From Glutamicibacter uratoxydans (GTDB taxonomy: Bacteria; Actinomycetota; Actinomycetes; Actinomycetales; Micrococcaceae), in contig NZ_BJNY01000004.1 in assembly GCF_006539925.1 (NCBI RefSeq), positions 124,001 to 188,000 on the forward strand: DNA of 64,000 nucleotides. The letters are read 5' to 3'. The position numbers and the translations under genes were made by a program. Under the pieces are notes generated by a model, which had not been told where the DNA came from, ran no database searches, and worked only from the letters and a program-made list of their open reading frames with translations. Below are positions 1-64,000 of the stretch, in pieces (within the stretch, counting starts at the first letter, position 1; every line of letters starts with the position of its first letter).

Positions 1-66
1 TCCGTGCGTTATACCGAACCGTGCCCCGAGCTTTTGGCGGGCGCCGCGAACATTCCTGGAGCTTAG
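1..66 (+). CDS. C-terminal end of an upstream gene (partial)
   Basis: Frame 1 is open from the window edge to a TAG stop at 64-66 and encodes the last 21 residues of a protein, ending in LAGAANIPGA. Codon usage fits the neighbours. It ends 6 bp before the tlpA start and the tlpA ribosome binding site lies inside it, so it is probably the preceding gene of the cytochrome c biogenesis operon. In related actinobacteria a histidine phosphatase family gene often sits here, but the fragment is too short to identify. Confidence 0.5.
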   Translation, partial: SVRYTEPCPELLAGAANIPGA

Positions 67-72
67 AGCAAA

Positions 73-693
73 ATGATTGATCCTGTGCAGAATCCTCGAT
101 CGCTGTCGCGGCGCACCATGCTGCGTTCGCTGATGGTCGCCGCGGCAGTGGTGCCGCTGGCGGCGTGCGCGAAGGAAGATTCCCTGACCAAGCAGGCAAA
201 CAGCGGCGATGGCAAAAACTATATTGCCGGCGACGGCGCGGTCCAGGAATACGCGTTGGACCAGCGCACAGACCCAGTGGACATCAAGACCGAGACCTAC
301 CACGGCACCAAGGTGGACACCGCTGCATGGCAGGGCCAGCCGGTTGTCTTGAACTTCTGGTACGCGGCCTGCGCCCCGTGCCGCATTGAAGCTCCCGATC
401 TGAAGAAGCTCGCGGACGAATTCAAGGGCAAGGTGCATTTCCTGGGCGTCAACGTGCGCGACGAAGCAGAGGCGGCCAAAGCCTTTGAACGCACCTTCAA
501 CCTGCCCTACGAATCGGTGCAGGACACCAGCGGAGATATCCAGCTGGCCATGACCAAGTATGTGCCGCTGCAGGCGGTGCCGTCCACGCTGGTCCTTGAC
601 CGCAAGGGCCGGGTCCGGGCCCGCGTCATCGGCGCCGTGGAACCGGGCACGCTCAAGGCGCTGATCAACACCGCCATGACTGAAGAGCTGTGA
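73..693 (+). CDS. tlpA: TlpA/ResA-like thiol-disulfide lipoprotein
   Basis: A 206-residue extracytoplasmic thioredoxin-fold protein, expected to reduce apocytochrome c CxxCH cysteines in system II maturation. The N-terminus has a twin-arginine-like stretch (SRRTML, R13-R14), a hydrophobic segment and a lipobox LAAC with the lipidated cysteine at C32, so it is a predicted Tat-exported lipoprotein. The thioredoxin-type active site is C100-A-P-C103 within FWYAACAPC, and a cis-proline context (AVPST) follows near residue 168. The start at 73 has GGAG at 58-61. Starting at the internal ATG at 118 would lose the twin arginines. It is followed 8 bp later by ccdA, which supplies electrons to such proteins. 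Confidence 0.93.
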   Translation: MIDPVQNPRSLSRRTMLRSLMVAAAVVPLAACAKEDSLTKQANSGDGKNYIAGDGAVQEYALDQRTDPVDIKTETYHGTKVDTAAWQGQPVVLNFWYAACAPCRIEAPDLKKLADEFKGKVHFLGVNVRDEAEAAKAFERTFNLPYESVQDTSGDIQLAMTKYVPLQAVPSTLVLDRKGRVRARVIGAVEPGTLKALINTAMTEEL

Positions 694-701
694 GCTGAGC
701 G

Positions 702-1457
702 TTGACCTCTAATCCCTTTGCCGACATCGTTCTGGACGGCTCGCTGCTGCTTGCCGCTCCGGTGGCTTTGCTGGCCGGACTGGTGTCTTTCCTGTCTCCC
801 TGCGTGCTTCCGCTGGTGCCCGGGTACCTGGGCTACGTCACCGGCCTGACCGGAGCCGACCTCAAGGAGCACCGCCGCGGCCGCGTCGTGCTGGGCGTGC
901 TGCTGTTCGTGTTGGGCTTCTCCGTGGTGTTCATCGCCGCCGGAGTGCTGTTCAGCCAGGCCACGGCATGGCTGCGCTTCAACGGCGGCTGGGTCACCCA
1001 GGCGCTGGGCTTGGTAGTGATCTTCATGGGCATCGTGTTCATGGGCGGCTTCTCGTGGATGCAGCGGGACGCCAAGATCCACAAGCGCCCGCCGGCAGGA
1101 CTGTGGGGAGCCCCGGTGCTGGGGCTGACCTTCGGCCTGGGCTGGGCGCCGTGCATCGGCCCGACCCTGTCCGCGGTGCTGATCATGTCCACCGGCGTGG
1201 ACGCGAACGTGGGCCGAGGCGCGCTGCTGACGGTGTTCTACTGTCTGGGGCTCGGACTGCCGTTCCTGCTGATCGCCTTCGGGCTGCAGCGGGGAATGCA
1301 GGCAATGAACTTCTTCCGCCGCCACCAGCTGCTGATCATGCGGCTGGGCGGGGGTCTGCTGATTCTTTTGGGCGTAGTGATGGTGACCGGCCTGTGGGGC
1401 AACTGGGTTACCGAATTGCAAAACTGGTTTGCCAATGAAGTGAGGTTGCCAATCTAA
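702..1457 (+). CDS. ccdA: Cytochrome c biogenesis protein CcdA
   Basis: A 251-residue polytopic membrane protein of the CcdA/DsbD family that carries reducing equivalents from cytoplasmic thioredoxin across the membrane to TlpA/ResA. The two redox cysteines lie in the usual contexts: C34 in FLSPCVLPLVPGYLGY and C151 in GWAPCIGPTLSAVL. About six hydrophobic helices are visible. The start is a TTG at 702, eight bases after the tlpA stop. The stop overlaps the resB start (TAATG at 1455-1459), which implies translational coupling. Confidence 0.95.
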   Translation: MTSNPFADIVLDGSLLLAAPVALLAGLVSFLSPCVLPLVPGYLGYVTGLTGADLKEHRRGRVVLGVLLFVLGFSVVFIAAGVLFSQATAWLRFNGGWVTQALGLVVIFMGIVFMGGFSWMQRDAKIHKRPPAGLWGAPVLGLTFGLGWAPCIGPTLSAVLIMSTGVDANVGRGALLTVFYCLGLGLPFLLIAFGLQRGMQAMNFFRRHQLLIMRLGGGLLILLGVVMVTGLWGNWVTELQNWFANEVRLPI

Positions 1458-3085
1458 TGGCGAAGAACAAGCGAAACGCCAAGAACGCGGGGGATGCCCC
1501 GGCGCTTGGCTTCGTCGGATCCATGCGGTGGATCTGGACGCAGCTGACGTCGATGCCTACCGCGCTGTTCCTGCTGCTGCTGCTGGCAGTCGCCGCGGTG
1601 CCGGGCTCGATCTTCCCGCAGCGTTCGGCGAATCCCGAGGTTGTCGTCCAGTACCTGGAACAGCATCCGGTGGCAGGCCCTTGGCTTGATAAGTTCCAGA
1701 TGTTCGAGGTGTACTCTTCGGTCTGGTTCTCCGCGATCTACCTGCTGCTGTTCATTTCCCTGGTTGGCTGCATCCTGCCGCGCATCAAAAAACATGCCAA
1801 GGCGCTGCGCACTCCGCCGCCGCGCACCCCAGCCAAGATGCAGCGTCTGCCGCAGTACACTTCGCTGGAAATCATCGAGGGCGAATCCGACACCCCGGAT
1901 GACGACCAGGTCATCGAGGATACTTACAAGATCCTGAAGAAGCGCGGCTACCGGGTGGAGCGCCGCAAGGATGCCACCGGCCGCTCGGTTGCTGCTGAAC
2001 GCGGCTACATCAGGGAAATCGGCAACATCCTCTTCCACGTTTCGCTGCTGGGTGTGCTCGCCGCCGCAGGTATCGGACAGTCCTTCGGCTACGGGGGCCA
2101 GCGCGTTCTGGTTGAGGGGGAGACCTTCGTCAATTCCCTGGTTGCCTACGATTCGTTCACTCCGGGCTCCAGCTTCTCCGCCGATGACCTGCCAGGCTAC
2201 TCGGTGAAGCTGGATAAGTTTGACATCGTCTTCGACCGCGAGTCCAAGGACTACTTCGGCCAGCCGATCGACTTCACTGCACACGTACAGGTTCGAAAAG
2301 ACGCCGATTCCCAGCCGGTCGAAGAGGAGCTGAAGGTCAACAAGCCGCTGCGCATCAATGGTGCCGACGTCTACCTCGTAGGCAACGGCTACGCTCCAGT
2401 GGTCACTGTGCGTGACGGCAAGGGAAATATCTCCTACTCCGGTCCGCTGGTATCCGTGCCTCAGGACTCGGTGTACACCTCGCTGATGGTGCTCAAGGTG
2501 CCTGATGCATCGCCCGAGCAGCTGGGCTTCCAAGGATTCCTGCTGCCCACCGCAGTGATCGGTGAGGACAACATTTCCCGCTCGGCGGACCCCAATGCCA
2601 TCAACCCGCTGTTGCAGCTCAACTCCTTCTACGGAGACCTCGGACTGGATTCCGGCAACCCGCAGAACGTCTACGTCTTGGATACCGACAAGATGAAGGA
2701 GCTGAACAACCGGAACCTGAAGGCTGGCGGTATCTCGCTGGCTGCTGGGGAAACCTACGAGCTGCCGAACAACCTCGGCAGCATCACCTTCGACGATCTG
2801 AAACGCTACGTCGCACTGGATGTCAATTATGATCCAGGAAAACTTCCGATCGCGATCTTCGCAGGTCTAGCATTGCTTGGCCTGATCGTTTCGATGTTCA
2901 CCCCACGCCGCCGCGTATGGGTCAAGCTGATCAACGAAGACGGCAAGCGTAAGATCGAATATGCGCTCCTAGCCCGAGGCGAAGACCCCCGTCTAGAACG
3001 TGAAGCCGTCGAATTACAGAAAATCTTTGACAAGGCCTGGCCGCTAGCCAGCCAGGAACAGGATCTAGGAGCCGTAAATGGGTAG
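1457..3085 (+). CDS. resB: Cytochrome c biogenesis protein ResB
   Basis: A 542-residue member of the ResB/Ccs1 family, one half of the system II haem export and cytochrome c synthetase complex. Three hydrophobic segments lie near the N-terminus (about residues 36-56, 92-112 and 190-210), followed by a large extracytoplasmic domain (about 215-455) and a last transmembrane helix (about 460-480, IAIFAGLALLGLIVSMF). A charged cytoplasmic tail follows. The ATG overlaps the ccdA stop and the 3' end overlaps ccsB by 8 bp, so the genes form one operon. The length and order are typical for actinobacteria. Confidence 0.95.
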   Translation: MAKNKRNAKNAGDAPALGFVGSMRWIWTQLTSMPTALFLLLLLAVAAVPGSIFPQRSANPEVVVQYLEQHPVAGPWLDKFQMFEVYSSVWFSAIYLLLFISLVGCILPRIKKHAKALRTPPPRTPAKMQRLPQYTSLEIIEGESDTPDDDQVIEDTYKILKKRGYRVERRKDATGRSVAAERGYIREIGNILFHVSLLGVLAAAGIGQSFGYGGQRVLVEGETFVNSLVAYDSFTPGSSFSADDLPGYSVKLDKFDIVFDRESKDYFGQPIDFTAHVQVRKDADSQPVEEELKVNKPLRINGADVYLVGNGYAPVVTVRDGKGNISYSGPLVSVPQDSVYTSLMVLKVPDASPEQLGFQGFLLPTAVIGEDNISRSADPNAINPLLQLNSFYGDLGLDSGNPQNVYVLDTDKMKELNNRNLKAGGISLAAGETYELPNNLGSITFDDLKRYVALDVNYDPGKLPIAIFAGLALLGLIVSMFTPRRRVWVKLINEDGKRKIEYALLARGEDPRLEREAVELQKIFDKAWPLASQEQDLGAVNG

Positions 3086-4148
3086 TAACGCAGGCGCGTT
3101 GGAGCCGATCAACGAAACACTGGGAATGTACAGCCAGCTGTTTATGCTGCTGGCAGCCATGGCATATGTTGTGGTGTTCGTATTCTTCGCCTTGGATTTG
3201 GCCAAGTCGAACAAGACCATTGCCGAGATGGACGCAGCGGCTCTCAAAGAAGATGAGAAACTGTTGGTTGGAGCCGGGGTAGGCTCTGTCTCGAAGATGG
3301 GCCGCGGACGTCGTGGCGAAGAAGTTCGTCCGGACCGTGTCAGCGAAGACATCGTCTCCGACAAGATGAACTATACGAAGCTGTCGGCAAACCGTCCGAT
3401 GGCTCGCATCGCGGTCGCCCTGATGTGGCTTGCGATGCTGCTGCACGGTTTCGCAGTGGTCTCTCGCGCATTCGCGGCCCACCGTGTGCCGTGGGGCAAC
3501 ATGTACGAGTTCATGACCACCGGCGCACTGGTTGTTTCTGTCGTGTACCTTGTGGTGCTGTTCTTCAAGGATCTGCGGTTCGTCGGCAGCTTCATCTCAG
3601 GCCTTGTTACCCTGATGCTTTGCAGTGCCACCATCGGTTTCCCAACTCCAGTTGGCCACCTGGTGCCAGCGCTGCAGTCGCCATGGATCGTCATCCACGT
3701 ATCCATTGCAGTGGCTGCTTCAGCCTTGTTCGCGATTTCCTTTGCCATGAATGTGCTGCAGCTCATCCAGCATGCACGTATGAAGCGAATCGCGACCGGC
3801 CAGCAGGACAAGCTGCCTTTCATGCGTCTGGTACCTGGTGCCGGCGCCCTAGAGAACTTCGCCTACCGCATCAACACCATCAGCTTCGTTATGTGGACCT
3901 TCACCGTGATTGCGGGTGCAATCTGGGCAGAAGCCGCATGGGGACGCTACTGGGGCTGGGATCCAAAGGAAGTCTGGTCGTTCGTGATCTGGGTCGTCTA
4001 CGCAGGCTACCTGCACGCCCGCGCAACAGGTGGCTGGACAGGCCCACGTTCCGCCTGGTTGTCCATCATTGGCTTCCTCTGCGTGGTCTTCAACTTCACT
4101 ATCGTGAACATCTTCTTCAACGGCCTGCATTCCTACGCAGGCGTGTAG
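3078..4148 (+). CDS. ccsB: Cytochrome c biogenesis protein CcsB/CcsA (haem exporter)
   Basis: A 356-residue polytopic membrane protein that partners ResB in haem delivery and thioether ligation. The tryptophan-rich WWD-type signature is at residues 288-298 (WGRYWGWDPKE), with conserved flanking histidines (H123, H208 and one near 315). An N-terminal helix is followed by a charged cytoplasmic loop (about residues 40-105) and then about seven more helices. The ATG lies within the last codons of resB. It is the last gene of the operon and is closed by a strong hairpin at 4168-4205. Confidence 0.94.
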   Translation: MGSNAGALEPINETLGMYSQLFMLLAAMAYVVVFVFFALDLAKSNKTIAEMDAAALKEDEKLLVGAGVGSVSKMGRGRRGEEVRPDRVSEDIVSDKMNYTKLSANRPMARIAVALMWLAMLLHGFAVVSRAFAAHRVPWGNMYEFMTTGALVVSVVYLVVLFFKDLRFVGSFISGLVTLMLCSATIGFPTPVGHLVPALQSPWIVIHVSIAVAASALFAISFAMNVLQLIQHARMKRIATGQQDKLPFMRLVPGAGALENFAYRINTISFVMWTFTVIAGAIWAEAAWGRYWGWDPKEVWSFVIWVVYAGYLHARATGGWTGPRSAWLSIIGFLCVVFNFTIVNIFFNGLHSYAGV

Positions 4149-4167
4149 AACCGAAGCAAGAAACACT

Positions 4168-4205
4168 ATGACAAGAGCCCAACCGAAAGGTTGGGCTCTT
4201 GTCAT
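4168..4205 (+). terminator. Intrinsic terminator after the ccs operon
   Basis: A perfect 17-bp stem (4168-4184 with 4189-4205) closed by a GAAA tetraloop. The 3' T-run is weak, as is usual in this window. It closes the tlpA-ccdA-resB-ccsB operon and may also stop transcription arriving from the minus-strand DUF222 gene through the repeat array. Confidence 0.85.
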
Positions 4206-4240
4206 TGTTAGTGGGATTGCTTTTGACGCTGGGCATCGGA

Positions 4241-4750
4241 ATGAACAGAAAAATCGTTCATTTCTGGTCTGCGAGTGACTTTGTCAGTTTTACGAAGCCT
4301 CTGAATCGGTGAAGCCCATTTCGGCAAACCCGAGCCTTGGGCGACGAGCAGAGAGACTGAAATGAACGAAAAAAGCGTTCACTGGCGATCTTGGACAGAG
4401 TTTGCCAATACCCAAGCTGACAGAGGGTGGGGGAAACGGCCAGAATGTGTCGCCCGGCAGTACAAGCCTTTGGACAACAATGAACGATAAAATCGTTCAC
4501 TGTAAATCTGGGATGGACTCTTGCTCAGTTTTTGAAGCACTCAGACAGCCGATCCCTAGAGAACACTGCGCAAAGGCATGAGGGACAACAAGAAGCCGAT
4601 GAAAGTGAACGAAAATTTCTTTCACTAGTAATTCTGGGACGCTTGCGCCTGCCAACAGCAACTTTTGTACGCGGTAGGGGAAGAGACACGAGCGCAGCTG
4701 GCTATGGGACGGTGAAAGCCCATTAAGAATGAACAGAAAAATCGCTCACT
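4241..4750. repeat. Array of five ~120-bp repeats, each headed by a ~20-bp palindrome
   Basis: Five copies of a palindrome begin at 4241, 4362, 4480, 4604 and 4729, at intervals of 118-125 bp. The best copy, at 4481-4499, is TGAACGATAAAATCGTTCA, with 8-bp arms and an AAA loop. The other copies keep the TGAAC and GTTCA (or GCTCA/TTTCA) arms around an A-rich centre. The sequence after each palindrome is also related: unit 1 (4277-4298) and unit 3 (4516-4538) share a GACT-TTG-TCAGTTTT-GAAGC block at the same +36 offset, and CGGTGAAGCCCATT at 4307-4320 recurs with one extra A at 4710-4724. No credible open reading frame was found. The array fills the 3' flank of the DUF222-HNH gene. Confidence 0.85.
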
Positions 4751-4825
4751 GGCTTGCGTGAGGGTTTCTGGGCTCTGTGATGAGAGTAGTTGAAACCGTC
4801 GGGGATGGTCGTCTCTGGGCGGCAG

Positions 4826-6460
4826 CTATTCGCCGACAAAATATAGGTTGGGCCCGTCAATGCGGTCCTCGTCATCAATTCCCAAGAGCCACTGCAAGTG
4901 ACGGGTGATTTCCATCCGCGGACGTTCTGGAGTCTTGCTGGCTACACAGTCGAAGTTCTGGATGCTCATAACCGAACCTGGGACTTCTACACAGGTCTGG
5001 CCCATCGGCGAGTACCACGTTGCTGCTCCATCCGGCGTGTACCGGTAGTTCCAGCCCAGAGCATGCTTGAACATCTGATGCTGCTTGCACAGCAGCTTCA
5101 TGTTCTTACGGTTCGTCGACCCGCCTTTGGCCCAGTCGTCGATGTGGTCTGCTTCTGAATGCTCCGGACTCCGGTTGCATCCGGGAAATTGGCAGCACTG
5201 GTCGCGGTAACGCAGAAGGTCCCGCATGGCCTGTGGCGGGCGGTACTTGCTGCGTTCTACGTCGATAACCGCTCCAGTCCAAGGATCTGTGAGCACTCGC
5301 AGCATGGATGGGGCGTCTGCGGCAAGTTTGAGGGCCACGCCCATGGGAATTGGCCCGTAGCCTTCCAACTCTGCCAACCCCTTCTTTTTGTCGGCGAGCA
5401 GCTCTATAGCGGGAATTGTGACGGCCACTTTCGTGTGCAGCGTGCTTCCGCCCCCTGCCGGCCATCCATCGATAAGTGCGTCGCGGAGAGAGTCAAAGCG
5501 CAGCTGGTCGGCAGTGCGGCGTGCGTCGGCTGGCTGTTCTTTCTCCAGTGTGCTGAGGTCTTTGAGATGGTGGTTCAACGTGTTCATGACAGCGATGAGA
5601 TCAGGAGCAGGACCGCGCATCAGTATGGCTGCCATCCCGTTCTTTTCGGCCCAATAGGAGACCTTGCGGTCTTTGGCGCTCTTACGGTGGCGTTCTTCCA
5701 AGCTGGTGGGGTGCAGTTTTTCGCGAAGACGGCGAGCTCGCTGGGCAATCGCAGTGTCGGTGATATGCGCCTTGGCTGCAGGCAACAGCTGATGTTCCAT
5801 GCGCGCCATGTCTTGTTCGTCAAGGCCACGGGTGTACTTGACGATGTTCGAGGCCGCTTTGCTGGTGATGATACCGCTTGCCAAGGCATCCAAGGTATTC
5901 GGCAGAAGATGCCGCAGGGTTTCGGCCTCGGCAAGCCGGGAGAAAGTATGCGAAGTAGTTTCCCGGGTTGCCAAGGCAGCTTCGGCGACGAACGAGGTGC
6001 GAGCGGTGTTCGCGTCGTCGGTATTGATGCGGTAGAAAAATTCGCTGACATTGGTCAGCCAGTCCGCTTCGCTCATGCCCTGGGCGAGTGCTTCTTCCTT
6101 GGTGAGCGCGCCGGGTTCGTCGATCCGTGCGTTGTCGGAGCGGACTGCTGCTTCCGCACGGCACAAGTATTCGAAGGAATCTGCCATGAGCACAGATTCA
6201 GAGGCATCAATCATGGAACGCAGCCGGCTGATGAGCGCTAGACGGGTGAGGCCAGTTGCGGGGTCCAAGGAGGGAGTGATGCCGGCAAGTTCCTCAACGG
6301 TGTCCTTGAGCCGGGAAAAATAGAGGTCTTGGGTGAGGGCGGAACCCCAATCGCCGTCATTGCCGGCGGTATTGCGCTGTCCCGGTGTAGGGCCGGGCAG
6401 AAGGTTGGGATTCAGCGGTTCATCATCGTCGCTGTCGGGGTGATATCTGTTGTATGCCAT
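4826..6460 (-). CDS. DUF222 domain HNH endonuclease-like protein (13E12 repeat family)
   Basis: A 544-residue protein with an actinobacterial DUF222 domain (about residues 60-370) and a C-terminal HNH nuclease domain. The HNH part is intact by eye: CQFPGC, then the core A437-D-H439-I, an asparagine in NRKNMKLLCKQH, and zinc-type cysteine/histidine pairs. The family is multicopy and mobile-looking in many actinobacteria, and its function is not established. It is a lone gene, convergent with the ccs operon. Base composition is lower in GC than its neighbours, which fits a mobile history. The array at 4241-4750 lies directly in its 3' region. Confidence 0.88.
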   Translation of the reverse strand: MAYNRYHPDSDDDEPLNPNLLPGPTPGQRNTAGNDGDWGSALTQDLYFSRLKDTVEELAGITPSLDPATGLTRLALISRLRSMIDASESVLMADSFEYLCRAEAAVRSDNARIDEPGALTKEEALAQGMSEADWLTNVSEFFYRINTDDANTARTSFVAEAALATRETTSHTFSRLAEAETLRHLLPNTLDALASGIITSKAASNIVKYTRGLDEQDMARMEHQLLPAAKAHITDTAIAQRARRLREKLHPTSLEERHRKSAKDRKVSYWAEKNGMAAILMRGPAPDLIAVMNTLNHHLKDLSTLEKEQPADARRTADQLRFDSLRDALIDGWPAGGGSTLHTKVAVTIPAIELLADKKKGLAELEGYGPIPMGVALKLAADAPSMLRVLTDPWTGAVIDVERSKYRPPQAMRDLLRYRDQCCQFPGCNRSPEHSEADHIDDWAKGGSTNRKNMKLLCKQHQMFKHALGWNYRYTPDGAATWYSPMGQTCVEVPGSVMSIQNFDCVASKTPERPRMEITRHLQWLLGIDDEDRIDGPNLYFVGE

Positions 6461-6524
6461 GGGTTAATTATCCCGCGAAAACCCGATGGTGTGTATGGTT
6501 TTGGGTGTATCAATAAGGTATCAA

Positions 6525-6540
6525 TCGAATATGCATTCGA
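6525..6540. promoter_or_regulatory. Inverted repeat in the DUF222-HNH promoter region
   Basis: TCGAAT-ATGC-ATTCGA is a 6-bp inverted repeat with a 4-bp centre, in the AT-rich stretch 65-80 bp upstream of the DUF222-HNH start. A further TCGAAT lies at 6595-6600. It could be a regulator operator or part of the promoter. The sequence alone does not say which protein binds. Confidence 0.35.
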
Positions 6541-6600
6541 ATATAAGATTGCGATTCAACAACGAAATGCTGTGCCGGGAACGTCGAACTGACGTCGAAT

Positions 6601-7026
6601 CTAGTTGTCGGAGGAAGCCGATCCGTTGCCGTCATTCGAAGCGTTCTTGTCCTTGCCTCCCTTAGAAGGACGTTCCGAAGGCTTGCTATCCTCCTGCTTG
6701 GCCTCGCGTCGCTTGAGTTCTTCCTCACGGGCGTTCAGCTCGTTTTCGCGCTGCTGCTGGCGTCGCCAGACTTCAAGCTGGCGGAGGAAATCTTCGTCGT
6801 CGTCTGGAGCGTGGGTGGTCTGCGGATTGTAGTTCGAGGTGTTCTGCGGGCGGCCCAGGGCAAACCACAAACCGGCGCCGATCAGCGGAAGGAAGACGAT
6901 CACCGCGAACCAAGCGGGCTTTGGCAGTGAGCGAACTTCCTGCGAATCAGAGCGGGCGCATTCAATCAGCGTGTAGATCATCAACGCGACCGAAATCAAT
7001 GCAGCGAAAATTAAGAAGCGGACCAT
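6601..7026 (-). CDS. PLDc_N domain small membrane protein
   Basis: A 141-residue protein with two N-terminal membrane helices (about residues 3-21 and 39-60) separated by a short loop. The pattern, ending in LPLIGAGLWFALGRP, is that of the phospholipase D N-terminal (PLDc_N) domain found alone in many actinobacterial membrane proteins. The rest is a highly charged tail (about residues 80-141) rich in E, R, K and Q, ending in a low-complexity S/N/D region. No catalytic HKD motif is present, so it is not a phospholipase. It is divergent from the DUF4229 gene, with about 53 bp between the starts. The function is unknown. Confidence 0.75.
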   Translation of the reverse strand: MVRFLIFAALISVALMIYTLIECARSDSQEVRSLPKPAWFAVIVFLPLIGAGLWFALGRPQNTSNYNPQTTHAPDDDEDFLRQLEVWRRQQQRENELNAREEELKRREAKQEDSKPSERPSKGGKDKNASNDGNGSASSDN

Positions 7027-7079
7027 GCTTCCAGTCTAATGAAAATACTCCTCACAGGTTCATCGGTAGACTTTAAAGC

Positions 7080-7370
7080 ATGCAGCTTCTGAAATATACC
7101 GTGCTTCGACTGGGGATTTTCCTGGTCGTGTTCCTTGGCCTGTGGATGGGCCTGAAGTGGCCGATCTTCGTCGCTGGCCTGATCGGCCTGATCGTTGCCT
7201 TCGCAGTGTCCTACCTGTTCTTCAACAAGCTGCGCATCAGCGCCGGCCAGGACGTCGGCAGGGCGTTCAACAAGACCAGCGCCAGCAAGACCAAGAAGCA
7301 GCTGGATGATGAGGCGGTCGAGGATGCCTTCGACGACGCGCGGCGCAATCCTACGGATCCTACGGCATAG
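7080..7370 (+). CDS. DUF4229 domain membrane protein
   Basis: A 96-residue protein with two adjacent hydrophobic helices (about residues 8-25 and 29-50) and a charged C-terminal half rich in K, D and R. The VFLGLWMGLKWP...VSYLFFNKLR pattern matches DUF4229, a small actinobacterial membrane protein often encoded beside menA, as here. The role is unknown. It is convergent with menA and the two share the hairpin at 7401-7452. Confidence 0.75.
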   Translation: MQLLKYTVLRLGIFLVVFLGLWMGLKWPIFVAGLIGLIVAFAVSYLFFNKLRISAGQDVGRAFNKTSASKTKKQLDDEAVEDAFDDARRNPTDPTA

Positions 7371-7400
7371 CCGAACCGTCCCTGCCATGCAGGGGCCGAG

Positions 7401-7452
7401 AAGAAACGCTCCGCCGCTTCAACGTGATTGTTGAAGCGGCGGAGCGTTTCTT
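7401..7452. terminator. Bidirectional terminator between the DUF4229 gene and menA
   Basis: A perfect 22-bp inverted repeat (7401-7422 with 7431-7452) with an 8-base loop. The stem has A/T-rich outer ends, so it can act in both directions for the convergent genes. Confidence 0.88.
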
Positions 7453-7472
7453 GTTGCGTGGTTAAGGAGCGG

Positions 7473-8360
7473 CTAGACCAGCCACAGCGGAAGGATGATT
7501 GCGCCGGCGAAGAGCAGCGCGTAGACCATGTTGACGATGCCGGTCTGCTTGAGCACGATCACGAGCTTGCGCAGTTCCGGTTCGCGCAGCATGGTCAGCG
7601 AGGGCGCAATGGCAGGCAGGAAAGTCACCAGCACCAGCCACATCCACGGGTAGGTTCCGGTGACCAGCAGCGGAAGCAGGATGGCGATGGCGAGCATCAG
7701 CACGTAGCTCAGGCGGGCATTGTGCTCGCCCAGGCGCACGGCCAGGGTAATCTTGCCGACTTCCTTGTCGGTGGGGATGTCGCGCACGTTGTTCGCCATC
7801 AGCAGCGCGCAGCCGATCAGGCCGGTGCCCACCGCTCCGAGGATCGAAGCCGGGTTGACGTGCCCGATCTGGGTCAGCGTGGTGCCCATGGTGGCGACCA
7901 GGCCGAAGAAGATGAACACGTAGACATCGCCCCAGCCGCGGTAGCCGTAGGGGTTCTTGCCTCCGGTGTAGCCCCAGGCGGCGAAGATCGCGGCCACGCC
8001 GATGATCAGCAGCGGCCAGGTCTGGGAGAGCACGACCAGCGCCAGGCCCAGGGCGGCTGCAGCCCCGAAGCAGGCGAACGCCGCATTGCGCACGTTCTTC
8101 GGCTCGGTCAGCCGCGAGCCGGTCAGGCGCAGCGGGCCCACGCGGGCGTCGTCGGTGCCGCGGATGCCGTCGGAATAGTCGTTGGAATAGTTCACGCCGA
8201 TCTGCAGCAGCAGGCCCACGAGCAGGGCAAGAAGGAAGTTGACCCAGTGGAAGACGCCGGTCTCGCCGACGGCTGCGGCGGTTCCGATGACTACCGGGGC
8301 AATGACGATGGGCAGGGTGCGTAGCCGGGCACCTGCAACCCACTGGGAAAGTGTGGCCAC
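7473..8360 (-). CDS. menA: 1,4-dihydroxy-2-naphthoate polyprenyltransferase MenA
   Basis: A 295-residue UbiA-family integral membrane prenyltransferase that attaches the polyprenyl tail to DHNA, giving demethylmenaquinone. The first Asp-rich motif is N60-D-Y-S-D64 followed by GIRGTDD, as in MenA. The second lies near residues 180-190 (NNVRDIPTDKEVGK). About eight to nine helices are visible. It is the last gene of a minus-strand menB-menE-menA group. The 78-bp gap from menE contains AAAGGATCGAAAGTG just upstream of the ATG. Confidence 0.95.
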   Translation of the reverse strand: MATLSQWVAGARLRTLPIVIAPVVIGTAAAVGETGVFHWVNFLLALLVGLLLQIGVNYSNDYSDGIRGTDDARVGPLRLTGSRLTEPKNVRNAAFACFGAAAALGLALVVLSQTWPLLIIGVAAIFAAWGYTGGKNPYGYRGWGDVYVFIFFGLVATMGTTLTQIGHVNPASILGAVGTGLIGCALLMANNVRDIPTDKEVGKITLAVRLGEHNARLSYVLMLAIAILLPLLVTGTYPWMWLVLVTFLPAIAPSLTMLREPELRKLVIVLKQTGIVNMVYALLFAGAIILPLWLV

Positions 8361-8438
8361 TTTCGATCCTTTCGCGGCGAACCAAAAAATTCGTACCCTC
8401 TAGTTTCCCGCGAAACCCTTGGCAAGGCGAATCGGGGG

Positions 8439-9566
8439 CTACTTCGACCCGCGCAGCGCGCCGATGACTTCCTGCCGGTTGTACTTGCCGTTGGGCAGCT
8501 GCGGCAGGCCGTGGGGGTAGTGCCGCAGGTATTTGGGAACTGATTCCTTGCCCAGGGTTTGGCGCAGTGCCTCGAAGGCCTCCGCGGTGGCGGTGGGCCC
8601 GGAGTAGGCGAGGCCGACGGCCTGGCCCCACTGGGCATCGGGCACGGCGACCACCAGCACCTGGGTGAAGAACTCCTCAAGCAGGCCCTCGATCTTGGCG
8701 GCGGAGAGCTTGACGCCGCCGGTGTTGATGACGTCGTCGATCCTGCCCTCGATGTGCAGCCGGGAGCCGTTCACGGTGCCCAAATCGTCGGTCAGGTACC
8801 AGCACTCGCCGTCGCGCTCCACGAAGTGCTCCGCGGTGGCCTGCGGATTGTCAGCATAGCCGTCGGCGAGCATCGGTCCGGTGACCAGGATGCGGCCGTC
8901 CTCTTCGCGCAACTTGACCCCCGGCAGGGCAGTGCCGTTGTAGACCAGGCCGCCGCAGGTTTCCGCGGAGCCGTAGGTCTGGAAGATCTTCAGCCCGTGG
9001 TGGCGGGCGGCGGCGAGCAGGTCCTTGCTGGCCCGCGCCCCGCCGAGCAGGATTGCGTCGAAGCGCTTGAGCGCGGCGATGGTTTGCGCGCTCGGGTTGT
9101 CCAGCAGCCGGGCCAGCTGGGTGGGGACCAGGGCCGTCAGGCGCTTGGAATCGACCATCTGCGCCGCGGCCGAGGTGAAGTCCTCGGCGGAGAAGGAGCC
9201 ATTGGACTCCATGACCACCGGCTTGGTGCCGGCGAACAGCGAACGGGTGAGCACCGAGATGCCGGCGACGTAGTGCACCGGCAGGGCCAGCAGCCACTGG
9301 CCCTCGAAGCCCAGGAACTCGGCGGTGGCCTGCGCGCTGGAGGCCATCGCGGTCACGCTCAGGACCGTGCGCTTGGCCCTGCCGGTGGACCCGGAGGTGC
9401 GCACCACCACCATCGGCTCGTCGAACCCGGGCAGCGCCTGGGCATCGAGCAGGTTAAGGCTGAACCCGGCGGGCATGCTGGGATCCGCCACCACTTCCAC
9501 CGCCGGCCCGCCGTCGTTCGCGGCGTTGGCCAGGGCCTGAAGCAGGGTGAGGTGGGGTGCGTCCAT
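8439..9566 (-). CDS. menE: o-Succinylbenzoate-CoA ligase MenE
   Basis: A 375-residue AMP-forming ligase that activates o-succinylbenzoate to its CoA thioester. The phosphate-binding motif is RTSGSTGRAK (about residues 56-65). The adenylation core continues with QTYGSAETCGG (about 205-215) and YLTDDLG (about 263-269). A C-terminal GRIDDVINTGGVKLS hinge and a final K in PNGKYNRQEV complete the fold. It is shorter than the 450-500 residues typical of Firmicutes MenE, but actinobacterial MenE proteins are usually of this size. It lies 19 bp after menB. Confidence 0.93.
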   Translation of the reverse strand: MDAPHLTLLQALANAANDGGPAVEVVADPSMPAGFSLNLLDAQALPGFDEPMVVVRTSGSTGRAKRTVLSVTAMASSAQATAEFLGFEGQWLLALPVHYVAGISVLTRSLFAGTKPVVMESNGSFSAEDFTSAAAQMVDSKRLTALVPTQLARLLDNPSAQTIAALKRFDAILLGGARASKDLLAAARHHGLKIFQTYGSAETCGGLVYNGTALPGVKLREEDGRILVTGPMLADGYADNPQATAEHFVERDGECWYLTDDLGTVNGSRLHIEGRIDDVINTGGVKLSAAKIEGLLEEFFTQVLVVAVPDAQWGQAVGLAYSGPTATAEAFEALRQTLGKESVPKYLRHYPHGLPQLPNGKYNRQEVIGALRGSK

Positions 9567-9585
9567 CGCGGTGCTCCTTGGCTGC

Positions 9586-10548
9586 CTAGAAGTAGTACGG
9601 GTGGTTGGACCAGTCAGGGTCGCGCTTGCCCAGGAATGCGTCGCGCCCCTCCACCGCCTCGTCGGTCATGTAGGCCATGCGGGTGGCCTCGCCGGCGAAG
9701 ACCTGCTGGCCTGCCAGTCCGTCGTCGGCCAGGTTGAAGGCGAACTTCAGCATGCGCAGCGCCTGCGGGGACTGGCGGGCGATGTCCGCCGCGTATTCCA
9801 GCGCGACCTCTTCGAGGCGCTCGTGGTCCACCGACTCGTTGACTGCGCCCATGCGGACCATGTCATCGGCCGAGTATTCGCGGGCCAGGAAGAAGATCTC
9901 GCGGGCCGCCTTCTGGCCCACCTGGCGGGCCAAAAGGGCCGAGCCGTAGCCGGCGTCGAAGGAGCCGACGGTGGCGTCGGTCTGCTTGAACTTGCCGTGC
10001 TGCTTCGAGGCGATGGTCAAATCGGAGACCACGTGCAGCGAGTGCCCGCCGCCGGCGGCCCAGCCGTTGACCACGCAGAGCACCACCTTGGGCATGGTGC
10101 GCATCAGGCGCTGCACCTCAAGGATGTGCAGGCGCCCGGCGCGGGCCGGGTCGATGGATTCGCGGGTCTCGCCCTCGGCGTAGCGGTAGCCGTCGCGGCC
10201 GCGGATGCGCTGGTCGCCGCCGGAGCAGAAGGCGAAGCCGCCGTCCTTTTCCGAGGGGCCGTTGCCGGTGAGGATGACGGTGGCCACGTCGCTGGTCATG
10301 CGGGCGTGGTCCATGGCTCGGTAGAGCTCGTCCACGGTGTGTGGGCGGAAGGCGTTGCGCACCTCGGGGCGGTCGAAGGCGATGCGCACCGCGGGCAGGT
10401 CGCGGACGATCCCGCCGTTCTCATCGCGTTCCACCTGCCGGTGGTAGGTGATGTCGGTGAAGCCGAAGCCTTCGACCACGCGCCAGCGCACGGGGTCGAA
10501 GGTGTCGGAAACCTTGGCGGGCAATGCTGAATTATTCTGGCTACTCAC
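9586..10548 (-). CDS. menB: 1,4-dihydroxy-2-naphthoyl-CoA synthase MenB
   Basis: A 320-residue crotonase-fold enzyme that cyclises o-succinylbenzoyl-CoA to DHNA-CoA. Typical MenB features are an N-terminal ITYHR region, AFDRPEVRNAFRP, the oxyanion loop CSGGDQRIRGR, the VVNGWAAGGGHSLHVVSDL block, and the MenB-specific C-terminus FLGKRDPDWSNHPYYF. It heads menB-menE-menA. The MHS transporter ends only 30 bp upstream with no terminator between them, so read-through is possible. Confidence 0.96.
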   Translation of the reverse strand: MSSQNNSALPAKVSDTFDPVRWRVVEGFGFTDITYHRQVERDENGGIVRDLPAVRIAFDRPEVRNAFRPHTVDELYRAMDHARMTSDVATVILTGNGPSEKDGGFAFCSGGDQRIRGRDGYRYAEGETRESIDPARAGRLHILEVQRLMRTMPKVVLCVVNGWAAGGGHSLHVVSDLTIASKQHGKFKQTDATVGSFDAGYGSALLARQVGQKAAREIFFLAREYSADDMVRMGAVNESVDHERLEEVALEYAADIARQSPQALRMLKFAFNLADDGLAGQQVFAGEATRMAYMTDEAVEGRDAFLGKRDPDWSNHPYYF

Positions 10549-10578
10549 CCTATGAATGCTAGCCGTTTGCGCCGCGAA

Positions 10579-11985
10579 TTACTCCTTCTGCGCGTCTTCG
10601 CCATGCGGCACCGTGGCCAGGATGCCGGTGTCCAGCGCGTCGGGGATCTGCGTGCCGCGCAGCGAGGCGCCGGCAGTTTCCGGCATGAACTTCACGGCGA
10701 CGACGCCGATCACGCAGGCAGCCATCATGTAGACGGCGGGGAAGAGTAGGAAGCCGGTGGAGTTGATGACCGCCTCGTTGACCATGGCGGCGGTGCCGCC
10801 GAAGAGCGCGGTGGCCACGTTGTAGGTCACCGCGAAGCCGGCGAAGCGCACATGGGAGGGGAACATCGCCGGGAAGGTGGCGGTGATCGTGGCCAGCTGC
10901 GGGATGTACAGCAGGCCCAGGATCGCGAAGGCCAGGATCGCCAGGCCGAATGACTGGCCCATGAGCCAGAACATTGGCAGTGCCAGCACGAACAGGCCGA
11001 TCACCGAGGTGTACCACATGGGCTTGCGGCCGATCTTGTCGGACAGGGAGCCGGCAAAGGGGATGACCGCCATCATGGCGACCTCGCCGATCAGGATCGT
11101 GGCCAGAGAGGCGCTGGAGCTCAGGCCCAGCTGGGTTTCAAAGTAGGTGGGCATGTAGCTGAGCAGCGTGTAGTTCACGACGTTCAGCGCGATGACCAGC
11201 CCTGCCATGGTCAGGATCGGGCGCCAGTAGGTGAGCACCAGTTCCTTCAGGGTGCCGCTGTCCTGGGTTTCGCCTGCCTCTTCCAGTTCCTGGAACACCG
11301 GGGTGTCTTCCAGCTTGCTTCGCAGGTACAGGCCGATCAGGCCCATGGGCAGCGCCAGGAAGAACGGGATGCGCCAGCCGTAGGCCATCATTGCCTCTTC
11401 GCTCAGGGACAGCTGCAGGGCCAGCATCACGGCGGTGCCCAGCGCAAAGCCGCCCAGGGTGCCGAATTCAAGGAAGGAGCCGAAGAATCCGCGCTTGCGG
11501 TCTGGCGCATATTCGGCCATGAAGGTGGCCGCGCCGCCGTACTCGCCGCCGGTGGAGAAGCCCTGGATCATGCGCAGCAGCACCAGCAGGACCGGGGCGA
11601 TCACGCCGATGGACTGGTAGGTGGGCAGCACGCCGATCAGGAAGGTGGCTCCCGACATCATCAGGATGGTCAGCGCAAGGATCTTCTTGCGCCCGAGCTT
11701 GTCGCCCAGCGGGCCCCAGACCAGTCCGCCGAGCGGGCGGACCAGGAAGGAGAGGGCGAAGGTGGCCAGCGCCATGATGGTGCCGCCCTCGGTAGGGAAG
11801 AAGTGGGCGGTGATGTAGGTGACTGCCACGGCATAGACGCCGTAGTCGAACCACTCGGTCATATTTCCCATGGCCGAGGCGGCGGTGGCCTTGCGCACCT
11901 CGGCGCGGCCTGCAGAGGTTGTCATATCCGGGCCGATCTCGTGCTCGAGGTCCGGGGTGAATGGTTGGCTGTTCTCCGGTTGCAT
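10579..11985 (-). CDS. MFS transporter, metabolite:H+ symporter (MHS) family
   Basis: A 468-residue, twelve-helix major facilitator of the MHS type (ProP/ShiA/KgtP relatives), a proton symporter for organic acids or zwitterions. Family hallmarks are NMTEWFDYGVYA at the first helix, GDKLGRKKIL between helices 2 and 3, GFSTGGEYGGAATFMAEYAP and a duplicated GSLSDKIGRKPM. The start at 11985 is chosen because GGAG lies 7 bp before it. The reading frame stays open to 12102 without another good start. It is divergent from the paaJ operon, so an aromatic or organic acid substrate is plausible but unproven. Confidence 0.85.
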   Translation of the reverse strand: MQPENSQPFTPDLEHEIGPDMTTSAGRAEVRKATAASAMGNMTEWFDYGVYAVAVTYITAHFFPTEGGTIMALATFALSFLVRPLGGLVWGPLGDKLGRKKILALTILMMSGATFLIGVLPTYQSIGVIAPVLLVLLRMIQGFSTGGEYGGAATFMAEYAPDRKRGFFGSFLEFGTLGGFALGTAVMLALQLSLSEEAMMAYGWRIPFFLALPMGLIGLYLRSKLEDTPVFQELEEAGETQDSGTLKELVLTYWRPILTMAGLVIALNVVNYTLLSYMPTYFETQLGLSSSASLATILIGEVAMMAVIPFAGSLSDKIGRKPMWYTSVIGLFVLALPMFWLMGQSFGLAILAFAILGLLYIPQLATITATFPAMFPSHVRFAGFAVTYNVATALFGGTAAMVNEAVINSTGFLLFPAVYMMAACVIGVVAVKFMPETAGASLRGTQIPDALDTGILATVPHGEDAQKE

Positions 11986-12326
11986 ATCTGCTCCGATGTT
12001 TCTCAGCTTTTCCGTCGACCGGATGCCCGGGGCGGCGGTGAAAAATTTTCCAGCCCCGGTGACGGTCCACGATCCGGGCATGGCCCGGAGTCGGTCAGCC
12101 ACCGAGAATACGCATTGCTTTTTGTAAATTCAATGGTTGACAAGGTTTTCATAAGGTTTGCATTCGGATAAACACCCCGATAGCCGACGCGGGCTAGGCG
12201 GCAAAACGGGCGCTGGCCTAGGGTAGCTGGCAGAAAGTGTGACGTGCCCCGCCTTTATTATTGAACGAATGGTCGGTAAGTTAGGGTGTTGAGCATCACT
12301 ACAAATTTTGGCGCAAGGGAGCAATC
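11986..12326. other. Divergent intergenic region, MHS transporter / paaJ operon
   Basis: A 341-bp region between divergent starts. It holds the PaaR-like operator at 12260-12277 beside the probable paaJ -10 (TATTAT at 12256-12261), and a lone half-site-like CGGTCAGC at 12092-12099 nearer the transporter. The frame of the transporter gene stays open through part of it (to 12102), but no good start is seen there. No RNA gene or repeat was recognised. Confidence 0.6.
12260..12277 (+). promoter_or_regulatory. PaaR-type operator, site A (paaJ operon)
   Basis: ATTGAACGAATGGTCGGT is an 8+2+8 inverted repeat matching the operators before paaZ, paaI and paaA. It lies 50 bp before the paaJ ATG and overlaps or follows the -10-like TATTAT. 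TetR-type PaaR proteins are known to bind such sites. Assignment to the paaR gene at 21743-22357 is inferred. Confidence 0.75.
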
Positions 12327-13550
12327 ATGGCCGAGGCATTTCTCGTAGGCGGAGCACGTACCCCAGTAGGCCGCTATGGCGGAGCACTGAGCTCGGTGCG
12401 TCCGGACGATCTGGCGGCGCTGACTATCCGCAAGGTCATCGACGACGCAGGCATCGACCCTGCCCTGGTGGACGAGGTCATCTACGGCAATGCCAACGGC
12501 GCTGGCGAGGAGAACCGCAACGTCGCCCGCATGGCCTGGCTGCTGGCGGGCTTCCCGGACACCGTCCCGGGCATCACCGTGAACCGTCTGTGCGCCTCGG
12601 GCATGAGTGCCATCACCATGGCAAGCCACATGATCAAGGCCGGCGCGGCTGACATCGTCGTCGCCGGCGGCGTGGAGTCCATGTCCCGCGCTCCATGGGT
12701 CATGGAGAAGCCTTCCAAGGCCTTCGCCAAGCCGGGTGCCACCTTCGACACCTCTATCGGCTGGCGCTTCACCAACCCGCAGTTCCTTTCCGGCGAATAC
12801 TCGCGCGGCGGCAAGGCGACCTTCTCCATGCCTGAAACCGCCGAAGAGGTGGCCCGGGTCTACAACATCTCCCGCGAGGCGGCCGACCAGTTCGCTGTCG
12901 AATCCCATGCCAAGGCCATCGCGGCCATCGAGGCGGGTCACTTCGTGGACGAGATCGTCCCGGTCACCGTGAAGGGCCGCAAGGGCGACACGATCGTGGA
13001 CACCGACGAAGGCCCGCGCCCGGGCACCACCCTTGAGGTGCTCTCCAAGCTACGCCCTGTCGTCGCAGGCGGCTCGGTGGTCACTGCGGGCAACGCCTCC
13101 TCGCTGAACGACGGCGCCTCGGCGATCATCGTCGCCTCCGAGCGCGCCATTGAAAAGTACGGGCTGAAGGCCCGCGCCCGCATCGTCGACGGCCAGGCCG
13201 CCGCGCTGGCCCCTGAAATCATGGGCATGGGCCCGGTCCCATCCACCCAGAAGGTGCTCTCCCGCGCGGGCCTGGACATCTCAGCCATCGGCGCCATGGA
13301 AATCAACGAGGCCTTCTCCACCCAGTCGCTGGCCTCCATGAACGAGCTGGGCGTGGACCCGGCCATCGTGAACCGCGACGGCGGCGCCATCGCCCTAGGC
13401 CACCCGCTGGGCTCCTCGGGCTCGCGCATTGTGATCACCCTGCTGAACCGCATGGAGCGCGAACTTTCGGGCGAGGGCCGCAAGCTGGGCGTCGCCACCA
13501 TGTGCGTGGGCGTCGGCCAGGGCACCGCGCTGCTGGTGGAGGGCGTCTAA
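12327..13550 (+). CDS. paaJ: 3-oxoadipyl-CoA/acetyl-CoA thiolase (PaaJ-like)
   Basis: A 407-residue thiolase. The acylation cysteine is C89 in RLCASGMSAI. The NEAFSTQSL, GGAIALGHPLGSSG and C-terminal CVGVGQGTALLVE motifs supply the His and second Cys of the active site. Its place at the head of a PaaR-controlled operon with a hydratase and a 3-hydroxyacyl-CoA dehydrogenase points to the last step of phenylacetate catabolism, cleaving 3-oxoadipyl-CoA to succinyl-CoA and acetyl-CoA. A ketothiolase of general beta-oxidation is the alternative. The start has AAGGGAG upstream. The stop abuts the next ATG. Confidence 0.88.
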   Translation: MAEAFLVGGARTPVGRYGGALSSVRPDDLAALTIRKVIDDAGIDPALVDEVIYGNANGAGEENRNVARMAWLLAGFPDTVPGITVNRLCASGMSAITMASHMIKAGAADIVVAGGVESMSRAPWVMEKPSKAFAKPGATFDTSIGWRFTNPQFLSGEYSRGGKATFSMPETAEEVARVYNISREAADQFAVESHAKAIAAIEAGHFVDEIVPVTVKGRKGDTIVDTDEGPRPGTTLEVLSKLRPVVAGGSVVTAGNASSLNDGASAIIVASERAIEKYGLKARARIVDGQAAALAPEIMGMGPVPSTQKVLSRAGLDISAIGAMEINEAFSTQSLASMNELGVDPAIVNRDGGAIALGHPLGSSGSRIVITLLNRMERELSGEGRKLGVATMCVGVGQGTALLVEGV

Positions 13551-14345
13551 ATGAGCTTGATCGAACAGGCCTTCGCCACGCTGAAGATCAGCGAAGGCCC
13601 CGACCGCGTCTGGGTGCGGCTGCACCGCCCCGAGGTCCGCAATGCCATCGACCAGATCATGGTCGACGAACTGCACCAGGTGTGCAGCTACCTGGAACGC
13701 GAGCCGAAGATCCTGATTCTCGCCGGCACCCCGGGCACCGCCCCCACCGAGCAGAAGCCGCGCGGCTCCAAGGGCATCTTCGCCTCCGGAGCTGACATCG
13801 CCCAGCTGCGCGAGCGCCGCCGCGACGACGCGCTGGCTGGCATCAACTCCACCATCTTCGACCGCATCGCCAAGCTGCCGATGCCGGTGATCGCCGCCCT
13901 TGACGGCTACGCGCTGGGCGGGGGAGCGGAGCTGGCCTACGCCGCCGACTTCCGCATCGGCACCGAGGATCTGCGCATGGGCAACCCGGAGACCAACCTG
14001 GGCATCATGGCCGCCGCCGGAGCCACCTGGCGGCTGAAGGAGCTGGTGGGCGAGCCGCTGGCCAAGGAGATCCTGCTGGCGGGCAAGGTGCTCACCGGGG
14101 CCGAATGCCTTGAGGCCAAGCTGATTACCGAACTGCACCCCGCCGAAGAGCTCGATGCCGCGGCCGAGGCGCTCGCTGACCGGATCGCCGCCCAGGACCC
14201 GCTGGCGGTGCGCATCACCAAGTCGGTATTCCACACCCCTCGCGAGGTGCACCCGGTCATCGATACGTTGGCCCAGGGCATGCTGTTCGAGTCGCAGGCA
14301 AAATTTGACCGTATGCAGGCATTCTTAGATCGAAAGAAGAAGTAA
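13551..14345 (+). CDS. paaF: Enoyl-CoA hydratase (PaaF-like, 2,3-dehydroadipyl-CoA hydratase)
   Basis: A 264-residue crotonase-family enzyme. Both acids needed for hydratase chemistry are present: the glutamate in ALGGGAELAYAADF and the one in MGNPETNLG. This supports hydration of 2,3-dehydroadipyl-CoA rather than isomerisation. The oxyanion loop FASGADIAQL is preceded by an insertion (GTPGTAPTEQKPRGSKG) that lengthens the loop. The ATG directly follows the paaJ stop, and paaH starts 2 bp after the end, so the three genes form one operon. Confidence 0.85.
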   Translation: MSLIEQAFATLKISEGPDRVWVRLHRPEVRNAIDQIMVDELHQVCSYLEREPKILILAGTPGTAPTEQKPRGSKGIFASGADIAQLRERRRDDALAGINSTIFDRIAKLPMPVIAALDGYALGGGAELAYAADFRIGTEDLRMGNPETNLGIMAAAGATWRLKELVGEPLAKEILLAGKVLTGAECLEAKLITELHPAEELDAAAEALADRIAAQDPLAVRITKSVFHTPREVHPVIDTLAQGMLFESQAKFDRMQAFLDRKKK

Positions 14346-14347
14346 GC

Positions 14348-15220
14348 ATGAGCGAAGAGAAGAACTTCATCGAAGGCGCGCTGCCTGAAACCATGGGCGT
14401 GCTCGGCGGCGGACGCATGGGCGCCGGCATTGCCCACGCCTTCTTGGTCAGCGGCAGCAATGTCACCGTGGTGGAGCGCGACGAGGACTCGGCTGCCGCG
14501 GCCTACGAGCGCGTGGCTGAATCAGTGGACAAGTCGATTGCCCGCGGCGCCGTGAATGAGCCGCGCGAGCAGATCCTTGGCCGCTTCAAGACCAGCACCC
14601 AGTATGCCGACTTCGCCCCGGCGCAGCTGGTCATCGAGGCAGTGCCCGAGCTGTGGGACCTGAAGCTCACGTCGCTCAAGGCGGTAGAAGCGGTGATCGG
14701 CCAGGACGCAGTGCTGGCATCGAACACTTCCTCGCTCTCGGTCAGCGGCTTGGCCGAAGAGCTGGCGCGCCCGCAGAACTTCCTGGGCCTGCACTTCTTC
14801 AACCCGGTGCCGGCCTCCACCCTGATCGAGGTGGTCATCGGCAAGCAGACCAATGAGCAGCTCGTCGACGCCGCCCGCGGCTGGGTGCAGGGCCTGGGCA
14901 AGACCGCTGTAGTGGTCAACGACGCCCCCGGCTTCGCCTCCTCGCGCCTTGGCGTAGCCATCGCGCTGGAAGCCATGCGTATGGTGGAAGAGGGAGTGGC
15001 CAGCGCCGAAGACATCGACAATGCCATGGTGCTCGGCTACAAGCACCCGACCGGCCCGCTGAAGACCACCGACATCGTCGGCCTGGACGTGCGCCTGGGT
15101 ATCGCCGAGTACCTGCATGAGACCCTGGGCGACCGCTTCGCCCCGCCGCAGATCCTCAAGGACCTGGTGGCCGAGGGCAAGCTGGGCCGCAAGACCGGCC
15201 AGGGCTTCTACACCTGGTAG
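14348..15220 (+). CDS. paaH: 3-hydroxyacyl-CoA dehydrogenase (PaaH-like)
   Basis: A 290-residue NAD-dependent dehydrogenase of the 3-hydroxybutyryl-CoA dehydrogenase family. The Rossmann motif GVLGGGRMGAGIAHAF is at about residues 18-33, with an acidic residue ending the second strand (VVERDED). The HFFNPVP signature (about 142-148) and the C-terminal domain starting NDAPGFASSRLG follow. In this operon it should oxidise 3-hydroxyadipyl-CoA to 3-oxoadipyl-CoA. It is the last gene before the terminator at 15249-15293. Confidence 0.88.
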   Translation: MSEEKNFIEGALPETMGVLGGGRMGAGIAHAFLVSGSNVTVVERDEDSAAAAYERVAESVDKSIARGAVNEPREQILGRFKTSTQYADFAPAQLVIEAVPELWDLKLTSLKAVEAVIGQDAVLASNTSSLSVSGLAEELARPQNFLGLHFFNPVPASTLIEVVIGKQTNEQLVDAARGWVQGLGKTAVVVNDAPGFASSRLGVAIALEAMRMVEEGVASAEDIDNAMVLGYKHPTGPLKTTDIVGLDVRLGIAEYLHETLGDRFAPPQILKDLVAEGKLGRKTGQGFYTW

Positions 15221-15248
15221 GAACCTGTCGGCTGGATGCACCGCCGGC

Positions 15249-15293
15249 AAAAACCGCCCGTTGAACTCTTTGCGAGATCAACGGGCGGTTTTT
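15249..15293. terminator. Terminator between paaH and the RIO kinase gene
   Basis: A perfect 16-bp stem (15249-15264 with 15278-15293) with a 13-base loop. The outer A5/T5 ends let it serve both convergent genes. Confidence 0.85.
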
Positions 15294-15311
15294 ATGTGCG
15301 CCGAAACCTGG

Positions 15312-16217
15312 CTAGACGAACATGGTTGCCAGCAGCGAAGAGAACAGCTGTTCAGCGTCGCGTTCCAGTCCCTTTGAGGTGAAGAAGTCGCAGACGTTGA
15401 TGCAGTCGCGGTGCAGGAAGTCCAAGCCCTGCACATTGCCCAACAGGTCCACGCACTGTGGCACATCGATGATGACCAGGCGCTCGCCGGCCACCAGCAT
15501 GTTGTAGGCCGAGAGGTCGCCATGGGCAATGCCCAGACTCACCATGGATTCCATGGCCCCGGCCAGCTGTTCCCACAGGGAAGCAAGCCGGGGATCGTGG
15601 CGCGGAATCTGCTGCAGCCGGGGCGCCGCGGCGCGCTCGTTGTCAGGATCCGCGATGAACTCCATCAGGATTTCGGTGCCGTCGATCTGCACCGGGTAGG
15701 GGACCGGGACCCCTGCCTCGTGGCAGCGGCGCAGGTAGGTCCATTCGGCGCTGGCCCACTGCAGCGAGGAGACTTCCTTGCCGTAGGCGGAATTGTTTTT
15801 CACCGCGCGGTTATCGCGCGAGCGCCTGGCCGAACGGCCCTCGCTATAGGCCTGGGAACGGCTGAACTGCAGATGCTCGCGTCCGCGGTAGCGCTTGGCC
15901 GCCAGCAGCGTGCTGCGCTCTTCGGTGGCCCGCTCGACAAGGAAGACGTCGCCTTCCTTGCCGGTTTTCAGGATCCCCAGCTCGGTATCGATGGCGGCTG
16001 CATCCTCGATAAGCCACGACGGGTAGGGCTGAGGGCCGCGGCAGCCCTTCTCCACCGAAGGCCAGGTTGAATGCCGCTGGTTGTCGCCCAGCTCGTCGTA
16101 GTCGACTTCGTCCCAGACCGGCTTGCGGCGAAGGTTTTTGACGCTGGTTTCTTCGAGATCGAAGGTGCTGTGGTTCAGGTGGTTAGTTGTGGCGGATTCG
16201 CCGAAAGTGTAAGACAC
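15312..16217 (-). CDS. RIO1-type serine/threonine protein kinase
   Basis: A 301-residue atypical kinase. The catalytic loop is H232-G-D234-LSAYN239 and the metal-binding acid is D251 in IIDVPQ, as in RIO kinases. The nucleotide loop region (TGKEGDVFLVE) and the lysine in AAKRYR are also present. The GTG start at 16217 has AAGGA upstream. RIO1 kinases act in ribosome maturation in eukaryotes and archaea, but the role of bacterial copies is not established. It is divergent from a tyrosine-phosphatase-like gene 138 bp away. Confidence 0.88.
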   Translation of the reverse strand: MSYTFGESATTNHLNHSTFDLEETSVKNLRRKPVWDEVDYDELGDNQRHSTWPSVEKGCRGPQPYPSWLIEDAAAIDTELGILKTGKEGDVFLVERATEERSTLLAAKRYRGREHLQFSRSQAYSEGRSARRSRDNRAVKNNSAYGKEVSSLQWASAEWTYLRRCHEAGVPVPYPVQIDGTEILMEFIADPDNERAAAPRLQQIPRHDPRLASLWEQLAGAMESMVSLGIAHGDLSAYNMLVAGERLVIIDVPQCVDLLGNVQGLDFLHRDCINVCDFFTSKGLERDAEQLFSSLLATMFV

Positions 16218-16354
16218 AATGAGTCCTTAAAAAGAGGGGAAGAATGCGCAAAAAGGCAACGAACAATCATCGGTACCCCTCCTTAGATAGAGTCATTGGT
16301 AAATATCAATGACTTGAACTCTACAGTATTTCTCGGCTGTGATGCAATGGATTT

Positions 16355-17083
16355 ATGAGCGAGGCAGTGGACTACCGCAAACAGGACGAGGATCTGCATT
16401 GGGACGGCGCGGTGAATGCGCGGCACATCTGCGGGCCGTTCTATCGCATGGGCCGCCAGGAATGGCTGACCGATCGCGGCTGGGAACAGCTGCGCGAGGA
16501 TGGCGTGGTAGTAGTGATCGATCTGAGAAACCTCGGCGAGGTGCACCGCCGGGACTTCGATCCGCAGATTTCAGAAGACGCTATGCGAGGGATCAGGATC
16601 GTCAATCTTCCCCTCGAGGAGCCTGGCAACCAGCGCTTTGAGGCGGTGGCAATTCCCTATATGAACCACACGAGCATGTACCGGCTGGTCTGCGAAGAAT
16701 TCGGTGGGCATCTGCGAGCTGTCTTTGAGGAACTGTCCCGGGGCGAGGGAAAGAGCGTCATCCACTGTTCGGCAGGCCGCGACCGCTCCGGGCTGGTGGC
16801 CACGCTGCTGCTGGATCTTGCCGGGCGCCGGGATGAGATTCTCATGCATGACCAGCTGGCGGTGCGGGGGATCAACGAATGGCACAGGGTTTCGCCGCGC
16901 AAGCATCCCTATGAGTCCCACCGCGGCGAAGCGGAGCTGGCCCAGATGATCGCAGAACGCGCCGTGGAGCTGGAGCGGTTTATTGACTGGCTGGGCAGCG
17001 CGGAAGAGTACCTGCGCGGCGTGGGATTGCCGCTGGCCCGACTGGAGCGTTTGAAGCAGCTGGCAACAACAGAAATGGGCTGA
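16355..17083 (+). CDS. Tyrosine/dual-specificity protein phosphatase
   Basis: A 242-residue cysteine-dependent phosphatase. The P-loop H137-C138-SAGRD-R144-SG is the CX5R signature of the bacterial tyrosine phosphatase-like family (Pfam Y_phosphatase3 type). An upstream VVVVIDLRN strand (about residues 51-59) and RDF/DPQISE are also typical. The protein is cytoplasmic, with no signal peptide. The substrate is unknown, and members can act on phosphotyrosine or on phosphoinositides. It is divergent from the RIO kinase and upstream of a VOC protein. Confidence 0.82.
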   Translation: MSEAVDYRKQDEDLHWDGAVNARHICGPFYRMGRQEWLTDRGWEQLREDGVVVVIDLRNLGEVHRRDFDPQISEDAMRGIRIVNLPLEEPGNQRFEAVAIPYMNHTSMYRLVCEEFGGHLRAVFEELSRGEGKSVIHCSAGRDRSGLVATLLLDLAGRRDEILMHDQLAVRGINEWHRVSPRKHPYESHRGEAELAQMIAERAVELERFIDWLGSAEEYLRGVGLPLARLERLKQLATTEMG

Positions 17084-17115
17084 CAGCGCGGCCTGTATTT
17101 CGCTAGGCTCGTGGC

Positions 17116-17481
17116 ATGGACGGACAGCTTGTGCATCATGGACTGAACTACGTAGAACTCACGGTCACGGATTTGGCCGCGGCGAAGGAGTTCTATGCCG
17201 CCGCCTTCGGTTGGAAATTCACCGATTACGGGCCCGAATATGCGGGGTTTACCACCCCTGGCGGCAGCGCAGAATCCGGAGGGCTGCTGCTTGCCGCGCA
17301 GCCCAAACCAGTGGGAGGCCCCTTCGTCCTGCTCTATTCGCAGGACCTTGAGGCCTCGGCTGCGGCGATTGAGGCCGCCGGGGGATGGATCAGCACACCA
17401 GCCTATGAATTTCCAGGGGGACGGCGGCTGCACTTCGTCGACCCCGCCGGCAATGAGCTGGGCGTCTGGGGGACTCACTAG
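17116..17481 (+). CDS. VOC (glyoxalase/bleomycin resistance) family protein
   Basis: A 121-residue single VOC-fold protein. It shows LNYVELTVTDLAAAKEFYAAAFGW at the start, a repeated beta-alpha-beta unit, and FPGGRRLHFVDPAGNELGVW at the C-terminus with the usual metal-ligand glutamate region. Two such modules would form one active site. The substrate cannot be inferred. Its stop overlaps the convergent thioesterase stop by 4 bp. Confidence 0.8.
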   Translation: MDGQLVHHGLNYVELTVTDLAAAKEFYAAAFGWKFTDYGPEYAGFTTPGGSAESGGLLLAAQPKPVGGPFVLLYSQDLEASAAAIEAAGGWISTPAYEFPGGRRLHFVDPAGNELGVWGTH

Positions 17482-17900
17482 GGCTTGTCGACCACCATGT
17501 TGCTGATGCGCATGGTGCAGATGCGGCGCTGCTGCTCATCGGTGATGACGACTTCGTGGCTGGTCATGCGCCGGCCGAGCCGAATCGGGGTGGCGGTAAT
17601 GGTGATGACTCCTTCCCGCGCGCCGCGGTGGTGCGTCGCGTTCACATCGACGCCGACCACTGCCTTGCCAAAGGTGGACGCATATTTCACCGCGGCCCAT
17701 GAGCCCACTGCCTCGCCGACGGCCAGGGAGGCGCCGCCGTGCAGCAGCCCGAAGGACTGGGTATTGCCGCGCACCGGCATGGTAGCAACGACTTTCTCCA
17801 CCGATTCCTCGATGATGCGTACGCCCATTTTCCGGTCGAGCTCGCCCAGCTTGATGATCCATGGCTCGCTTGCGGCTTCGTGCTGCTCCTGATTGCTCAT
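17478..17900 (-). CDS. Hotdog-fold acyl-CoA thioesterase (PaaI/EntH-like)
   Basis: A 140-residue thioesterase with GLLHGGASLAVGEAVGSWAA, the active-site loop of the 4HBT/PaaI superfamily. It also has VGVDVNATHHRGAREG and a late TSHEVVITDE strand. It hydrolyses acyl-CoAs in the cytoplasm. The start has AAAGGA 8 bp upstream. It is divergent from paaZ with the PaaR-like operator between them, so it may be a second PAA-linked thioesterase beside the paaI gene at 23758-24204. A menaquinone-pathway DHNA-CoA thioesterase (MenI) role is an alternative, since no other candidate for that step is in the window. Confidence 0.78.
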   Translation of the reverse strand: MSNQEQHEAASEPWIIKLGELDRKMGVRIIEESVEKVVATMPVRGNTQSFGLLHGGASLAVGEAVGSWAAVKYASTFGKAVVGVDVNATHHRGAREGVITITATPIRLGRRMTSHEVVITDEQQRRICTMRISNMVVDKP

Positions 17901-17957
17901 ATCTTTGGTCCTTTGGGGTGTCGGCTATCACGCTTGGCTGTTATGGTTAACAGTAAT

Positions 17958-17975
17958 ACTGACCGACCGTTCAGG
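17958..17975 (+). promoter_or_regulatory. PaaR-type operator, site B (paaZ / thioesterase)
   Basis: ACTGACCGACCGTTCAGG is an 8+2+8 inverted repeat. It overlaps the likely paaZ -10 region (TAATACT at 17954-17960) and lies 15-32 bp before the ATG. It is the only regulatory site seen between the divergent thioesterase and paaZ genes, so it could control both. Confidence 0.78.
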
Positions 17976-17989
17976 AAGGAATTGCGTCG

Positions 17990-20110
17990 ATGACGACAGC
18001 CCAGATTGGTGTAGTACCTAGTTTCATCGCAGGACAGTGGGTTACCCCCGCCGCCGGCGGCACCGAGGTGCTTGATGCTAACACCGGTGAGCTCTTGGCC
18101 ACCGTGACCAAAGAACCCCTCGATGTCGCAGGTGCCGTGGCGTACGGACGCACCACCGGCCAGCGCGAACTTGCCAAGCTTTCACTGCACGAGCGTGCCC
18201 TGAAGCTGAAGGAACTTGCACTTCATCTGAATGCGCACCGCAAGGAACTCTACGAGATCTCCTTCAAGACCGGCGCCACCAAGATCGACTCCATGGTGGA
18301 CATCGACGGCGGCATCGGCGTGCTGTTCACCTTCTCGTCCAAGGGCCGCCGCGAATTGCCCAACAGCAATGTCATCCTCGACGGGCCGACCGAGCCGCTG
18401 AGCAAGGACGGGTCCTTCATCGGCACCCACATCTACACCGCGCTGACCGGCGTCGTCGCACAGGTCAACGCCTTCAACTTCCCGGTGTGGGGCATGCTTG
18501 AGAAGTTCGCCCCGGCCTTCATAGCCGGCGTGCCGACCATCGTCAAGCCAGCCACCCCGACCGGCTATCTCACCGAAGCTGTCGTGCGCCTGATGCTCGA
18601 CTCCGGCCTGCTGCCGGACGGCTCGCTGCAGCTGCTTTCCGGCTCGGCCCGCGATTTGATGGACCACCTGGACTACCGCGATGTCTTCGCCTTCACCGGT
18701 TCGGCCTCCACCGCCAGCAAGCTGAAGTCCCACCCGAATGTCATCGACGGCGGCGTGCGCTTCAGTGCAGAAACCGACTCGCTGAACGCCGCCATCCTGG
18801 GCCCGGATGCTGTCGAGGGCACCCCCGAGTTCGACGCCTTCATCAAGGTTGTCGTCAACGAGATGACTGCCAAGGCAGGCCAGAAGTGCACCGCCATCCG
18901 CCGCAACATCGTGCCTGCAAGCCAGGTGGATGCCGTCATCGCAGCCATCGGCAAGCGCATCGACGAGCGCGTGGTCATCGGCGATCCCCGCGTCGAGGGC
19001 GTCACCATGGGCGCTCTGGCATCCCTGGAACAGCTGCATGACGTGCGCGCCGCGGTCGAGGACATGCTGGCTGCCGGCGGCGAGCTCGCCTACGGCCGGC
19101 TGGATGCACCTGCTGTCCGCGTGGCGCCTGAGAAGGATGCAGTGGCTGAGCAGGGCGCCTTCATGTCCCCAGTGGTGCTGCGCTGGAACGATGCCAAGAA
19201 CCCGATCGTGCACTCCCGCGAAGCCTTCGGCCCGGTCAGCTCCGTGATCGGCTACGACAGCATCGAGGAAGCAGTGCAGCTGGCCGCCATGGGCTCCGGC
19301 TCGCTGGTCGCCACCGTGTGCACCAACGACCCAGGCTCAGTGCGCGCACTGAGCCTGGGCATCGCCGGCCACCACGGCCGCGTGCACATCCTGAACCGCG
19401 AAACCGCGCGTTCCACCACCGGCCACGGTTCGCCGGTGCCACACCTGGTCCACGGCGGACCAGGCCGCGCAGGCGGCGGCGAGGAGCTGGGCGGCATCCG
19501 CTCGGTCAAGCACCACATGCAGCGCACCGCCGTACAGGGTTCGCCGAACATGATTACCGCCCTGACCGGCGTGTGGCACACCGGCGCCGCCCAGCAGCTG
19601 GCAGGCGCCGAGGAGTTCGGCGGCAAGGCGGAGAACGTGCATCCGTTCCGCAAGTCGCTGGCTGAGCTGAAGATCGGCGACGGCTTCGCCTCGCCGCTGC
19701 GCGAAGTGACGCTGGAAGACATCACCGCTTTCGCCAACGAAACCGGAGATACCTTCTACGCCCACACCAACCAGAAGGCCGCCGAAGCCAACCCGTTCTT
19801 CCCGGGCATCGTAGCCCACGGCTACCTGCTGGTTTCCTGGGCTGCCGGACTGTTCGTCCAGCCAGCTCCGGGTCCGGTGCTTGCCAACTACGGCCTGGAG
19901 AACCTGCGCTTCATTACCCCTGTGGCGGCCGGCGACTCGATCCGCGTCACTTTGACCGCCAAGAAGATCACCCCGCGCGTCACCGACGAATACGGAGAGG
20001 TCGCTTGGGACGCCGTGCTGAACAACCAGAACGGCGAACTGGTCGCAACCTATGACGTGCTGACCCTGGTGGAGAAGACCGACTCCACCTATGCCAACTG
20101 GGAAGGCTAA
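17990..20110 (+). CDS. paaZ: PaaZ: oxepin-CoA hydrolase / 3-oxo-5,6-dehydrosuberyl-CoA semialdehyde dehydrogenase
   Basis: A 706-residue bifunctional ring-opening enzyme. Residues 1-530 are an aldehyde dehydrogenase with FNFPVWGMLEKFAPAFIAG, catalytic E261 (FSAET) and C300 (AGQKC). Residues about 560-706 are an (R)-specific MaoC-type hydratase with ETGDTFYAHTN and FFPGIVAHGYL, which opens oxepin-CoA. Fusion of the two avoids release of the reactive semialdehyde. The length matches full PaaZ (about 680-700). It is transcribed alone from operator site B and is closed by the hairpin at 20131-20174. Confidence 0.95.
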   Translation: MTTAQIGVVPSFIAGQWVTPAAGGTEVLDANTGELLATVTKEPLDVAGAVAYGRTTGQRELAKLSLHERALKLKELALHLNAHRKELYEISFKTGATKIDSMVDIDGGIGVLFTFSSKGRRELPNSNVILDGPTEPLSKDGSFIGTHIYTALTGVVAQVNAFNFPVWGMLEKFAPAFIAGVPTIVKPATPTGYLTEAVVRLMLDSGLLPDGSLQLLSGSARDLMDHLDYRDVFAFTGSASTASKLKSHPNVIDGGVRFSAETDSLNAAILGPDAVEGTPEFDAFIKVVVNEMTAKAGQKCTAIRRNIVPASQVDAVIAAIGKRIDERVVIGDPRVEGVTMGALASLEQLHDVRAAVEDMLAAGGELAYGRLDAPAVRVAPEKDAVAEQGAFMSPVVLRWNDAKNPIVHSREAFGPVSSVIGYDSIEEAVQLAAMGSGSLVATVCTNDPGSVRALSLGIAGHHGRVHILNRETARSTTGHGSPVPHLVHGGPGRAGGGEELGGIRSVKHHMQRTAVQGSPNMITALTGVWHTGAAQQLAGAEEFGGKAENVHPFRKSLAELKIGDGFASPLREVTLEDITAFANETGDTFYAHTNQKAAEANPFFPGIVAHGYLLVSWAAGLFVQPAPGPVLANYGLENLRFITPVAAGDSIRVTLTAKKITPRVTDEYGEVAWDAVLNNQNGELVATYDVLTLVEKTDSTYANWEG

Positions 20111-20130
20111 AACCCAGCCCGAACAGCCGT

Positions 20131-20174
20131 AGGCTCCGCTTGGCAGCAGTGTGAACTGCTGCCAAGCGGAGCCT
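20131..20174 (+). terminator. Terminator after paaZ
   Basis: A perfect 20-bp stem (20131-20150 with 20155-20174) with a GTGA tetraloop, 20 bp after the paaZ stop. Confidence 0.88.
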
Positions 20175-20369
20175 TTGCCGTTAGCACTAGCAATGGGGCT
20201 GCGTTGAAACAGGTGGTTGCCTGCTTCACGGCGTTCTCGATTCAGTGATGCAGCGAGGAAACCGCGGTAAGGTTCCACCATCAAGCTGCTCAATGCAGTT
20301 CCGTTTCGCGAAGTTCGAGGGGCGGCAATTCATCTGGCCGCTGGGAAAGGACGGGAGGTGTTCACTGCG

Positions 20370-20777
20370 ATGAAAATTCCAAGAATTCGCTTGCAGGTAG
20401 ATGCCATGGAGGAGCCCTTTCAAGAGAACCTGCAGGGGGACGAGCCTGAAGAGAATCTCAGGTACCCAATGGATGCTCCGTTCGGCGTTGCCAGCACCGC
20501 GTGGGCCACGATGTTCGACGTGCGGATTGGCTACCGCGCGATCTTCTTTCCCTCCCAATTCGAGAGGACTGGCGACTTGTTCTCTATAAGGATCAAGTCG
20601 CCGGGCTTTGTCGAAACGGACCCGAGATTCATCGGAAAGCAGTGCATAGAAATGGAAGAGTTCGATGAGCTGGCGGCACGGGCGGCGGTAGGCGATATCG
20701 TGGCAAGCAGCGGCCGCCTGACATTTCAGGGTGCGATGCGTGCGCTGGAGAAGTACTTCCATATCGATGACCCGTAG
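20370..20777 (+). CDS. Hypothetical protein
   Basis: A 135-residue protein I do not recognise. GGAGG lies 11 bp before the ATG at 20370. An upstream GTG at 20358 overlaps that site, and an internal ATG at 20403 is another option. It is acidic near the N-terminus (EEPFQENLQGDEPEEN) and has no signal peptide or membrane segment. Codon usage is less GC-biased than its neighbours (ATA, AGG and AGA occur), which suggests a recently gained or weakly expressed gene. An antisense frame (20226-20792) is open too but has poorer composition. It lies between two terminators, so it is monocistronic. Confidence 0.55.
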   Translation: MKIPRIRLQVDAMEEPFQENLQGDEPEENLRYPMDAPFGVASTAWATMFDVRIGYRAIFFPSQFERTGDLFSIRIKSPGFVETDPRFIGKQCIEMEEFDELAARAAVGDIVASSGRLTFQGAMRALEKYFHIDDP

Positions 20778-20791
20778 CCGTAGGACAAACA

Positions 20792-20821
20792 AAAGGCACC
20801 AGCTGTGAAGCTGGTGCCTTT
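20792..20821. terminator. Bidirectional terminator (hypothetical gene / pnuC-like gene)
   Basis: A 13-bp perfect stem (20792-20804 with 20809-20821), GTGA loop and A/T ends, between convergent genes. Confidence 0.85.
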
Positions 20822-20840
20822 GCGCGGTGTGAGGGGAAAA

Positions 20841-21569
20841 CTACTTTTTGTTCTTCTCGTTGAGCTTGTCCAAGGCGGCCTTGGCTGCCGCCTGAAGCGC
20901 GAGTTCTTCTTCTGTCGGTTCGGTCTCAGAGGCCGCTGCAGGAAGGCCGCGCCACAGGAAGAATCCGTAGAGCGCCGCGATGGCGGTGAAGACCTGGAGG
21001 CCAAGCATGCCGAGCACGGGGTTCAAAATGAAGTAGACAACGACGTTGACGATGGCGCCGACGGCCAGCAACAGCCAGCCTGCGCGCACGCCGCGGGCGA
21101 TCAGCACGAAGGAGGCAAATAGCACTGCCTCGGCAAAGTACATGACCCAGATTTCCTTGGTCGCGCTCAGGTAGGTGCCGCTGATCAAGAAGACGTTGAA
21201 GCGCAGCGCCACCAGCAGGATGACCCCGGCAATGAGGCCGACGACTGCGGTGATGGTCAGCGGGGATTTGGTGACCTTGCGGATGAACTTCCCCTTGAGC
21301 TCGAAGCGGGAGAAGCGCCACAGCCCGAAGATCGCCAGCAGCAGCAGCGGAATGCCGTAGAACAGGGCGAAGAGGTCGTACTTCATGGCGTTGATGATTG
21401 GACCGGCGAAGACCGCCATGATCAAAGCCCACCAGCCGAGGTCGTTGCGGTGCGCCAGCAGGAAGGCAGAGATCACCACGAACAGTGCGCTGACTGCATA
21501 GAGCACGATCTGGACGCCAGAATCGGTGCTCAAATTCAGCTGGAAAAGACTATCTAAAATTTGTTCCAC
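20841..21569 (-). CDS. PnuC-like nicotinamide mononucleotide/vitamin transporter
   Basis: A 242-residue membrane protein with about seven helices. These include a paired-helix pattern (W46-W47 ALIMAVFAGPIINAMKYDLFALFY) and a late FTAIAALYGFFLWRG helix, matching the PnuC facilitator family. PnuC relatives take up nicotinamide riboside, riboflavin or thiamine, and the substrate here is not set by the sequence. The C-terminal tail is charged and alanine-rich. The GTG start at 21569 has AAGAAG upstream. The ~135-bp leader contains no riboswitch class I recognise. Confidence 0.68.
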   Translation of the reverse strand: MEQILDSLFQLNLSTDSGVQIVLYAVSALFVVISAFLLAHRNDLGWWALIMAVFAGPIINAMKYDLFALFYGIPLLLLAIFGLWRFSRFELKGKFIRKVTKSPLTITAVVGLIAGVILLVALRFNVFLISGTYLSATKEIWVMYFAEAVLFASFVLIARGVRAGWLLLAVGAIVNVVVYFILNPVLGMLGLQVFTAIAALYGFFLWRGLPAAASETEPTEEELALQAAAKAALDKLNEKNKK

Positions 21570-21706
21570 AATGCTTCTTTAGGTCAGTTGAATATGGCTC
21601 GACGGGCGCGCAAGGCACCGATACGATGCTAGCTGTGAATCCTGTGAGGAGCACAAGTTAATTCGCCTTGACCCCGGTTCAGCCGGTGCGAGTTAGCTCA
21701 CAACGC

Positions 21707-21740
21707 ATCAATGCCCCGGCTAGGTGGCCGGGGCATTGAT
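21707..21740 (-). terminator. Terminator after paaR
   Basis: A perfect 14-bp stem (21707-21720 with 21727-21740) with a 6-base loop, 2 bp beyond the paaR stop. It ends the paaI-paaK-paaR operon and insulates the pnuC-like gene. Confidence 0.85.
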
Positions 21741-21742
21741 GG

Positions 21743-22357
21743 CTAGTGCTTGGGGTGCAACCCGTCGAAGAGCAACGTGATCGCGTGGTTTTCCAGCGTT
21801 ACGGCGTCGATCGGACCATCGAGGCGGTACCAGTCCACGACCGAGTTGATCATTCCGAACAGCAGGCGGGCAGTGGACCGGGGCTCTAGATCCTGGCGGA
21901 TCTGCCCGTCCTGCTGGGCTAGCAGCACCAGTTCGGAGAGCTGGCGGTCCATCTCGCGCCGGCGCTGCAGGGCTGTGCGCTCCAGCTCGGTGTTCCCGCG
22001 CAGCCGCAGCAGCAGGGTGACGTAGGCGCGCTTGGCGATTAGGATGCGCACGGTGGAGCGAAGGAAGAATTCCAAGCGCTCTTCTGCGCTGCCCTCGTGC
22101 TTGTTGACCTCGTCGATCATCGATTCCAGCGGAATCAGCGCCTCGTCGAGCGCCAGACGCAAGAGGTCTTCTTTGGAAGGGACGTGGTGGTAAATCGCGG
22201 ACTTGCTGATCCCTAGGCGATCAGCGAGCTTACCCATTGAAGTGGCATCGTAGCCGTGCTCATTGAACGCCTCGACGGCGATCTGCAGAACGGTTTCCTG
22301 GTCGTAGCCGGGACGGCCTCGTTTGGCTGGCTGTGTCACTGTGTGGGTAGATTCCAT
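21743..22357 (-). CDS. paaR: TetR-family regulator, probable PaaR repressor
   Basis: A 204-residue TetR/AcrR protein. The helix-turn-helix is at about residues 40-59 (SMGKLADRLGISKSAIYHHV) and the C-terminal domain (about 80-204) is a helical ligand-binding region. As the third gene of paaI-paaK-paaR it fits PaaR, which is relieved by phenylacetyl-CoA in studied bacteria. Four 18-bp inverted repeats in front of paa units are its likely sites, including the one before its own operon, so it is probably autoregulated. The arginine-rich N-terminus (KRGRPG) is AT-hook-like and common in the family. Confidence 0.87.
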   Translation of the reverse strand: MESTHTVTQPAKRGRPGYDQETVLQIAVEAFNEHGYDATSMGKLADRLGISKSAIYHHVPSKEDLLRLALDEALIPLESMIDEVNKHEGSAEERLEFFLRSTVRILIAKRAYVTLLLRLRGNTELERTALQRRREMDRQLSELVLLAQQDGQIRQDLEPRSTARLLFGMINSVVDWYRLDGPIDAVTLENHAITLLFDGLHPKH

Positions 22358-22388
22358 AACTCCTCGATTATTCCACGTCCCTTTCCAA

Positions 22389-23708
22389 TTAGTTGTTGCG
22401 CAGGTCGTAGATGCGCTTGAGCTTGCCCATGGAGCGCTCCAGGGACTCCGGCTCGACCACGTCGATCGCGCAGGAGGAGCCCACGTGGATCTTGATCAGC
22501 TTGGCAAGCTGCTTGGCGGCGTTGACGCAGTCCTCGGAGCTGGCATCCGCGCGGCGCTCCACCTTGACCGCCAGCTGGTCCATGCGGTCCGGGCGGGTGA
22601 GCACCAGCTGGAAGTGCGGCGAGAGGGCCGGCACCTTGAGGATCAGCTCCTCGATCTGGCTTGGGAACAGGTTCACGCCGCGCAGGATGATCATGTCATC
22701 GCTGCGCCCGGTGATGCGGCCCATGCGGCGGTGGCCAGGGCGGGAGGTGCCGGGCAGCAGTCGGGTTAGGTCGTGGGTGCGGTAGCGGATGATCGGCAGG
22801 GCCTGCTTGGTTAGCGAGGTGAAGACCAGTTCGCCGTGCTCGCCGTCCGGCAGCACCTTGGTCTCGTCGAAGGCGTCGAGGATCTCCGGGCGGAAGTGGT
22901 CCTCCCAGATGTGGCTGCCGTCCTTGCGATCGTTGGACTCGCCGGCCACGCCCGGGCCCATGACCTCGGACAGGCCGTAGATGTCGCAGGCGTCGATGTC
23001 GAACATCTCTTCAAGCTCGTGGCGCATTTCCTCGGTCCACGGCTCGGCACCCAGCACTGCCACCTTCAGCGAGGTGGCGCGCGGGTCAAGGCCCATGCGC
23101 TGCATGGCGTCGCCGATGGTCAGCAGGTAGGTGGGGGTGCACAGGATGGCATCCGGGGCGAAGTCCTTGATCAGCGTGATCTGCTTTTCGGTCTGGCCGC
23201 CGGACATTGGGATCACGGTGGTGCCCAGGCGCTCGGCCGCTGCGTGCGCGCCCAGGCCGCCGGTGAACAGGCCGTAGCCGTAGGCGTTGTGGACCTTCCA
23301 GCCCGGCTTGACGCCCGACAGGCGCAGGCAGCGTGCACCGAGCTTGGCCCAGTCGTCCAGGTCCTGCTGGGTGTAGCCGACCACGGTGGCGCGTCCTGTG
23401 GTGCCCGATGAAGCGTGGATGCGCACTACCTCATGCTGCGGCACAGCAAACATGCCAAAGGGGTAAGTCTTGCGCAGGTCTTCCTTCTCGGTGAACGGGA
23501 AGATCTTCAGGTCGTCCAGAACCTTCAGGTCGTTCGGGTGCACGCCGGCGTTGTCGTACTTTTCCTTGTAGTACGGCACGTTGTTGTAGGCGTGGTGGAG
23601 GGTTTCCTTCAAGCGGGTGAGCTGGATCGATTCGATCTCGTCGCGGCTCATCATTTCTTCTGGATCCAGCGGATTCGGCAGCGAATCGCGATCAGTGTTC
23701 TGGGACAT
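22389..23708 (-). CDS. paaK: Phenylacetate-CoA ligase PaaK
   Basis: A 439-residue AMP-forming ligase that converts phenylacetate, ATP and CoA to phenylacetyl-CoA, the entry step of the pathway. Motifs are HASSGTTGRATVVGYT (about residues 98-113), YGLSEVMGPGVA (about 243-254), YRTHDLTRLLPGT and the hinge GRITGRSDDMIILRGVNLFPSQIE. The length is that of PaaK (about 430-440). It lies between paaI (50 bp upstream) and paaR (31 bp downstream). Confidence 0.96.
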   Translation of the reverse strand: MSQNTDRDSLPNPLDPEEMMSRDEIESIQLTRLKETLHHAYNNVPYYKEKYDNAGVHPNDLKVLDDLKIFPFTEKEDLRKTYPFGMFAVPQHEVVRIHASSGTTGRATVVGYTQQDLDDWAKLGARCLRLSGVKPGWKVHNAYGYGLFTGGLGAHAAAERLGTTVIPMSGGQTEKQITLIKDFAPDAILCTPTYLLTIGDAMQRMGLDPRATSLKVAVLGAEPWTEEMRHELEEMFDIDACDIYGLSEVMGPGVAGESNDRKDGSHIWEDHFRPEILDAFDETKVLPDGEHGELVFTSLTKQALPIIRYRTHDLTRLLPGTSRPGHRRMGRITGRSDDMIILRGVNLFPSQIEELILKVPALSPHFQLVLTRPDRMDQLAVKVERRADASSEDCVNAAKQLAKLIKIHVGSSCAIDVVEPESLERSMGKLKRIYDLRNN

Positions 23709-23757
23709 GCTCGTTCTTTCGTGTGGGTGTGGCGAGTTGGTGCGGCAGCCGTGTGGC

Positions 23758-24204
23758 TCAGCGGCTCTGCGGCTTGGGGACGGTGCGCGAGCGTCCGCGG
23801 AATTCGGCGATGGTTTCAGCCGTGCCGTCGGGGCGTTCCTGGGTGATGGTGATGTCGTAGATGCCGCTGCGGCCCTGCTGCGAAACGCGGCGGGCGTTGG
23901 CTGTCAGCAGTCGGCCCGGGATGCCCGGCTTGAGGAAATTGATGTCCACTCCGGAAGCGACGGTGATGGTCTCATCCGAGCCCTCGGCTGGATTGCAGCT
24001 CAGGGCGAAGGCGGTGTCGGCGAAGGCGAAGATCATTCCGCCGTGGGCAATGCCGAATCCATTGAGCATTTCCTGTCTCAATGTCATGGTGATGACGGCC
24101 TTGCCGTCGGAGACTTCTACGACCTGGATCCCCATCCATTCGGAGGCGTAGTCGTTTTCGAGAATTGCGTGAGGCAGCGGCTTTTCAACCTGTGTTTCGC
24201 TCAT
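23758..24204 (-). CDS. paaI: Phenylacetyl-CoA thioesterase PaaI
   Basis: A 148-residue hotdog thioesterase that hydrolyses stalled ring-hydroxylated CoA esters to release CoA. The active-site loop is GIAHGGMIFAFADTAFALSCN, followed by VASGVDINFLKPGIPG. It is the first gene of paaI-paaK-paaR. Upstream lie a TTGACT-17-TTACCT promoter and operator site C. Confidence 0.92.
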   Translation of the reverse strand: MSETQVEKPLPHAILENDYASEWMGIQVVEVSDGKAVITMTLRQEMLNGFGIAHGGMIFAFADTAFALSCNPAEGSDETITVASGVDINFLKPGIPGRLLTANARRVSQQGRSGIYDITITQERPDGTAETIAEFRGRSRTVPKPQSR

Positions 24205-24227
24205 TGAGTTCCTTCGCCGATTTATTT

Positions 24228-24245
24228 ACCGAACGATCATTAGGT
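24228..24245 (-). promoter_or_regulatory. PaaR-type operator, site C (paaI-paaK-paaR)
   Basis: ACCGAACGATCATTAGGT on the plus strand is an 8+2+8 inverted repeat, set in the extended TTACC...GGTAA palindrome. It overlaps the -10 (TTACCT, minus strand, 24247-24242) of the paaI promoter. Confidence 0.75.
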
Positions 24246-24270
24246 AATAACAAAATGTGAGCTAAGTCAA
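24242..24270 (-). promoter_or_regulatory. Promoter of paaI-paaK-paaR
   Basis: On the minus strand a -35 TTGACT (24270-24265) is separated by 17 bp from a -10 TTACCT (24247-24242). This is a good sigma-70-type match placed just before operator C. Confidence 0.65.
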
Positions 24271-24271
24271 G
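24256..24271 (-). promoter_or_regulatory. CRP/GlxR-like site overlapping the paaI -35
   Basis: TGTGAGCTAAGTCAAG matches the actinobacterial GlxR/CRP consensus TGTGA-NNTANN-TCACA except in the last bases. It covers the -35 element, a position that would allow carbon-source control of phenylacetate use. Confidence 0.45.
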
Positions 24272-24320
24272 TTTCGGACAGCTATCGTCTACATGATGGG
24301 CGCGAAGGAAGCAAAAAGTC

Positions 24321-25334
24321 TTAGGCGCCGAAAAGATCCTTGTGCAGCGCGAGGATGAAGGGCTCCTTGGTCCGGTTGTAGTCCATGACTAGGCCGTTCT
24401 CTCCATCGGAAGCAGCCAGTGCCGCGGCGGCTTCACGCTTGACTGCCGCATAGGCGGCGCGGTCGGCGGCATCGGTGCGCAGGTGGTCGCGGAAGAGCAG
24501 CATGCGCAGATATTCCGGGCTGCCCGGGTTGAAGATGTGGATGTTGGCCGGCGCCAGATTCGTTGCTTCGCCCGGCTTGAACATGCGGTGCGCGTACCAG
24601 CCAGGTTCGCGGTGCCAAAAGACCAGTCCGGCTGCGCGCAGTTGGGGAACATAGCGATCTTCGTCATCAGCATCGGGCACGATCAGGGTGACGTCGATGA
24701 TCGGCTTGGCGGGCAGGCCCAAGACCGAGGTGGAGCCGGTGTGCTCTATGGCAAGAGCCGAGGCTCCCAGCGCCGCGGCGATGACTTGGCGGATGTCTGC
24801 AAAGTCCTGGCCCCAGCGTGCTTGGGGCTCAACGATCTTCACCAGACCGCGGGAGAGCGCGCCGTCGACCTCCTCATAGCGGGGGTCTTCGGTGGGCTGT
24901 TCAAGCAACAGCTGCGAGTGGGGCAGGGTGCACAGGTAGCGCTGGGTGCCCGGCCAGCGTGGATCGGCGGCCGAATCTGAAATGACGCAGCCGATGGCGC
25001 GGTAGAACTCGATGGCGTCGTCGTCGGTGGTGGCCCACACCGCCTTGCGATAGCTGGCGCGCAGCTCATTCATCAGCCGGGATGCCAGGCCCTGCTGGCG
25101 GTGCCCGGGCAGCACCGCAAGATATTCCACGCACAGCGCGTAGGCATCGCTGTGGCGGTAGGCGGCCAGGGCGATGACCTGCTCTTCCTCATCGAAGCAG
25201 ACGAGGACGAGCAGGCCCGCGCAGTGGTCGAATAATCCTTGCAGGGCCGGTTCGTCCACTGGGTCGGCGGCCAGCGCCAGCAGTTCGCGCACTGCCGGAT
25301 CTTCGCGGTAGTCGTTGATCTGAATGTGGCGCAT
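24321..25334 (-). CDS. GNAT acetyltransferase - GrpB (UPF0157) fusion protein
   Basis: A 337-residue two-domain protein. Residues 1-145 are a GNAT fold, with VEYLAVLPGHRQQGLASRLMNEL matching the acetyl-CoA-binding motif A and a DDAIEFYRAIGC motif B. Residues about 160-337 are a GrpB/UPF0157 nucleotidyltransferase-like domain with EHTGSTSVLGLPAKPIIDV and NIHIFNPGSPEYLRMLLFRDHLR. Neither substrate is known. Fusion suggests the two activities act on the same small molecule. It lies 24 bp after oligopeptidase B, probably cotranscribed. Confidence 0.85.
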   Translation of the reverse strand: MRHIQINDYREDPAVRELLALAADPVDEPALQGLFDHCAGLLVLVCFDEEEQVIALAAYRHSDAYALCVEYLAVLPGHRQQGLASRLMNELRASYRKAVWATTDDDAIEFYRAIGCVISDSAADPRWPGTQRYLCTLPHSQLLLEQPTEDPRYEEVDGALSRGLVKIVEPQARWGQDFADIRQVIAAALGASALAIEHTGSTSVLGLPAKPIIDVTLIVPDADDEDRYVPQLRAAGLVFWHREPGWYAHRMFKPGEATNLAPANIHIFNPGSPEYLRMLLFRDHLRTDAADRAAYAAVKREAAAALAASDGENGLVMDYNRTKEPFILALHKDLFGA

Positions 25335-25358
25335 GGCCGCCTTCCTAGTGGTGGTTGC

Positions 25359-27515
25359 TTACTTCAGTTCGCTGCAGCCCAGGGCATCGAGGATGAATGC
25401 GTAGTCCCAGGCGCGGGACTTCCACGACTCGTAGCGTCCCGAGGCACCGCCGTGGCCGCCGTCCATCTCGGTCTTCAGCACGATCGGCTCGGCGCCGGTG
25501 CCGATCTCGCGCAGCTTGGCCACCCACTTGGCAGGCTCCACGTAGAGCACGCGGGTGTCGTTCAGCGAGGTGACCGCCGCGATCTTCGGGTAGGCCTGGG
25601 CGGTGATGTTCTCATAGGGGGAATAGGAGAGCATGTAGTCGTACACCTCCTTGTCCTCGATCGGGTTGCCCCATTCCTCCCATTCCAGGGCGGAGAGCGG
25701 CAGGTCCGGATCCAGGATCGAGGTCAGCGCGTCCACGAACGGTACCTGGGCCACGATCGCCGTGTACAACTGGGGAGCCATGTTGGCGATGGCGCCCATC
25801 AGCAGGCCGCCGGCCGAGCCGCCCAGAGCTGCAATGCGCTGCGGGTCGGCGATGCCGGCGTCGACCAGGTGCCGGGTGGCGTCGATGAAGTCGGTGAAGG
25901 TGTTCTTCTTGTGCAGCTTCTTGCCCTGCAGGTACCAGTTGCGACCCAACTCGCCGCCGCCACGCACGTGGGCGATGACGAAGATGACGCCGCGGTCCAG
26001 CACGCTCAGGCGCGGGATGCCGAATCCCGGATCCATGGAGGCCTCGTAGGAGCCGTAGCCGTAGATCAGCACCGGGGCGGGCTTGGAGGCGTCCAGGTCC
26101 GCGCGGCGCATGATGGTCAGCGGGATCTTGGTGCCGTCCGCCGCGGTGGCCCAGTCGCGGGTGGAGATGTAGTTGGCGGCGTCGAAGTCGTTGACCGGGG
26201 ACTGCTTGCGCAGTTCCAGCTGCAGGTCATCGAGCCACAGGTCGTAGACCCGGGCTGGGGTGAAATCTGCGGTGTAGCTGATGCGGATCAGCGGGGCCTC
26301 AAGATCCGCGAACACCGGGCTGGCGGTGAACAGCTCGTCCTCGAATTCCGGCTCGATGGCGGGGAGCTGCGCGGAGGTGCCCAGCGCGTTGAGTTCGATC
26401 AGCTGCACGCGCTCGCAGGTGTCGCGGCGCACCGAGAGCACTAGGTGCGAGCCGGTGAGCACGGTGCCCTCGATCTTCACGGTGTCCTGGTGCTCGACGA
26501 TGCTCATCCAGGCGGCCGGGTCGGCGTCGGCGCCCAGCTGGTCTAGGGCTGCCAGGGACACCATGTTGTTCGGGGCATTGAAGTCGTGGGTGATCACCGC
26601 GCGGGCGTCGTCGCCCGGCATTAGGTCCAGGCCGTGCAGGATGCGCAGGCTGCGCGGGACCAGCAGCTGGATTCCGGCCTGCGGGTCCAGCAGGTCCAGC
26701 ACGCTGGTTTCCGAATATTCGGAGTTGCCGCTGGAGATCATCAGCTTGGTGCGGTCGGGCGAGAGCTCGAAGCCCAGCCACATGCCTGGATCGTCTTCCT
26801 GGAAGATGACTGCGTCCTCGGCGGCGGAGCTGCCGATCTTGTGGGCGCGGATCTGGTGCGGGCGCCAGGTTTCGTCGACCACCGTATAGAACACCGTGGA
26901 GGAATCCGGAGAGAAGGCCAGGCCGTAGAACACGCCCTCGATTTTGTCTTCCAGCAGTGAGCCGGTTTCAAGGTCCTTGAGGTACAGGGTGAAGCGCTCG
27001 TCGCCGGCGTTGTCCACGCAGTAGGCCATGAGGGTGCCCTCTTCGTTCACCGCCATGCCGCCCAGTGAGAAGAAGGGCTGGCCCTCGGCCAGCGCGTTGC
27101 CGTCGAGCAGCACCTGCTCATCGGGCAGCGCCGCGGCGGCGTCGATGACCGGGGGAGTCCACCCGGTGCGCAGCTCGGCAGACTCATGGGCCTTGACGCG
27201 GCACTGCAGGGTGTAGGGCTTGCCCTCTACCGAGCGGGTGAAGTACCACCAGCCGCGCCGGCGGGTGGGCACCGACAGATCGGTCTCCACGGTGCGGGCC
27301 TTGATCTCATTGAAGATCGCATCGCGCAGCGGCTGCTGGCCGGCGGTGATTTCATCGGTGTACGCGTTCTCGGCCTGCAGGTGCTCGATGACCTTCGGGT
27401 TCTCCTTCTCGCGCAGCCATTCGTAGTTGTCGACGAAGGCGTCGCCGTGGAAGGTGCGGGTGACGGGGATTTTCGGCGCAATAGGCGCGGCTGCCGCGCG
27501 CGGTTCAGAAGTCAT
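25359..27515 (-). CDS. ptrB: Oligopeptidase B (S9 prolyl oligopeptidase family)
   Basis: A 718-residue cytoplasmic serine peptidase. An N-terminal beta-propeller (about residues 75-430) gates a C-terminal alpha/beta hydrolase with Ser567 (GGSAGG), Asp653 (SLNDTRV) and His688 (DGGHGG). The HVRGGGELGR and YGSYE motifs are also family-specific. It cleaves short peptides, in PtrB enzymes after basic residues. It is the first gene of a two-gene unit with the GNAT-GrpB fusion. Confidence 0.94.
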   Translation of the reverse strand: MTSEPRAAAAPIAPKIPVTRTFHGDAFVDNYEWLREKENPKVIEHLQAENAYTDEITAGQQPLRDAIFNEIKARTVETDLSVPTRRRGWWYFTRSVEGKPYTLQCRVKAHESAELRTGWTPPVIDAAAALPDEQVLLDGNALAEGQPFFSLGGMAVNEEGTLMAYCVDNAGDERFTLYLKDLETGSLLEDKIEGVFYGLAFSPDSSTVFYTVVDETWRPHQIRAHKIGSSAAEDAVIFQEDDPGMWLGFELSPDRTKLMISSGNSEYSETSVLDLLDPQAGIQLLVPRSLRILHGLDLMPGDDARAVITHDFNAPNNMVSLAALDQLGADADPAAWMSIVEHQDTVKIEGTVLTGSHLVLSVRRDTCERVQLIELNALGTSAQLPAIEPEFEDELFTASPVFADLEAPLIRISYTADFTPARVYDLWLDDLQLELRKQSPVNDFDAANYISTRDWATAADGTKIPLTIMRRADLDASKPAPVLIYGYGSYEASMDPGFGIPRLSVLDRGVIFVIAHVRGGGELGRNWYLQGKKLHKKNTFTDFIDATRHLVDAGIADPQRIAALGGSAGGLLMGAIANMAPQLYTAIVAQVPFVDALTSILDPDLPLSALEWEEWGNPIEDKEVYDYMLSYSPYENITAQAYPKIAAVTSLNDTRVLYVEPAKWVAKLREIGTGAEPIVLKTEMDGGHGGASGRYESWKSRAWDYAFILDALGCSELK

Positions 27516-27739
27516 ACTCCTATTGAATCCCAGATCAATTCGGTGCGGTACGAAGCTATGCTCAGCGCGGACAAGTCCGGGTGCCGGCGAGTGCGGGAAT
27601 GTGCGAGTTGGGCGCGGTGACGCGCGGGAAAGGCCGAAAGGGTTTTTTCAGGCACCTGTTCGCCCTAGGCTTACAGGGATAGGAATCAATCCGCACCGCG
27701 GGCCACTCGCCCCAGCCTATGAGAAAGCGATTGAGATAA

Positions 27740-29206
27740 GTGGAAAACACAAAGACAGCGCCCCGGCCGCGCCTGCTGACCCGATGGATCGCCGCACTGG
27801 CCATCGGCATGCTGGCACTGGTCGCCGGTGCACCGGCTTCCCTGGCCCAGGGCAGCGACAGCGTCGAAGGCAAGACCTTCGTCATCGGCACCGACACCAC
27901 CTTCGCGCCCTTCGAGTTCCGCCAGGACGGCGAACTGACCGGCATCGACATGGACATCCTGAACACCATTGCCGAGGAAGAGGGCTTCAAGGTCGAGGTC
28001 CGCTCCCTGGGCTTCAGCGCCGCACTGGCGGCCCTGTCCGCCAACCAGGTGGACGGCGTGATCGCCGGCATGTCCATCACCGATGAACGCAAGAAGATCT
28101 ACGACTTCTCCGAGCCGTACTTCGAATCCGGCGTGCAGATGGCTGTTGCCAAGAACAACGAGGACATCAAGGGCTACGAGGACCTCAAGGGCAAGACCGT
28201 CGTCGCCAAGACCGGCTCCGAGGGCGAAACCTACGCCAAGTCGATTGCCGGCAAGTACGGATTCCAGGTCAAGTCCCTTGACCAGTCGGCCACCATGTAC
28301 GAGTCGGTGAAGTCGGGCTCCGCCGTGGCGGTCTTCGACGACTACCCGGTCCTCGCCTACGGCATCGCCCAGGGCAATGGCCTGAAGACCGTGACGGACA
28401 AGGTCCCCGGCGGCTCCTACGGTTTCGCTGTGAACAAGGGTGAGAACACCGCGCTGCTGGCGGCCTTCAACGACGGCCTGGCCAAGATGAAGGCCAACGG
28501 CGAGTACCAGAAGATCCTTGACAAGTACCTTGCAGATCCCGCAGCGGCCGCGCCGAGCAACTTCTTCGACCTGGTGGCCAAGTCCTTCCCGGCGCTGATG
28601 ACAGGCCTGTGGCACACCCTGGTGGTCACCGCAGCGTCCTTCGCGATCGCCATGGTGCTGGGCCTGCTCTTCGGCTTCTTCAAGATCTCCTCCAACATCG
28701 TGCTGCGCGGCATCGCCACCACGTTCATCAACATCTTCCGCGGCACCCCGCTGCTGCTGTGGGCCTTCATGTTCTACTTCGGCCTGCCGCAGCTGCTGGG
28801 CGTGGGCATCAGCGTCTGGACCGCAGGCATCCTGACCCTGTCGCTGAACGCAGGCGCCTATGTTGCTGAAATCGTGCGCGGCGGCATTCAGTCGGTGGAT
28901 CCGGGCCAACTGGAGGCTTCGCGCTCGCTGGGCCTGGGCTATGGCAAGTCGATGCAGAAGGTGGTCATTCCGCAGGCATTCAAGATGATGACCCCGTCGC
29001 TGATCAACCAGCTGATCATCTCGCTGAAGGACTCCTCGCTGCTGCTGGCCATCGGCTTCACCGAACTGCTCTACCAGGGCCAGCAGATCTACGCGGCGAA
29101 CTTCCGCGTCACCGAAACCCTGCTGATCGTGGGCTTCATCTACTTCATTGCCATCATGGCGCTGACCAAGCTGGCCAACTACGCTGACAAGAGGTTCAAC
29201 AAGTGA
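27740..29206 (+). CDS. Polar amino-acid ABC transporter, fused substrate-binding protein and permease
   Basis: A 488-residue fusion. A signal-like segment (about residues 17-40) precedes an SBP_bac_3 domain (about 45-270, [27 protein letters not shown]). This is joined to a HisM/GlnP-type permease domain (about 285-488) with the EAA loop [22 protein letters not shown]. The binding domain is thus tethered outside the membrane. The start is a GTG preceded by GAGATAA. The stop overlaps the ATPase start by 4 bp. The likely substrates are glutamine or related polar amino acids. Confidence 0.9.
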
Positions 29207-29937
29207 GCAACGTCAAGATCCAGGTGAGCGACCTGCACAAGTCCTTCGGCTCCAACAACGTGCTCAAGGGCATCGACTTGGACATCGCCGAGGGCGAAGT
29301 GGTCTGCGTGATCGGCCCGTCGGGCTCCGGCAAGTCGACGCTGCTGCGCTGCCTGAACAAGCTGGAGGACATCACCTCCGGAAAGGTCGTGGTGGACGGA
29401 TTCGACGTCACCGACCCGAAGGTGGACATTAACGAGGTGCGCCGCCATGTGGGCATGGTGTTCCAGCACTTCAACCTGTTCCCGCACATGTCCGTGGCGG
29501 AGAACATCATGCTCGCCCCAGTGGAGCTGAAGAAGATGAACCGCACCGAGGCCCGGGCCAAGGCCCTGGAGCTGCTGGAGCGTGTGGGGCTGAAGGAAAA
29601 GGCCGACGCCCGTCCCTCGTCCCTGTCCGGCGGCCAGAAGCAGCGTGTGGCCATTGCCCGCGCGCTGGCCATGGCCCCCGGCATCATGCTCTTCGACGAG
29701 GCGACCAGTGCGCTGGACCCGGAGATGGTTGGCGAGGTGCTGCAGGTCATCAAGGAGCTGGCGGACTCCGGCATGACCATGGTGCTGGTGACCCATGAAA
29801 TGGGCTTTGCCCGCGAGGTGGCAGACCGGGTGGTCTTCATGGCCGACGGAGTGGTCTGCGAACAGGGCAAGCCGGAGGACCTCTTCGGCAACCCGCAGCA
29901 GGCCCGCACGCAGGACTTCTTGTCCAAGGTGCTCTAG
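29203..29937 (+). CDS. glnQ: Polar amino-acid ABC transporter ATPase (GlnQ-like)
   Basis: A 244-residue ATP-binding subunit. Walker [10 protein letters not shown] is at residues 38-46. The Q-loop ([12 protein letters not shown]), signature LSGGQKQR (about 142-149), Walker [13 protein letters not shown] and the switch histidine in VTHEM are all intact. It energises the fused binding protein/permease encoded just upstream. The GTG start is in the TGA stop overlap. Confidence 0.94.
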
Positions 29938-29962
29938 CTGCCAAACTGCACGATGCGCCCGG

Positions 29963-29999
29963 CGCCGCCCCGTGGAGGGAATTCCTCCGCGGGGCGGCG
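29963..29999 (+). terminator. Terminator after the amino-acid ABC operon
   Basis: A 16-bp stem containing one U-G pair (29963-29978 with 29984-29999) and a 5-base loop, 25 bp after the ATPase stop. Confidence 0.8.
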
Positions 30000-30019
30000 T
30001 TATTTAATACAGGTGGACA

Positions 30020-30048
30020 TGCACAGCGCAGGCACAGCAAACTATAAT
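30020..30048 (+). promoter_or_regulatory. Promoter of doxX
   Basis: A consensus -10 TATAAT (30043-30048) lies 17 bp after TGCACA (30020-30025), a partial -35. It lies about 85 bp before the doxX start. Confidence 0.6.
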
Positions 30049-30132
30049 TGTAGCTTCAAGTTTTATGGGTAGCGTGGTGGACGAGTTGTTGCGAAGCCGC
30101 TCGTCCCCGATGAATGACCAATGGAGATTGAA

Positions 30133-30579
30133 ATGACCAACCGAAACAACCCACTGCTGACTTCCGTTGCCCTGCTGGTGCTGCGCGTCGCGCTCGGCGG
30201 AATCCTCATCGCCCATGGCTGGCAGAAGTTCTCCGAGTACACGCTGGCCGGCACTGCCTCCTCCTTCGAGCAGATGGGCGTGCCGATGGCCGCCGTTGTG
30301 GCCCCCGTGGTCGCAGTCATCGAGCTGGCCGGCGGCATCGCCGTGGTGCTGGGCGTGCTCTCGCGCGTCTTCGCCGCACTGATCGCCCTGGATATGCTCG
30401 GCGCGCTGTTCACCGTGCACATCTCGGCCGGCGTCTTCGTCGACCAGGGAGGCTATGAGCTGGTGGCGATCCTTGCCGCGGCAGGCATCGCCATTGCGCT
30501 CGCCGGACCTGGCAAGTTCGCCGTCGACCACCTGCTCTTCGGCCGCAAGCGCGCCAGCTTGGCAGCTGCCGCCGCCTAG
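30133..30579 (+). CDS. DoxX family membrane protein
   Basis: A 148-residue protein with four hydrophobic helices. It has the DoxX pattern LLVLRVALGGILIAHGWQKF at the N-terminus and AGGIAVVLGVLSRVFAALIALDMLGALFTVH in the middle. Bacterial DoxX proteins have been linked to redox balance or terminal oxidases, but the specific role is unclear. ATG 30133 is chosen over ATG 30121 because GGAG ends 6 bp before it. It is flanked by a promoter and a terminator, so it is monocistronic. Confidence 0.82.
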   Translation: MTNRNNPLLTSVALLVLRVALGGILIAHGWQKFSEYTLAGTASSFEQMGVPMAAVVAPVVAVIELAGGIAVVLGVLSRVFAALIALDMLGALFTVHISAGVFVDQGGYELVAILAAAGIAIALAGPGKFAVDHLLFGRKRASLAAAAA

Positions 30580-30595
30580 CGCAGGGCGCGAATCG

Positions 30596-30623
30596 GGCCC
30601 CGGGGGAAATTTCCCCCGGGGCC
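30596..30623 (+). terminator. Terminator after doxX
   Basis: A 28-bp palindrome (14-bp arms, 30596-30609 with 30610-30623) rich in G/C with an AAATTT centre, 17 bp after the stop. It also insulates the paaA promoter. Confidence 0.8.
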
Positions 30624-30692
30624 TTTGTGCGCCGTTCGGCGGGTTCGGGCGGCCGCCGGCTCTTGAAACATGGGCAAAGACAGGGTTGCATG

Positions 30693-30722
30693 TTGACGTG
30701 ACAGATCCCACTCTGACATACT
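30693..30722 (+). promoter_or_regulatory. Promoter of paaABCDE-paaG
   Basis: A -35 TTGACG (30693-30698) lies 18 bp before a -10-like CATACT (30717-30722). The -10 overlaps operator site D, so a bound repressor would block RNA polymerase. Confidence 0.6.
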
Positions 30723-30737
30723 GAACGAACGGTCAGT
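30720..30737 (+). promoter_or_regulatory. PaaR-type operator, site D (paaABCDE)
   Basis: ACTGAACGAACGGTCAGT is the most symmetric of the four sites, with 8+2+8 architecture and two further paired bases outside (AT...AT). It lies 30-47 bp before the paaA ATG. Confidence 0.82.
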
Positions 30738-30766
30738 ATGTAAATAGTTTTCAGTGAGGTGAACCC

Positions 30767-31753
30767 ATGGCCCCGACCACACCGCAGGAGCCGGGACTAA
30801 ATGCCGTCCCAAGCTACGAGGAAGAGCAAGCGCAGGCTCGGTTTGATGCGTTGATTGACAAGGATTCGCGCGTGGAGCCACGCGACTGGATGCCTGCTCC
30901 ATACCGCAAGACCCTGACCCGCCAGGTCTCCCAGCACGCCCACTCCGAAATCATCGGCATGCAGCCGGAAGCCAACTGGATCACCCGCGCCCCATCGCTG
31001 AAGCGCAAGTCGATTCTGATGGCCAAGGTCCAGGACGAGGCAGGCCACGGCCTGTACCTGTACTCGGCCGCCGAGACCCTGGGTACGCCGCGCGACGAGC
31101 TCAACGAGCAGCTGCTGACCGGCCGCGCCAAGTACTCGTCGATCTTCAACTACCCGGCCCGCTCCTGGGCTGACATGGGAGCCATCGGCTGGCTGGTCGA
31201 CGGCGCCGCCATCGCCAACCAGGTGCCGCTGTGCCGCGCCTCCTACGGCCCCTACGGCCGTGCCATGGTGCGCATCTGCAAGGAAGAATCCTTCCACCAG
31301 CGCCAGGGCTTCGAGATCCTGCTTTCGCTGTCGCGCGGCACCGAAGCCCAGAAGAAGATGGCCCAGGACGCCGTCAACCGCTTCTACGAGCCGTCGCTGA
31401 TGATGTTCGGCCCACCGGATGACCAGTCGCCGAACTCCAAGCAGTCCATGGCCTGGAACATCAAGCGCTTCTCCAACGACGAACTGCGCCAGCGCTTCGT
31501 CGGCATGATTGCCGAGCAGGTCAAGGTCCTTGGCCTGACCCTGCCGGATCCCGAGCTGCGCTTCGACGAAGAGAAGAAGCAGTGGATCCACAAGGATCTG
31601 AACTGGGACGAGTTCATGGCAGTGATCAAGGGCAACGGCCCGGTCAACGCCCAGCGCCTGGAGCGCCGCCGCGAAGCACACCGCGAAGGCGCCTGGGTCC
31701 GCGAAGCCGCCGCCGCCTACGCCGCAAAGCAAGCACAAAGTGAGGTTGCCTAA
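30767..31753 (+). CDS. paaA: Phenylacetyl-CoA 1,2-epoxidase, catalytic subunit PaaA
   Basis: A 328-residue ferritin-like di-iron subunit that forms ring-1,2-epoxyphenylacetyl-CoA with O2. Iron-ligand motifs of the family are visible: [20 protein letters not shown] (about residues 86-105), and [11 protein letters not shown] (about 171-181). The length matches PaaA (about 310-330). It is the first gene of paaABCDE-paaG under operator D, with GAGGTGAACCC upstream of the ATG. The stop precedes paaB. Confidence 0.96.
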
Positions 31754-31754
31754 C

Positions 31755-32042
31755 ATGAGCCAGAGCAATTGGCCCCTGTGGGAAGTATTTGTCCGTTCCT
31801 CCCGCGGACTCTCCCACGTCCACGCCGGATCGCTGCACGCACCGGATGCCGAAATGGCAGTGCGCAACGCCCGTGACCTATACACCCGCCGCAACGAGGG
31901 CGTGTCCCTGTGGGTTGTAAAGTCCAGCGACATCATCAGCTCCGATCCGGATGAGAAGGACGCCTTCTTCGAATCCCCACAGGGCAAGGACTACCGCCAC
32001 GCGACCTATTACAAGGCCAGCGAGGGAGTGAAGCACCTGTGA
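31755..32042 (+). CDS. paaB: Phenylacetyl-CoA 1,2-epoxidase subunit PaaB
   Basis: A 95-residue small subunit that bridges PaaAC dimers. It shows the characteristic WPLWEVFVRSSRGLSHVHAGSLHA N-terminus with DAEMAVRNARDLYTRRNEGVSLWVV. The start at 31755 follows GAGG, the 5-residue longer start at 31740 is inside paaA, and MSQSNWP fits the family N-terminus. Its stop overlaps the paaC GTG. Confidence 0.94.
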   Translation: MSQSNWPLWEVFVRSSRGLSHVHAGSLHAPDAEMAVRNARDLYTRRNEGVSLWVVKSSDIISSDPDEKDAFFESPQGKDYRHATYYKASEGVKHL

Positions 32043-32899
32043 ACCACGACGAACTAGATGCCACCCTGGACAGCTTCGGAGATGCGCTGGCCTCCGCCAC
32101 CCGCGTCACCCCGGGCAACGCCCTGCGTCCGGAAGACATCGCAGTGGACGGCGTTGCGCCCAGCGACGAGGTTGCCGCCTACGCGCTGACCCTGGGCGAC
32201 GATTCGCTGATCCTGGCCCAGCGCCTCTCGCACTGGATCTCCCGCGGCCCGGAGCTGGAAGAGGACATCGCCCTGGGCAACATTGCCCTGGACGTTTTGG
32301 GCCACGCCCGCTCATTCCTCACCTACGCAGGACTTGCCATGGGCAAGACCGAGGACGACCTGGCCTACTGGCGCGAGGAAGAGGAATTCACCTCGCTGTG
32401 GATGGTCGAGCAGCCCAACGGGCACTTCGGCGTCACCATCGTCCGCCAGCTGATCCTCTCGATCTACCAGCACCTGCTGTACTCCAAGCTGGCTGAATCC
32501 GCTGATGAAACCCTTGCCGCCATCGCAGCCAAGGCAGTGAAGGAAGTGGACTACCACCGCGACCACTCCATCATGTGGACCATCCGCCTGGGTTTGGGCA
32601 CCGAAGAGTCGGCAGAGAAGATGCGCCACGCGCTGGAAATCCTGTGGCCATACGTCGATGAGATGTTCCTGGACGAAGAGATCCACCGTACGCTGCCGGA
32701 GGTGGCAGTGCTGCCATCGAGCCTGCGCGAGGACTGGGACAAGGAAATCTCTGCGGTCCTGGCAGATGCCGGACTTGAGATCCCGGCCACCGGACAGGCC
32801 ATGGCCCACGGCCGCCGCGGCGAGCACTCCGAGCACCTTGGCTACATCCTCGCCGAGATGCAGGTACTCGCACGCAAGCACCCCGGTGCCACCTGGTAA
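32039..32899 (+). CDS. paaC: Phenylacetyl-CoA 1,2-epoxidase, structural subunit PaaC
   Basis: A 286-residue ferritin-like subunit that pairs with PaaA but is non-catalytic in the known complex. Motifs are ALTLGDDSLILAQRLSHWISRGPELEEDIALGNIALDVLGHAR near residues 50-90 and KEVDYHRDHS (about 167-176). Its GTG start overlaps the paaB stop by 4 bp. The 40-bp gap to paaD holds a strong RBS. Confidence 0.94.
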   Translation: MNHDELDATLDSFGDALASATRVTPGNALRPEDIAVDGVAPSDEVAAYALTLGDDSLILAQRLSHWISRGPELEEDIALGNIALDVLGHARSFLTYAGLAMGKTEDDLAYWREEEEFTSLWMVEQPNGHFGVTIVRQLILSIYQHLLYSKLAESADETLAAIAAKAVKEVDYHRDHSIMWTIRLGLGTEESAEKMRHALEILWPYVDEMFLDEEIHRTLPEVAVLPSSLREDWDKEISAVLADAGLEIPATGQAMAHGRRGEHSEHLGYILAEMQVLARKHPGATW

Positions 32900-32939
32900 C
32901 CAATTAACCAATGCTTTTGCCCGATAAGGGGGAACAGTC

Positions 32940-33437
32940 TTGAGCAAGCTGATCGCCGACACCGAGGATTTGTTCGCCATCGCCTCGAAGGTGAGCGACC
33001 CGGAAATCCCTGTGCTGTCCATCGCGGACCTCGGCATTCTGCGCGAGGTCAACGTGGGGGAGGGGAACGCCGTGCAGGTGGTCATCACCCCCACCTACTC
33101 CGGCTGCCCGGCCATGGACGTCATTTCCGAGGACCTGTACAAGGTCTTCGGCGAGGCGGGATTCGAGCAGGTCGAAGTGAAGCTTGTGCTGACCCCCGCC
33201 TGGTCCACCGACTGGATGACAGAAGAAGGCAAAGCGAAATTGGAAGCCTACGGCATTGCCCCTCCCACAGGGAAGGGGCATGCCGGGCGCGTGACACTTG
33301 GCATGAGCGTCAAGTGTCCGCGCTGCCATTCGCTGAACACCCGCGAATTGGCCCGTTTTGGATCCACTTCCTGCAAGGCGTTGTACACCTGCAAAGACTG
33401 CCTGGAACCCTTCGACTACTTCAAGGTGCTCTCATGA
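32940..33437 (+). CDS. paaD: PaaD, iron-sulfur assembly-type protein (MIP18 family)
   Basis: A 165-residue protein needed for maturation of the epoxidase reductase or iron centres. The N-terminal DUF59/MIP18 domain has SDPEIPVLSIADLGILREV and TYSGCPAMDVI. The C-terminus has a four-cysteine knuckle (CPRCHSLNT...CKALYTCKDC). The start is TTG at 32940 with AAGGGGGA upstream. Its stop overlaps the paaE ATG by 4 bp. Confidence 0.92.
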   Translation: MSKLIADTEDLFAIASKVSDPEIPVLSIADLGILREVNVGEGNAVQVVITPTYSGCPAMDVISEDLYKVFGEAGFEQVEVKLVLTPAWSTDWMTEEGKAKLEAYGIAPPTGKGHAGRVTLGMSVKCPRCHSLNTRELARFGSTSCKALYTCKDCLEPFDYFKVLS

Positions 33438-34594
33438 CCGAACAAACCACACCAACCCGTCGCCGCGCCTCCTTCCACCGACTGACCGTCTCCAATGTCC
33501 GCCGGCTGACCAAGGACTCCATCGAGGTCACCTTCGCTGTTCCAGCGGAACTGAGCGAAGAATACGACTACGTTGCAGGCCAGTACGTGGCGCTGCGCAA
33601 GGAACTGCCAAACGCCGAAGGCGAACTGGTGGAGCTGCGCCGCTCCTACTCCATCTGCGCCGCGCCGACCGGCGACGAGATCAAGGTCGCCATCAAGCGC
33701 GACCTCGGCGGCCTGTTCTCCACCTGGGCCAATGAATCGCTGGAAGCAGGTGAGCAGATCGACGTGATGAGCCCTGCCGGTGCCTTCATCTCCAAGCACC
33801 GTCTGACCGAGATCAACGATCCGTCGGCCATCGACACCACCAACCAGGACCACTTTGTTGCGGTGGCCGCTGGTTCCGGCATCACTCCGGTGATGGCCAT
33901 TGCCCGCACCATCCTCGAAGCCAATGAGAACACCCGCTTCGATTTGATCTACGCGAACAAGGCGGCCATGGACGTCATGTTCCTTGAAGAACTGGCAGAC
34001 CTGAAGGACCGCTACCCATCGCGTCTGGCGCTGCACCACGTGCTCAGCCGCGAGCAGCGCATTTCGCCGCTGCTTTCGGGCCGCATCGACTCCGAGAAGC
34101 TGACCACCTTGCTGAACACCGTGGTCCAGGCCCCGAGCGTCGACGAATGGTTCCTGTGCGGACCATTTGAGCTGGTGCAACTGGTGCGCGACCAGCTTTC
34201 GGGCATGGAGATTCCTGCCGAGAAGGTCCGCTTCGAGCTGTTCACCACTGGTGAGCCGAACAAGCCGCAGGGCCATATCGGCCGCCCGGTCGAGGTGTCA
34301 GAGGACGAGGAAAGCTACGAGATCAGCTTCACCCTCGACGGCCTGCAGGGCGAGGTCAAGTCGCCAGTGCGCGCCAACGAGACCGTGCTGAACGCGGCGC
34401 TGCGCGTCCGCCCGGATGTACCGTTCGCCTGCGCCGGCGGCGTCTGCGGCACCTGCCGCGCCAAGGTCACCTGCGGCTCGGTCACCATGGCTGAGAACTA
34501 CGCGCTGGAACCGGACGAGGTTGAGGCAGGCTATGTGCTGACCTGCCAGTCGCACCCGACCACCGAAAAGCTCAGCGTCGACTTCGACGCCTAG
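33434..34594 (+). CDS. paaE: Phenylacetyl-CoA 1,2-epoxidase reductase PaaE
   Basis: A 386-residue NAD(P)H:ferredoxin-type reductase. An N-terminal FAD domain (RRSYSICAAP), an NAD(P)-binding domain (VAAGSGITPVMAIARTIL, about residues 130-147), and a C-terminal plant-type 2Fe-2S domain with CAGGVCGTCRAKV and the last ligand in LTCQSHP are in order. It delivers electrons to the PaaA di-iron centre. The frame is open further upstream (33314), but ATG 33434 matches the family N-terminus and the 4-bp overlap with paaD. Confidence 0.95.
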   Translation: MTEQTTPTRRRASFHRLTVSNVRRLTKDSIEVTFAVPAELSEEYDYVAGQYVALRKELPNAEGELVELRRSYSICAAPTGDEIKVAIKRDLGGLFSTWANESLEAGEQIDVMSPAGAFISKHRLTEINDPSAIDTTNQDHFVAVAAGSGITPVMAIARTILEANENTRFDLIYANKAAMDVMFLEELADLKDRYPSRLALHHVLSREQRISPLLSGRIDSEKLTTLLNTVVQAPSVDEWFLCGPFELVQLVRDQLSGMEIPAEKVRFELFTTGEPNKPQGHIGRPVEVSEDEESYEISFTLDGLQGEVKSPVRANETVLNAALRVRPDVPFACAGGVCGTCRAKVTCGSVTMAENYALEPDEVEAGYVLTCQSHPTTEKLSVDFDA

Positions 34595-34607
34595 GAAGGC
34601 TGACTTC

Positions 34608-35393
34608 ATGATCGAATTGACGATTGACGACTCGATTGCCCGCGTGGTGCTCAATGCCCCGAAGAAGATGAACTCTTTGGACGAGGCAGCGCTGGCTGAG
34701 CTCTCCGAGGCCTTCGACAAGGCGGCAGCCGCCGTGGAAACCGGGGAAGTGCGCGCGCTGGTGCTCACTGGCGAAGGCCGCGGCTTCTGCGCCGGACGCG
34801 ACATCTCCGGCGTCAACCCGGCAGACGATGATGTCATCGGCTACCTGGAAGGCAAGGTCCAGCCGCTGCTGGAGAAAATGTCCAGCTTCCCGGCCCCGAC
34901 CTTTGCCCTCGTGCAGGGCGCCTGCTTGGGCGTGGGACTGGGCCTGGCCATCGCCACCGACGTGGTCTACGTTGCCGAGAATGCGAAGATCGGTTCGCCG
35001 TTCGCCAACCTCGGCGCAACCCTGGACTCCGGTGGACACTGGCTGTTCACCGAGCGTCTGGGGGCACACCGCACACTGGACATGATCTACACCGCCGAAC
35101 TGATCTCGGGCGCCGAAGCCGTACGCTCGGGACTGTTCTCCCGCTCCTTCCCGGCTGAAGAGCTGGCAGGGCGCGGCAACGACATCATTGCCAAGGTAGC
35201 CCAGGGAGCCACCCAGGCGTTCGTAGCTTCCAAGGAACTGGTTGCAGAGATCCGCGACCAGCGCGTGGGACTGTGGGCCTCGATGCGCAACGAGAACCGT
35301 GCCCAAGCCGCCCTGTGCGACACCGCCGACTATGCGGAAGGCTTCAAGTCCTTCCAAGAGAAGCGCAAGCCGGAATTCACCGGCAAGAAGTAG
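34608..35393 (+). CDS. paaG: Ring-1,2-epoxyphenylacetyl-CoA isomerase (PaaG-like)
   Basis: A 261-residue crotonase-fold protein. The oxyanion loop GRGFCAGRDISG and the C-terminus EGFKSFQEKRKPEFTGKK resemble PaaG. The two hydratase glutamates are absent: the equivalent blocks read CLGVGLGLAIATD and IGSPFANLG. This argues for isomerisation (epoxide to oxepin-CoA) rather than hydration. It is the last gene of the paaABCDE operon, 13 bp after paaE, and ends at a strong terminator. Confidence 0.87.
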   Translation: MIELTIDDSIARVVLNAPKKMNSLDEAALAELSEAFDKAAAAVETGEVRALVLTGEGRGFCAGRDISGVNPADDDVIGYLEGKVQPLLEKMSSFPAPTFALVQGACLGVGLGLAIATDVVYVAENAKIGSPFANLGATLDSGGHWLFTERLGAHRTLDMIYTAELISGAEAVRSGLFSRSFPAEELAGRGNDIIAKVAQGATQAFVASKELVAEIRDQRVGLWASMRNENRAQAALCDTADYAEGFKSFQEKRKPEFTGKK

Positions 35394-35400
35394 TTCAAAG

Positions 35401-35443
35401 CCACAGTGCCCGGCAATCCGATCAGGATTGCCGGGCACTGTGG
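35401..35443 (+). terminator. Terminator of the paaABCDE-paaG operon
   Basis: A perfect 19-bp stem (35401-35419 with 35425-35443) with a 5-base loop, beginning 8 bp after the paaG stop. Confidence 0.9.
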
Positions 35444-36004
35444 CATCTATGGAACATGAAGCTGCAGGATGATGCTCCGACGGTGATGGTCGGAGATCAT
35501 GTGTTGGCTGTCTCTTTTGGCTGGCGTCTTCATGATCTGAGAGCGAGTCCGAAATATTCGAGGGCGCGCTGATGAGACGCGGCTATCAAGGTGCAAAAAA
35601 GGACCGATACAGAAACGCTTCAACTCCAAAGTCTCGTGGAATCGTGTTCGCCCCACCGGGATAGTCATTCACTATAGGCGTGATTGCGCGTGAATGGATT
35701 AACAGAATTCATGAAGGTGCGAATTGACGACCAGTCTGGCGTGAATTGCAGTTTTCCACCTGCCGAACTACGCAATATTACAATGAATTTTGTAGTCGGT
35801 TGAAAATAACATGGGTTGATCCATTAACTGTGCCGAGTTCGGAACAGCAGGTGAAATGGAGTTTATGGTTCTGATCCTGTCATGGTACCTTTTCTCCCAT
35901 TGAGTGACTTAGGTCACGCGACCTGTGAGCAGCGGGCAGGGTTGTAATGAGCTGGCGTCATTTGACGTCGGTTTTTTTACTTCTCGAGCACAGGAGAACA
36001 CTAG
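35444..36004. other. Long, relatively AT-rich intergenic region before the BMP lipoprotein
   Basis: 561 bp with no convincing gene. Only two short frames are seen: 35456-35572 plus (38 codons) and 35447-35668 minus (73 codons), neither with family features. It holds a small inverted repeat (CTCCGAC/GTCGGAG, 35475-35495), a markedly AT-rich stretch (about 35640-35890), the CRP/GlxR-like site at 35903-35918, and a CGTCATTTGACG hairpin followed by seven Ts (about 35953-35975) in the probable 5' leader of the downstream gene. Confidence 0.6.
35903..35918 (+). promoter_or_regulatory. CRP/GlxR-like site upstream of the BMP lipoprotein gene
   Basis: AGTGACTTAGGTCACG matches TGTGA-NNTANN-TCACA at all core positions (GTGA..TA..TCAC). 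It lies about 20 bp before a -10-like TTGTAATG (35942-35949) and 87 bp before the ATG. Confidence 0.55.
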
Positions 36005-37027
36005 ATGGCACGTCGATTGGCTATAGCGGCAATCGCCGCTCTCGCACTTACCGGATGCAGCGCAGCCCCTCAAGCCGAACAGCCACCAAGCTCACCAGCC
36101 TCAGAGCCGATCCGCGTAGCGATGCTGTTGGCCGGCAGTTCAGACGATGGCGGTTTCATGGAATCGGGATATCGCGGCTTGCAGCGCGCCGAACTGGATC
36201 TTGGGGTGAAGATCAGCCACATCGAAGGGGTGAAGCCTGAGCAGAAGCAGCTCGAAAAGGCGCTTCGAGATCTTGGGGAGACTGGTGTCGACATGATCAT
36301 CGCCCATGGCGGGCAAAACTCGGCTGCTGCCGAGGTAGTGTCGGCCGAATACCCGCAAATTCAGTTTGTCGTGACTCAGTCAGGAGTTAAGGGTTCAAAC
36401 TTGTCCAGTTATGAAGTACTGCAGGAAGAATCTGCGTGGCTGGCTGGGGCTGCGGCCGGTTTGTTGACCGAGAGTGACGTGGTTGGCCACATGTCCGGCA
36501 TTCGACCTGTGCCTGGACTGAAAGGCAGAGCTGCTTTTGTGGACGGAGTGAAGCACACGAATCCCGGTGCAAAGGTGCTGACTAACTTTTCCGGAGACCA
36601 AGACGACGTAGCGCTGGCAAAAAAGATTGCCTTGGCTGAAATTGAAGCCGGTGCTGACAATATCTTTACCATGCTCAACGCCGGTCGGCCCGGCGTGGCT
36701 GAAGCTATGAAGGAGACGGGGAAAGCGCGGCAGTTTGGAAACGTGCGGGACTTCACCCAGGACGACCCGGAGATTTTCGTTGGATCGGCAGTTGCGGATT
36801 CAGGAGCGGCTGCGTTCTCAGCCATCGAAGATTTTGTGCAGGGCGACTACAAACCAGAACAGAGCATTCAAATCGGATTGGAAAACCCCGACGCGGTGAA
36901 GCTGACGTTGGCGCCAGATGTCCCGGAAAACGTTAAGAATGAAGTTGAAAAGCTGTCAAAGCAGATCATTGAGGACAAGATTGAAGTCAAGACGGAGTAT
37001 AACGGTCCGGAATTTGAAGTCTCCTGA
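36005..37027 (+). CDS. BMP-family substrate-binding lipoprotein
   Basis: A 340-residue Med/TmpC (BMP) family protein, a periplasmic-binding-type receptor usually for nucleosides. The lipobox is LTGC with C18. Family blocks are VAMLLAGSSDDGGFMESGYRGLQRAE, IIAHGGQNSAAAEVVSAEYPQIQFVVT, and VVGHMSGIRPVPGLKGRAAFVDGVKHTNPG. No ABC permease or ATPase is adjacent, so it is an orphan receptor or uses subunits encoded elsewhere. GGAG lies 9 bp before the start. Codon usage is less GC-rich than its neighbours. Confidence 0.86.
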   Translation: MARRLAIAAIAALALTGCSAAPQAEQPPSSPASEPIRVAMLLAGSSDDGGFMESGYRGLQRAELDLGVKISHIEGVKPEQKQLEKALRDLGETGVDMIIAHGGQNSAAAEVVSAEYPQIQFVVTQSGVKGSNLSSYEVLQEESAWLAGAAAGLLTESDVVGHMSGIRPVPGLKGRAAFVDGVKHTNPGAKVLTNFSGDQDDVALAKKIALAEIEAGADNIFTMLNAGRPGVAEAMKETGKARQFGNVRDFTQDDPEIFVGSAVADSGAAAFSAIEDFVQGDYKPEQSIQIGLENPDAVKLTLAPDVPENVKNEVEKLSKQIIEDKIEVKTEYNGPEFEVS

Positions 37028-37049
37028 ACGAATGTGACTGCCCAAAGCC

Positions 37050-37098
37050 AAAAGACGAACTGCCCTGGAGCCTATGACTTCAGGGCAGTTCGTCTTTT
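37050..37098. terminator. Bidirectional terminator (BMP lipoprotein / Lrp regulator)
   Basis: A perfect 18-bp stem (37050-37067 with 37081-37098), 13-base loop and A4/T4 ends, between convergent genes. Confidence 0.88.
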
Positions 37099-37112
37099 AT
37101 GCATAAACACTT

Positions 37113-37565
37113 TCAGCGGGTGTCAGTGTCCTCGAAAATCAGCAGCGTCTGCGTATCAAGGACCGTTGGCAGCGACTGCAGCTCCTCGAAAACCACGCGG
37201 CGAAGATCTAAATTGTCCTTGGCACGCACTAGCAGGATGACGTCGAAGTTACCGCCGACTAGGCCGATGTGATGCACCTCGGGGATCGATGCGAGGTGGT
37301 CGCGAAGCTCGCGCCACGAGTGCTGGCGCAGCTTCAAAGTGACGTAGGCGCTGGCTTTAAGGCCTGTTTTCACCGGATCAATGACCGCGGTGTAGCGGGT
37401 GATGACTCCCGCATCCTGAAGCTTGGCAATCCTCGAATAGGCATGTGCGCGGGACACGTGGACCTTCTGCGCCACGGTAGTGACGGACTGGCGGCCGTCG
37501 CTGGTGAGTTCGGCCAAGATCGCACGGTCGACATCATCCAGTTTGAGTTCCGCTTCCGCGGCCAT
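37113..37565 (-). CDS. Lrp/AsnC-family regulator, probable BkdR
   Basis: A 150-residue Lrp/AsnC protein. The winged helix-turn-helix lies at about residues 20-48 (SVTTVAQKVHVSRAHAYSRIAKLQ) and the C-terminal RAM effector domain at about 65-145 (HIGLVGGNFDVILLVRAKD). The start at 37565 has AGGAG 6 bp upstream. The frame stays open to 37610 without such a site. It is divergent from the branched-chain 2-oxoacid dehydrogenase operon, so it probably senses a branched-chain amino acid and controls that operon. This role is inferred from position. Confidence 0.85.
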   Translation of the reverse strand: MAAEAELKLDDVDRAILAELTSDGRQSVTTVAQKVHVSRAHAYSRIAKLQDAGVITRYTAVIDPVKTGLKASAYVTLKLRQHSWRELRDHLASIPEVHHIGLVGGNFDVILLVRAKDNLDLRRVVFEELQSLPTVLDTQTLLIFEDTDTR

Positions 37566-37791
37566 TGACACTCCTAAAACACGGGTCGGACGAGTCTTCG
37601 CCAAACACAAAATACTGATGCAAATCGTCTACAAGTATACGGATCTCATGCTCAACTTTCCACGATTGACGCTTTGACTGGATACAGATTGCTACTGATC
37701 CGCATAATTAGTGGCAAATGATGTTTAGGTGAAACGAGTCACGGACAATGGTGTCCTGTGCCTCCACCTGCGCCACGAAAGGTGGGAGAAC

Positions 37792-38955
37792 ATGAGCACT
37801 GACGCTACCGCAGATCGCATCTCAGAAGTCAGCCAGAAGTTCGGGATTAGCCCTGAAGATTACATGTTGCCAGCGCGCCACATGATCAACCTTCTGGATC
37901 CAGACGGCACCCTGCGTCCACAAGACCAGCAGGGCACCGAACCAGGCCACGAATACCCGTTGCCAAGCCCGGCCCGCCTTATGGAAGCCTACTCGGCTCT
38001 GGTGACCGGCCGCCGCGTCAACGACCAGAACTCGGCACTGGTTCGCCAGGGCCGCATGGCAGTGTACCCATCGAGCCACGGGCAGGAAGCCTGCCAGGTG
38101 GCGGCCGCACTGTGTCTGGAAGACGGCGACTGGCTGTTCCCTACCTACCGCGACACCGTAGCGGTTCTGACCAAGGGCGTCGCCCCAATGGAGGTCATGA
38201 CCAGCTTCCGCGGCGAGTGGCACTGTGGCTACGACCCAAAGGCCTACAACTGCGCACCGATGGCCACCCCGCTCACCACCCAGCTGCTGCACGCAGTGGG
38301 CGTGGCCCACGCCGCCAAGCTGCGCGGAGAGAACACCGTAGTTGTCGCCATGTGCGGCGACGGCGCAACCTCTGAAGGCGACTTCCACGAAGCACTGAAC
38401 TTCGCCGCGGTGTTCAACCTGCCGGTGATCTTCTTCGTGCAGAACAACAAGTACGCCATCTCCGTGCCGTTCTCCCAGCAGTCCGCCGCACCATCGCTGG
38501 CCCACAAGGCTGTCGGCTACGGCATGGCAGGCGAGCGCGTGGACGGCAACGACCTGATGGCACTGATGTCGGTCATGACCCGCGCCGTGCGCCTGGCCCG
38601 CGAAGGCAACGGCCCGCTGCTGATCGAAGCGCACACCTACCGCATGCAGGCCCACACCAACGCGGATGACGACAAGCGCTACCGCGAGGACGCCGAGGTC
38701 ATCGAATGGAAGGCCAAGGATCCGGTGACCCGCATGCAGGCCTACCTGGACGATGCAGGACTGCTCACCGAGGAAGCAGCCGCAAAGATCACCGAGGCGG
38801 CCGAAGCAGTTGCCAAGGACCTGCGCGATGGCATGAACCAGGACGCCAACACCGATCCGCGCGAGCTCTTCGAGCACGTATTCTCCACCAAGACCCCACA
38901 GCTGGCCGAGCAGCAGGCGCTGCTGGTCGACGAACTAGACCGTGAGGAGGCCTAA
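37792..38955 (+). CDS. bkdA: Branched-chain 2-oxoacid dehydrogenase E1 alpha subunit
   Basis: A 387-residue thiamine-diphosphate-dependent E1 alpha. The TPP motif starts at G189-D-G191 (GDGATSEGDFHEALNFAAVF) and ends in NN (VQNN). The YPSSHGQEACQVAAA and FPTYRDTVAVLTKG blocks, and RMQAHTNADDDKRYR near the phosphorylation-loop region, are typical. It oxidatively decarboxylates 2-oxoacids from Val, Leu and Ile. A pyruvate-type substrate cannot be excluded by sequence alone. The start at 37792 has GGGAG 4 bp upstream. Confidence 0.9.
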   Translation: MSTDATADRISEVSQKFGISPEDYMLPARHMINLLDPDGTLRPQDQQGTEPGHEYPLPSPARLMEAYSALVTGRRVNDQNSALVRQGRMAVYPSSHGQEACQVAAALCLEDGDWLFPTYRDTVAVLTKGVAPMEVMTSFRGEWHCGYDPKAYNCAPMATPLTTQLLHAVGVAHAAKLRGENTVVVAMCGDGATSEGDFHEALNFAAVFNLPVIFFVQNNKYAISVPFSQQSAAPSLAHKAVGYGMAGERVDGNDLMALMSVMTRAVRLAREGNGPLLIEAHTYRMQAHTNADDDKRYREDAEVIEWKAKDPVTRMQAYLDDAGLLTEEAAAKITEAAEAVAKDLRDGMNQDANTDPRELFEHVFSTKTPQLAEQQALLVDELDREEA

Positions 38956-38956
38956 G

Positions 38957-40036
38957 ATGACTACCACTTCGCAGGTAAACCCCAACGTCTCCGACGCTAC
39001 CGCCCGCGCAGCAGCACAGGCTGCAGCCAAGAACCAGCCGGTGACCTTCGGCAAGGCGCTGAACACTGCGCTGGCCGACGCCCTGACTGCTGAGAAGTCA
39101 GTTGTCATCTTCGGCGAGGATGTAGGAACCCTCGGCGGCGTCTTCCGCATCACCGACGGACTGACTGCACGCTTCGGCAACGAACGCTGCTTCGACACCC
39201 CGCTGGCAGAATCCGGCATCGTCGGCATGGCAGTGGGCATGGCGATGAACGGCATGCGCCCGGTTATCGAAATGCAGTTCGACGCCTTCGCCTACCCTGC
39301 CTTCGAGCAGATCAACTCGCATGTGGCAAAGATGCGCAACCGCACCCAGGGCCGCCTGCCGCTGCCAATGGTCATCCGCATTCCTTACGCCGGTGGCGTG
39401 GGCGGCGTGGAGCACCACTGCGACTCCTCCGAGGCCTACTACTCGCACACCCCGGGTCTGAAGGTCTTCACCCCTTCCACCGTGGCAGACGCCTACCTGA
39501 TGCTGCGCGAAGCCATCGACTCTGAGGATCCGGTGATCTTCTTCGAACCGAAGAAGCTGTACTGGTCCAAGGAACAGGTTGATCTGGAAGCTCTGGCAGC
39601 CGAGTACGAGGCACGCAAGGCCGCCAAGACCGAGGGCGTTGCACGCATCGCCCGCGCCGGCAAGGACGCCACCTTGATCACCTACGGTCCGAGCGTTTCG
39701 GTGGCCATGGAAGCTGCCAAGCTGGCGGCCGAAGAAGGCATCAGCCTTGAGGTCGTGGACATCCGCACCATCGTTCCATTCGACGACGAGACCGTGAGCG
39801 CCTCGGTGCGCAAGACCGGCCGCGCGATCGTCGTGGCAGAAGCCCAGGGCTTCGCCTCGGTGGCCAGCGAAATCGTCGCCCGCGTCCAGGAGCGCTGCTT
39901 CCACTCGCTGGCGGCTCCCGTGCTGCGCGTGACCGGCTTCGACATTCCATTCCCAGCGCCAACGCTGGAAAAGTACAACCTGCCAAGCGCCGAGCGCATC
40001 TTGGACACCCTCGACCAGCTGCAGTGGGAGGCATAA
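38957..40036 (+). CDS. bkdB: Branched-chain 2-oxoacid dehydrogenase E1 beta subunit
   Basis: A 359-residue transketolase-type E1 beta. VTFGKALNTALADALTAEKSVVIFGEDVGTLGGVFRIT opens the domain, followed by RCFDTPLAESGIVGMAVGMAMNGMRPVIEMQF and a C-terminal transketolase domain. It forms the E1 heterotetramer with BkdA. AGGAGG lies 6 bp before ATG 38957 and inside the end of bkdA. The first 25 residues are an unusual Thr/Ala-rich extension. Confidence 0.92.
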   Translation: MTTTSQVNPNVSDATARAAAQAAAKNQPVTFGKALNTALADALTAEKSVVIFGEDVGTLGGVFRITDGLTARFGNERCFDTPLAESGIVGMAVGMAMNGMRPVIEMQFDAFAYPAFEQINSHVAKMRNRTQGRLPLPMVIRIPYAGGVGGVEHHCDSSEAYYSHTPGLKVFTPSTVADAYLMLREAIDSEDPVIFFEPKKLYWSKEQVDLEALAAEYEARKAAKTEGVARIARAGKDATLITYGPSVSVAMEAAKLAAEEGISLEVVDIRTIVPFDDETVSASVRKTGRAIVVAEAQGFASVASEIVARVQERCFHSLAAPVLRVTGFDIPFPAPTLEKYNLPSAERILDTLDQLQWEA

Positions 40037-40037
40037 A

Positions 40038-41450
40038 GTGGCCATCAAGACTTTCTTGCTGCCGGATCTCGGCGAAGGCCTGACCGAAGCCGAGCTGGTG
40101 CGCTGGATGATCGCCGAAGGCGACGCCGTAGCCATCGATCAGCCGATTGCCGAAGTTGAAACCGCCAAGTCGCTGGTGGAGATCCCGAGCCCCTTCGAGG
40201 GCACCGTCTCCACCCTGCACGGCGAAGCCGGCCAGATGATGTTGGTCGACGAGCCATTCTTCTCCGTCAACACCGGGGGAGAAGATGAGCCTGCTGCACC
40301 AGCCGCTGAAGCTTCCGAGGGCGCGCTGTCCTACCGTGAAGAAGAGCTCGCAGGCACCCAGGTCCCGGCCGAAGAAGAAGAGGACGAGGGTAGCGGCAAT
40401 GTGCTGATTGGCTATGGCACCAGCGCCGCCAAGAAGACCAGCCGCCGTCGCCGTCCGCGTGCAGGCATCACCACCGCCGCCGCATCTTCGGAGACCAGCA
40501 CCCAGGCAGTACGCGTCATCAACCCATTGGTGCGCAAGCTGGCCCGCGAGAACAACATTGACATCCACCAGGTCAAGGGAACCGGTCCTGACGGACTGGT
40601 CCTGCGCGGCGACGTCGAGGCGCTGATTGGCGCCGCCCCTGCAGCCGCAGCTGCGCCAGTCGCTGCTCCTGCGGCACCAGCTGCCGCCGCACCGGCTGCG
40701 GCTGTGGAACCAGCAGCAGTTGGCGGTGCAGACAAGCGCACCGGCCTGCCGGTGGCTTCCTCGCAGGTCCTGTCCGGCGTGCGCAAGACCATCGCCAATG
40801 CGATGAGCACCTCGCGCCGCGAGATCCCCGAGGCCACCGTATGGGTGGACGTGGACGTCACCAAGCTGCTGAAGCTGCGCACCAAGATCAAGGAAGCAGA
40901 AGGCCAGGCCCCGAGCATCATGGCCCTGATCTCCCGCTTCGCCGTGGCAGGCCTGCAGCGCTTCCCTGAGCTGAACAGCCGCATTGACGTGGAAGCCGAC
41001 GGCTCGCTGCGCCACACCCTGTTCAACGGCGTGAACCTGGGCTTCGCCGCCCAGACAGACCGCGGCCTGGTAGTTCCGAACGTGCGCGACGCCCACAAGC
41101 TGAACGCCAAGGAGCTCTCTGCAGAGTTCGCCCGCCTGGCTTCCGTTGCCCGTGAAGGCAAGGCAGGGGTCACCGACCTCTCCGGCAGCACCTTCACCAT
41201 CAACAACTACGGCGTGTTCAACGTGGACGGCTCCGCGGCGATCATCAACTATCCAGAGGCGGCAATCCTTGGACTGGGCCGGATCGTTGAGAAGCCATGG
41301 GTTGTCAACGGCAAGATCAAGGTCCGCTCCATCTGCGAGCTGACCCTGAGCTTCGACCACCGCGTCTGCGACGGCGGCACCGCGGCAGGCTTCCTGCGCT
41401 ACGTTGCCGACGCCATGACCGATCCTAAGTCGGCCCTGGCCTCGCTCTAA
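40038..41450 (+). CDS. bkdC: Branched-chain 2-oxoacid dehydrogenase E2 (dihydrolipoamide acyltransferase)
   Basis: A 470-residue E2. One lipoyl domain covers residues 1-75 with the lipoylated K44 in ETAKSLVEI. A charged linker and a peripheral subunit-binding domain follow at about 155-195 (VINPLVRKLARENNIDIHQVKGTG). An Ala/Pro-rich linker (about 197-230) leads to the catalytic domain (about 235-470), with the active site FDHRVCDGG near the C-terminus. The GTG start is 1 bp after the bkdB stop. The E3 gene is not in the operon, so lipoamide dehydrogenase must come from elsewhere. Confidence 0.93.
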   Translation: MAIKTFLLPDLGEGLTEAELVRWMIAEGDAVAIDQPIAEVETAKSLVEIPSPFEGTVSTLHGEAGQMMLVDEPFFSVNTGGEDEPAAPAAEASEGALSYREEELAGTQVPAEEEEDEGSGNVLIGYGTSAAKKTSRRRRPRAGITTAAASSETSTQAVRVINPLVRKLARENNIDIHQVKGTGPDGLVLRGDVEALIGAAPAAAAAPVAAPAAPAAAAPAAAVEPAAVGGADKRTGLPVASSQVLSGVRKTIANAMSTSRREIPEATVWVDVDVTKLLKLRTKIKEAEGQAPSIMALISRFAVAGLQRFPELNSRIDVEADGSLRHTLFNGVNLGFAAQTDRGLVVPNVRDAHKLNAKELSAEFARLASVAREGKAGVTDLSGSTFTINNYGVFNVDGSAAIINYPEAAILGLGRIVEKPWVVNGKIKVRSICELTLSFDHRVCDGGTAAGFLRYVADAMTDPKSALASL

Positions 41451-41460
41451 GCGGACGCCA

Positions 41461-41499
41461 CGATGCCCTCGAAACCTCCCAAAGGCTTCGAGGGCATCG
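41461..41499 (+). terminator. Terminator of the bkd operon
   Basis: A perfect 13-bp stem (41461-41473 with 41487-41499) with a 13-base loop, 11 bp after the bkdC stop. Confidence 0.85.
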
Positions 41500-41591
41500 T
41501 TCGTTAACCGGATATTTCCTAGTCACGTCAATTTTTCATAGACTGGGACGTAGTAGTTTGATGCTGTACGGCACCGGCGAGAGGAACCATC

Positions 41592-42605
41592 ATTTCCAGC
41601 GAACCCTTTGACGTCAAAAACCGCTCACTGCTGACGACCCTGCTGGTTCTTCCGCTGATCATCGTGGTGCTCACCCGGGTGTTCCTGGGCGGCTCGCTGC
41701 CGGAGATCACCGCAACCCACTGGTCCGATAGCCGCTACCCGGACGGGTTCACCGCAACGTCGGTGTTCTTCGCAGTGAACACGACTCTGAGCATCATCGG
41801 CGGCGTGCTCGGCCTGGCGGGAATCGCCCTGAGGCGCAACCCGCTGCTGATCCTTGTGCTGCTCCTGGTCGGCGGCATGACCGCGTGGACCAGTGCGGCA
41901 CTGGTCATCACCTGTGCTGTTCCCACCGCGATTGCCGGGGATCCGACGCTTGCGGATAACGGGCCATGGATCATCGCTTCGGTCCTCATGCCCTTGGTGG
42001 CGCTGGCGCCGCTGTGGCTCTCGGGGATCTTCCAAGAGTATTCGCGCCGCTCCCATGCCAAACGCAGGCAGCGAATTGCCAAGGCCCAGGGAACTGCGCC
42101 GGCTGCCAAGCAGGCCGCTCCGGCGTCATTGGCTTCAGGCGAATTCGACGAAACCGCTGCCGCGCCATGGTGGCTTTGGCTGCTGGGGGTCTTTGTCTTC
42201 GGCATGGGCCTGTTCACGCTGGCGGGGATCGACGACACAGCGGGCGGGGAAAACTGGGTCGCCCTGGTTATCAGTTTGGTCATGATCCTTGTGGTCGCCC
42301 CGGTGGTGCTGGGCATCGCGCGAATCAGGGTGACCATCAAGAACGGCAAGCTGAGAGTGTCCAGCGCGATCTTCGGCTTCCCGCTGCGCACCATCGATGC
42401 CAGCGAGATCGCCTCGGTTTCCAGTGAAGAAATCCTGCCGATGGAATGGGGCGGCTGGGGCTGGCGCTTCTTCCCGGGCGGATCGGCCGTGGTGATGAAG
42501 CGTTCCCAGGGGCTGGCCATCGAGCTGAAGGACAAGCGGCGCTTTGCGGTGACCATCCCGAATTCGGCGCAGGCGGCGGCCCAGCTGAACTCGCTGATCA
42601 AATAG
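41592..42605 (+). CDS. DUF1648 domain membrane protein; start likely ATT
   Basis: A protein of about 337 residues with DUF1648 features (first helix, then ITATHWSDSRYPDGFTA), about five helices and a C-terminal PH-like domain (ARIRVTIKNGKLRVSSAIFGFPLRTIDASEIASV). The first ATG/GTG/TTG in frame is GTG 41664, but that would cut off half of the first helix. The frame is open from 41562, and GAGAGGA (41579-41585) is correctly spaced for ATC 41589 or ATT 41592. I therefore place the start at ATT 41592. If GTG 41664 is used the protein has 313 residues. The role is unknown. Confidence 0.7.
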   Translation: MSSEPFDVKNRSLLTTLLVLPLIIVVLTRVFLGGSLPEITATHWSDSRYPDGFTATSVFFAVNTTLSIIGGVLGLAGIALRRNPLLILVLLLVGGMTAWTSAALVITCAVPTAIAGDPTLADNGPWIIASVLMPLVALAPLWLSGIFQEYSRRSHAKRRQRIAKAQGTAPAAKQAAPASLASGEFDETAAAPWWLWLLGVFVFGMGLFTLAGIDDTAGGENWVALVISLVMILVVAPVVLGIARIRVTIKNGKLRVSSAIFGFPLRTIDASEIASVSSEEILPMEWGGWGWRFFPGGSAVVMKRSQGLAIELKDKRRFAVTIPNSAQAAAQLNSLIK

Positions 42606-42609
42606 GCAG

Positions 42610-43479
42610 TTAATCCGCCGCAGGCTCGCTGCGTGCCGGACCTATGACCACCGAGCGCAGCAGTAGGCCGGCAATCACCGCGGCCGCTAAAACGTGGATA
42701 ATTCCCAGCGCCGCATAGCTGATCTGCAGGGCTTCTGGCACCTTCTGGATATGAGGGTGGGGCAGCAGGTAGGACAGGATGATCACCAGCACCCACCAGA
42801 TGATGGCAAAGATTCCCGCGGTGCGCGACCAGGACGTTTCCTTCACCTCGTGGCTCAGGGGCTGGATCTTCTGCAGCACTGCGCTGGCAAGGACCATCCA
42901 GAAGGCGGCCACCAGGAACCCGGCGGCGATGTCGCTGGGACGGTGCCATCCGCAGACTAGGGTGGCAAGGCCCGTGGCCGTGGCGAAGATCCACGCTACC
43001 GGCTGCACGGCAGGGCGCAGCCGCGGCGGGGACATGATGTACATTAATCCCATGGCCGCGGCGGCCGCCGTGGTGTGCCCCGAGGGGAATGAATTTCCGG
43101 GGGTGCCGAAGTTGAAGTCCGGGCGGTCCAGGACTGAATGCTTGAGCAGCTGGGTGGTTGCCATGGCGCCGCCGGCGGCGATGATGGCAATCAGCGCGCG
43201 CAGGAAGCTGCGGTCCCTGATCACCCGGTAGAGTAGGAAGACGGCGGCCATCGCCCCGCAGATCCACGGCAGCAGATCCAGGAATTGGCGCACCGGCTGC
43301 TGCAGCGAAGTTGAAGGCCACCACTGGGACCAGACGCCGTAGCCGACTTCGTCGGCCCACTGGCCTTCGCGCAGCCGGATGAAGAACAGGTACTCGACGG
43401 CGAACATCGACACAGCCAGCACTGCGGCCCACCACCACTGGAGATGGCGCGGGTTCAAGGCGGTTTCTGTGCTGCTCAT
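42610..43479 (-). CDS. PAP2-family membrane phosphatase
   Basis: A 289-residue membrane phosphatase of the phosphatidic acid phosphatase type 2 superfamily. The three catalytic motifs are intact: K113-HSVLDRP (KX6RP), P132-SGH135 and G177-WHRPSD183 (SRX5HX3D-type). Six to seven helices are visible. Likely substrates are lipid phosphates such as undecaprenyl diphosphate or phosphatidate. It is convergent with the DUF1648 gene (4 bp apart) and divergent from menC. Confidence 0.88.
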   Translation of the reverse strand: MSSTETALNPRHLQWWWAAVLAVSMFAVEYLFFIRLREGQWADEVGYGVWSQWWPSTSLQQPVRQFLDLLPWICGAMAAVFLLYRVIRDRSFLRALIAIIAAGGAMATTQLLKHSVLDRPDFNFGTPGNSFPSGHTTAAAAAMGLMYIMSPPRLRPAVQPVAWIFATATGLATLVCGWHRPSDIAAGFLVAAFWMVLASAVLQKIQPLSHEVKETSWSRTAGIFAIIWWVLVIILSYLLPHPHIQKVPEALQISYAALGIIHVLAAAVIAGLLLRSVVIGPARSEPAAD

Positions 43480-43560
43480 AGTTCTAGGGTGTCACACCTA
43501 AGGCCCCGGATTGCAGGTCTGCGGCGTGTAACTATCGCCACCATGGCTAGGCTAGTAGCT

Positions 43561-44571
43561 ATGAGTTTGCAGCTGCCTAGTCTTGAAGAAATCCTTGAAA
43601 ACAGCCACGTGGTCCGCCTGCCCATGCGGGTGAAGTTCCGCGGAGTGACCGAACGCGAGGCGCTGCTGATCAAGGGCCCCACCGGCTGGGGCGAGTTCTC
43701 CGCCTTCCTTGAATACGAGCCAGCAGAAGCCTGCAAATGGCTGGCCGCCGGCATCGAAGCCGCCTACCAGCCGTTCCCGAAGCCGCTGCGCAGCAGCATC
43801 CCGGTGAACGCGACGCTGCCTGCGGTGCCGGCGGACCAGGTAGGCAGGGTGCTGGAGAACTACGATGCCCCGCACACCATCAAGATCAAGGTCGCCGAAA
43901 AGGGGCAGAGCCTTGCCGAGGATGTGGCCCGCGTTGCCGAAACCCGCCGGCTGTACCCGCAGGCGGCGCTGCGCGTTGACGCAAATATGGGGTGGGACAT
44001 CCCTACTGCGGTGGAGGCGCTTGAGCGGCTCAGCGGCTTCGACCTGCAATACGCCGAACAGCCGGTGCCGGGAATCACCGGGCTGGCGCAGGTGCGCGAA
44101 CAGCTGCGCGCCCGCGGCATCGGCCTGAAGATCGCGGCGGACGAGGCGGTGCGCAAGCACACCGACCCGCTGGAGGTCTCCCGCTTGGGAGCTGCTGACC
44201 TGATGGTCATCAAGGCCCAGCCGCTGGGCGGCATCCAGGCGGTGCTGGACATCGCCAAGCAGGCTCAGCTGGACGTGGTGGTCTCCAGCGCCCTGGACAC
44301 CTCGGTGGGGCTGGCCCAGGCCGCCGCCCTGGCTAGCGCCCTGCCCGAGCTGCCCTATGCCTGCGGACTGTCCACCGGAACCCTGCTGGCCCAGGACGTC
44401 ACCGGCCAGCCGCTGCTAGCCGCCGCGGGCTACCTGCCGGTGCGCCGGGTGGAACCGGAGATGGACCATCTGAAGCGGCTGGACCCCGGGGAGCAGCGCA
44501 CCGCCTGGTGGCGTGAACGCGTGGCCCGCTGCTATGAGCTGCTGGCCGCAGGCGCCATTGAGCGGTGCTGA
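43561..44571 (+). CDS. menC: o-Succinylbenzoate synthase MenC
   Basis: A 336-residue enolase-superfamily enzyme that dehydrates SHCHC to o-succinylbenzoate. Catalytic features are the lysine pair in IKIKVAE, metal ligands in LRVDANMGWD, YAEQP and AADEAVRKH, and the second lysine in MVIKAQPLGG. The frame is open from 43444, but MSLQLPSLEEIL at 43561 fits actinobacterial MenC. No strong Shine-Dalgarno is seen. It stands apart from the menBEA cluster and 2.4 kb from menD. Confidence 0.92.
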   Translation: MSLQLPSLEEILENSHVVRLPMRVKFRGVTEREALLIKGPTGWGEFSAFLEYEPAEACKWLAAGIEAAYQPFPKPLRSSIPVNATLPAVPADQVGRVLENYDAPHTIKIKVAEKGQSLAEDVARVAETRRLYPQAALRVDANMGWDIPTAVEALERLSGFDLQYAEQPVPGITGLAQVREQLRARGIGLKIAADEAVRKHTDPLEVSRLGAADLMVIKAQPLGGIQAVLDIAKQAQLDVVVSSALDTSVGLAQAAALASALPELPYACGLSTGTLLAQDVTGQPLLAAAGYLPVRRVEPEMDHLKRLDPGEQRTAWWRERVARCYELLAAGAIERC

Positions 44572-44681
44572 AGTTTTCCCAGCGTTAACCTAAAAGCAGG
44601 GTGCGCGCCATGTGCGGGTGAAAACCTCTAATCGCTTCAAGCCACTGACTGTGAGCCATTAAACGAGGAAGAGACCACCAC

Positions 44682-46796
44682 ATGAATCCCACTCGCACCC
44701 TGCTGCCGATGCTCGGCCACACCCGCGGCGGCCGCTCCGCAGCCACCTGCCACTTCAAATGCGCCGACGCCTGCACCAAGCCGGACTGCAACACCTCGTC
44801 CAACAGCTACTTCAAGGACGTCGCCGAGCAGGCCCTGTCCCGCCGTCAGATGCTGGGGCTGGGAGCCATCGGCGCCTCAGCGCTGGTCGTCGGCCCGCAG
44901 CTGTTCGGCGCCCAGCAGGCCAACGCGGCGGCGCCGCTGACCCTTGCCGGCAAGCAGCCTGCAGGCGGCGGCAAGCTGGGGTTCACCGCGATCGACCCGG
45001 TCTCGCGCTCGGTGGATGACCTGAGCGTTCCCGAAGGCTATGAATGGCACAGCATTATCCGCTGGGGCGACCCGCTGTTCAAGAAGACCCCGGTGCTGGA
45101 TCCCACCAAGCAGAGCGCTAAGCACCAGGGCGAGCAGTTCGGCTACAACTGCGACTACCTGGACATCATCGTGGACAAGTACTCCGGGCGCACCGGCGTG
45201 CTGGTGGCGAACCACGAGTACACCAACGAAGACATGATGTTCGACGCCGCCTGGTTTGAGGCCAACAAGGACGAGGCCCGCCGCATCGCGATGAACGCGC
45301 ACGGCTTCTCCGTGGTGGAGATCACCCGCAAGAAGAACGAGAAGAAGTGGACCTATGTCCAGGGCGGCGAGCGCAACCGCCGCATCACCCTGTCCACCGA
45401 ATTCCGCGTGGACGGCCCGGCCGCCGGCTCCGAGCTGCTCAAGACCGCCGCCGACCCGACCGGCGCCAAGGTGCTGGGCACCTTGAACAACTGCTCCGGC
45501 GGCACCACCCCCTGGGGCACAGTGCTCTCCGGCGAGGAGAACTTCGACCAGTACTTCCGCGGGCGCGGCACCGCCGAAGAAGCCCGCTACGGCATCGGCA
45601 CCGCAGCCACCGGCCGCGGCTGGGAGGACACCGACCCACGCTTCGGCCTGAACCACGAAGGCTTCGAGAACGAGGCGAACCGCTTCGGCTGGATCGTGGA
45701 GATCGATCCGCAGAACCCGAACTCCACCCCGGTCAAGCACACCAGCCTGGGCCGCTTCAAGCACGAGGGTGCGAACGTGCGCATCGCGAAGAACGGCAAG
45801 GCAGTGGCCTACTCGGGCGACGACTCCCGCTTTGAATACGTGTACAAGTTCGTCTCCGCTGACACCTACCGTAAGAACGATCGCCGCCACAACATGACCC
45901 TGCTGTCCAAGGGCGACCTCTACGTTGCGCGTTTCACCGGCAATTCGCCGGCCAGCCAGATCGACGGCAGCGGCGCACTGCCCTCCGACGGCGCATTCGA
46001 CGGCACCGGCACCTGGCTGCCGCTGGTCGTGGGCGGCAAGTCGAAGGTGGAAGGCATGAGCGTGGACGAGGTGCTGGTCTACACCCGCATCGCCGCCGAC
46101 AAGGTGGGCGCCACCAAGATGGACCGCCCGGAAGACGTGGAACCGAGCCCGGTGAGCGGCAAGCTGTACATTGCGCTGACCAACAACTCGGACCGTGGCA
46201 AGGCAGGCAAGGAAGGGGCCATGGAGCAGAACCCGCGCGTATCAAACCGCGACGGGCACATCATCGAGCTGACCGAGGCAGGCAACGACGCCACGGCAAC
46301 GAAGTTCACTTGGAACATCCTGCTGGTGGCGGGCGATCCGAAGATCAACTCCTCCACCTACTTCTCCGGCTACCCGGCAGACAAGGTCTCGCCGATCTCC
46401 TGCCCTGACAACCTGGCCTTCGACTCGGCCGGCAACCTGTGGATCTCCACCGACGGCGCGCCGAGCACCATCGGCTACGCCGATGCCCTGCACAAGGTCA
46501 CCCTGACCGGCAAGGACCGTGGACGCGTAGAGCAGTTCCTGGCGGTGCCCACCGGCGCTGAAACCTGCGGCCCGGTAGTGCACGACAAGGACGGCTCGGT
46601 GTTCGTCTCGGTGCAGCACCCGGGGGAGGGCGGCAGCTTCGCGCAGCCTGCCTCGCTGTTCCCTGACTTCGCCAAGGATGCCGGCTCTGCGGCCCGCGGC
46701 CAGTTCTACGGACCGCGCCCCACCGTGGTGCAGGTGTTCGCGCCAGCGTCGAACAACGGCAAGGGCAAGGGCCGCGGCAAGGGCCACCAAGGCTAG
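44682..46796 (+). CDS. phoX: PhoX-type alkaline phosphatase (DUF839), Tat-exported
   Basis: A 704-residue secreted phosphatase of the PhoX family, a calcium- and iron-dependent beta-propeller enzyme in studied members. The Tat motif SRRQMLGLG (R54-R55) and hydrophobic segment end at AQQANA. Before it is a cysteine cluster (C23, C27, C31, C36) in the cytoplasmic n-region. The mature part has GYNCDYLDIIVD, LVANHEYTNEDMMF, NNCSGGTTPWGTVLSGEENFD, RFKHEGANV and RPEDVEPSPVSGKLY, all PhoX motifs. The C-terminus is a basic Gly/Lys repeat (GKGKGRGKG). It scavenges phosphate from esters. Confidence 0.92.
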   Translation: MNPTRTLLPMLGHTRGGRSAATCHFKCADACTKPDCNTSSNSYFKDVAEQALSRRQMLGLGAIGASALVVGPQLFGAQQANAAAPLTLAGKQPAGGGKLGFTAIDPVSRSVDDLSVPEGYEWHSIIRWGDPLFKKTPVLDPTKQSAKHQGEQFGYNCDYLDIIVDKYSGRTGVLVANHEYTNEDMMFDAAWFEANKDEARRIAMNAHGFSVVEITRKKNEKKWTYVQGGERNRRITLSTEFRVDGPAAGSELLKTAADPTGAKVLGTLNNCSGGTTPWGTVLSGEENFDQYFRGRGTAEEARYGIGTAATGRGWEDTDPRFGLNHEGFENEANRFGWIVEIDPQNPNSTPVKHTSLGRFKHEGANVRIAKNGKAVAYSGDDSRFEYVYKFVSADTYRKNDRRHNMTLLSKGDLYVARFTGNSPASQIDGSGALPSDGAFDGTGTWLPLVVGGKSKVEGMSVDEVLVYTRIAADKVGATKMDRPEDVEPSPVSGKLYIALTNNSDRGKAGKEGAMEQNPRVSNRDGHIIELTEAGNDATATKFTWNILLVAGDPKINSSTYFSGYPADKVSPISCPDNLAFDSAGNLWISTDGAPSTIGYADALHKVTLTGKDRGRVEQFLAVPTGAETCGPVVHDKDGSVFVSVQHPGEGGSFAQPASLFPDFAKDAGSAARGQFYGPRPTVVQVFAPASNNGKGKGRGKGHQG

Positions 46797-46821
46797 GCTG
46801 GGCTAGAGCCACACCGACTGC

Positions 46822-46865
46822 ACAGGCGGCGGCAGGAAATCACAGAGTTTCCTGCCGCCGCCTGT
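46822..46865 (+). terminator. Terminator after phoX
   Basis: A perfect 18-bp stem (46822-46839 with 46848-46865) with an 8-base loop, 25 bp after the stop. Confidence 0.86.
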
Positions 46866-46928
46866 TTGCGCCGCTGGATAGACTGGACACGGCAATTTCA
46901 GCAGGCAAGATGCGAGGGCAGCGAGAAC

Positions 46929-48620
46929 GTGAGTGTGCACCACGACCGGGGACAGCGGGCGATTCTCACTGCCCGGGAAGTACTTGCCTCGCTGATCTCA
47001 GCCGGGATCCGCGAGCTGGTGCTATCCCCGGGCTCGCGCAGCGCCCCGCTGGCCTACGCGGCGGCCGAAGCAGAAGCCGCAGGCAAGCTGCGGGTGCACG
47101 TGCGCATCGACGAACGCTCCGCGGCCTTCATGGCCCTGGGCCTGAGCCAGGCAAGCTGCACGCCGGTGGCGCTGGCTGCCACCAGCGGCTCGGCCATCGG
47201 CCAGATGCTTCCAGCGGTCATGGAAGCCAACCACACCGCAACGCCACTGCTGGTGCTCTCCGCCGACCGCCCCGATGAACTGCACGGCACCGGAGCCAGC
47301 CAGACCACCAAGCAGAAGACGCTGTTCGGCGAGCACGTGCGCGCTGCCCTCAACGTGGCGGCCGGAGAATGCCCCAAGGAAGCAATTGCACAGGCGCTGG
47401 CGGCGCTGCGCGGGAGCGACGCACTGCCGGCGGGACCGGTGCAGCTGAACCTGCAGTTCCGCGACCCGCTCACCCCCGAAGACGCCTCCCGCATCGATGC
47501 CCAGCCGTGGACCCACATCACGGCCGGTACCTGGGAGGAGAACCGCCGCCAGGCTGCATGGGAGCCGCCGGCACAAGAAGGCCGCCGAACGGTAGTGGTG
47601 GCAGGGCACGGTGCAGGGGTCGAGGCCCAGGAGTTCGCCCGCGTCCAGGGTCTGCCGCTGTTCGCCGAGCCCTCCTCCAACGCGCGCTTCGGCGAAAACG
47701 CCATCGGACACTACCGGCCGCTGATTGCCGTGGGCCAGGAACGCATCGAACGGGTGGTGCTCTTCGGCCGGCCCACGCTCAGCCGCCCGGTGGGCAGGCT
47801 GCTGGCAGATCCGCGCATCGAAGCCGCCATCTGGGAACCTGCTCCGGCGCCGTGGTACGAGCCAGGCCGCCGCAGGGAGCAGCCCATCAGCGACCCGGCG
47901 GCGCTGCAGGAATTTGCCGGCGCCGGGCCGGATGGATGGCTTGAATCGTGGAAGACGCTCGACGCCCAGGCTGGGCAACTGCGTACTGCGTCCGACGCGG
48001 GAGAACCGCTGAACGGAGCTGCGGTGGCACAAGTGCTTTGGTCGGCACAGCTGCCGATGCTGCTGATCGGCTCCTCTAACATCGTGCGGGACTTCGACCT
48101 CGCCGCGGTCCCGGCGGCAGAACAGCTGGGCAGGGCCTTTGCCAACCGCGGACTAGCGGGAATCGACGGAACCATCTCCACGGCGCTGGGACTTGCCCTG
48201 GCCAGCGGCGAACGCACCGTAGCAGTGATGGGGGACATCACCTTCGCCCACGATGCAGGATCCATGGTGTGGACCCGGGGCGAAGCACGCCCGACGCTGG
48301 ACGTGGTGGTGTACAACGACCAGGGCGGAGCGATCTTCTCCACCCTGGAGCACGGGGCGGTGGCCGCATCAGGCCGCTATGCCAGCAGCGTCGACAGGTT
48401 CTTCGGCACCGAGCAGGTGATGAACATCCGGGCGCTCGCCGAAGGCTACGGCTGGAAATACCACCGAGTCGAGCAGGCCAGCCAGCTGCGCGACCTGATG
48501 GCGGGCAGCGAGCCTGGAGCTCTTCGCATCATCGAGGTGCCTGCCAGCCGGGAGCACTTGCGGGCCGAGAACCTAGAGCTCAACCAGCTGATCGGAGCAC
48601 TGGGCTGGCCGGGGGAGTAG
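46929..48620 (+). CDS. menD: SEPHCHC synthase MenD
   Basis: A 563-residue thiamine-diphosphate enzyme joining isochorismate and 2-oxoglutarate, the first committed menaquinone step. MenD motifs include ELVLSPGSRSAPLAYA near the N-terminus, DERSAAFMALGL, the cofactor region GDITFAHDAGSMVW and VYNDQGGAIFSTLEHG. Upstream frame extends to 46866, but GTG 46929 (or GTG 46935) gives the family N-terminus. Its stop is 6 bp from the convergent lipoprotein gene with no hairpin. Confidence 0.94.
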   Translation: MSVHHDRGQRAILTAREVLASLISAGIRELVLSPGSRSAPLAYAAAEAEAAGKLRVHVRIDERSAAFMALGLSQASCTPVALAATSGSAIGQMLPAVMEANHTATPLLVLSADRPDELHGTGASQTTKQKTLFGEHVRAALNVAAGECPKEAIAQALAALRGSDALPAGPVQLNLQFRDPLTPEDASRIDAQPWTHITAGTWEENRRQAAWEPPAQEGRRTVVVAGHGAGVEAQEFARVQGLPLFAEPSSNARFGENAIGHYRPLIAVGQERIERVVLFGRPTLSRPVGRLLADPRIEAAIWEPAPAPWYEPGRRREQPISDPAALQEFAGAGPDGWLESWKTLDAQAGQLRTASDAGEPLNGAAVAQVLWSAQLPMLLIGSSNIVRDFDLAAVPAAEQLGRAFANRGLAGIDGTISTALGLALASGERTVAVMGDITFAHDAGSMVWTRGEARPTLDVVVYNDQGGAIFSTLEHGAVAASGRYASSVDRFFGTEQVMNIRALAEGYGWKYHRVEQASQLRDLMAGSEPGALRIIEVPASREHLRAENLELNQLIGALGWPGE

Positions 48621-48626
48621 GGCAGC

Positions 48627-49181
48627 TTAGTTTCCGGCAGGATCTTTTTCGATGCGATATGCGACTGCCAAATTTGACGTCTCTGCCGGGCTGAGCAACA
48701 CTTCGGAATTATCGGCTTTCTTGTCGAGGACGATATTTTCCAAGGCCTTGACTGTGCCCTTACCTTCACAATTCGGGATACTTTCCGTTACTTTCCGAGC
48801 GCCTACAGTGAATGAAGCTTGGATGCTGCCTTCGCCAACGCATGTGACGATCAGCCGGTAAGTGCCGGGGACGTGTTCGGCTTGTGAGACATCGCGGATC
48901 GTGGCCGCCGTCGGCGAACTTTCTTTTACTTCGGTGAAGGGCCTTGCAACCGCAGAAGCGATCACATCAACACTCGATGACTTTTGGTCTTGTTCGTTGA
49001 TCTCGCTGGCGAGAGATAAAAGAGAGGTCAGTTCTACTTTCTCTGCACCTGTGGTGTTGGAGGATTCCGTAGTTGACGAAGAACTATTCGGGGGCGAACA
49101 AGATGTCGTGATAATCATCAACGATGCAAGTGCTGCGCCTATAAGTAATTTTGCCGACCCAGTTGAATTGCGGTGGACCAT
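48627..49181 (-). CDS. Hypothetical secreted lipoprotein
   Basis: A 184-residue protein with a signal peptide and lipobox (ITTSC, C28), followed by a Ser/Thr-rich linker (PPNSSSSTTESSNTTG). The mature domain (about residues 50-184) has two cysteines (IVTCVGEGS and IPNCEGKG) that could form a disulfide. No family is recognised. The start at 49181 has GGAAGG upstream, and the frame is open to 49262 without a good site. Codon usage is less GC-biased than its neighbours. It is monocistronic and convergent with menD. Confidence 0.72.
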   Translation of the reverse strand: MVHRNSTGSAKLLIGAALASLMIITTSCSPPNSSSSTTESSNTTGAEKVELTSLLSLASEINEQDQKSSSVDVIASAVARPFTEVKESSPTAATIRDVSQAEHVPGTYRLIVTCVGEGSIQASFTVGARKVTESIPNCEGKGTVKALENIVLDKKADNSEVLLSPAETSNLAVAYRIEKDPAGN

Positions 49182-49560
49182 GACTTCCTTCCCCATGCCC
49201 CGGAAGACGAGAAAAAGCTGCCGTCCTGTATTTGAACTGCTCTGACAATGAAGTATTGGCAAGCATACGTTTCTTCTGAAAATTCCTCAATTACCAAAAT
49301 GAGGCATTGAGAAATTGCGCCAGATTTAGACTCGAATTTCTGCGAAAAGTTTTGATGAAAGGGACGAGAATTTGTTGTTTATGCTGTTGTTGCAGGAAAT
49401 CATGGCCCGAAGCACAGAGGGCGAGAACGAGCTTCGCCGGCTCATCTGTTGGTCGATCTGAGATGAGCGAACGCTTGATTTTGCGTGGTTAAAGAATTTG
49501 GCCGTTGCAGCCCCCTGCTTATGGGGGAGCCGCAACGGCCAAATGTCCTGATCTAATGAG
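49182..49560. other. Intergenic region, lipoprotein promoter and ABC operon 3' end
   Basis: 379 bp without a credible gene. A 61-codon plus-strand frame (49307-49492) is cysteine- and arginine-rich and looks random. The part nearest the lipoprotein gene is AT-rich and should carry its promoter. The far end holds the ABC operon terminator at 49496-49544. Confidence 0.6.
49496..49544 (-). terminator. Terminator of the minus-strand amino-acid ABC operon
   Basis: A long hairpin: outer 13-bp stem (49496-49508 with 49532-49544), then an inner CCCCC/GGGGG pair (49511-49515 with 49523-49527). It lies 17 bp beyond the ATPase stop. Confidence 0.82.
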
Positions 49561-50337
49561 TTAGATATCGACGTGGGTCGGATCCAGCACGCGGCGCAGG
49601 AAGTCCTGAGTACGCGGCTGCTGCGGGTTGCCGATGACCTCGGCGGCCACGCCCTCTTCCACTACGACGCCGCCGTCCATGAAGACCACGCGGTCGGCGA
49701 CCTCCTTGGCGAAGGCCATTTCGTGGGTCACCACCAGCATCGTCATGCCGTCGGCCGCTAGCTTCTTCATAATGGCCAGTACATCGCCCACGGTTTCCGG
49801 GTCGAGGGCGCTGGTCGGTTCGTCGAAGAGCATCAGCGTCGGCTTCATCGACAGCGCACGGGCAATCGCCACACGCTGCTGCTGGCCGCCTGAGAGCTGG
49901 TCTGGATAGCGCGATCCAAAGTCTCCCAGGCCTACGCGATCGAGGTTTTCCTGGGCGATCTTTTCAGCCTCGGCCTTGCCGCGCTTGGCCACCTTGATCT
50001 GGGCCACGGTGCAGTTCTGCATCACCGTCAGGTGCGGGAAGAGGTTGAACTGCTGGAAGACCATGCCCACCGATTCGCGCATCTTGTCCAGGTTGACCTC
50101 GGGGTCGGTGGCCTCAAAGCCGCCCACCATGATCTTGCCTGCATTTGGCTTTTCCAGAAGGTTCACGCAGCGCAGCAGGGTGGACTTGCCGGAGCCGGAA
50201 GGGCCGATCAAGCAGACGACCTCGCCGGGCTTCACATCCAGGTCGATGCCCTTAAGCACCTCATTGCTGCCGTAGGACTTGCGCAGCTGGGTAATGGCCA
50301 CGCCTTCAGCTTTGATTGTTGCATTCGCAGAAGTCAT
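49561..50337 (-). CDS. Amino-acid ABC transporter ATPase
   Basis: A 258-residue GlnQ/HisP-type ATP-binding subunit. Walker [10 protein letters not shown] is at residues 45-53, signature LSGGQQQR, Walker [13 protein letters not shown] and the VTHEM switch are intact. The start at 50337 follows AAAGGA. The frame is open to 50382 but runs into the permease gene. It is the third gene of a binding protein-permease-ATPase operon for a polar amino acid. Confidence 0.93.
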
Positions 50338-50350
50338 TGTCGTGTCCTTT

Positions 50351-51142
50351 CTAGCGCTTGGTCCGGGCCGAGCGGGATTCAAACTTGCGGGCCACGAGGC
50401 TCAGCGGGATCGTAATGACGAGGTAGAACAGGCCTGCAACCACCAGCGGGGTGATGCCTGCATCAAGCTGCTGGATGCCGTCGCGTCCGAACTTGGTCAG
50501 CTCGTACTGCGCTGCCGCGGCGCCAAGGATGAATGCCAGCGAGCTGTCCTTGGTCAGCAGAATGATCTCGTTGGTCATTGGAGGCAGAACGATCTTGAAC
50601 GCCTGCGGGATCACGATGGTGACCATTGCACGCCAGGCCGGCATGCCCAGCGAGCGGGCCGCTTCGGTCTGGCCCTTGGGCACAGCCTGCAGACCTGCAC
50701 GCAGGGTTTCAGCAATGTAGGCGGCGGATACTAGGCCGAGAGCCAGCATGACGTTGACTGGCTGAGGCCAGTTCGTGCCAAAGGCGATCGGAAGGCCGTA
50801 GCCGAAGGCGATCAGCACCAGGATGGCTGGAACGCCTCGGAAGAATTCGATGACCACCGTTGCCACCCAGCGGTAGGGGGCGAAGGAAGCGAGTTTCATC
50901 AAAGCCAGGATCAGGCCGAGAGCCAGACCGAAGGCGAAGGAAATTGCGGTGTAGAACAGGGTGTTCTTGAGGCCGACCAAGATCATATCGGGGAACATCG
51001 GCCCGAGCTGGTCGAAGGATAGGAAGGCGTAGCGGGTCTTTTCCCAGTCCAATGAGAAGACGACTGCCACGATTGCAAGGATGAAGACGACAATCTGGAT
51101 GGTCTTGCTCATTTTGGCGCGCTGACTTGTAGTCATTGCCAT
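50351..51142 (-). CDS. Amino-acid ABC transporter permease
   Basis: A 263-residue HisM/GlnP-family permease. A first helix (about 14-30) is followed by an [26 protein letters not shown] core, [13 protein letters not shown] and the EAA loop [28 protein letters not shown] that contacts the ATPase. GAGAGG lies 9 bp before the start. It sits between the hairpin at 51166-51212 and the ATPase gene. The C-terminus is basic ([12 protein letters not shown]). Confidence 0.92.
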
Positions 51143-51165
51143 GATTTTATACCTCTCGGAATGAC

Positions 51166-51212
51166 GCGGGGACCTTGGACGCCACTGGGTCGTGGTTGTC
51201 CAAAGTCCCCGC
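51166..51212 (-). promoter_or_regulatory. Intercistronic hairpin between binding-protein and permease genes
   Basis: On the minus-strand RNA a 15-bp stem forms (51212-51198 with 51180-51166), including one U-G pair and a 17-base loop. Such hairpins commonly reduce downstream expression or protect the upstream mRNA, giving an excess of binding protein. Confidence 0.65.
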
Positions 51213-51237
51213 TTTCACTAAAGCGGACTAGCGCTTG

Positions 51238-52038
51238 TTACTTCGCGCCGAACCACTTAGTGGTCAGTTCTTCCAACGTTCCTGCATCGGTCAGGCGCTT
51301 GAGAGTGCCGTTGACCAGCTCCAGGGTTGCCTTCTTGTCCTTTGGCACTGCAACACCCAGCTGCTCGCCGGTCTTGAAGTCGGCGACTGACTTGAAGCCT
51401 GGCTTGTCCTTGATCGCGTAGCCCAGCACCGACTGGTTGCCCAGCACTGCGTCGACCTGGCCGGAGATCAGGGCCTGGGTCTGCAGGCCTGCATCTTCGA
51501 AGCCGATGGGGGACAGGCCCTTTTCCTTGGCGTACTTTTCGCCGGTGGTGGCCTGCTGAACGCCGACCTTCTTGCTCTTGGCGCTTTCCAGATCCGTGAT
51601 GCCCGAGCCGTCTGCCGCGATGAGCACCAGGTCGTCATCCATGTACGGGGTGGAGAAATCCATCTTCTTTGAACGAGGTTCGGTGATGGAAACCGAGGAG
51701 ATTGCCACATCGCACTGGGTCTTGAACAGGCCGGACTCGATGGAATCGAAGCTGGCGTCGATGACGTTCAGATCTAGCTTGGCATCCTTGGCGATCTCGG
51801 CGGCGATGTCCATGTCGAAGCCGACGTTCTTGCCGTCCTTGACGAATTCAAATGGCTCGTAGGGGATGTCGGAGCAGACGGTGAACTTGCCTGCCTCGAT
51901 TGGGGCGAAGGCTGCGTCGGCGGCAGCCGGCGAATCGGATGACTTGGAGCCGGAATCGGAACCGCAGGCGGTCAGCGACAGCAAAGCGATCGAGCTGACG
52001 GCAAGGGCAGACATGAGGTGCTTCTTGGTACCACGCAT
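51238..52038 (-). CDS. Amino-acid ABC transporter substrate-binding lipoprotein
   Basis: A 266-residue SBP_bac_3 family lipoprotein. The signal peptide ends in the lipobox LTAC with C25, then a Ser/Gly/Asp linker. The binding domain shows FTVCSDIPYEPFEFVKDGKNVGFDMDIAAEIAK, the DSIESGLFKTQCDVAISSVSIT hinge, and ALISGQVDAVLGNQSVLGYA. It captures a polar amino acid outside the cell. Start 52038 is chosen because the frame before it would precede a normal signal peptide. It is the first gene of its operon. Confidence 0.92.
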   Translation of the reverse strand: MRGTKKHLMSALAVSSIALLSLTACGSDSGSKSSDSPAAADAAFAPIEAGKFTVCSDIPYEPFEFVKDGKNVGFDMDIAAEIAKDAKLDLNVIDASFDSIESGLFKTQCDVAISSVSITEPRSKKMDFSTPYMDDDLVLIAADGSGITDLESAKSKKVGVQQATTGEKYAKEKGLSPIGFEDAGLQTQALISGQVDAVLGNQSVLGYAIKDKPGFKSVADFKTGEQLGVAVPKDKKATLELVNGTLKRLTDAGTLEELTTKWFGAK

Positions 52039-52211
52039 AGGATCAGAACCTACTTTCGGTAATGCGAGTGGATCATAGTGCGTAGCCATAATCATAACCA
52101 CGGACACACTAGGTTGAGATACACCTCACACATGTGAAGCCGAGCATTAGCAGAACTGGTGCTTAATGCGGCCCCTGCCCCGAAAATGTATGGGATTCAG
52201 TTAACCTTCGG

Positions 52212-53549
52212 CTATTCGGCTCCAAGGGCTTGGCGCATCGGGCGCATCTTCGCCCATGATTCGGCAAGCTCGTCTTCCGGCACTGAGCCGGGCACAATGC
52301 CGCAGCCGGCGTAGAGGCGCATGAGGTTCGAATCTTCCAGGATTCCGCCGCGCAGGGCGATGCCGAATTCCCCGTCGCCGCGCGAATCCATCCATCCCAC
52401 GGGTCCGGCGTAGGGGCCGCGGTCCATGCCTTCCAGCTCGCGCAGGACGACGCCTGCCTGCTTGGTCGGCGTGCCGCAGACGGCGGCGGTCGGGTGGAAG
52501 ATCTCTGCAATGTCCAGTGCCGTGGGCAGCACGCCATGCTCATCGGCGCGTAGTTCAGCGCGCACATCGCTGGCCAGGTGCCAGACATTCGGCAGCTGCA
52601 GGATGAACGGCTCGTCAGGGGACTGCATGCCGTGGGAAATCGGATTCAACGACTCGGTCAATGAATCGATGGCCAGCTGGTGTTCGTGGCGCTGCTTGGG
52701 ATCGTCGAACAAATTGTGCTTGGCGAAGTCCGGTGCATCGGCTCCCTCCTTGGCACGGTCCAGGGTGCCTGCCAGCACACGGGCTTCGGCCAGGCCGTTG
52801 GTCACCCGCACCAACATTTCAGGGGTGGCGCCGACCAGTCCGTCCACCAGGTAGGTCCAACAGTTCGAGTACCTTGCGGTCAGTTCGTGCACCACGCGGC
52901 CCAGGTCGATGGGCGCGCTGCTGCGGGCCAGGATGTCCCGGGCCAGGACGAGCTTGGAAATGCCGCTGTCTTCAAAAACCTCCAGCGCCTTGCGCACCGC
53001 CTGCAGATAGGAGCCGGCGGTGAGCTGGCCGCTGGTCAGCTCGATATCTCCGGGGAGGTTTTCTGGGACGGAGGCTTCGGCGATCGCCTGCTGCAGCCGC
53101 TGCAGCGCGGATTCGAAGGTGGCCCCCTCGAGCTGCTGGGCCGTGCCGGTGAGGGTGATCCACGACTTTTCATCGTCCTGTCCCACGGTGACCTCCGGGA
53201 TGACCAAACGCGAGTCGAAGGCGCTGGTCAATGAGAAGGCGAAGGAGCCAAAGGCGATCAGGCCGCTGCCGGGCCGGGAAATCGGGTCGGTGATCTGCGC
53301 CTGGTCCAACAGCTGTTTGAACCAGCTGCGTGCGTCGACAAAACGCTGTTCGCCGCGGGTGCTCAGCCTGGCTGCAGTTCCGAATCCCACCAGGCCCCGG
53401 CCGCGGCGGGTCCACACCAGCGAAGAGTGGCGGATGGAATTCTCAATCAGGTTCCGGGACGGATCGGCGTACGGGAACGTGATGCTTGTTAATACAGGAA
53501 CACTTCCGCGCAGGTTGCGGGAGCTGAGAACGGACGAATCTGCAGACAT
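52212..53549 (-). CDS. menF: Isochorismate synthase MenF
   Basis: A 445-residue chorismate-utilising enzyme. It shows the chorismate-binding domain with SKLVLARDILARS, TPEMLVRV, FHPTAAVCGTPTKQA, the metal/chorismate site GWMDSRGDGEFGIALRGG, and YAGCGIVPGSVPEDELAESWAKM. It supplies isochorismate to MenD. The frame is open to 53717, but MSADSSVLSS at 53549 gives a normal N-terminus. It is divergent from a polyprenyl diphosphate synthase. A siderophore role (EntC/DhbC) is less likely because no siderophore genes are nearby. Confidence 0.9.
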   Translation of the reverse strand: MSADSSVLSSRNLRGSVPVLTSITFPYADPSRNLIENSIRHSSLVWTRRGRGLVGFGTAARLSTRGEQRFVDARSWFKQLLDQAQITDPISRPGSGLIAFGSFAFSLTSAFDSRLVIPEVTVGQDDEKSWITLTGTAQQLEGATFESALQRLQQAIAEASVPENLPGDIELTSGQLTAGSYLQAVRKALEVFEDSGISKLVLARDILARSSAPIDLGRVVHELTARYSNCWTYLVDGLVGATPEMLVRVTNGLAEARVLAGTLDRAKEGADAPDFAKHNLFDDPKQRHEHQLAIDSLTESLNPISHGMQSPDEPFILQLPNVWHLASDVRAELRADEHGVLPTALDIAEIFHPTAAVCGTPTKQAGVVLRELEGMDRGPYAGPVGWMDSRGDGEFGIALRGGILEDSNLMRLYAGCGIVPGSVPEDELAESWAKMRPMRQALGAE

Positions 53550-53854
53550 GATAGGGCTAAGCCTACCGCGCAATGGCAGGGGAGTTGCCCCCGTGGTGGC
53601 GCCTGTCACCACGGGCTGTAATGTTGTGAGATTTGACGGAATGGGCCGGTGCGCACCGGGCAAGCCGGTAAACTCGGTTTTGACCAGTTTCGCCGCCATC
53701 GGCGCGCCGCAGAACACACGCGGGCCGGGGCTGCAAGCAAACAGTTGAACGCATCGGTTAGAGTGAAGTGATGTTTGTGCGCCACCTGCGCATTAAACAC
53801 GTCTTCGTTCAAAGCGATGACTACCCCGATGAAAGATAAGTAAGCCGTAGAACA
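53550..53854. other. Divergent promoter region, menF / polyprenyl synthase
   Basis: 305 bp without a gene. It holds a 9-bp inverted repeat CCCGTGGTG/CACCACGGG (53590-53598 with 53607-53615), which could be an operator, and TTGACGG-like elements downstream of it. In many relatives the UbiE/MenG methyltransferase and a geranylgeranyl reductase lie here. Neither is present. Confidence 0.55.
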
Positions 53855-54952
53855 GTGACTGATTCCAAGAGCAACTGGACCGCAGCCGGACATGAGGTGT
53901 CCGACTCGATTGAGCTGAATCCTGAAACCGCGGTACTCGCTGCGGCCATCAATCTTCCCTCGGGCTTTGCGCTGATTGCCGAGGATCCAGAATTCGGCCC
54001 GGCAATCTCCACCGGCATGGCAAAGGTTGAAAAGCTGCTGCGCGATGCGCTGGCCAACTCCGACCCGTTGATCGACGCTTCGAGCCGCCACCTGGTGGAA
54101 GCAGGCGGCAAGCGCGTGCGCCCGCTGCTGGTACTGCTGACCTCGTTGCTGGGCCAGGGCGTCAGCGATGAAGTCATCAAGGCCGCCGCCGTGGTTGAAC
54201 TAACCCACCTGGCGACCCTGTACCACGACGACGTCATGGATTCCGCGCCGATGCGCCGCGGCGCACCCACCGCCCATGAGGTGTGGGGCAACTCGGTGGC
54301 CATCTTGGCCGGCGACCTGATCTTCGCCCGCGCCTCGGTGTTCGGCGCCGAGCTGGGCCCGGAAGCTGTCGAATGGCAGTCGCGCACCTTCGAGCGCCTG
54401 TGCCTGGGCCAGCTGCATGAATCCATCGGTCCTCGCGAGCATGAGGATGCGATCGAACACCACATCCAGGTGGTCAGCGACAAGACCGCCTCCCTGCTGG
54501 CAACCTCCGGCGCTTTCGGCGCACGCTTCGGCGGCATCCCGGAATACGTGGAAGTGCTGCGCGAATATGGCGAGAAGGTCGGCGTGGCCTTCCAGGTCGC
54601 CGACGACGTCATCGACATCGCCTCCAAGGAAGCCGACTCGGGCAAGACCCCGGGTACGGACCTGCGCGAGGGAGTGCCGACCCTTCCGGTGCTGCTGCTG
54701 CGCCAGGCCGCCTACAACGGCGATGCCGAGGCACAGCGCGTAGTTGAACTGGTGGACTCGGACCTGAGCAGCGACGAAGCACTGGCGCAGGCTGTCACGG
54801 CGTTGGCCGGCAACCCTGCGATTCATGAAGCGTGGAAGGTGGCCCGCCGCTGGGCCGACGATGCCATCGCGGCACTGGCTCCGCTGCCGGAGGGCACGGT
54901 GAAGCAGGCGCTGATCTCCTTCGCCGATGCTGTAGTGACCCGCGAGTCCTAA
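53855..54952 (+). CDS. Polyprenyl diphosphate synthase (menaquinone side chain)
   Basis: A 365-residue trans-prenyltransferase. The first Asp-rich motif is D125-D126-VMD129 in LYHDDVMDSA. The second is DDVID in FQVADDVIDIAS. GGKRVRP (about residues 84-90) is also present. It elongates isoprenoid diphosphates, most likely to the octa/nonaprenyl tail for MenA. The exact chain length is not visible from these motifs. The start is GTG 53855, and the N-terminal 50 residues are an acidic extension. It is divergent from menF. Confidence 0.92.
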   Translation: MTDSKSNWTAAGHEVSDSIELNPETAVLAAAINLPSGFALIAEDPEFGPAISTGMAKVEKLLRDALANSDPLIDASSRHLVEAGGKRVRPLLVLLTSLLGQGVSDEVIKAAAVVELTHLATLYHDDVMDSAPMRRGAPTAHEVWGNSVAILAGDLIFARASVFGAELGPEAVEWQSRTFERLCLGQLHESIGPREHEDAIEHHIQVVSDKTASLLATSGAFGARFGGIPEYVEVLREYGEKVGVAFQVADDVIDIASKEADSGKTPGTDLREGVPTLPVLLLRQAAYNGDAEAQRVVELVDSDLSSDEALAQAVTALAGNPAIHEAWKVARRWADDAIAALAPLPEGTVKQALISFADAVVTRES

Positions 54953-54962
54953 TTCAGGCTTA

Positions 54963-55005
54963 AACAACAAAACCTGCCGAGTCCAACTTGGCAGGTTTTG
55001 TTGTT
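54963..55005. terminator. Bidirectional terminator (polyprenyl synthase / HIT protein)
   Basis: A perfect 16-bp stem (54963-54978 with 54990-55005) with an 11-base loop and A/T-rich ends, between convergent genes. Confidence 0.87.
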
Positions 55006-55020
55006 AAGGCCGGATGGCTG

Positions 55021-55533
55021 TTAGCGGATGACGTCAGCGTCTCGCAGGCGCTGCGGATGCGCGTCGCTGAACAGCGCCGCCCGCAGCTGCTGGGCCTTCA
55101 GCGCGCGGTCCTCCACCGGGACGCGGTGGCGCAGCTGGCGGTAGAGCTGGTCATCCCAATAGCGCGGGAAGACATGCTGGTGATAGTGCCACACATGCTG
55201 GTTCCCGGCAGGCTCATTGTGCTGCCGGGTGCTGGTCCCGTCCGGATCCCAGGCGATCTTCATGGCCAGGGCCACGCGCTGGGTTTCGCGCATGATCGCC
55301 GCACCGGTGGCTTCGTCGAGTTCGTAGAGGGACTCGATGTGCGCGGTGGGGATGATCATTACGTGTCCGCCGTGGTTCCCAAAGCCGTCGCAGGCCATGA
55401 TGGCGGCCACCAGCTCGGTCTGGTAGATCAAGTCGCTGGGTGCACAGAGGTTGTACTCGGTGAACGGCAGATCATTGACCAGCTCGCAGAACGGGCACTG
55501 GTAGCCTTCGGGCTCATGGGAACGGTAGAGCAC
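55021..55533 (-). CDS. HIT-family protein
   Basis: A 170-residue histidine-triad hydrolase. The triad is H116-Y-H118-Q-H120 in QHVWHYHQHVFPRY. A CPFC zinc knuckle (C13, C16) near the N-terminus and HGGHVMIIPTAH (about residues 54-65) are typical. HIT proteins hydrolyse nucleoside phosphoramidates or dinucleoside polyphosphates. The GTG start overlaps the stop of the upstream SUKH-like gene by one base, so they are cotranscribed. Confidence 0.88.
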   Translation of the reverse strand: MLYRSHEPEGYQCPFCELVNDLPFTEYNLCAPSDLIYQTELVAAIMACDGFGNHGGHVMIIPTAHIESLYELDEATGAAIMRETQRVALAMKIAWDPDGTSTRQHNEPAGNQHVWHYHQHVFPRYWDDQLYRQLRHRVPVEDRALKAQQLRAALFSDAHPQRLRDADVIR

Positions 55534-55967
55534 TAGTCCTCCAGCTCGGCTGCTAATTCTTCGAAGATCCAGGCGAACATGTCCAGGGTGAATTCGCTGA
55601 AGGTGCCTTCCTCGCTGCTCCAGGTGCCCTTCTTGTTGTTGCGGCGGTAGACGATCGGATCCGGCACTTCCAGATGCGATGCCTTGAAGCCCCAGACGAA
55701 TTTCTCTTCCTCGTCTTCCAGGAACAGAAGGTAGCCGTCCTCGATTTCCAGCTCTTCGGGGTCGAAGAAGTAGTGGTAGGCCTCCATGAAGTCGTCGTTG
55801 TTGCCCAGCGCGAGGTAGAACTCCTCCAGGACAAAGGGGATGGCGACCTTGGACTGGGACAGTCCTTCGCGCAATTCTTCGGTGGTCAGGCCATCGGCTT
55901 CATTCCACTGGTCTTCAAGGTACTTGGGGACGAGGGAACGGAACTTCTCTAGAAACATGTCAGCCAT
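55533..55967 (-). CDS. SMI1/KNR4 (SUKH)-like protein
   Basis: A 144-residue acidic cytoplasmic protein. Its pattern is a short N-terminal helix, FVLEEFYLALGNNDDFMEAYHYF, then DGYLLFLEDEEEKFVWGF and TFSEFTLDMFAWIFEELAAEL. This recalls the SUKH superfamily, many of whose members are immunity proteins to polymorphic toxins. No toxin gene is adjacent. The assignment rests on pattern only. It lies upstream of the HIT gene, with one base overlap. Confidence 0.55.
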   Translation of the reverse strand: MADMFLEKFRSLVPKYLEDQWNEADGLTTEELREGLSQSKVAIPFVLEEFYLALGNNDDFMEAYHYFFDPEELEIEDGYLLFLEDEEEKFVWGFKASHLEVPDPIVYRRNNKKGTWSSEEGTFSEFTLDMFAWIFEELAAELED

Positions 55968-55986
55968 GGGTTAATCCTATCTAGAA

Positions 55987-57390
55987 CTAGCCCAGCTCAA
56001 GTGCACTGAGAGCAATCCACAATTGCACGCGGTCGCTGGTGACATTCGGGTCGTAGCCGGAAAGTTCTGCAATCTGCTGCATGCGGTAGCGCACAGTATT
56101 GCGGTGCAGGCCCAGGGATTCGGCCACGGCGCCCACCGAGCCGTCGCGGTTCAGGTACTCGCGCAGCGTCTGCAGCAGCCCCGAATCATGGGACTGGTCG
56201 AATTCCTGGATTGGCCCCAGAGCCTCTGCCGCCAGATCCTGCAGCGGGACATCGCGCGCAGCCAGCAGCAGCGAGGTCAGCGAAAGCTTGGTGGGGACGT
56301 TGACGCGTTCACCGTGGCGCAGCGATTCAAGCGCTTCGAAGTAGCTCCAGCGGATGCCGGTGGTATTCGAGTAGCGGCCGCCGTAGCCGACCCGAGCGCC
56401 CACCCCTGCGGTGGCCAGGTACTCGTCAAGGCGTTCGATCGAGGCTTGGATCTGCTTATGCGCCACCACGATCACCAAGCGGTCCTCGACGATAGCCGAC
56501 ACCTGCGAGGCCAGGTCCGAGGGCAGCGGCAGCGTTTGAAGGCGTTCGCTGTGGCTGGTGGCCTGCACCAGCAGCACCGAGTGTTCGCGCTGTGGGTCCA
56601 GCCCGAGCGAGCCTAGGCGCACCGCCGCGTCGGCTCCCGAGAGGGTGCCGGAGGCGAGGTCGGTGAGCACCTGGCCGTTGGCCAAGCGCTGGGAGGCGCG
56701 CAGCCGCGACTTGTTGGCCAATTCCAGCCCGATCAGCGACTGCGCGTATTCGACCAGCGGGTCGTGGGTGTAGGGCTCAGCAATATGCAAGGTGCAGCGG
56801 TCGCGCAGCCCGGTAGCCACCGGCACCTCATGCCATTTGCGCTGCGGGTCAAGATGGCCGGAGATGATCTCGCCGAACAGGCTCAGGGACACATCCGTAT
56901 GCAACATCTTGGCAAGCTCGTCCAGCATCCGGTCCAGATCCGAGGAGAGCAGGGACTGGGCCAGCTTCTGATGGGCCTTGAGCAGGTTTTCAATGCGCTT
57001 GACGTGATCGGCGTTCAGGGCTTCTGCGATTAACCGGGAAATCGCCGCGAAGGGGGTGCGGTAGGGGACCTCAATGACCGGCAGCCCGACTTCGCGGGCT
57101 GTCTCGATAATGGTCTTCGGTACGCTCTCATGCTCAAGGCCGATGCCGAAAGCCAGGGCCACGACGTCGGCTGAGGCCAGGATGCGCACGAAGTCCGCTT
57201 GGGACTGTGCAGTTTTCTGCCGAACCCCGGTGGTCATGACAATTTCTCGGCCGGTGAGGAACTTGGATGGGTCGAGCAGTTCTGTCACCGCACCCCAGGT
57301 GATCGCCGTCTGCGCAGATTGATCTGGATCGGTTAATGCGTGCAGGCCAAGCTCGTCATGTTCCAGAAGACCGCGTAAGGTTATTGCCAT
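55987..57390 (-). CDS. PucR-family transcriptional regulator
   Basis: A 467-residue PucR-type activator. The N-terminal PucR domain (about residues 1-130) is followed by a GGDEF-like linker (about 260-370). A C-terminal HTH_30 helix-turn-helix (about 415-455, GSVGAVAESLGLHRNTVRYRMQQIAELSGYD) completes it. It is divergent from the NSS transporter-small subunit-gabT group, with a 115-bp gap. Relatives control purine, proline or GABA use, and here the neighbours suggest GABA or an amino acid as effector. That is inference. Confidence 0.87.
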   Translation of the reverse strand: MAITLRGLLEHDELGLHALTDPDQSAQTAITWGAVTELLDPSKFLTGREIVMTTGVRQKTAQSQADFVRILASADVVALAFGIGLEHESVPKTIIETAREVGLPVIEVPYRTPFAAISRLIAEALNADHVKRIENLLKAHQKLAQSLLSSDLDRMLDELAKMLHTDVSLSLFGEIISGHLDPQRKWHEVPVATGLRDRCTLHIAEPYTHDPLVEYAQSLIGLELANKSRLRASQRLANGQVLTDLASGTLSGADAAVRLGSLGLDPQREHSVLLVQATSHSERLQTLPLPSDLASQVSAIVEDRLVIVVAHKQIQASIERLDEYLATAGVGARVGYGGRYSNTTGIRWSYFEALESLRHGERVNVPTKLSLTSLLLAARDVPLQDLAAEALGPIQEFDQSHDSGLLQTLREYLNRDGSVGAVAESLGLHRNTVRYRMQQIAELSGYDPNVTSDRVQLWIALSALELG

Positions 57391-57505
57391 ACGTTTATTC
57401 TATGTTGAGTCGCGTACTGCACTGTTTTGCGCAAAATGCTCAAATGATGGACACAATCTTCGCGAAAATGACCACAATGTGAAAGTTTTACGCTAGTTTA
57501 GTGAC

Positions 57506-59113
57506 ATGAGCTCTCCATCATCTACACAAGGCGCTCCGCTCGCACCGGAAAAGCGTGAGACGTTCTCTTCGCGCAAGCTGTTCATTCTCTCCGCAGTCGG
57601 CTCAGCCGTGGGCTTGGGTAACATTTGGCGCTTCCCGTATGTCGCATATGAAAACGGCGGCGGCGCATTCCTGATCCCGTACCTCGTGGCCATCCTGTGT
57701 GCAGGTATTCCACTGCTGTTCCTCGACTACGCGGTCGGCCACCGCTACCGCGGCTCGGCCCCGCTGGCCTACCGCCGCCTGAACCGCAAGGCTGAGGTTT
57801 TGGGCTGGTGGCAGGTGCTGATCTGCTTCATCATCGCCATCTACTACGCGGCCATCATCGCTTGGGCCGCCATGTACTGCTGGTTCTCCATCACCAAGGC
57901 ATGGGACAAGAACCCAGACGGCGCCGGAGCGTTCTTCCAGTCCGACTTCTTGAAGGTCGCACCGGAAGCAGGCGTAGGATTCGACTTCGTCGGTTCGATC
58001 TTCGTGCCGATGATCCTGGTCTGGCTGGTGACCATCGTGATCATGGTCGCCGGCGTGAACAAGGGCATTTCCCGTGCTAATGCCGTATTCATGCCGCTGC
58101 TGATCGTCATGTTCGCCATTCTGGTGATCCAGTCGGTCTTCCTGCCAGGCGCCATCGACGGCCTGAACGCCTTCTTCACCCCAGACTTCGAGGCGCTGAA
58201 GAACCCCACCGTATGGGCTGCGGCCTTCGGCCATATCTTCTTCTCGCTCTCTGTTGCCTTCGGCATCATGGTGACCTACTCGTCGTACATGAAGCGCAAG
58301 AGCGACCTGACCGGTTCGGGCTATGTCGTTGCCTTCGCCAACTCGGGCTTCGAACTGCTGGCGGGCATCGGCGTGTTCGCCGCCCTGGGCTTTATGGCTC
58401 ACAACGCTGGCCAGTCGGTGGACGAGGTTGCCACCAGCGGCATCGGCTTGGCGTTCATCGCCTTCCCGACCATCGTCTCCCAGGCTCCGCTGGGCGCGGT
58501 GATCGGCGTGCTGTTCTTCGGCTCCCTGGTCTTCGCGGGCTTGACCTCGCTGATCTCCATCCTTGAGGTGATCGTGGCGGCATTCCAGGACAAGCTGGGC
58601 TGGCGCCGCACCCCTGCAACGCTGATCGTTTCCATCCCTGTTGCCGTCATCTCGCTGCTGCTGTTCCCGACCACTACAGGCCTGTACCTGCTGGACACCA
58701 TGGATGCGTTCGTCAACCAGTTCGGCATCCTGGCCTGCGCACTGGTCATCGTGATCGTGCTGGGCTCGGGCCTCGGTGCGCTGCCGAAGCTGGCCAAGCA
58801 CCTGAACCGCCACAGCTCCATCAAGCTGGGCACCGGTTGGAAGGTCCTGGTCGGCGGCGTCGGTCCAGCGGCCCTAGGCTACATGCTGATCAACGAGCTG
58901 CAGACCAAGATGTCCGAGCAATACTCCGGATATCCAGCCTGGTTCAACGGGATCTTCGGCTGGGGCATGGCAGGAGCGCTGATCATCGGCGCCGTGCTGC
59001 TCTCGCTGATTCCTTGGAGCAAGAACTCCAAGCTTGACGATCCTGAATTCCACCAGCATCAGAAGAACGTGATTGCTGAAGAAGTTCCAGAAAAAGCCGG
59101 AAAGGAGTACTAG
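57506..59113 (+). CDS. Sodium-dependent transporter, NSS (SNF) family
   Basis: A 535-residue neurotransmitter:sodium symporter family protein. The first helix carries the Na+/substrate motif AVGSAVGLGNIWRFPYVAYENGGGAF. About eleven to twelve helices follow. The charged C-terminal tail (PEFHQHQKNVIAEEVPEKAGKEY) is cytoplasmic. NSS proteins take up amino acids, including methionine, alanine or GABA. A MetS-type small subunit starts 2 bp after its stop, as with MetP of corynebacteria. The start of gabT nearby makes GABA or another amino acid a plausible substrate. Confidence 0.92.
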   Translation: MSSPSSTQGAPLAPEKRETFSSRKLFILSAVGSAVGLGNIWRFPYVAYENGGGAFLIPYLVAILCAGIPLLFLDYAVGHRYRGSAPLAYRRLNRKAEVLGWWQVLICFIIAIYYAAIIAWAAMYCWFSITKAWDKNPDGAGAFFQSDFLKVAPEAGVGFDFVGSIFVPMILVWLVTIVIMVAGVNKGISRANAVFMPLLIVMFAILVIQSVFLPGAIDGLNAFFTPDFEALKNPTVWAAAFGHIFFSLSVAFGIMVTYSSYMKRKSDLTGSGYVVAFANSGFELLAGIGVFAALGFMAHNAGQSVDEVATSGIGLAFIAFPTIVSQAPLGAVIGVLFFGSLVFAGLTSLISILEVIVAAFQDKLGWRRTPATLIVSIPVAVISLLLFPTTTGLYLLDTMDAFVNQFGILACALVIVIVLGSGLGALPKLAKHLNRHSSIKLGTGWKVLVGGVGPAALGYMLINELQTKMSEQYSGYPAWFNGIFGWGMAGALIIGAVLLSLIPWSKNSKLDDPEFHQHQKNVIAEEVPEKAGKEY

Positions 59114-59115
59114 AA

Positions 59116-59253
59116 ATGAGCGCAATTGCCATCATCTTCATGATCATTTCGATGCTCACCATTTGGGGCGGCCTGGTTGTCGCCTTGATCAACCTCTCAC
59201 GTCATCCCGAGAAAACCGATGACGATGTGATCGAGCCGGCCCACACCCTGTAG
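59116..59253 (+). CDS. metS: Small subunit of NSS transporter (MetS-like), 45 residues
   Basis: A 45-residue single-span membrane protein. Residues 2-24 form one helix (SAIAIIFMIISMLTIWGGL...), followed by LSRHPEKTDDD and an acidic end. Such MetS-type peptides follow NSS transporter genes in actinobacteria and are needed for transport by MetP. It starts 2 bp after the transporter stop (GGAG is in the end of that gene). It is easily missed because of its length. Confidence 0.85.
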   Translation: MSAIAIIFMIISMLTIWGGLVVALINLSRHPEKTDDDVIEPAHTL

Positions 59254-59272
59254 GCAGGATTGGCATCCGGCG

Positions 59273-59316
59273 AAGGCCCGGCGGGTATTCCGATGAAGGA
59301 ATCACTGCCGGGCCTT
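59273..59316 (+). terminator. Terminator after the NSS transporter operon
   Basis: A hairpin with a 10-bp GC-rich outer stem (59273-59282 with 59307-59316), a small internal loop and an ATTCC/GGAAT inner stem. It lies 20 bp after the metS-like stop and separates it from gabT. Confidence 0.72.
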
Positions 59317-59454
59317 TGCTGTGCACTTGCACTATTAATCTCGATGGCGCTTGTGCTGAATCTCGTAGTGCTGGCAGCCTCCGGCACATATTCTGCTTAC
59401 TAGAAACATTGCCGTTCTTCTATGGGCGGCTCACTGTACTGAGAGGAAAAGCTG

Positions 59455-60798
59455 GTGGACGTTACCTACCGCATTGAACAGAAGCGCAAGATCGAAGGCC
59501 CATTCCCAGGTCCAAAGTCGCAGGAACTGTCGGCCCGCCGCGCCAAGTCCGTGGCAGCCGGCGTCGCCTCGACCCTGCCTGTCTACGCTGCAGATGTTGA
59601 CGGCGGCATCATCGTCGACGTCGACGGCAACCAGCTGATCGATCTTGGCTCCGGCATTGCGGTGACCACCGTCGGCGCCTCCAACCAGGCAGTGGCTAAG
59701 GCAGTGGCCGAGCAGGCGCAGCGCTTCACCCACACCTGCTTCATGGTTGCTCCTTACGAGAACTACATCGAGCTGGCTGAGAAGCTTGCCACCATCACCC
59801 CGGGCGATTTCGAGAAGCGCGCAGTCTTCTTCAACTCCGGCGCTGAAGCAGTAGAAAACGCCATCAAGGTAGCCCGCATCGCCACTGGTCGCCAGGCAGT
59901 CGTTGCCTTCGACCACGCCTACCATGGCCGCACCAACCTGACCATGGGCCTGACCGCGAAGGCAGCCCCATACAAGCGCGGCTTCGGCCCACTGGCACCG
60001 GAGATCTACCGCATGCCAATGAGCTACCCATTCCGCGAAGAGAACCCGAACATCTCCGGCAAGGAAGCTGCAGAGCGCGCCATCCTGGCCATGGAGAAGC
60101 AGATCGGCGGCGACCAGATTGCCGCGATCATCATCGAGCCAATCCAGGGCGAGGGCGGCTTCATCGTCCCAGCTGCCGGCTTCCTGCCGCGCATCGCTGA
60201 ATGGGCCAAGGAAAACGGCATCGTCTTCGTCGCCGACGAAGTTCAGGCTGGCTTCGCCCGCTCCGGCGCATGGTTCGCTTCGGACATCGAAGAGATCGAG
60301 CCGGACATCATCACCCTGGCCAAGGGCATCGCCGGCGGCATGCCGCTGTCGGGCATCATCGGCCGCGCCGAACTGCTTGACTCGGTCCACGGCGGCGGCC
60401 TGGGCGGCACCTACGGTGGCAACCCTGTTGCCGTTGCAGCTGCACTTGAGTCCATCAAGTTCATGGAGGAGCAGGATCTTGCAGGCCGCGCCCGCGAGAT
60501 CGAAGAGCAGTTCTTCACCCGCTTCACCGCCCTGCAGAAGGAAATCCCAGCACTGGGCGATGTCCGCGGACGCGGCGCAATGATCGCACTGGAATTCGTC
60601 AAGGCTGGCGGCCTGGAGCCGGATGCCGACGTCACCAAGGCCATCGCGACCGAGTGCCTGGCCAACGGCGTGCTGATCCTGACCTGTGGCACCTACGGCA
60701 ACGTAGTGCGCCTGCTGCCTCCGCTGGTCATCGGCGACGAGTTGCTGGGCGAAGCATTCGACGTACTGGAAGCTGCCATCCGCAAGCACGCTGCCTAA
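59455..60798 (+). CDS. gabT: 4-aminobutyrate aminotransferase GabT
   Basis: A 447-residue class-III PLP aminotransferase. The PLP lysine is K290 in ITLAKGIAGGMPL. The NSGAEAVENAIK (about residues 127-138), FDHAYHGRTNLTMGLT, IIIEPIQGEGGF and VADEVQAGFARSG motifs are typical of GabT. It transfers the GABA amino group to 2-oxoglutarate, giving succinate semialdehyde. The GTG start at 59455 follows GAGAGGAAAAGCTG. No gabD lies beside it. Confidence 0.9.
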   Translation: MDVTYRIEQKRKIEGPFPGPKSQELSARRAKSVAAGVASTLPVYAADVDGGIIVDVDGNQLIDLGSGIAVTTVGASNQAVAKAVAEQAQRFTHTCFMVAPYENYIELAEKLATITPGDFEKRAVFFNSGAEAVENAIKVARIATGRQAVVAFDHAYHGRTNLTMGLTAKAAPYKRGFGPLAPEIYRMPMSYPFREENPNISGKEAAERAILAMEKQIGGDQIAAIIIEPIQGEGGFIVPAAGFLPRIAEWAKENGIVFVADEVQAGFARSGAWFASDIEEIEPDIITLAKGIAGGMPLSGIIGRAELLDSVHGGGLGGTYGGNPVAVAAALESIKFMEEQDLAGRAREIEEQFFTRFTALQKEIPALGDVRGRGAMIALEFVKAGGLEPDADVTKAIATECLANGVLILTCGTYGNVVRLLPPLVIGDELLGEAFDVLEAAIRKHAA

Positions 60799-60847
60799 CT
60801 AAGCCGGTGCAGCGCCGCCGGGGCCCTGCCCGGCGGCGCCACCTAAA

Positions 60848-60892
60848 AAGCGTCCGGGGCATCGAAGTTCACCTTCGATGCCCCGGACGCTT
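60848..60892. terminator. Terminator between gabT and rarD (second of two tandem hairpins)
   Basis: A perfect 20-bp stem (60848-60867 with 60873-60892) with a 5-base loop and flanking A/T tracts. A second GC-rich stem (60812-60822 with 60829-60839, 11 bp) lies immediately upstream of it. Confidence 0.88.
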
Positions 60893-60911
60893 CTTTTCGT
60901 CTTCGGCTGCC

Positions 60912-61856
60912 CTAGATCAGCTTCTTGGGCTCGGGAAGGCTGCCCGCCTTCGGCGCACGCAGCATGTCTGCCAGGACGAAGAGCACAGCAACCCAAACCA
61001 GGCCAAATCCGATCCAGCGTTCAGGCGGCATCTGCTCGCCGAAGGCCAAGAGGCCCAGGATGAACTGGATCAGCGGAGCAAGGAACTGCAGCGAGCCGAG
61101 GGTGCTCAGCGGCAGGCGGCGGGCGGCTCCGCCGAAAAGCAGTAGCGGCACCGCAGTGATGATGCCGCTGGCAGCCAGCAGCAGCACTACGCCGAAGTTC
61201 TCCGCACCGGCCAGCGCAGAGTTCTGCTGCGCTGCGAGCCAGCCGATGAACAGGGCGGAGAATGGAGCAAGCAGCAGTGTCTCCATGGTCAGCGTCCCCA
61301 ACGCCGTTCCGCTCTGGCCCACCTTGTTCTTCACGAGGCCGTAGAAGCCAAAGGAGAACGCCAGCCCCAGTGAAATCCACGGAACCCGGCCCAAGCCGAC
61401 AGTCAGCACTACAACGGCGATGGCGGCAAAGCCGACTGCCACCCACTGCAGGGTGCGCAGCTTCTCCTTGAGCACCACCACACCCAGCAAGATCGCCACT
61501 ATGGGATTGATGAAGTAGCCCAAGGAGGCTTCAAGCACGTGCCCGGTAAGCACCGCCACCGCGTAGAGAATCCAGTTCGCGGCGATTAGGGCACTGGCGA
61601 GCGCCAACTGGCCCACAGTTTTCCCATCCCTGAACATTGCCAGGAATTGGCGCATCTGCTTGGTGATGAACAGCAGAAGAACGCAGAACACCAGGGAGAA
61701 GACCACGCGCACTGCCACGAATTCGAAGGCAGAGATCATGGGCAGCATCAGGAAGTAGACGGGCAGCAGTCCCCAGATCAAGTACGCTGAAGCACCTTGA
61801 AGTAAGCCGTAGCTATGCTCGGAACGGATAGGAGTCACGGTGGTGCTTGCGCTCAT
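60912..61856 (-). CDS. rarD: RarD-type EamA-family transporter
   Basis: A 314-residue ten-helix protein of the drug/metabolite transporter superfamily, RarD subfamily. It shows GLLQGASAYLIWGLLPVYF at the N-terminus, ANWILYAVAVLTGHVLEASLGYFINP in the first repeat and LGSLQFLAPLIQFILGLLAFGE in the second. The exported or imported substrate is not known. It is monocistronic, ending at the gabT terminator. Confidence 0.88.
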   Translation of the reverse strand: MSASTTVTPIRSEHSYGLLQGASAYLIWGLLPVYFLMLPMISAFEFVAVRVVFSLVFCVLLLFITKQMRQFLAMFRDGKTVGQLALASALIAANWILYAVAVLTGHVLEASLGYFINPIVAILLGVVVLKEKLRTLQWVAVGFAAIAVVVLTVGLGRVPWISLGLAFSFGFYGLVKNKVGQSGTALGTLTMETLLLAPFSALFIGWLAAQQNSALAGAENFGVVLLLAASGIITAVPLLLFGGAARRLPLSTLGSLQFLAPLIQFILGLLAFGEQMPPERWIGFGLVWVAVLFVLADMLRAPKAGSLPEPKKLI

Positions 61857-62095
61857 GTAGTCGGTACGCTTTCAAGTGATTTCTATGATGTCGGATTTCT
61901 TATTTTCATCCAATAAGAAGTTCAGGCCACAACGTACAACACCTATAGGCACGCAATATTCCCGAATGAATTGTTCTCCGGATGATTGTGATGTTCCGCG
62001 CAACTGGAACCAGCAACGCAAACCATGCGTTGATTAGACTAGAGATACGCCGATAGTGATGAATTCGGCTTCTAGTCGTAGGGGAGAACGTCAAC

Positions 62096-62977
62096 GTGCA
62101 CGGACATAACAATGGGCTTAAAACAGCATTCCTGCTCGGAGGAATGTTTGCGCTGCTGCTGGCCTTGGGTTCGCTGATAGCCTCAGGCACCCGCAACCCG
62201 ACATTCATTTGGGTCTTTGCGTTGATCGGTGTGGGAACCACCGCCTATGGCTACTGGAACAGTGACAAGCTCGCCCTGCGCTCCATGCGCGCCTACCCGG
62301 TTTCCGAAGCCGAGCAGCCAGCGATGTACCGCATTGTGCGCGAGCTGTCGATGAATGCCCAGCAGCCGATGCCGCGGCTCTATGTTTCGCCCACCGCATC
62401 GCCCAACGCCTTTGCCACCGGGCGCAATCCGCAGAACGCCGCAGTGTGCTGCACCGAAGGCATCCTGCAGCTGCTCAATGAGCGTGAACTGCGCGGCGTT
62501 CTTGGCCATGAGCTCATGCACGTCTACAACCGGGATATCCTCACTTCCTCGGTGGCAGCGGCAATCGCCGGCGTCATCACCTCGGTCGCGCAGTTCCTGA
62601 TGTTCTTCGGCGGCGGCAGCAGCAATGGGGAGAACCGCAACGTCAATCCCATCGCGCTCATTGCCCTGTCCCTGCTGGCTCCGCTGGCTGCCTCGATCAT
62701 CCAGATGGCAGTCAGCCGCACCCGCGAGTACGACGCGGATGAAGACGGAGCCAAGCTCACCGGTGACCCGTTGGCACTGGCCAGTGCACTGCGCCGGCTG
62801 GAATCCGGCATCAGCCAAGCACCGTTGGCTACCGACGACCAGAAGCTGGTCAACAGCTCGCACCTGATGATTGCCAATCCCTTTGGATCGCGCATGAAAC
62901 AGATGTTCTCCACCCACCCGCCGATGGAAGACCGCATTGCCCGCCTGGAATCGATGGCCGGCGGCCGCCAGTACTAG
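62096..62977 (+). CDS. htpX: Zinc metalloprotease HtpX (M48B)
   Basis: A 293-residue membrane protease for misfolded membrane proteins. Zinc ligands are H138 and H142 in HELMH, with a third glutamate in [14 protein letters not shown] (about residue 213). N-terminal helices are at about 10-30 and 36-53, with another pair after the HELMH helix (about 152-173 and 187-205). The start is GTG 62096. The 239-bp upstream region has no gene. Confidence 0.94.
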
Positions 62978-62991
62978 GTCTCCGCTTAAAG

Positions 62992-63031
62992 AAGGAAGGA
63001 GAGGAGCTCAAGTGAGCTCCTCTCCTTCCTT
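62992..63031. terminator. Bidirectional terminator (htpX / yajQ)
   Basis: A perfect 19-bp stem (62992-63010 with 63013-63031) with a 2-base apex, A-rich on the left and T-rich on the right, between convergent genes. Confidence 0.87.
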
Positions 63032-63054
63032 TCTTTAACTGCCGCGGACAGCGC

Positions 63055-63543
63055 CTAGCGGTAGTTGATGAACTGCAGGTCGGCTTCTTCGAAGTCCTTG
63101 AGCAGCGCGATGATGCTCTGCAGGTCGTCGCGGGACTTGGAGGACACGCGCAGCTCGTCACCCTGGATGACGGACTTGACGCCCTTCGGGCCCTCGTCGC
63201 GGATCAGCTTATTGATCTTCTTGGCGACATCCTGTGCGATGCCTTCCTTGATGCTTGCCTCGATACGGTATTCCTTGCCCGAGGCGTAAGGCTCGCCGGC
63301 ATCCAAAGACTTCAGCGAGATGTTGCGCTTGACCAGCTTGGACTGGAAGACATCCAGTACCGCCTTGACGCGCTCTTCCGAGTTGGCCTTTAGCAGGATC
63401 TTCTCGCCGCTGAAATCAATCTCGGCGCCGACGCCCTTGAAATCGTAGCGCTGCTGAATTTCCTTCTGCGCCTGGTGCAGCGCATTGGATACTTCCTGGC
63501 TGTCTACCTTGCTTACAACGTCAAAACTGGAATCGCTAGCCAT
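63055..63543 (-). CDS. yajQ: YajQ family cyclic di-GMP-binding protein
   Basis: A 162-residue YajQ (DUF520) protein with two ferredoxin-like RNA-binding-type domains. Motifs are [24 protein letters not shown] at the start, [19 protein letters not shown] and [14 protein letters not shown]. YajQ homologues bind c-di-GMP or nucleic acid, and the role in actinobacteria is unclear. AAGGAG lies before ATG 63543. The frame is open 12 codons further but without a good site. Confidence 0.93.
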
Positions 63544-63725
63544 GTGACTACTCCTTGTGAGAACGGTTCTGATTCGCATCCAAGATTACCGGTTTCGGGC
63601 CGTAAAAACGTGCTGTGATCAGGGTTACAGCAAAAAGAGCCCTTTCGATTTCCCATCGCCGAAAATCTCCTGTAGAGTTATTTCTCGTTCCGACAAGAAC
63701 AAATGTTCTTGAAAGGGATCATCTC

Positions 63726-63807
63726 GGCAGATTACCCGAGTGGCCAAAGGGGGCTGACTGTAAATCAGCTGGCAACGCCTTCACTGGTTCGAATCCAGTA
63801 TCTGCCA
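63726..63807 (+). tRNA. tRNA-Tyr (anticodon GTA)
   Basis: An 82-nt type II tRNA. The acceptor arm is GGCAGAT (63726-63732) paired with ATCTGCC (63800-63806), with discriminator A at 63807. The anticodon stem CTGA/TCAG encloses the loop CTGTAAA with anticodon GTA at 63760-63762. The T arm GGTTCGAATCC is intact, and a long variable arm is present as expected for tyrosine. CCA is not encoded (ACA follows). A 7-bp hairpin (63694-63711) lies just upstream. Confidence 0.95.
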
Positions 63808-63812
63808 CAAAT

Positions 63813-63840
63813 AACTCCCAGATCGAAAGATCTGGGAGTT
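63813..63840 (+). terminator. Terminator after tRNA-Tyr
   Basis: A 12-bp perfect stem (63813-63824 with 63829-63840), a GAAA loop and six Ts. Confidence 0.88.
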
Positions 63841-63962
63841 TTTTGATTTTCGGGGCATGTGAAAAAGTTGACCATGCCGATTTAGTGCCCGGCATCACCT
63901 TTCAAGGTTGCTGAATCGCACATTTCTACGTTTTCCTAGCTACTGTCCGCTACCGTGTAACC

Positions 63963-64000
63963 ATGGCTACAAAAAATGTAAGCGAAAACGACTTCGCTCA
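63963..64000 (+). CDS. Start of a plus-strand gene (partial; possibly thioredoxin-like)
   Basis: Only 12 codons are in the window (MATKNVSENDFA). The N-terminus recalls actinobacterial thioredoxins, which begin with similar K-N-V-(T/S)-x-x-x-F patterns, but this is weak. No Shine-Dalgarno is seen. TACCGT, 6 bp before the ATG, could be the -10 of a leaderless transcript. Confidence 0.35.
   Translation, partial: MATKNVSENDFA

Follow-up and report, generated by a model that had tools for sequence, protein, structure and literature searches.

The window analysed here is a 64-kb stretch of Glutamicibacter uratoxydans DNA, taken from the genome denoted G000 and compared with 17 further Glutamicibacter genomes (the congeners). 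Near its left end, an array of short palindromes lies 3' of a gene encoding a DUF222-HNH protein (gene 1), and the next gene after gene 1 is PLDc_N-like. The names ccsB, ilvD, FAH, gluQ, SRP RNA, dnaE2 and PLDc_N, as used throughout, were read from the sequence and are not the results of family searches. The features of the locus are:

4165..4208, + strand: hairpin terminator after the upstream gene (ccsB), the left border of the array region
4242..4260: palindrome 1, TGAACAGAAAAATCGTTCA, which reads TGAACGATTTTTCTGTTCA on the gene strand
4363..4381: palindrome 2, TGAACGAAAAAAGCGTTCA
4481..4499: palindrome 3, TGAACGATAAAATCGTTCA
4606..4624: palindrome 4, TGAACGAAAATTTCTTTCA, 1 mismatch
4730..4748: palindrome 5, TGAACAGAAAAATCGCTCA, 1 mismatch, the copy closest to gene 1
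4261..4825: spacers of 77-106 bp that separate the palindromes and follow the last, with weak mutual similarity
4826..6460, - strand: gene 1, the DUF222-HNH gene, 544 aa, Pfam match
5063..5203, - strand: HNH segment of gene 1, CQFPGC...DHIDDWAKGG...N...LCKQH

The array consists of five 19-bp palindromes of the form TGAAC-N9-GTTCA with at most one mismatch (4242-4748), spaced 121, 118, 125 and 124 bp apart. This pattern, at the same mismatch limit, has six matches in the window, five of which are the array copies; shuffled versions of the window hold a mean of 1.25 matches and reached six in 1 of 100 shuffles. For the 615-bp array stretch, 1 of 300 dinucleotide shuffles gives at least three copies of any one 5-bp-arm palindrome. 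The periodic array described in the earlier note is therefore confirmed, as is its position between the terminator (4165-4208) and the stop of the DUF222-HNH gene (4826). A CRISPR reading, already set aside in that note, is disfavoured by units of 118-125 bp, degenerate palindromes and spacers that are either partly duplicated or unrelated. Searching with the array DNA by blastn found no copies in the 17 congeners, the plasmid collection or the phage collection.

The sequence between the palindromes had also been described as related, and this was borne out. The window spacers are more alike than shuffles of them (z = 3.5, 0/300), chiefly in units 1 and 3, where a 13-nt block at 4279/4520 is 85% identical, and they are probably decayed tandem duplications. 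A signal of tandem duplication is seen in three of eight arrays, namely L074 (z = 23), L168 (z = 8.8) and the window, and the spacers of the other five have no mutual similarity. Arrays of this kind grow partly by tandem duplication.

Gene 1 matches DUF222 (PF02720) at 76 bits against a gathering score of 24.4 (E = 4e-21) and HNH (PF01844) at 20.6 bits, slightly below the gathering score of 21.4; these are its only Pfam matches, and a RAYT (HUH/Y1) transposase domain is not among them. The HNH motif residues are largely conserved among its relatives, with E in place of D ahead of the first H in L047 and L048, the loci of genomes G010 and G009 that form one clade with gene 1 (support 100/99). 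A search of PDB sequences with the protein returned a single match, to the HNH domain of Cas9 (E = 0.049), and an AlphaFold model built from 10 sequences was discarded at a pLDDT of 54. DUF222-HNH genes are multicopy in Glutamicibacter, with 8-15 matches per genome when weak HNH-only matches are counted. Relatives were absent from plasmids (tblastn, E limit 1e-30) and from viral contigs, the latter searched by close-relative patterns only.

The link between array and gene extends well beyond the window. Palindromes are present in the 3' flank of 25 of 46 related Glutamicibacter DUF222-HNH loci, window included; the 46 passed an identity cut after removal of nine same-genome duplicates, and 30 of them matched, five only within gluQ coding sequence. 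The other 21 loci comprise 16 copies at the SRP locus (see below), L169 (no 3' flank), L170 and L171 (short ORFs), and L179 and L181, which are distant paralogues. Every full-length locus outside the SRP locus for which a 3' flank is available has palindromes (23/23), and at the SRP locus 2 of 18 copies have arrays. The strict pattern finds one to six copies per locus and misses some (2 and 1 of five in L047 and L048). The 5' flanks are nearly empty, with one palindrome (L062) on reading the flanks and two in the genome-wide pattern count. None of 26 distant DUF222 paralogues, L179 and L181 again included, has a palindrome in 900 bp of 3' flank. In another genus of the family, none was found at 14 orthologues, from 14 of the 15 matched genomes (G233, which has a fragment at the very start of a contig, was left out), or in five more distant outgroup flanks.

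The spelling of the palindrome arms varies by lineage, with TGAAC, TGATC, TGACGG and TGACA all represented, and two paralogues within one genome, G004, retain different arms (L073 and L161). A scan for repeated 5-bp-arm palindromes, which like the search with the window palindrome only is independent of the array-derived pattern, recovered TGACG arrays in L069/L110 and L114 and a TGAAC array in L116. The TGAAC arms of L168 arose independently of the gene 1 lineage, and one protein column (R81) is common to L168 and gene 1 and absent from the TGAC-type rows. The same test gave no column in eight control rows, two in L163 and three in L164; no specificity residue emerged, because the single column is no better than these controls.

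Gene 1, together with its array, is found in two different places, as can be seen from the differing neighbours. In G000 the gene lies behind ccsB; in G009 and G010 it is flanked by ilvD and an FAH-like gene. Five palindromes are present 3' of it in each of the three genomes. At the ccsB place, all 17 congeners have the PLDc_N-like gene within 1.5 kb of ccsB and no DUF222 match in the fetched loci, and the ilvD-FAH interval of G000 likewise has no DUF222 match.

At the SRP/gluQ locus, 15 of the 18 DUF222 copies have no palindrome, G000 has a single copy whose TGA is the stop codon of the gene, and G009 and G010 have TGATC-type arrays. The distance from stop to SRP RNA is 69-124 bp in 16 copies, and 714 bp and 713 bp in G009 and G010, respectively. 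Empty and occupied places are both seen, at this locus and for gene 1; in a homing endonuclease element, the protein would cut an empty allele and be copied into it. In the other genus, too, the SRP RNA and a gluQ-like gene are immediately preceded by a DUF222-HNH gene in 14 of 14 flanks inspected by eye (L218-L231), and this placement looks old. Since these 14 orthologues share the place without an array, the array-less SRP place is probably the ancestral state. A TGAAC...GTTCA palindrome also occurs within gluQ coding sequence, where it reads VNEFSV (L019 at 2108; L052, L053, L054, L057, L058 and L066). In several species, its distance from the DUF222 stop at the SRP locus is about 650-670 bp, and we judge this palindrome to be a coincidence.

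Copies of the palindrome are also dispersed. The window palindrome, searched with an A/T core and up to one mismatch, is found 10 times in G000, 28 times in G009 and 21 times in G010, and a control pattern not once in any of them; these are the highest counts of 395 family genomes (next 8, 8 and 7), an enrichment that is confounded by the common descent of the three. The more general pattern TGANNNAWWTTTYYNNTCA has 120 matches in the 18 genomes against 1 for its control. According to the earlier note, its idea would be refuted by repeats that are widespread with no such gene nearby, and in part they are, as 71 of the 120 lie elsewhere. Another 47 lie within 1.1 kb 3' of 43 DUF222-HNH genes (42 without the five gluQ coding matches) where 0.086 would be expected, an enrichment that is partly by construction as the pattern was derived from arrays, and two lie within 1.1 kb 5' of the genes. 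Omitting one gluQ match, 70 dispersed copies remain, or about four per genome. The 62 loci around dispersed sites contain no gene of the subfamily; in one, L095, a distant DUF222 gene lies 1.8 kb away.

The arms of the dispersed sites resemble those of the resident arrays. In G009 and G010, 26 of 26 dispersed sites are of TGA[AT]C type, and of the 32 in seven genomes whose arrays are TGACGG, 17 are of TGACGG type, two of TGA[AT]C type and 13 of neither; common descent partly confounds this match and weakens it as a test. In G009 and G010, hybrid sites with unlike arms (e.g. TGAACAAATTTTTTGATCA) are common, and TGAAC half-sites are found joined to TGATC ones. Several dispersed sites lie 0-50 bp past gene ends, and others are upstream of or inside genes. 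Some are near genes that look repair-like by eye (dnaE2-like, uvrD-like and ogt-like; L088, L103, L093, L085 and L101).

Such a distribution could also be produced by a separate lineage-specific transcription factor with the palindromes as its operators, in which case the 3' stretches of DUF222-HNH genes would be only some of its places. A factor of this kind would account for the 19-bp half-site symmetry with mostly unrelated flanks, for the hybrids, and for intergenic copies upstream of truB, an AlkA N-terminal domain (Pfam) gene and a dnaE2-like gene (named by eye). We nevertheless think it unlikely, as the arrays lie 3' of the gene and seldom 5', and the two G004 paralogues hold different arms.

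Palindromes also cluster without the gene. Four lie at 1792-2077 of L079 in G009, two of which are kept in G010 (L099, 1990-2097), between a short-chain dehydrogenase gene and the AlkA N-terminal domain gene. Three more lie 3' of a permease-like gene in G002 (L264, 262-566). No related DUF222 gene was found in the DNA examined around the L079 and L264 clusters. Copies similar to the L264 cluster occur in G013 (L214, L267) close to contig ends (C10 and C7).

The suggestion that the palindromes are insertion sites was not upheld at the one site compared, L201/L206, where inspection by eye across the 18 genomes showed no clean 19-bp insertion. The next gene follows directly in G014, G015, G004 and G017 and an ORF starting ATG(AC) intervenes in most others, so the left palindrome end may derive from that start. 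Separately, compared with G010, G009 has a 2.3-kb insert where a gene that looks by eye like an alpha-mannosidase has its 3' end (L082, G009:C11:54000-59500, positions 1539-3832). A duplication of about 92 bp, with a palindrome in it, borders the insert on both sides, and the insert contains a 559-aa ORF without a Pfam match.

The palindromes are more strongly conserved than the DNA around them. Eight pairs of orthologous arrays were compared, the sites being marked by hand in one array per pair: identity is 399 of 418 at palindrome positions and 2231 of 2744 at the others (p = 4e-16). A REP-like sequence that came to lie behind these genes by chance and was duplicated in tandem neutrally, with no part for the protein, would explain the spacer similarity in three of the eight arrays (window, L168, L074). 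We regard this as improbable, given that palindromes are kept while spacers decay, that arrays of several arm types are found at several loci, and that close relatives at the SRP locus lack them.

The two arms also co-vary symmetrically. Among 57 distinct sites, cleaned of overlapping windows and gluQ matches, Watson-Crick pairs number 30 and 33 at the two variable positions, where permutation gives 19.8 and 12.9, and the observed counts were reached in 9 and 0 of 5000 permutations, which ignore kinship. A third arm position has no excess (25 pairs against 23.9 by chance). The sites read TGA...TCA with an A/T core and carry no GTAG or CGTC end tag; CGTC is found only inside TGACGG-type arms.

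The sites were also considered as 3'-end signals of the upstream gene, acting as transcription roadblocks, terminators or mRNA-end hairpins. The first copy is 22-34 nt past the stop at 20 of 25 loci, which together with the dispersed sites just past gene ends fits this reading, and nine sites, either elsewhere or embedded in hairpins, form the apex of longer hairpins. Against this, 37 of the 57 distinct 19-mers fold more weakly than -3 kcal/mol and the array 19-mers, at a median of -1.6 kcal/mol, lack the stable stem of an intrinsic terminator, the nine hairpin-apex sites being exceptions. Repeats extend up to several hundred bp downstream, termination needs no lineage-specific arms, and the gene 1 lineage has its first copy at 78 nt (palindrome 5 of the window, gene strand) or 155 nt (L047/L048) past the stop. 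We therefore consider a role as 3'-end signals quite unlikely.

The earlier note had also proposed a tandem structured RNA, and an HNH protein with a 3' repeat array does bring to mind a structured or guide-like RNA transcribed together with its gene. On the gene strand, one arm position has six G-T and no A-C wobble pairs, as would be expected of RNA. Against this, another position has more A-C (22) than G-T (10); the palindrome alone is shared, with unrelated spacers in five of eight arrays; folding is weak; and Rfam searches of L111, L113 and L116 returned nothing at gathering score, that of the window sub-threshold matches only. An RNA array of this type is thus disfavoured, and we hold it to be very improbable. 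A conserved RNA unit was a further candidate and was rejected on the unrelated spacers.

Being short and symmetrical, mostly weak as RNA hairpins and mostly with unrelated flanks, the palindromes behave as constrained duplex-DNA sites. The explanation that we prefer, and to which we give about an even chance of being right, is a REPtron-like unit in which a DUF222-HNH protein stands in place of the RAYT transposase and the palindromes are its sites in duplex DNA. A subfamily of these proteins would recognise a 19-bp palindrome made up of TGA, two or three variable bases, an A/T core and TCA, and its genes would be followed by an array of the cognate palindrome with extra copies scattered in the genome. 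Speaking for it are the observed lineage-specific 3' arrays, the symmetrical changes of the arms, the stronger conservation of the sites, the two places of gene 1 with its array and the likeness of dispersed arms to resident ones. Judged from sequence, the lineage structure is best matched by the DUF222-HNH protein as candidate binder, which would probably act as a dimer; with its HNH residues largely conserved, it may nick or cut at the palindromes. Nicking or cutting could then help the array DNA to grow and spread, as has been proposed for RAYT transposases and REPs. The fuller claim, that Glutamicibacter DUF222-HNH proteins are palindrome nickases, each with a lineage-specific 19-bp spelling, which build their own 3' arrays and seed copies genome-wide, is put forward tentatively, and we think it rather less probable than not.

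Several observations count against the REPtron-like explanation. The match between dispersed and array arms and the enrichment in three genomes are both confounded by descent, no clean insertion was seen at the one dispersed site compared, no protein column tracks the TGAAC arms of L168 better than controls, and the third arm position is at chance. The orphan clusters (L079, L264), the common hybrid sites and a copy number far below that of typical REPs weigh in the same direction.

The nearest known kind of system appears to be REP/RAYT (TnpA-REP), the REPtron (PMC2817692, PMC3116915, PMC8266576, PMC3733652, as excerpted). The arrangement agrees, in that short palindromes are clustered beside one nuclease gene, repeat and protein are matched by lineage (a match partly confounded by descent in Glutamicibacter), and copies are dispersed, several of them at gene 3' ends. 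Transposase, tag and copy number do not: the Glutamicibacter protein is DUF222-HNH and not an HUH/Y1 transposase, the 19-bp repeat has an A/T core and no GTAG tag, and the arrays are 3' of the gene with about four dispersed copies per genome. REPs usually exceed 100 copies per genome, according to the excerpt of PMC2817692, and the most TGANNNAWWTTTYYNNTCA matches in one genome is 18 (G009). The Glutamicibacter unit would thus work like a REPtron, yet is not a member of REP/RAYT.

Other known systems share single features with it. The repressor of L5-like phages binds stoperators, numerous short sites scattered at the ends of genes; the Glutamicibacter sites resemble these in number and position, and differ in lying on the host chromosome, in being palindromic with lineage-specific arms, and in having an HNH protein. 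The DUF222 family includes the 13E12 repeats of mycobacteria, and in REP13E12 the gene itself is the repeat, unlike the Glutamicibacter arrays. The REP13E12/13E12 family is similar in comprising multicopy DUF222/HNH genes without known function, as described in the excerpt of PMC10589994. For palindromic repeats tagged with CGTC, which is there an end tag on an 8-9 bp stem with a 4-5 bp loop, the excerpt of PMC3733652 reports that no dedicated transposase was found. CGTC is also present in one Glutamicibacter arm type; there, it lies inside the arm of one lineage, and the neighbouring gene is DUF222-HNH. The excerpts of open-licence PMC papers returned by a literature search assigned no function to DUF222 and described no palindromic repeat linked to HNH.

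Our data suggest an undescribed partnership between an enzyme and its target repeat. If true, this would be a REP-like association of gene and repeat with an unrelated nuclease, and the paired protein lineages and differently spelled palindromes make the DNA specificity of DUF222 directly testable. Should the nickase reading also hold, it would represent an HNH-driven, non-HUH palindromic repeat system, and would give the common DUF222 family a function.
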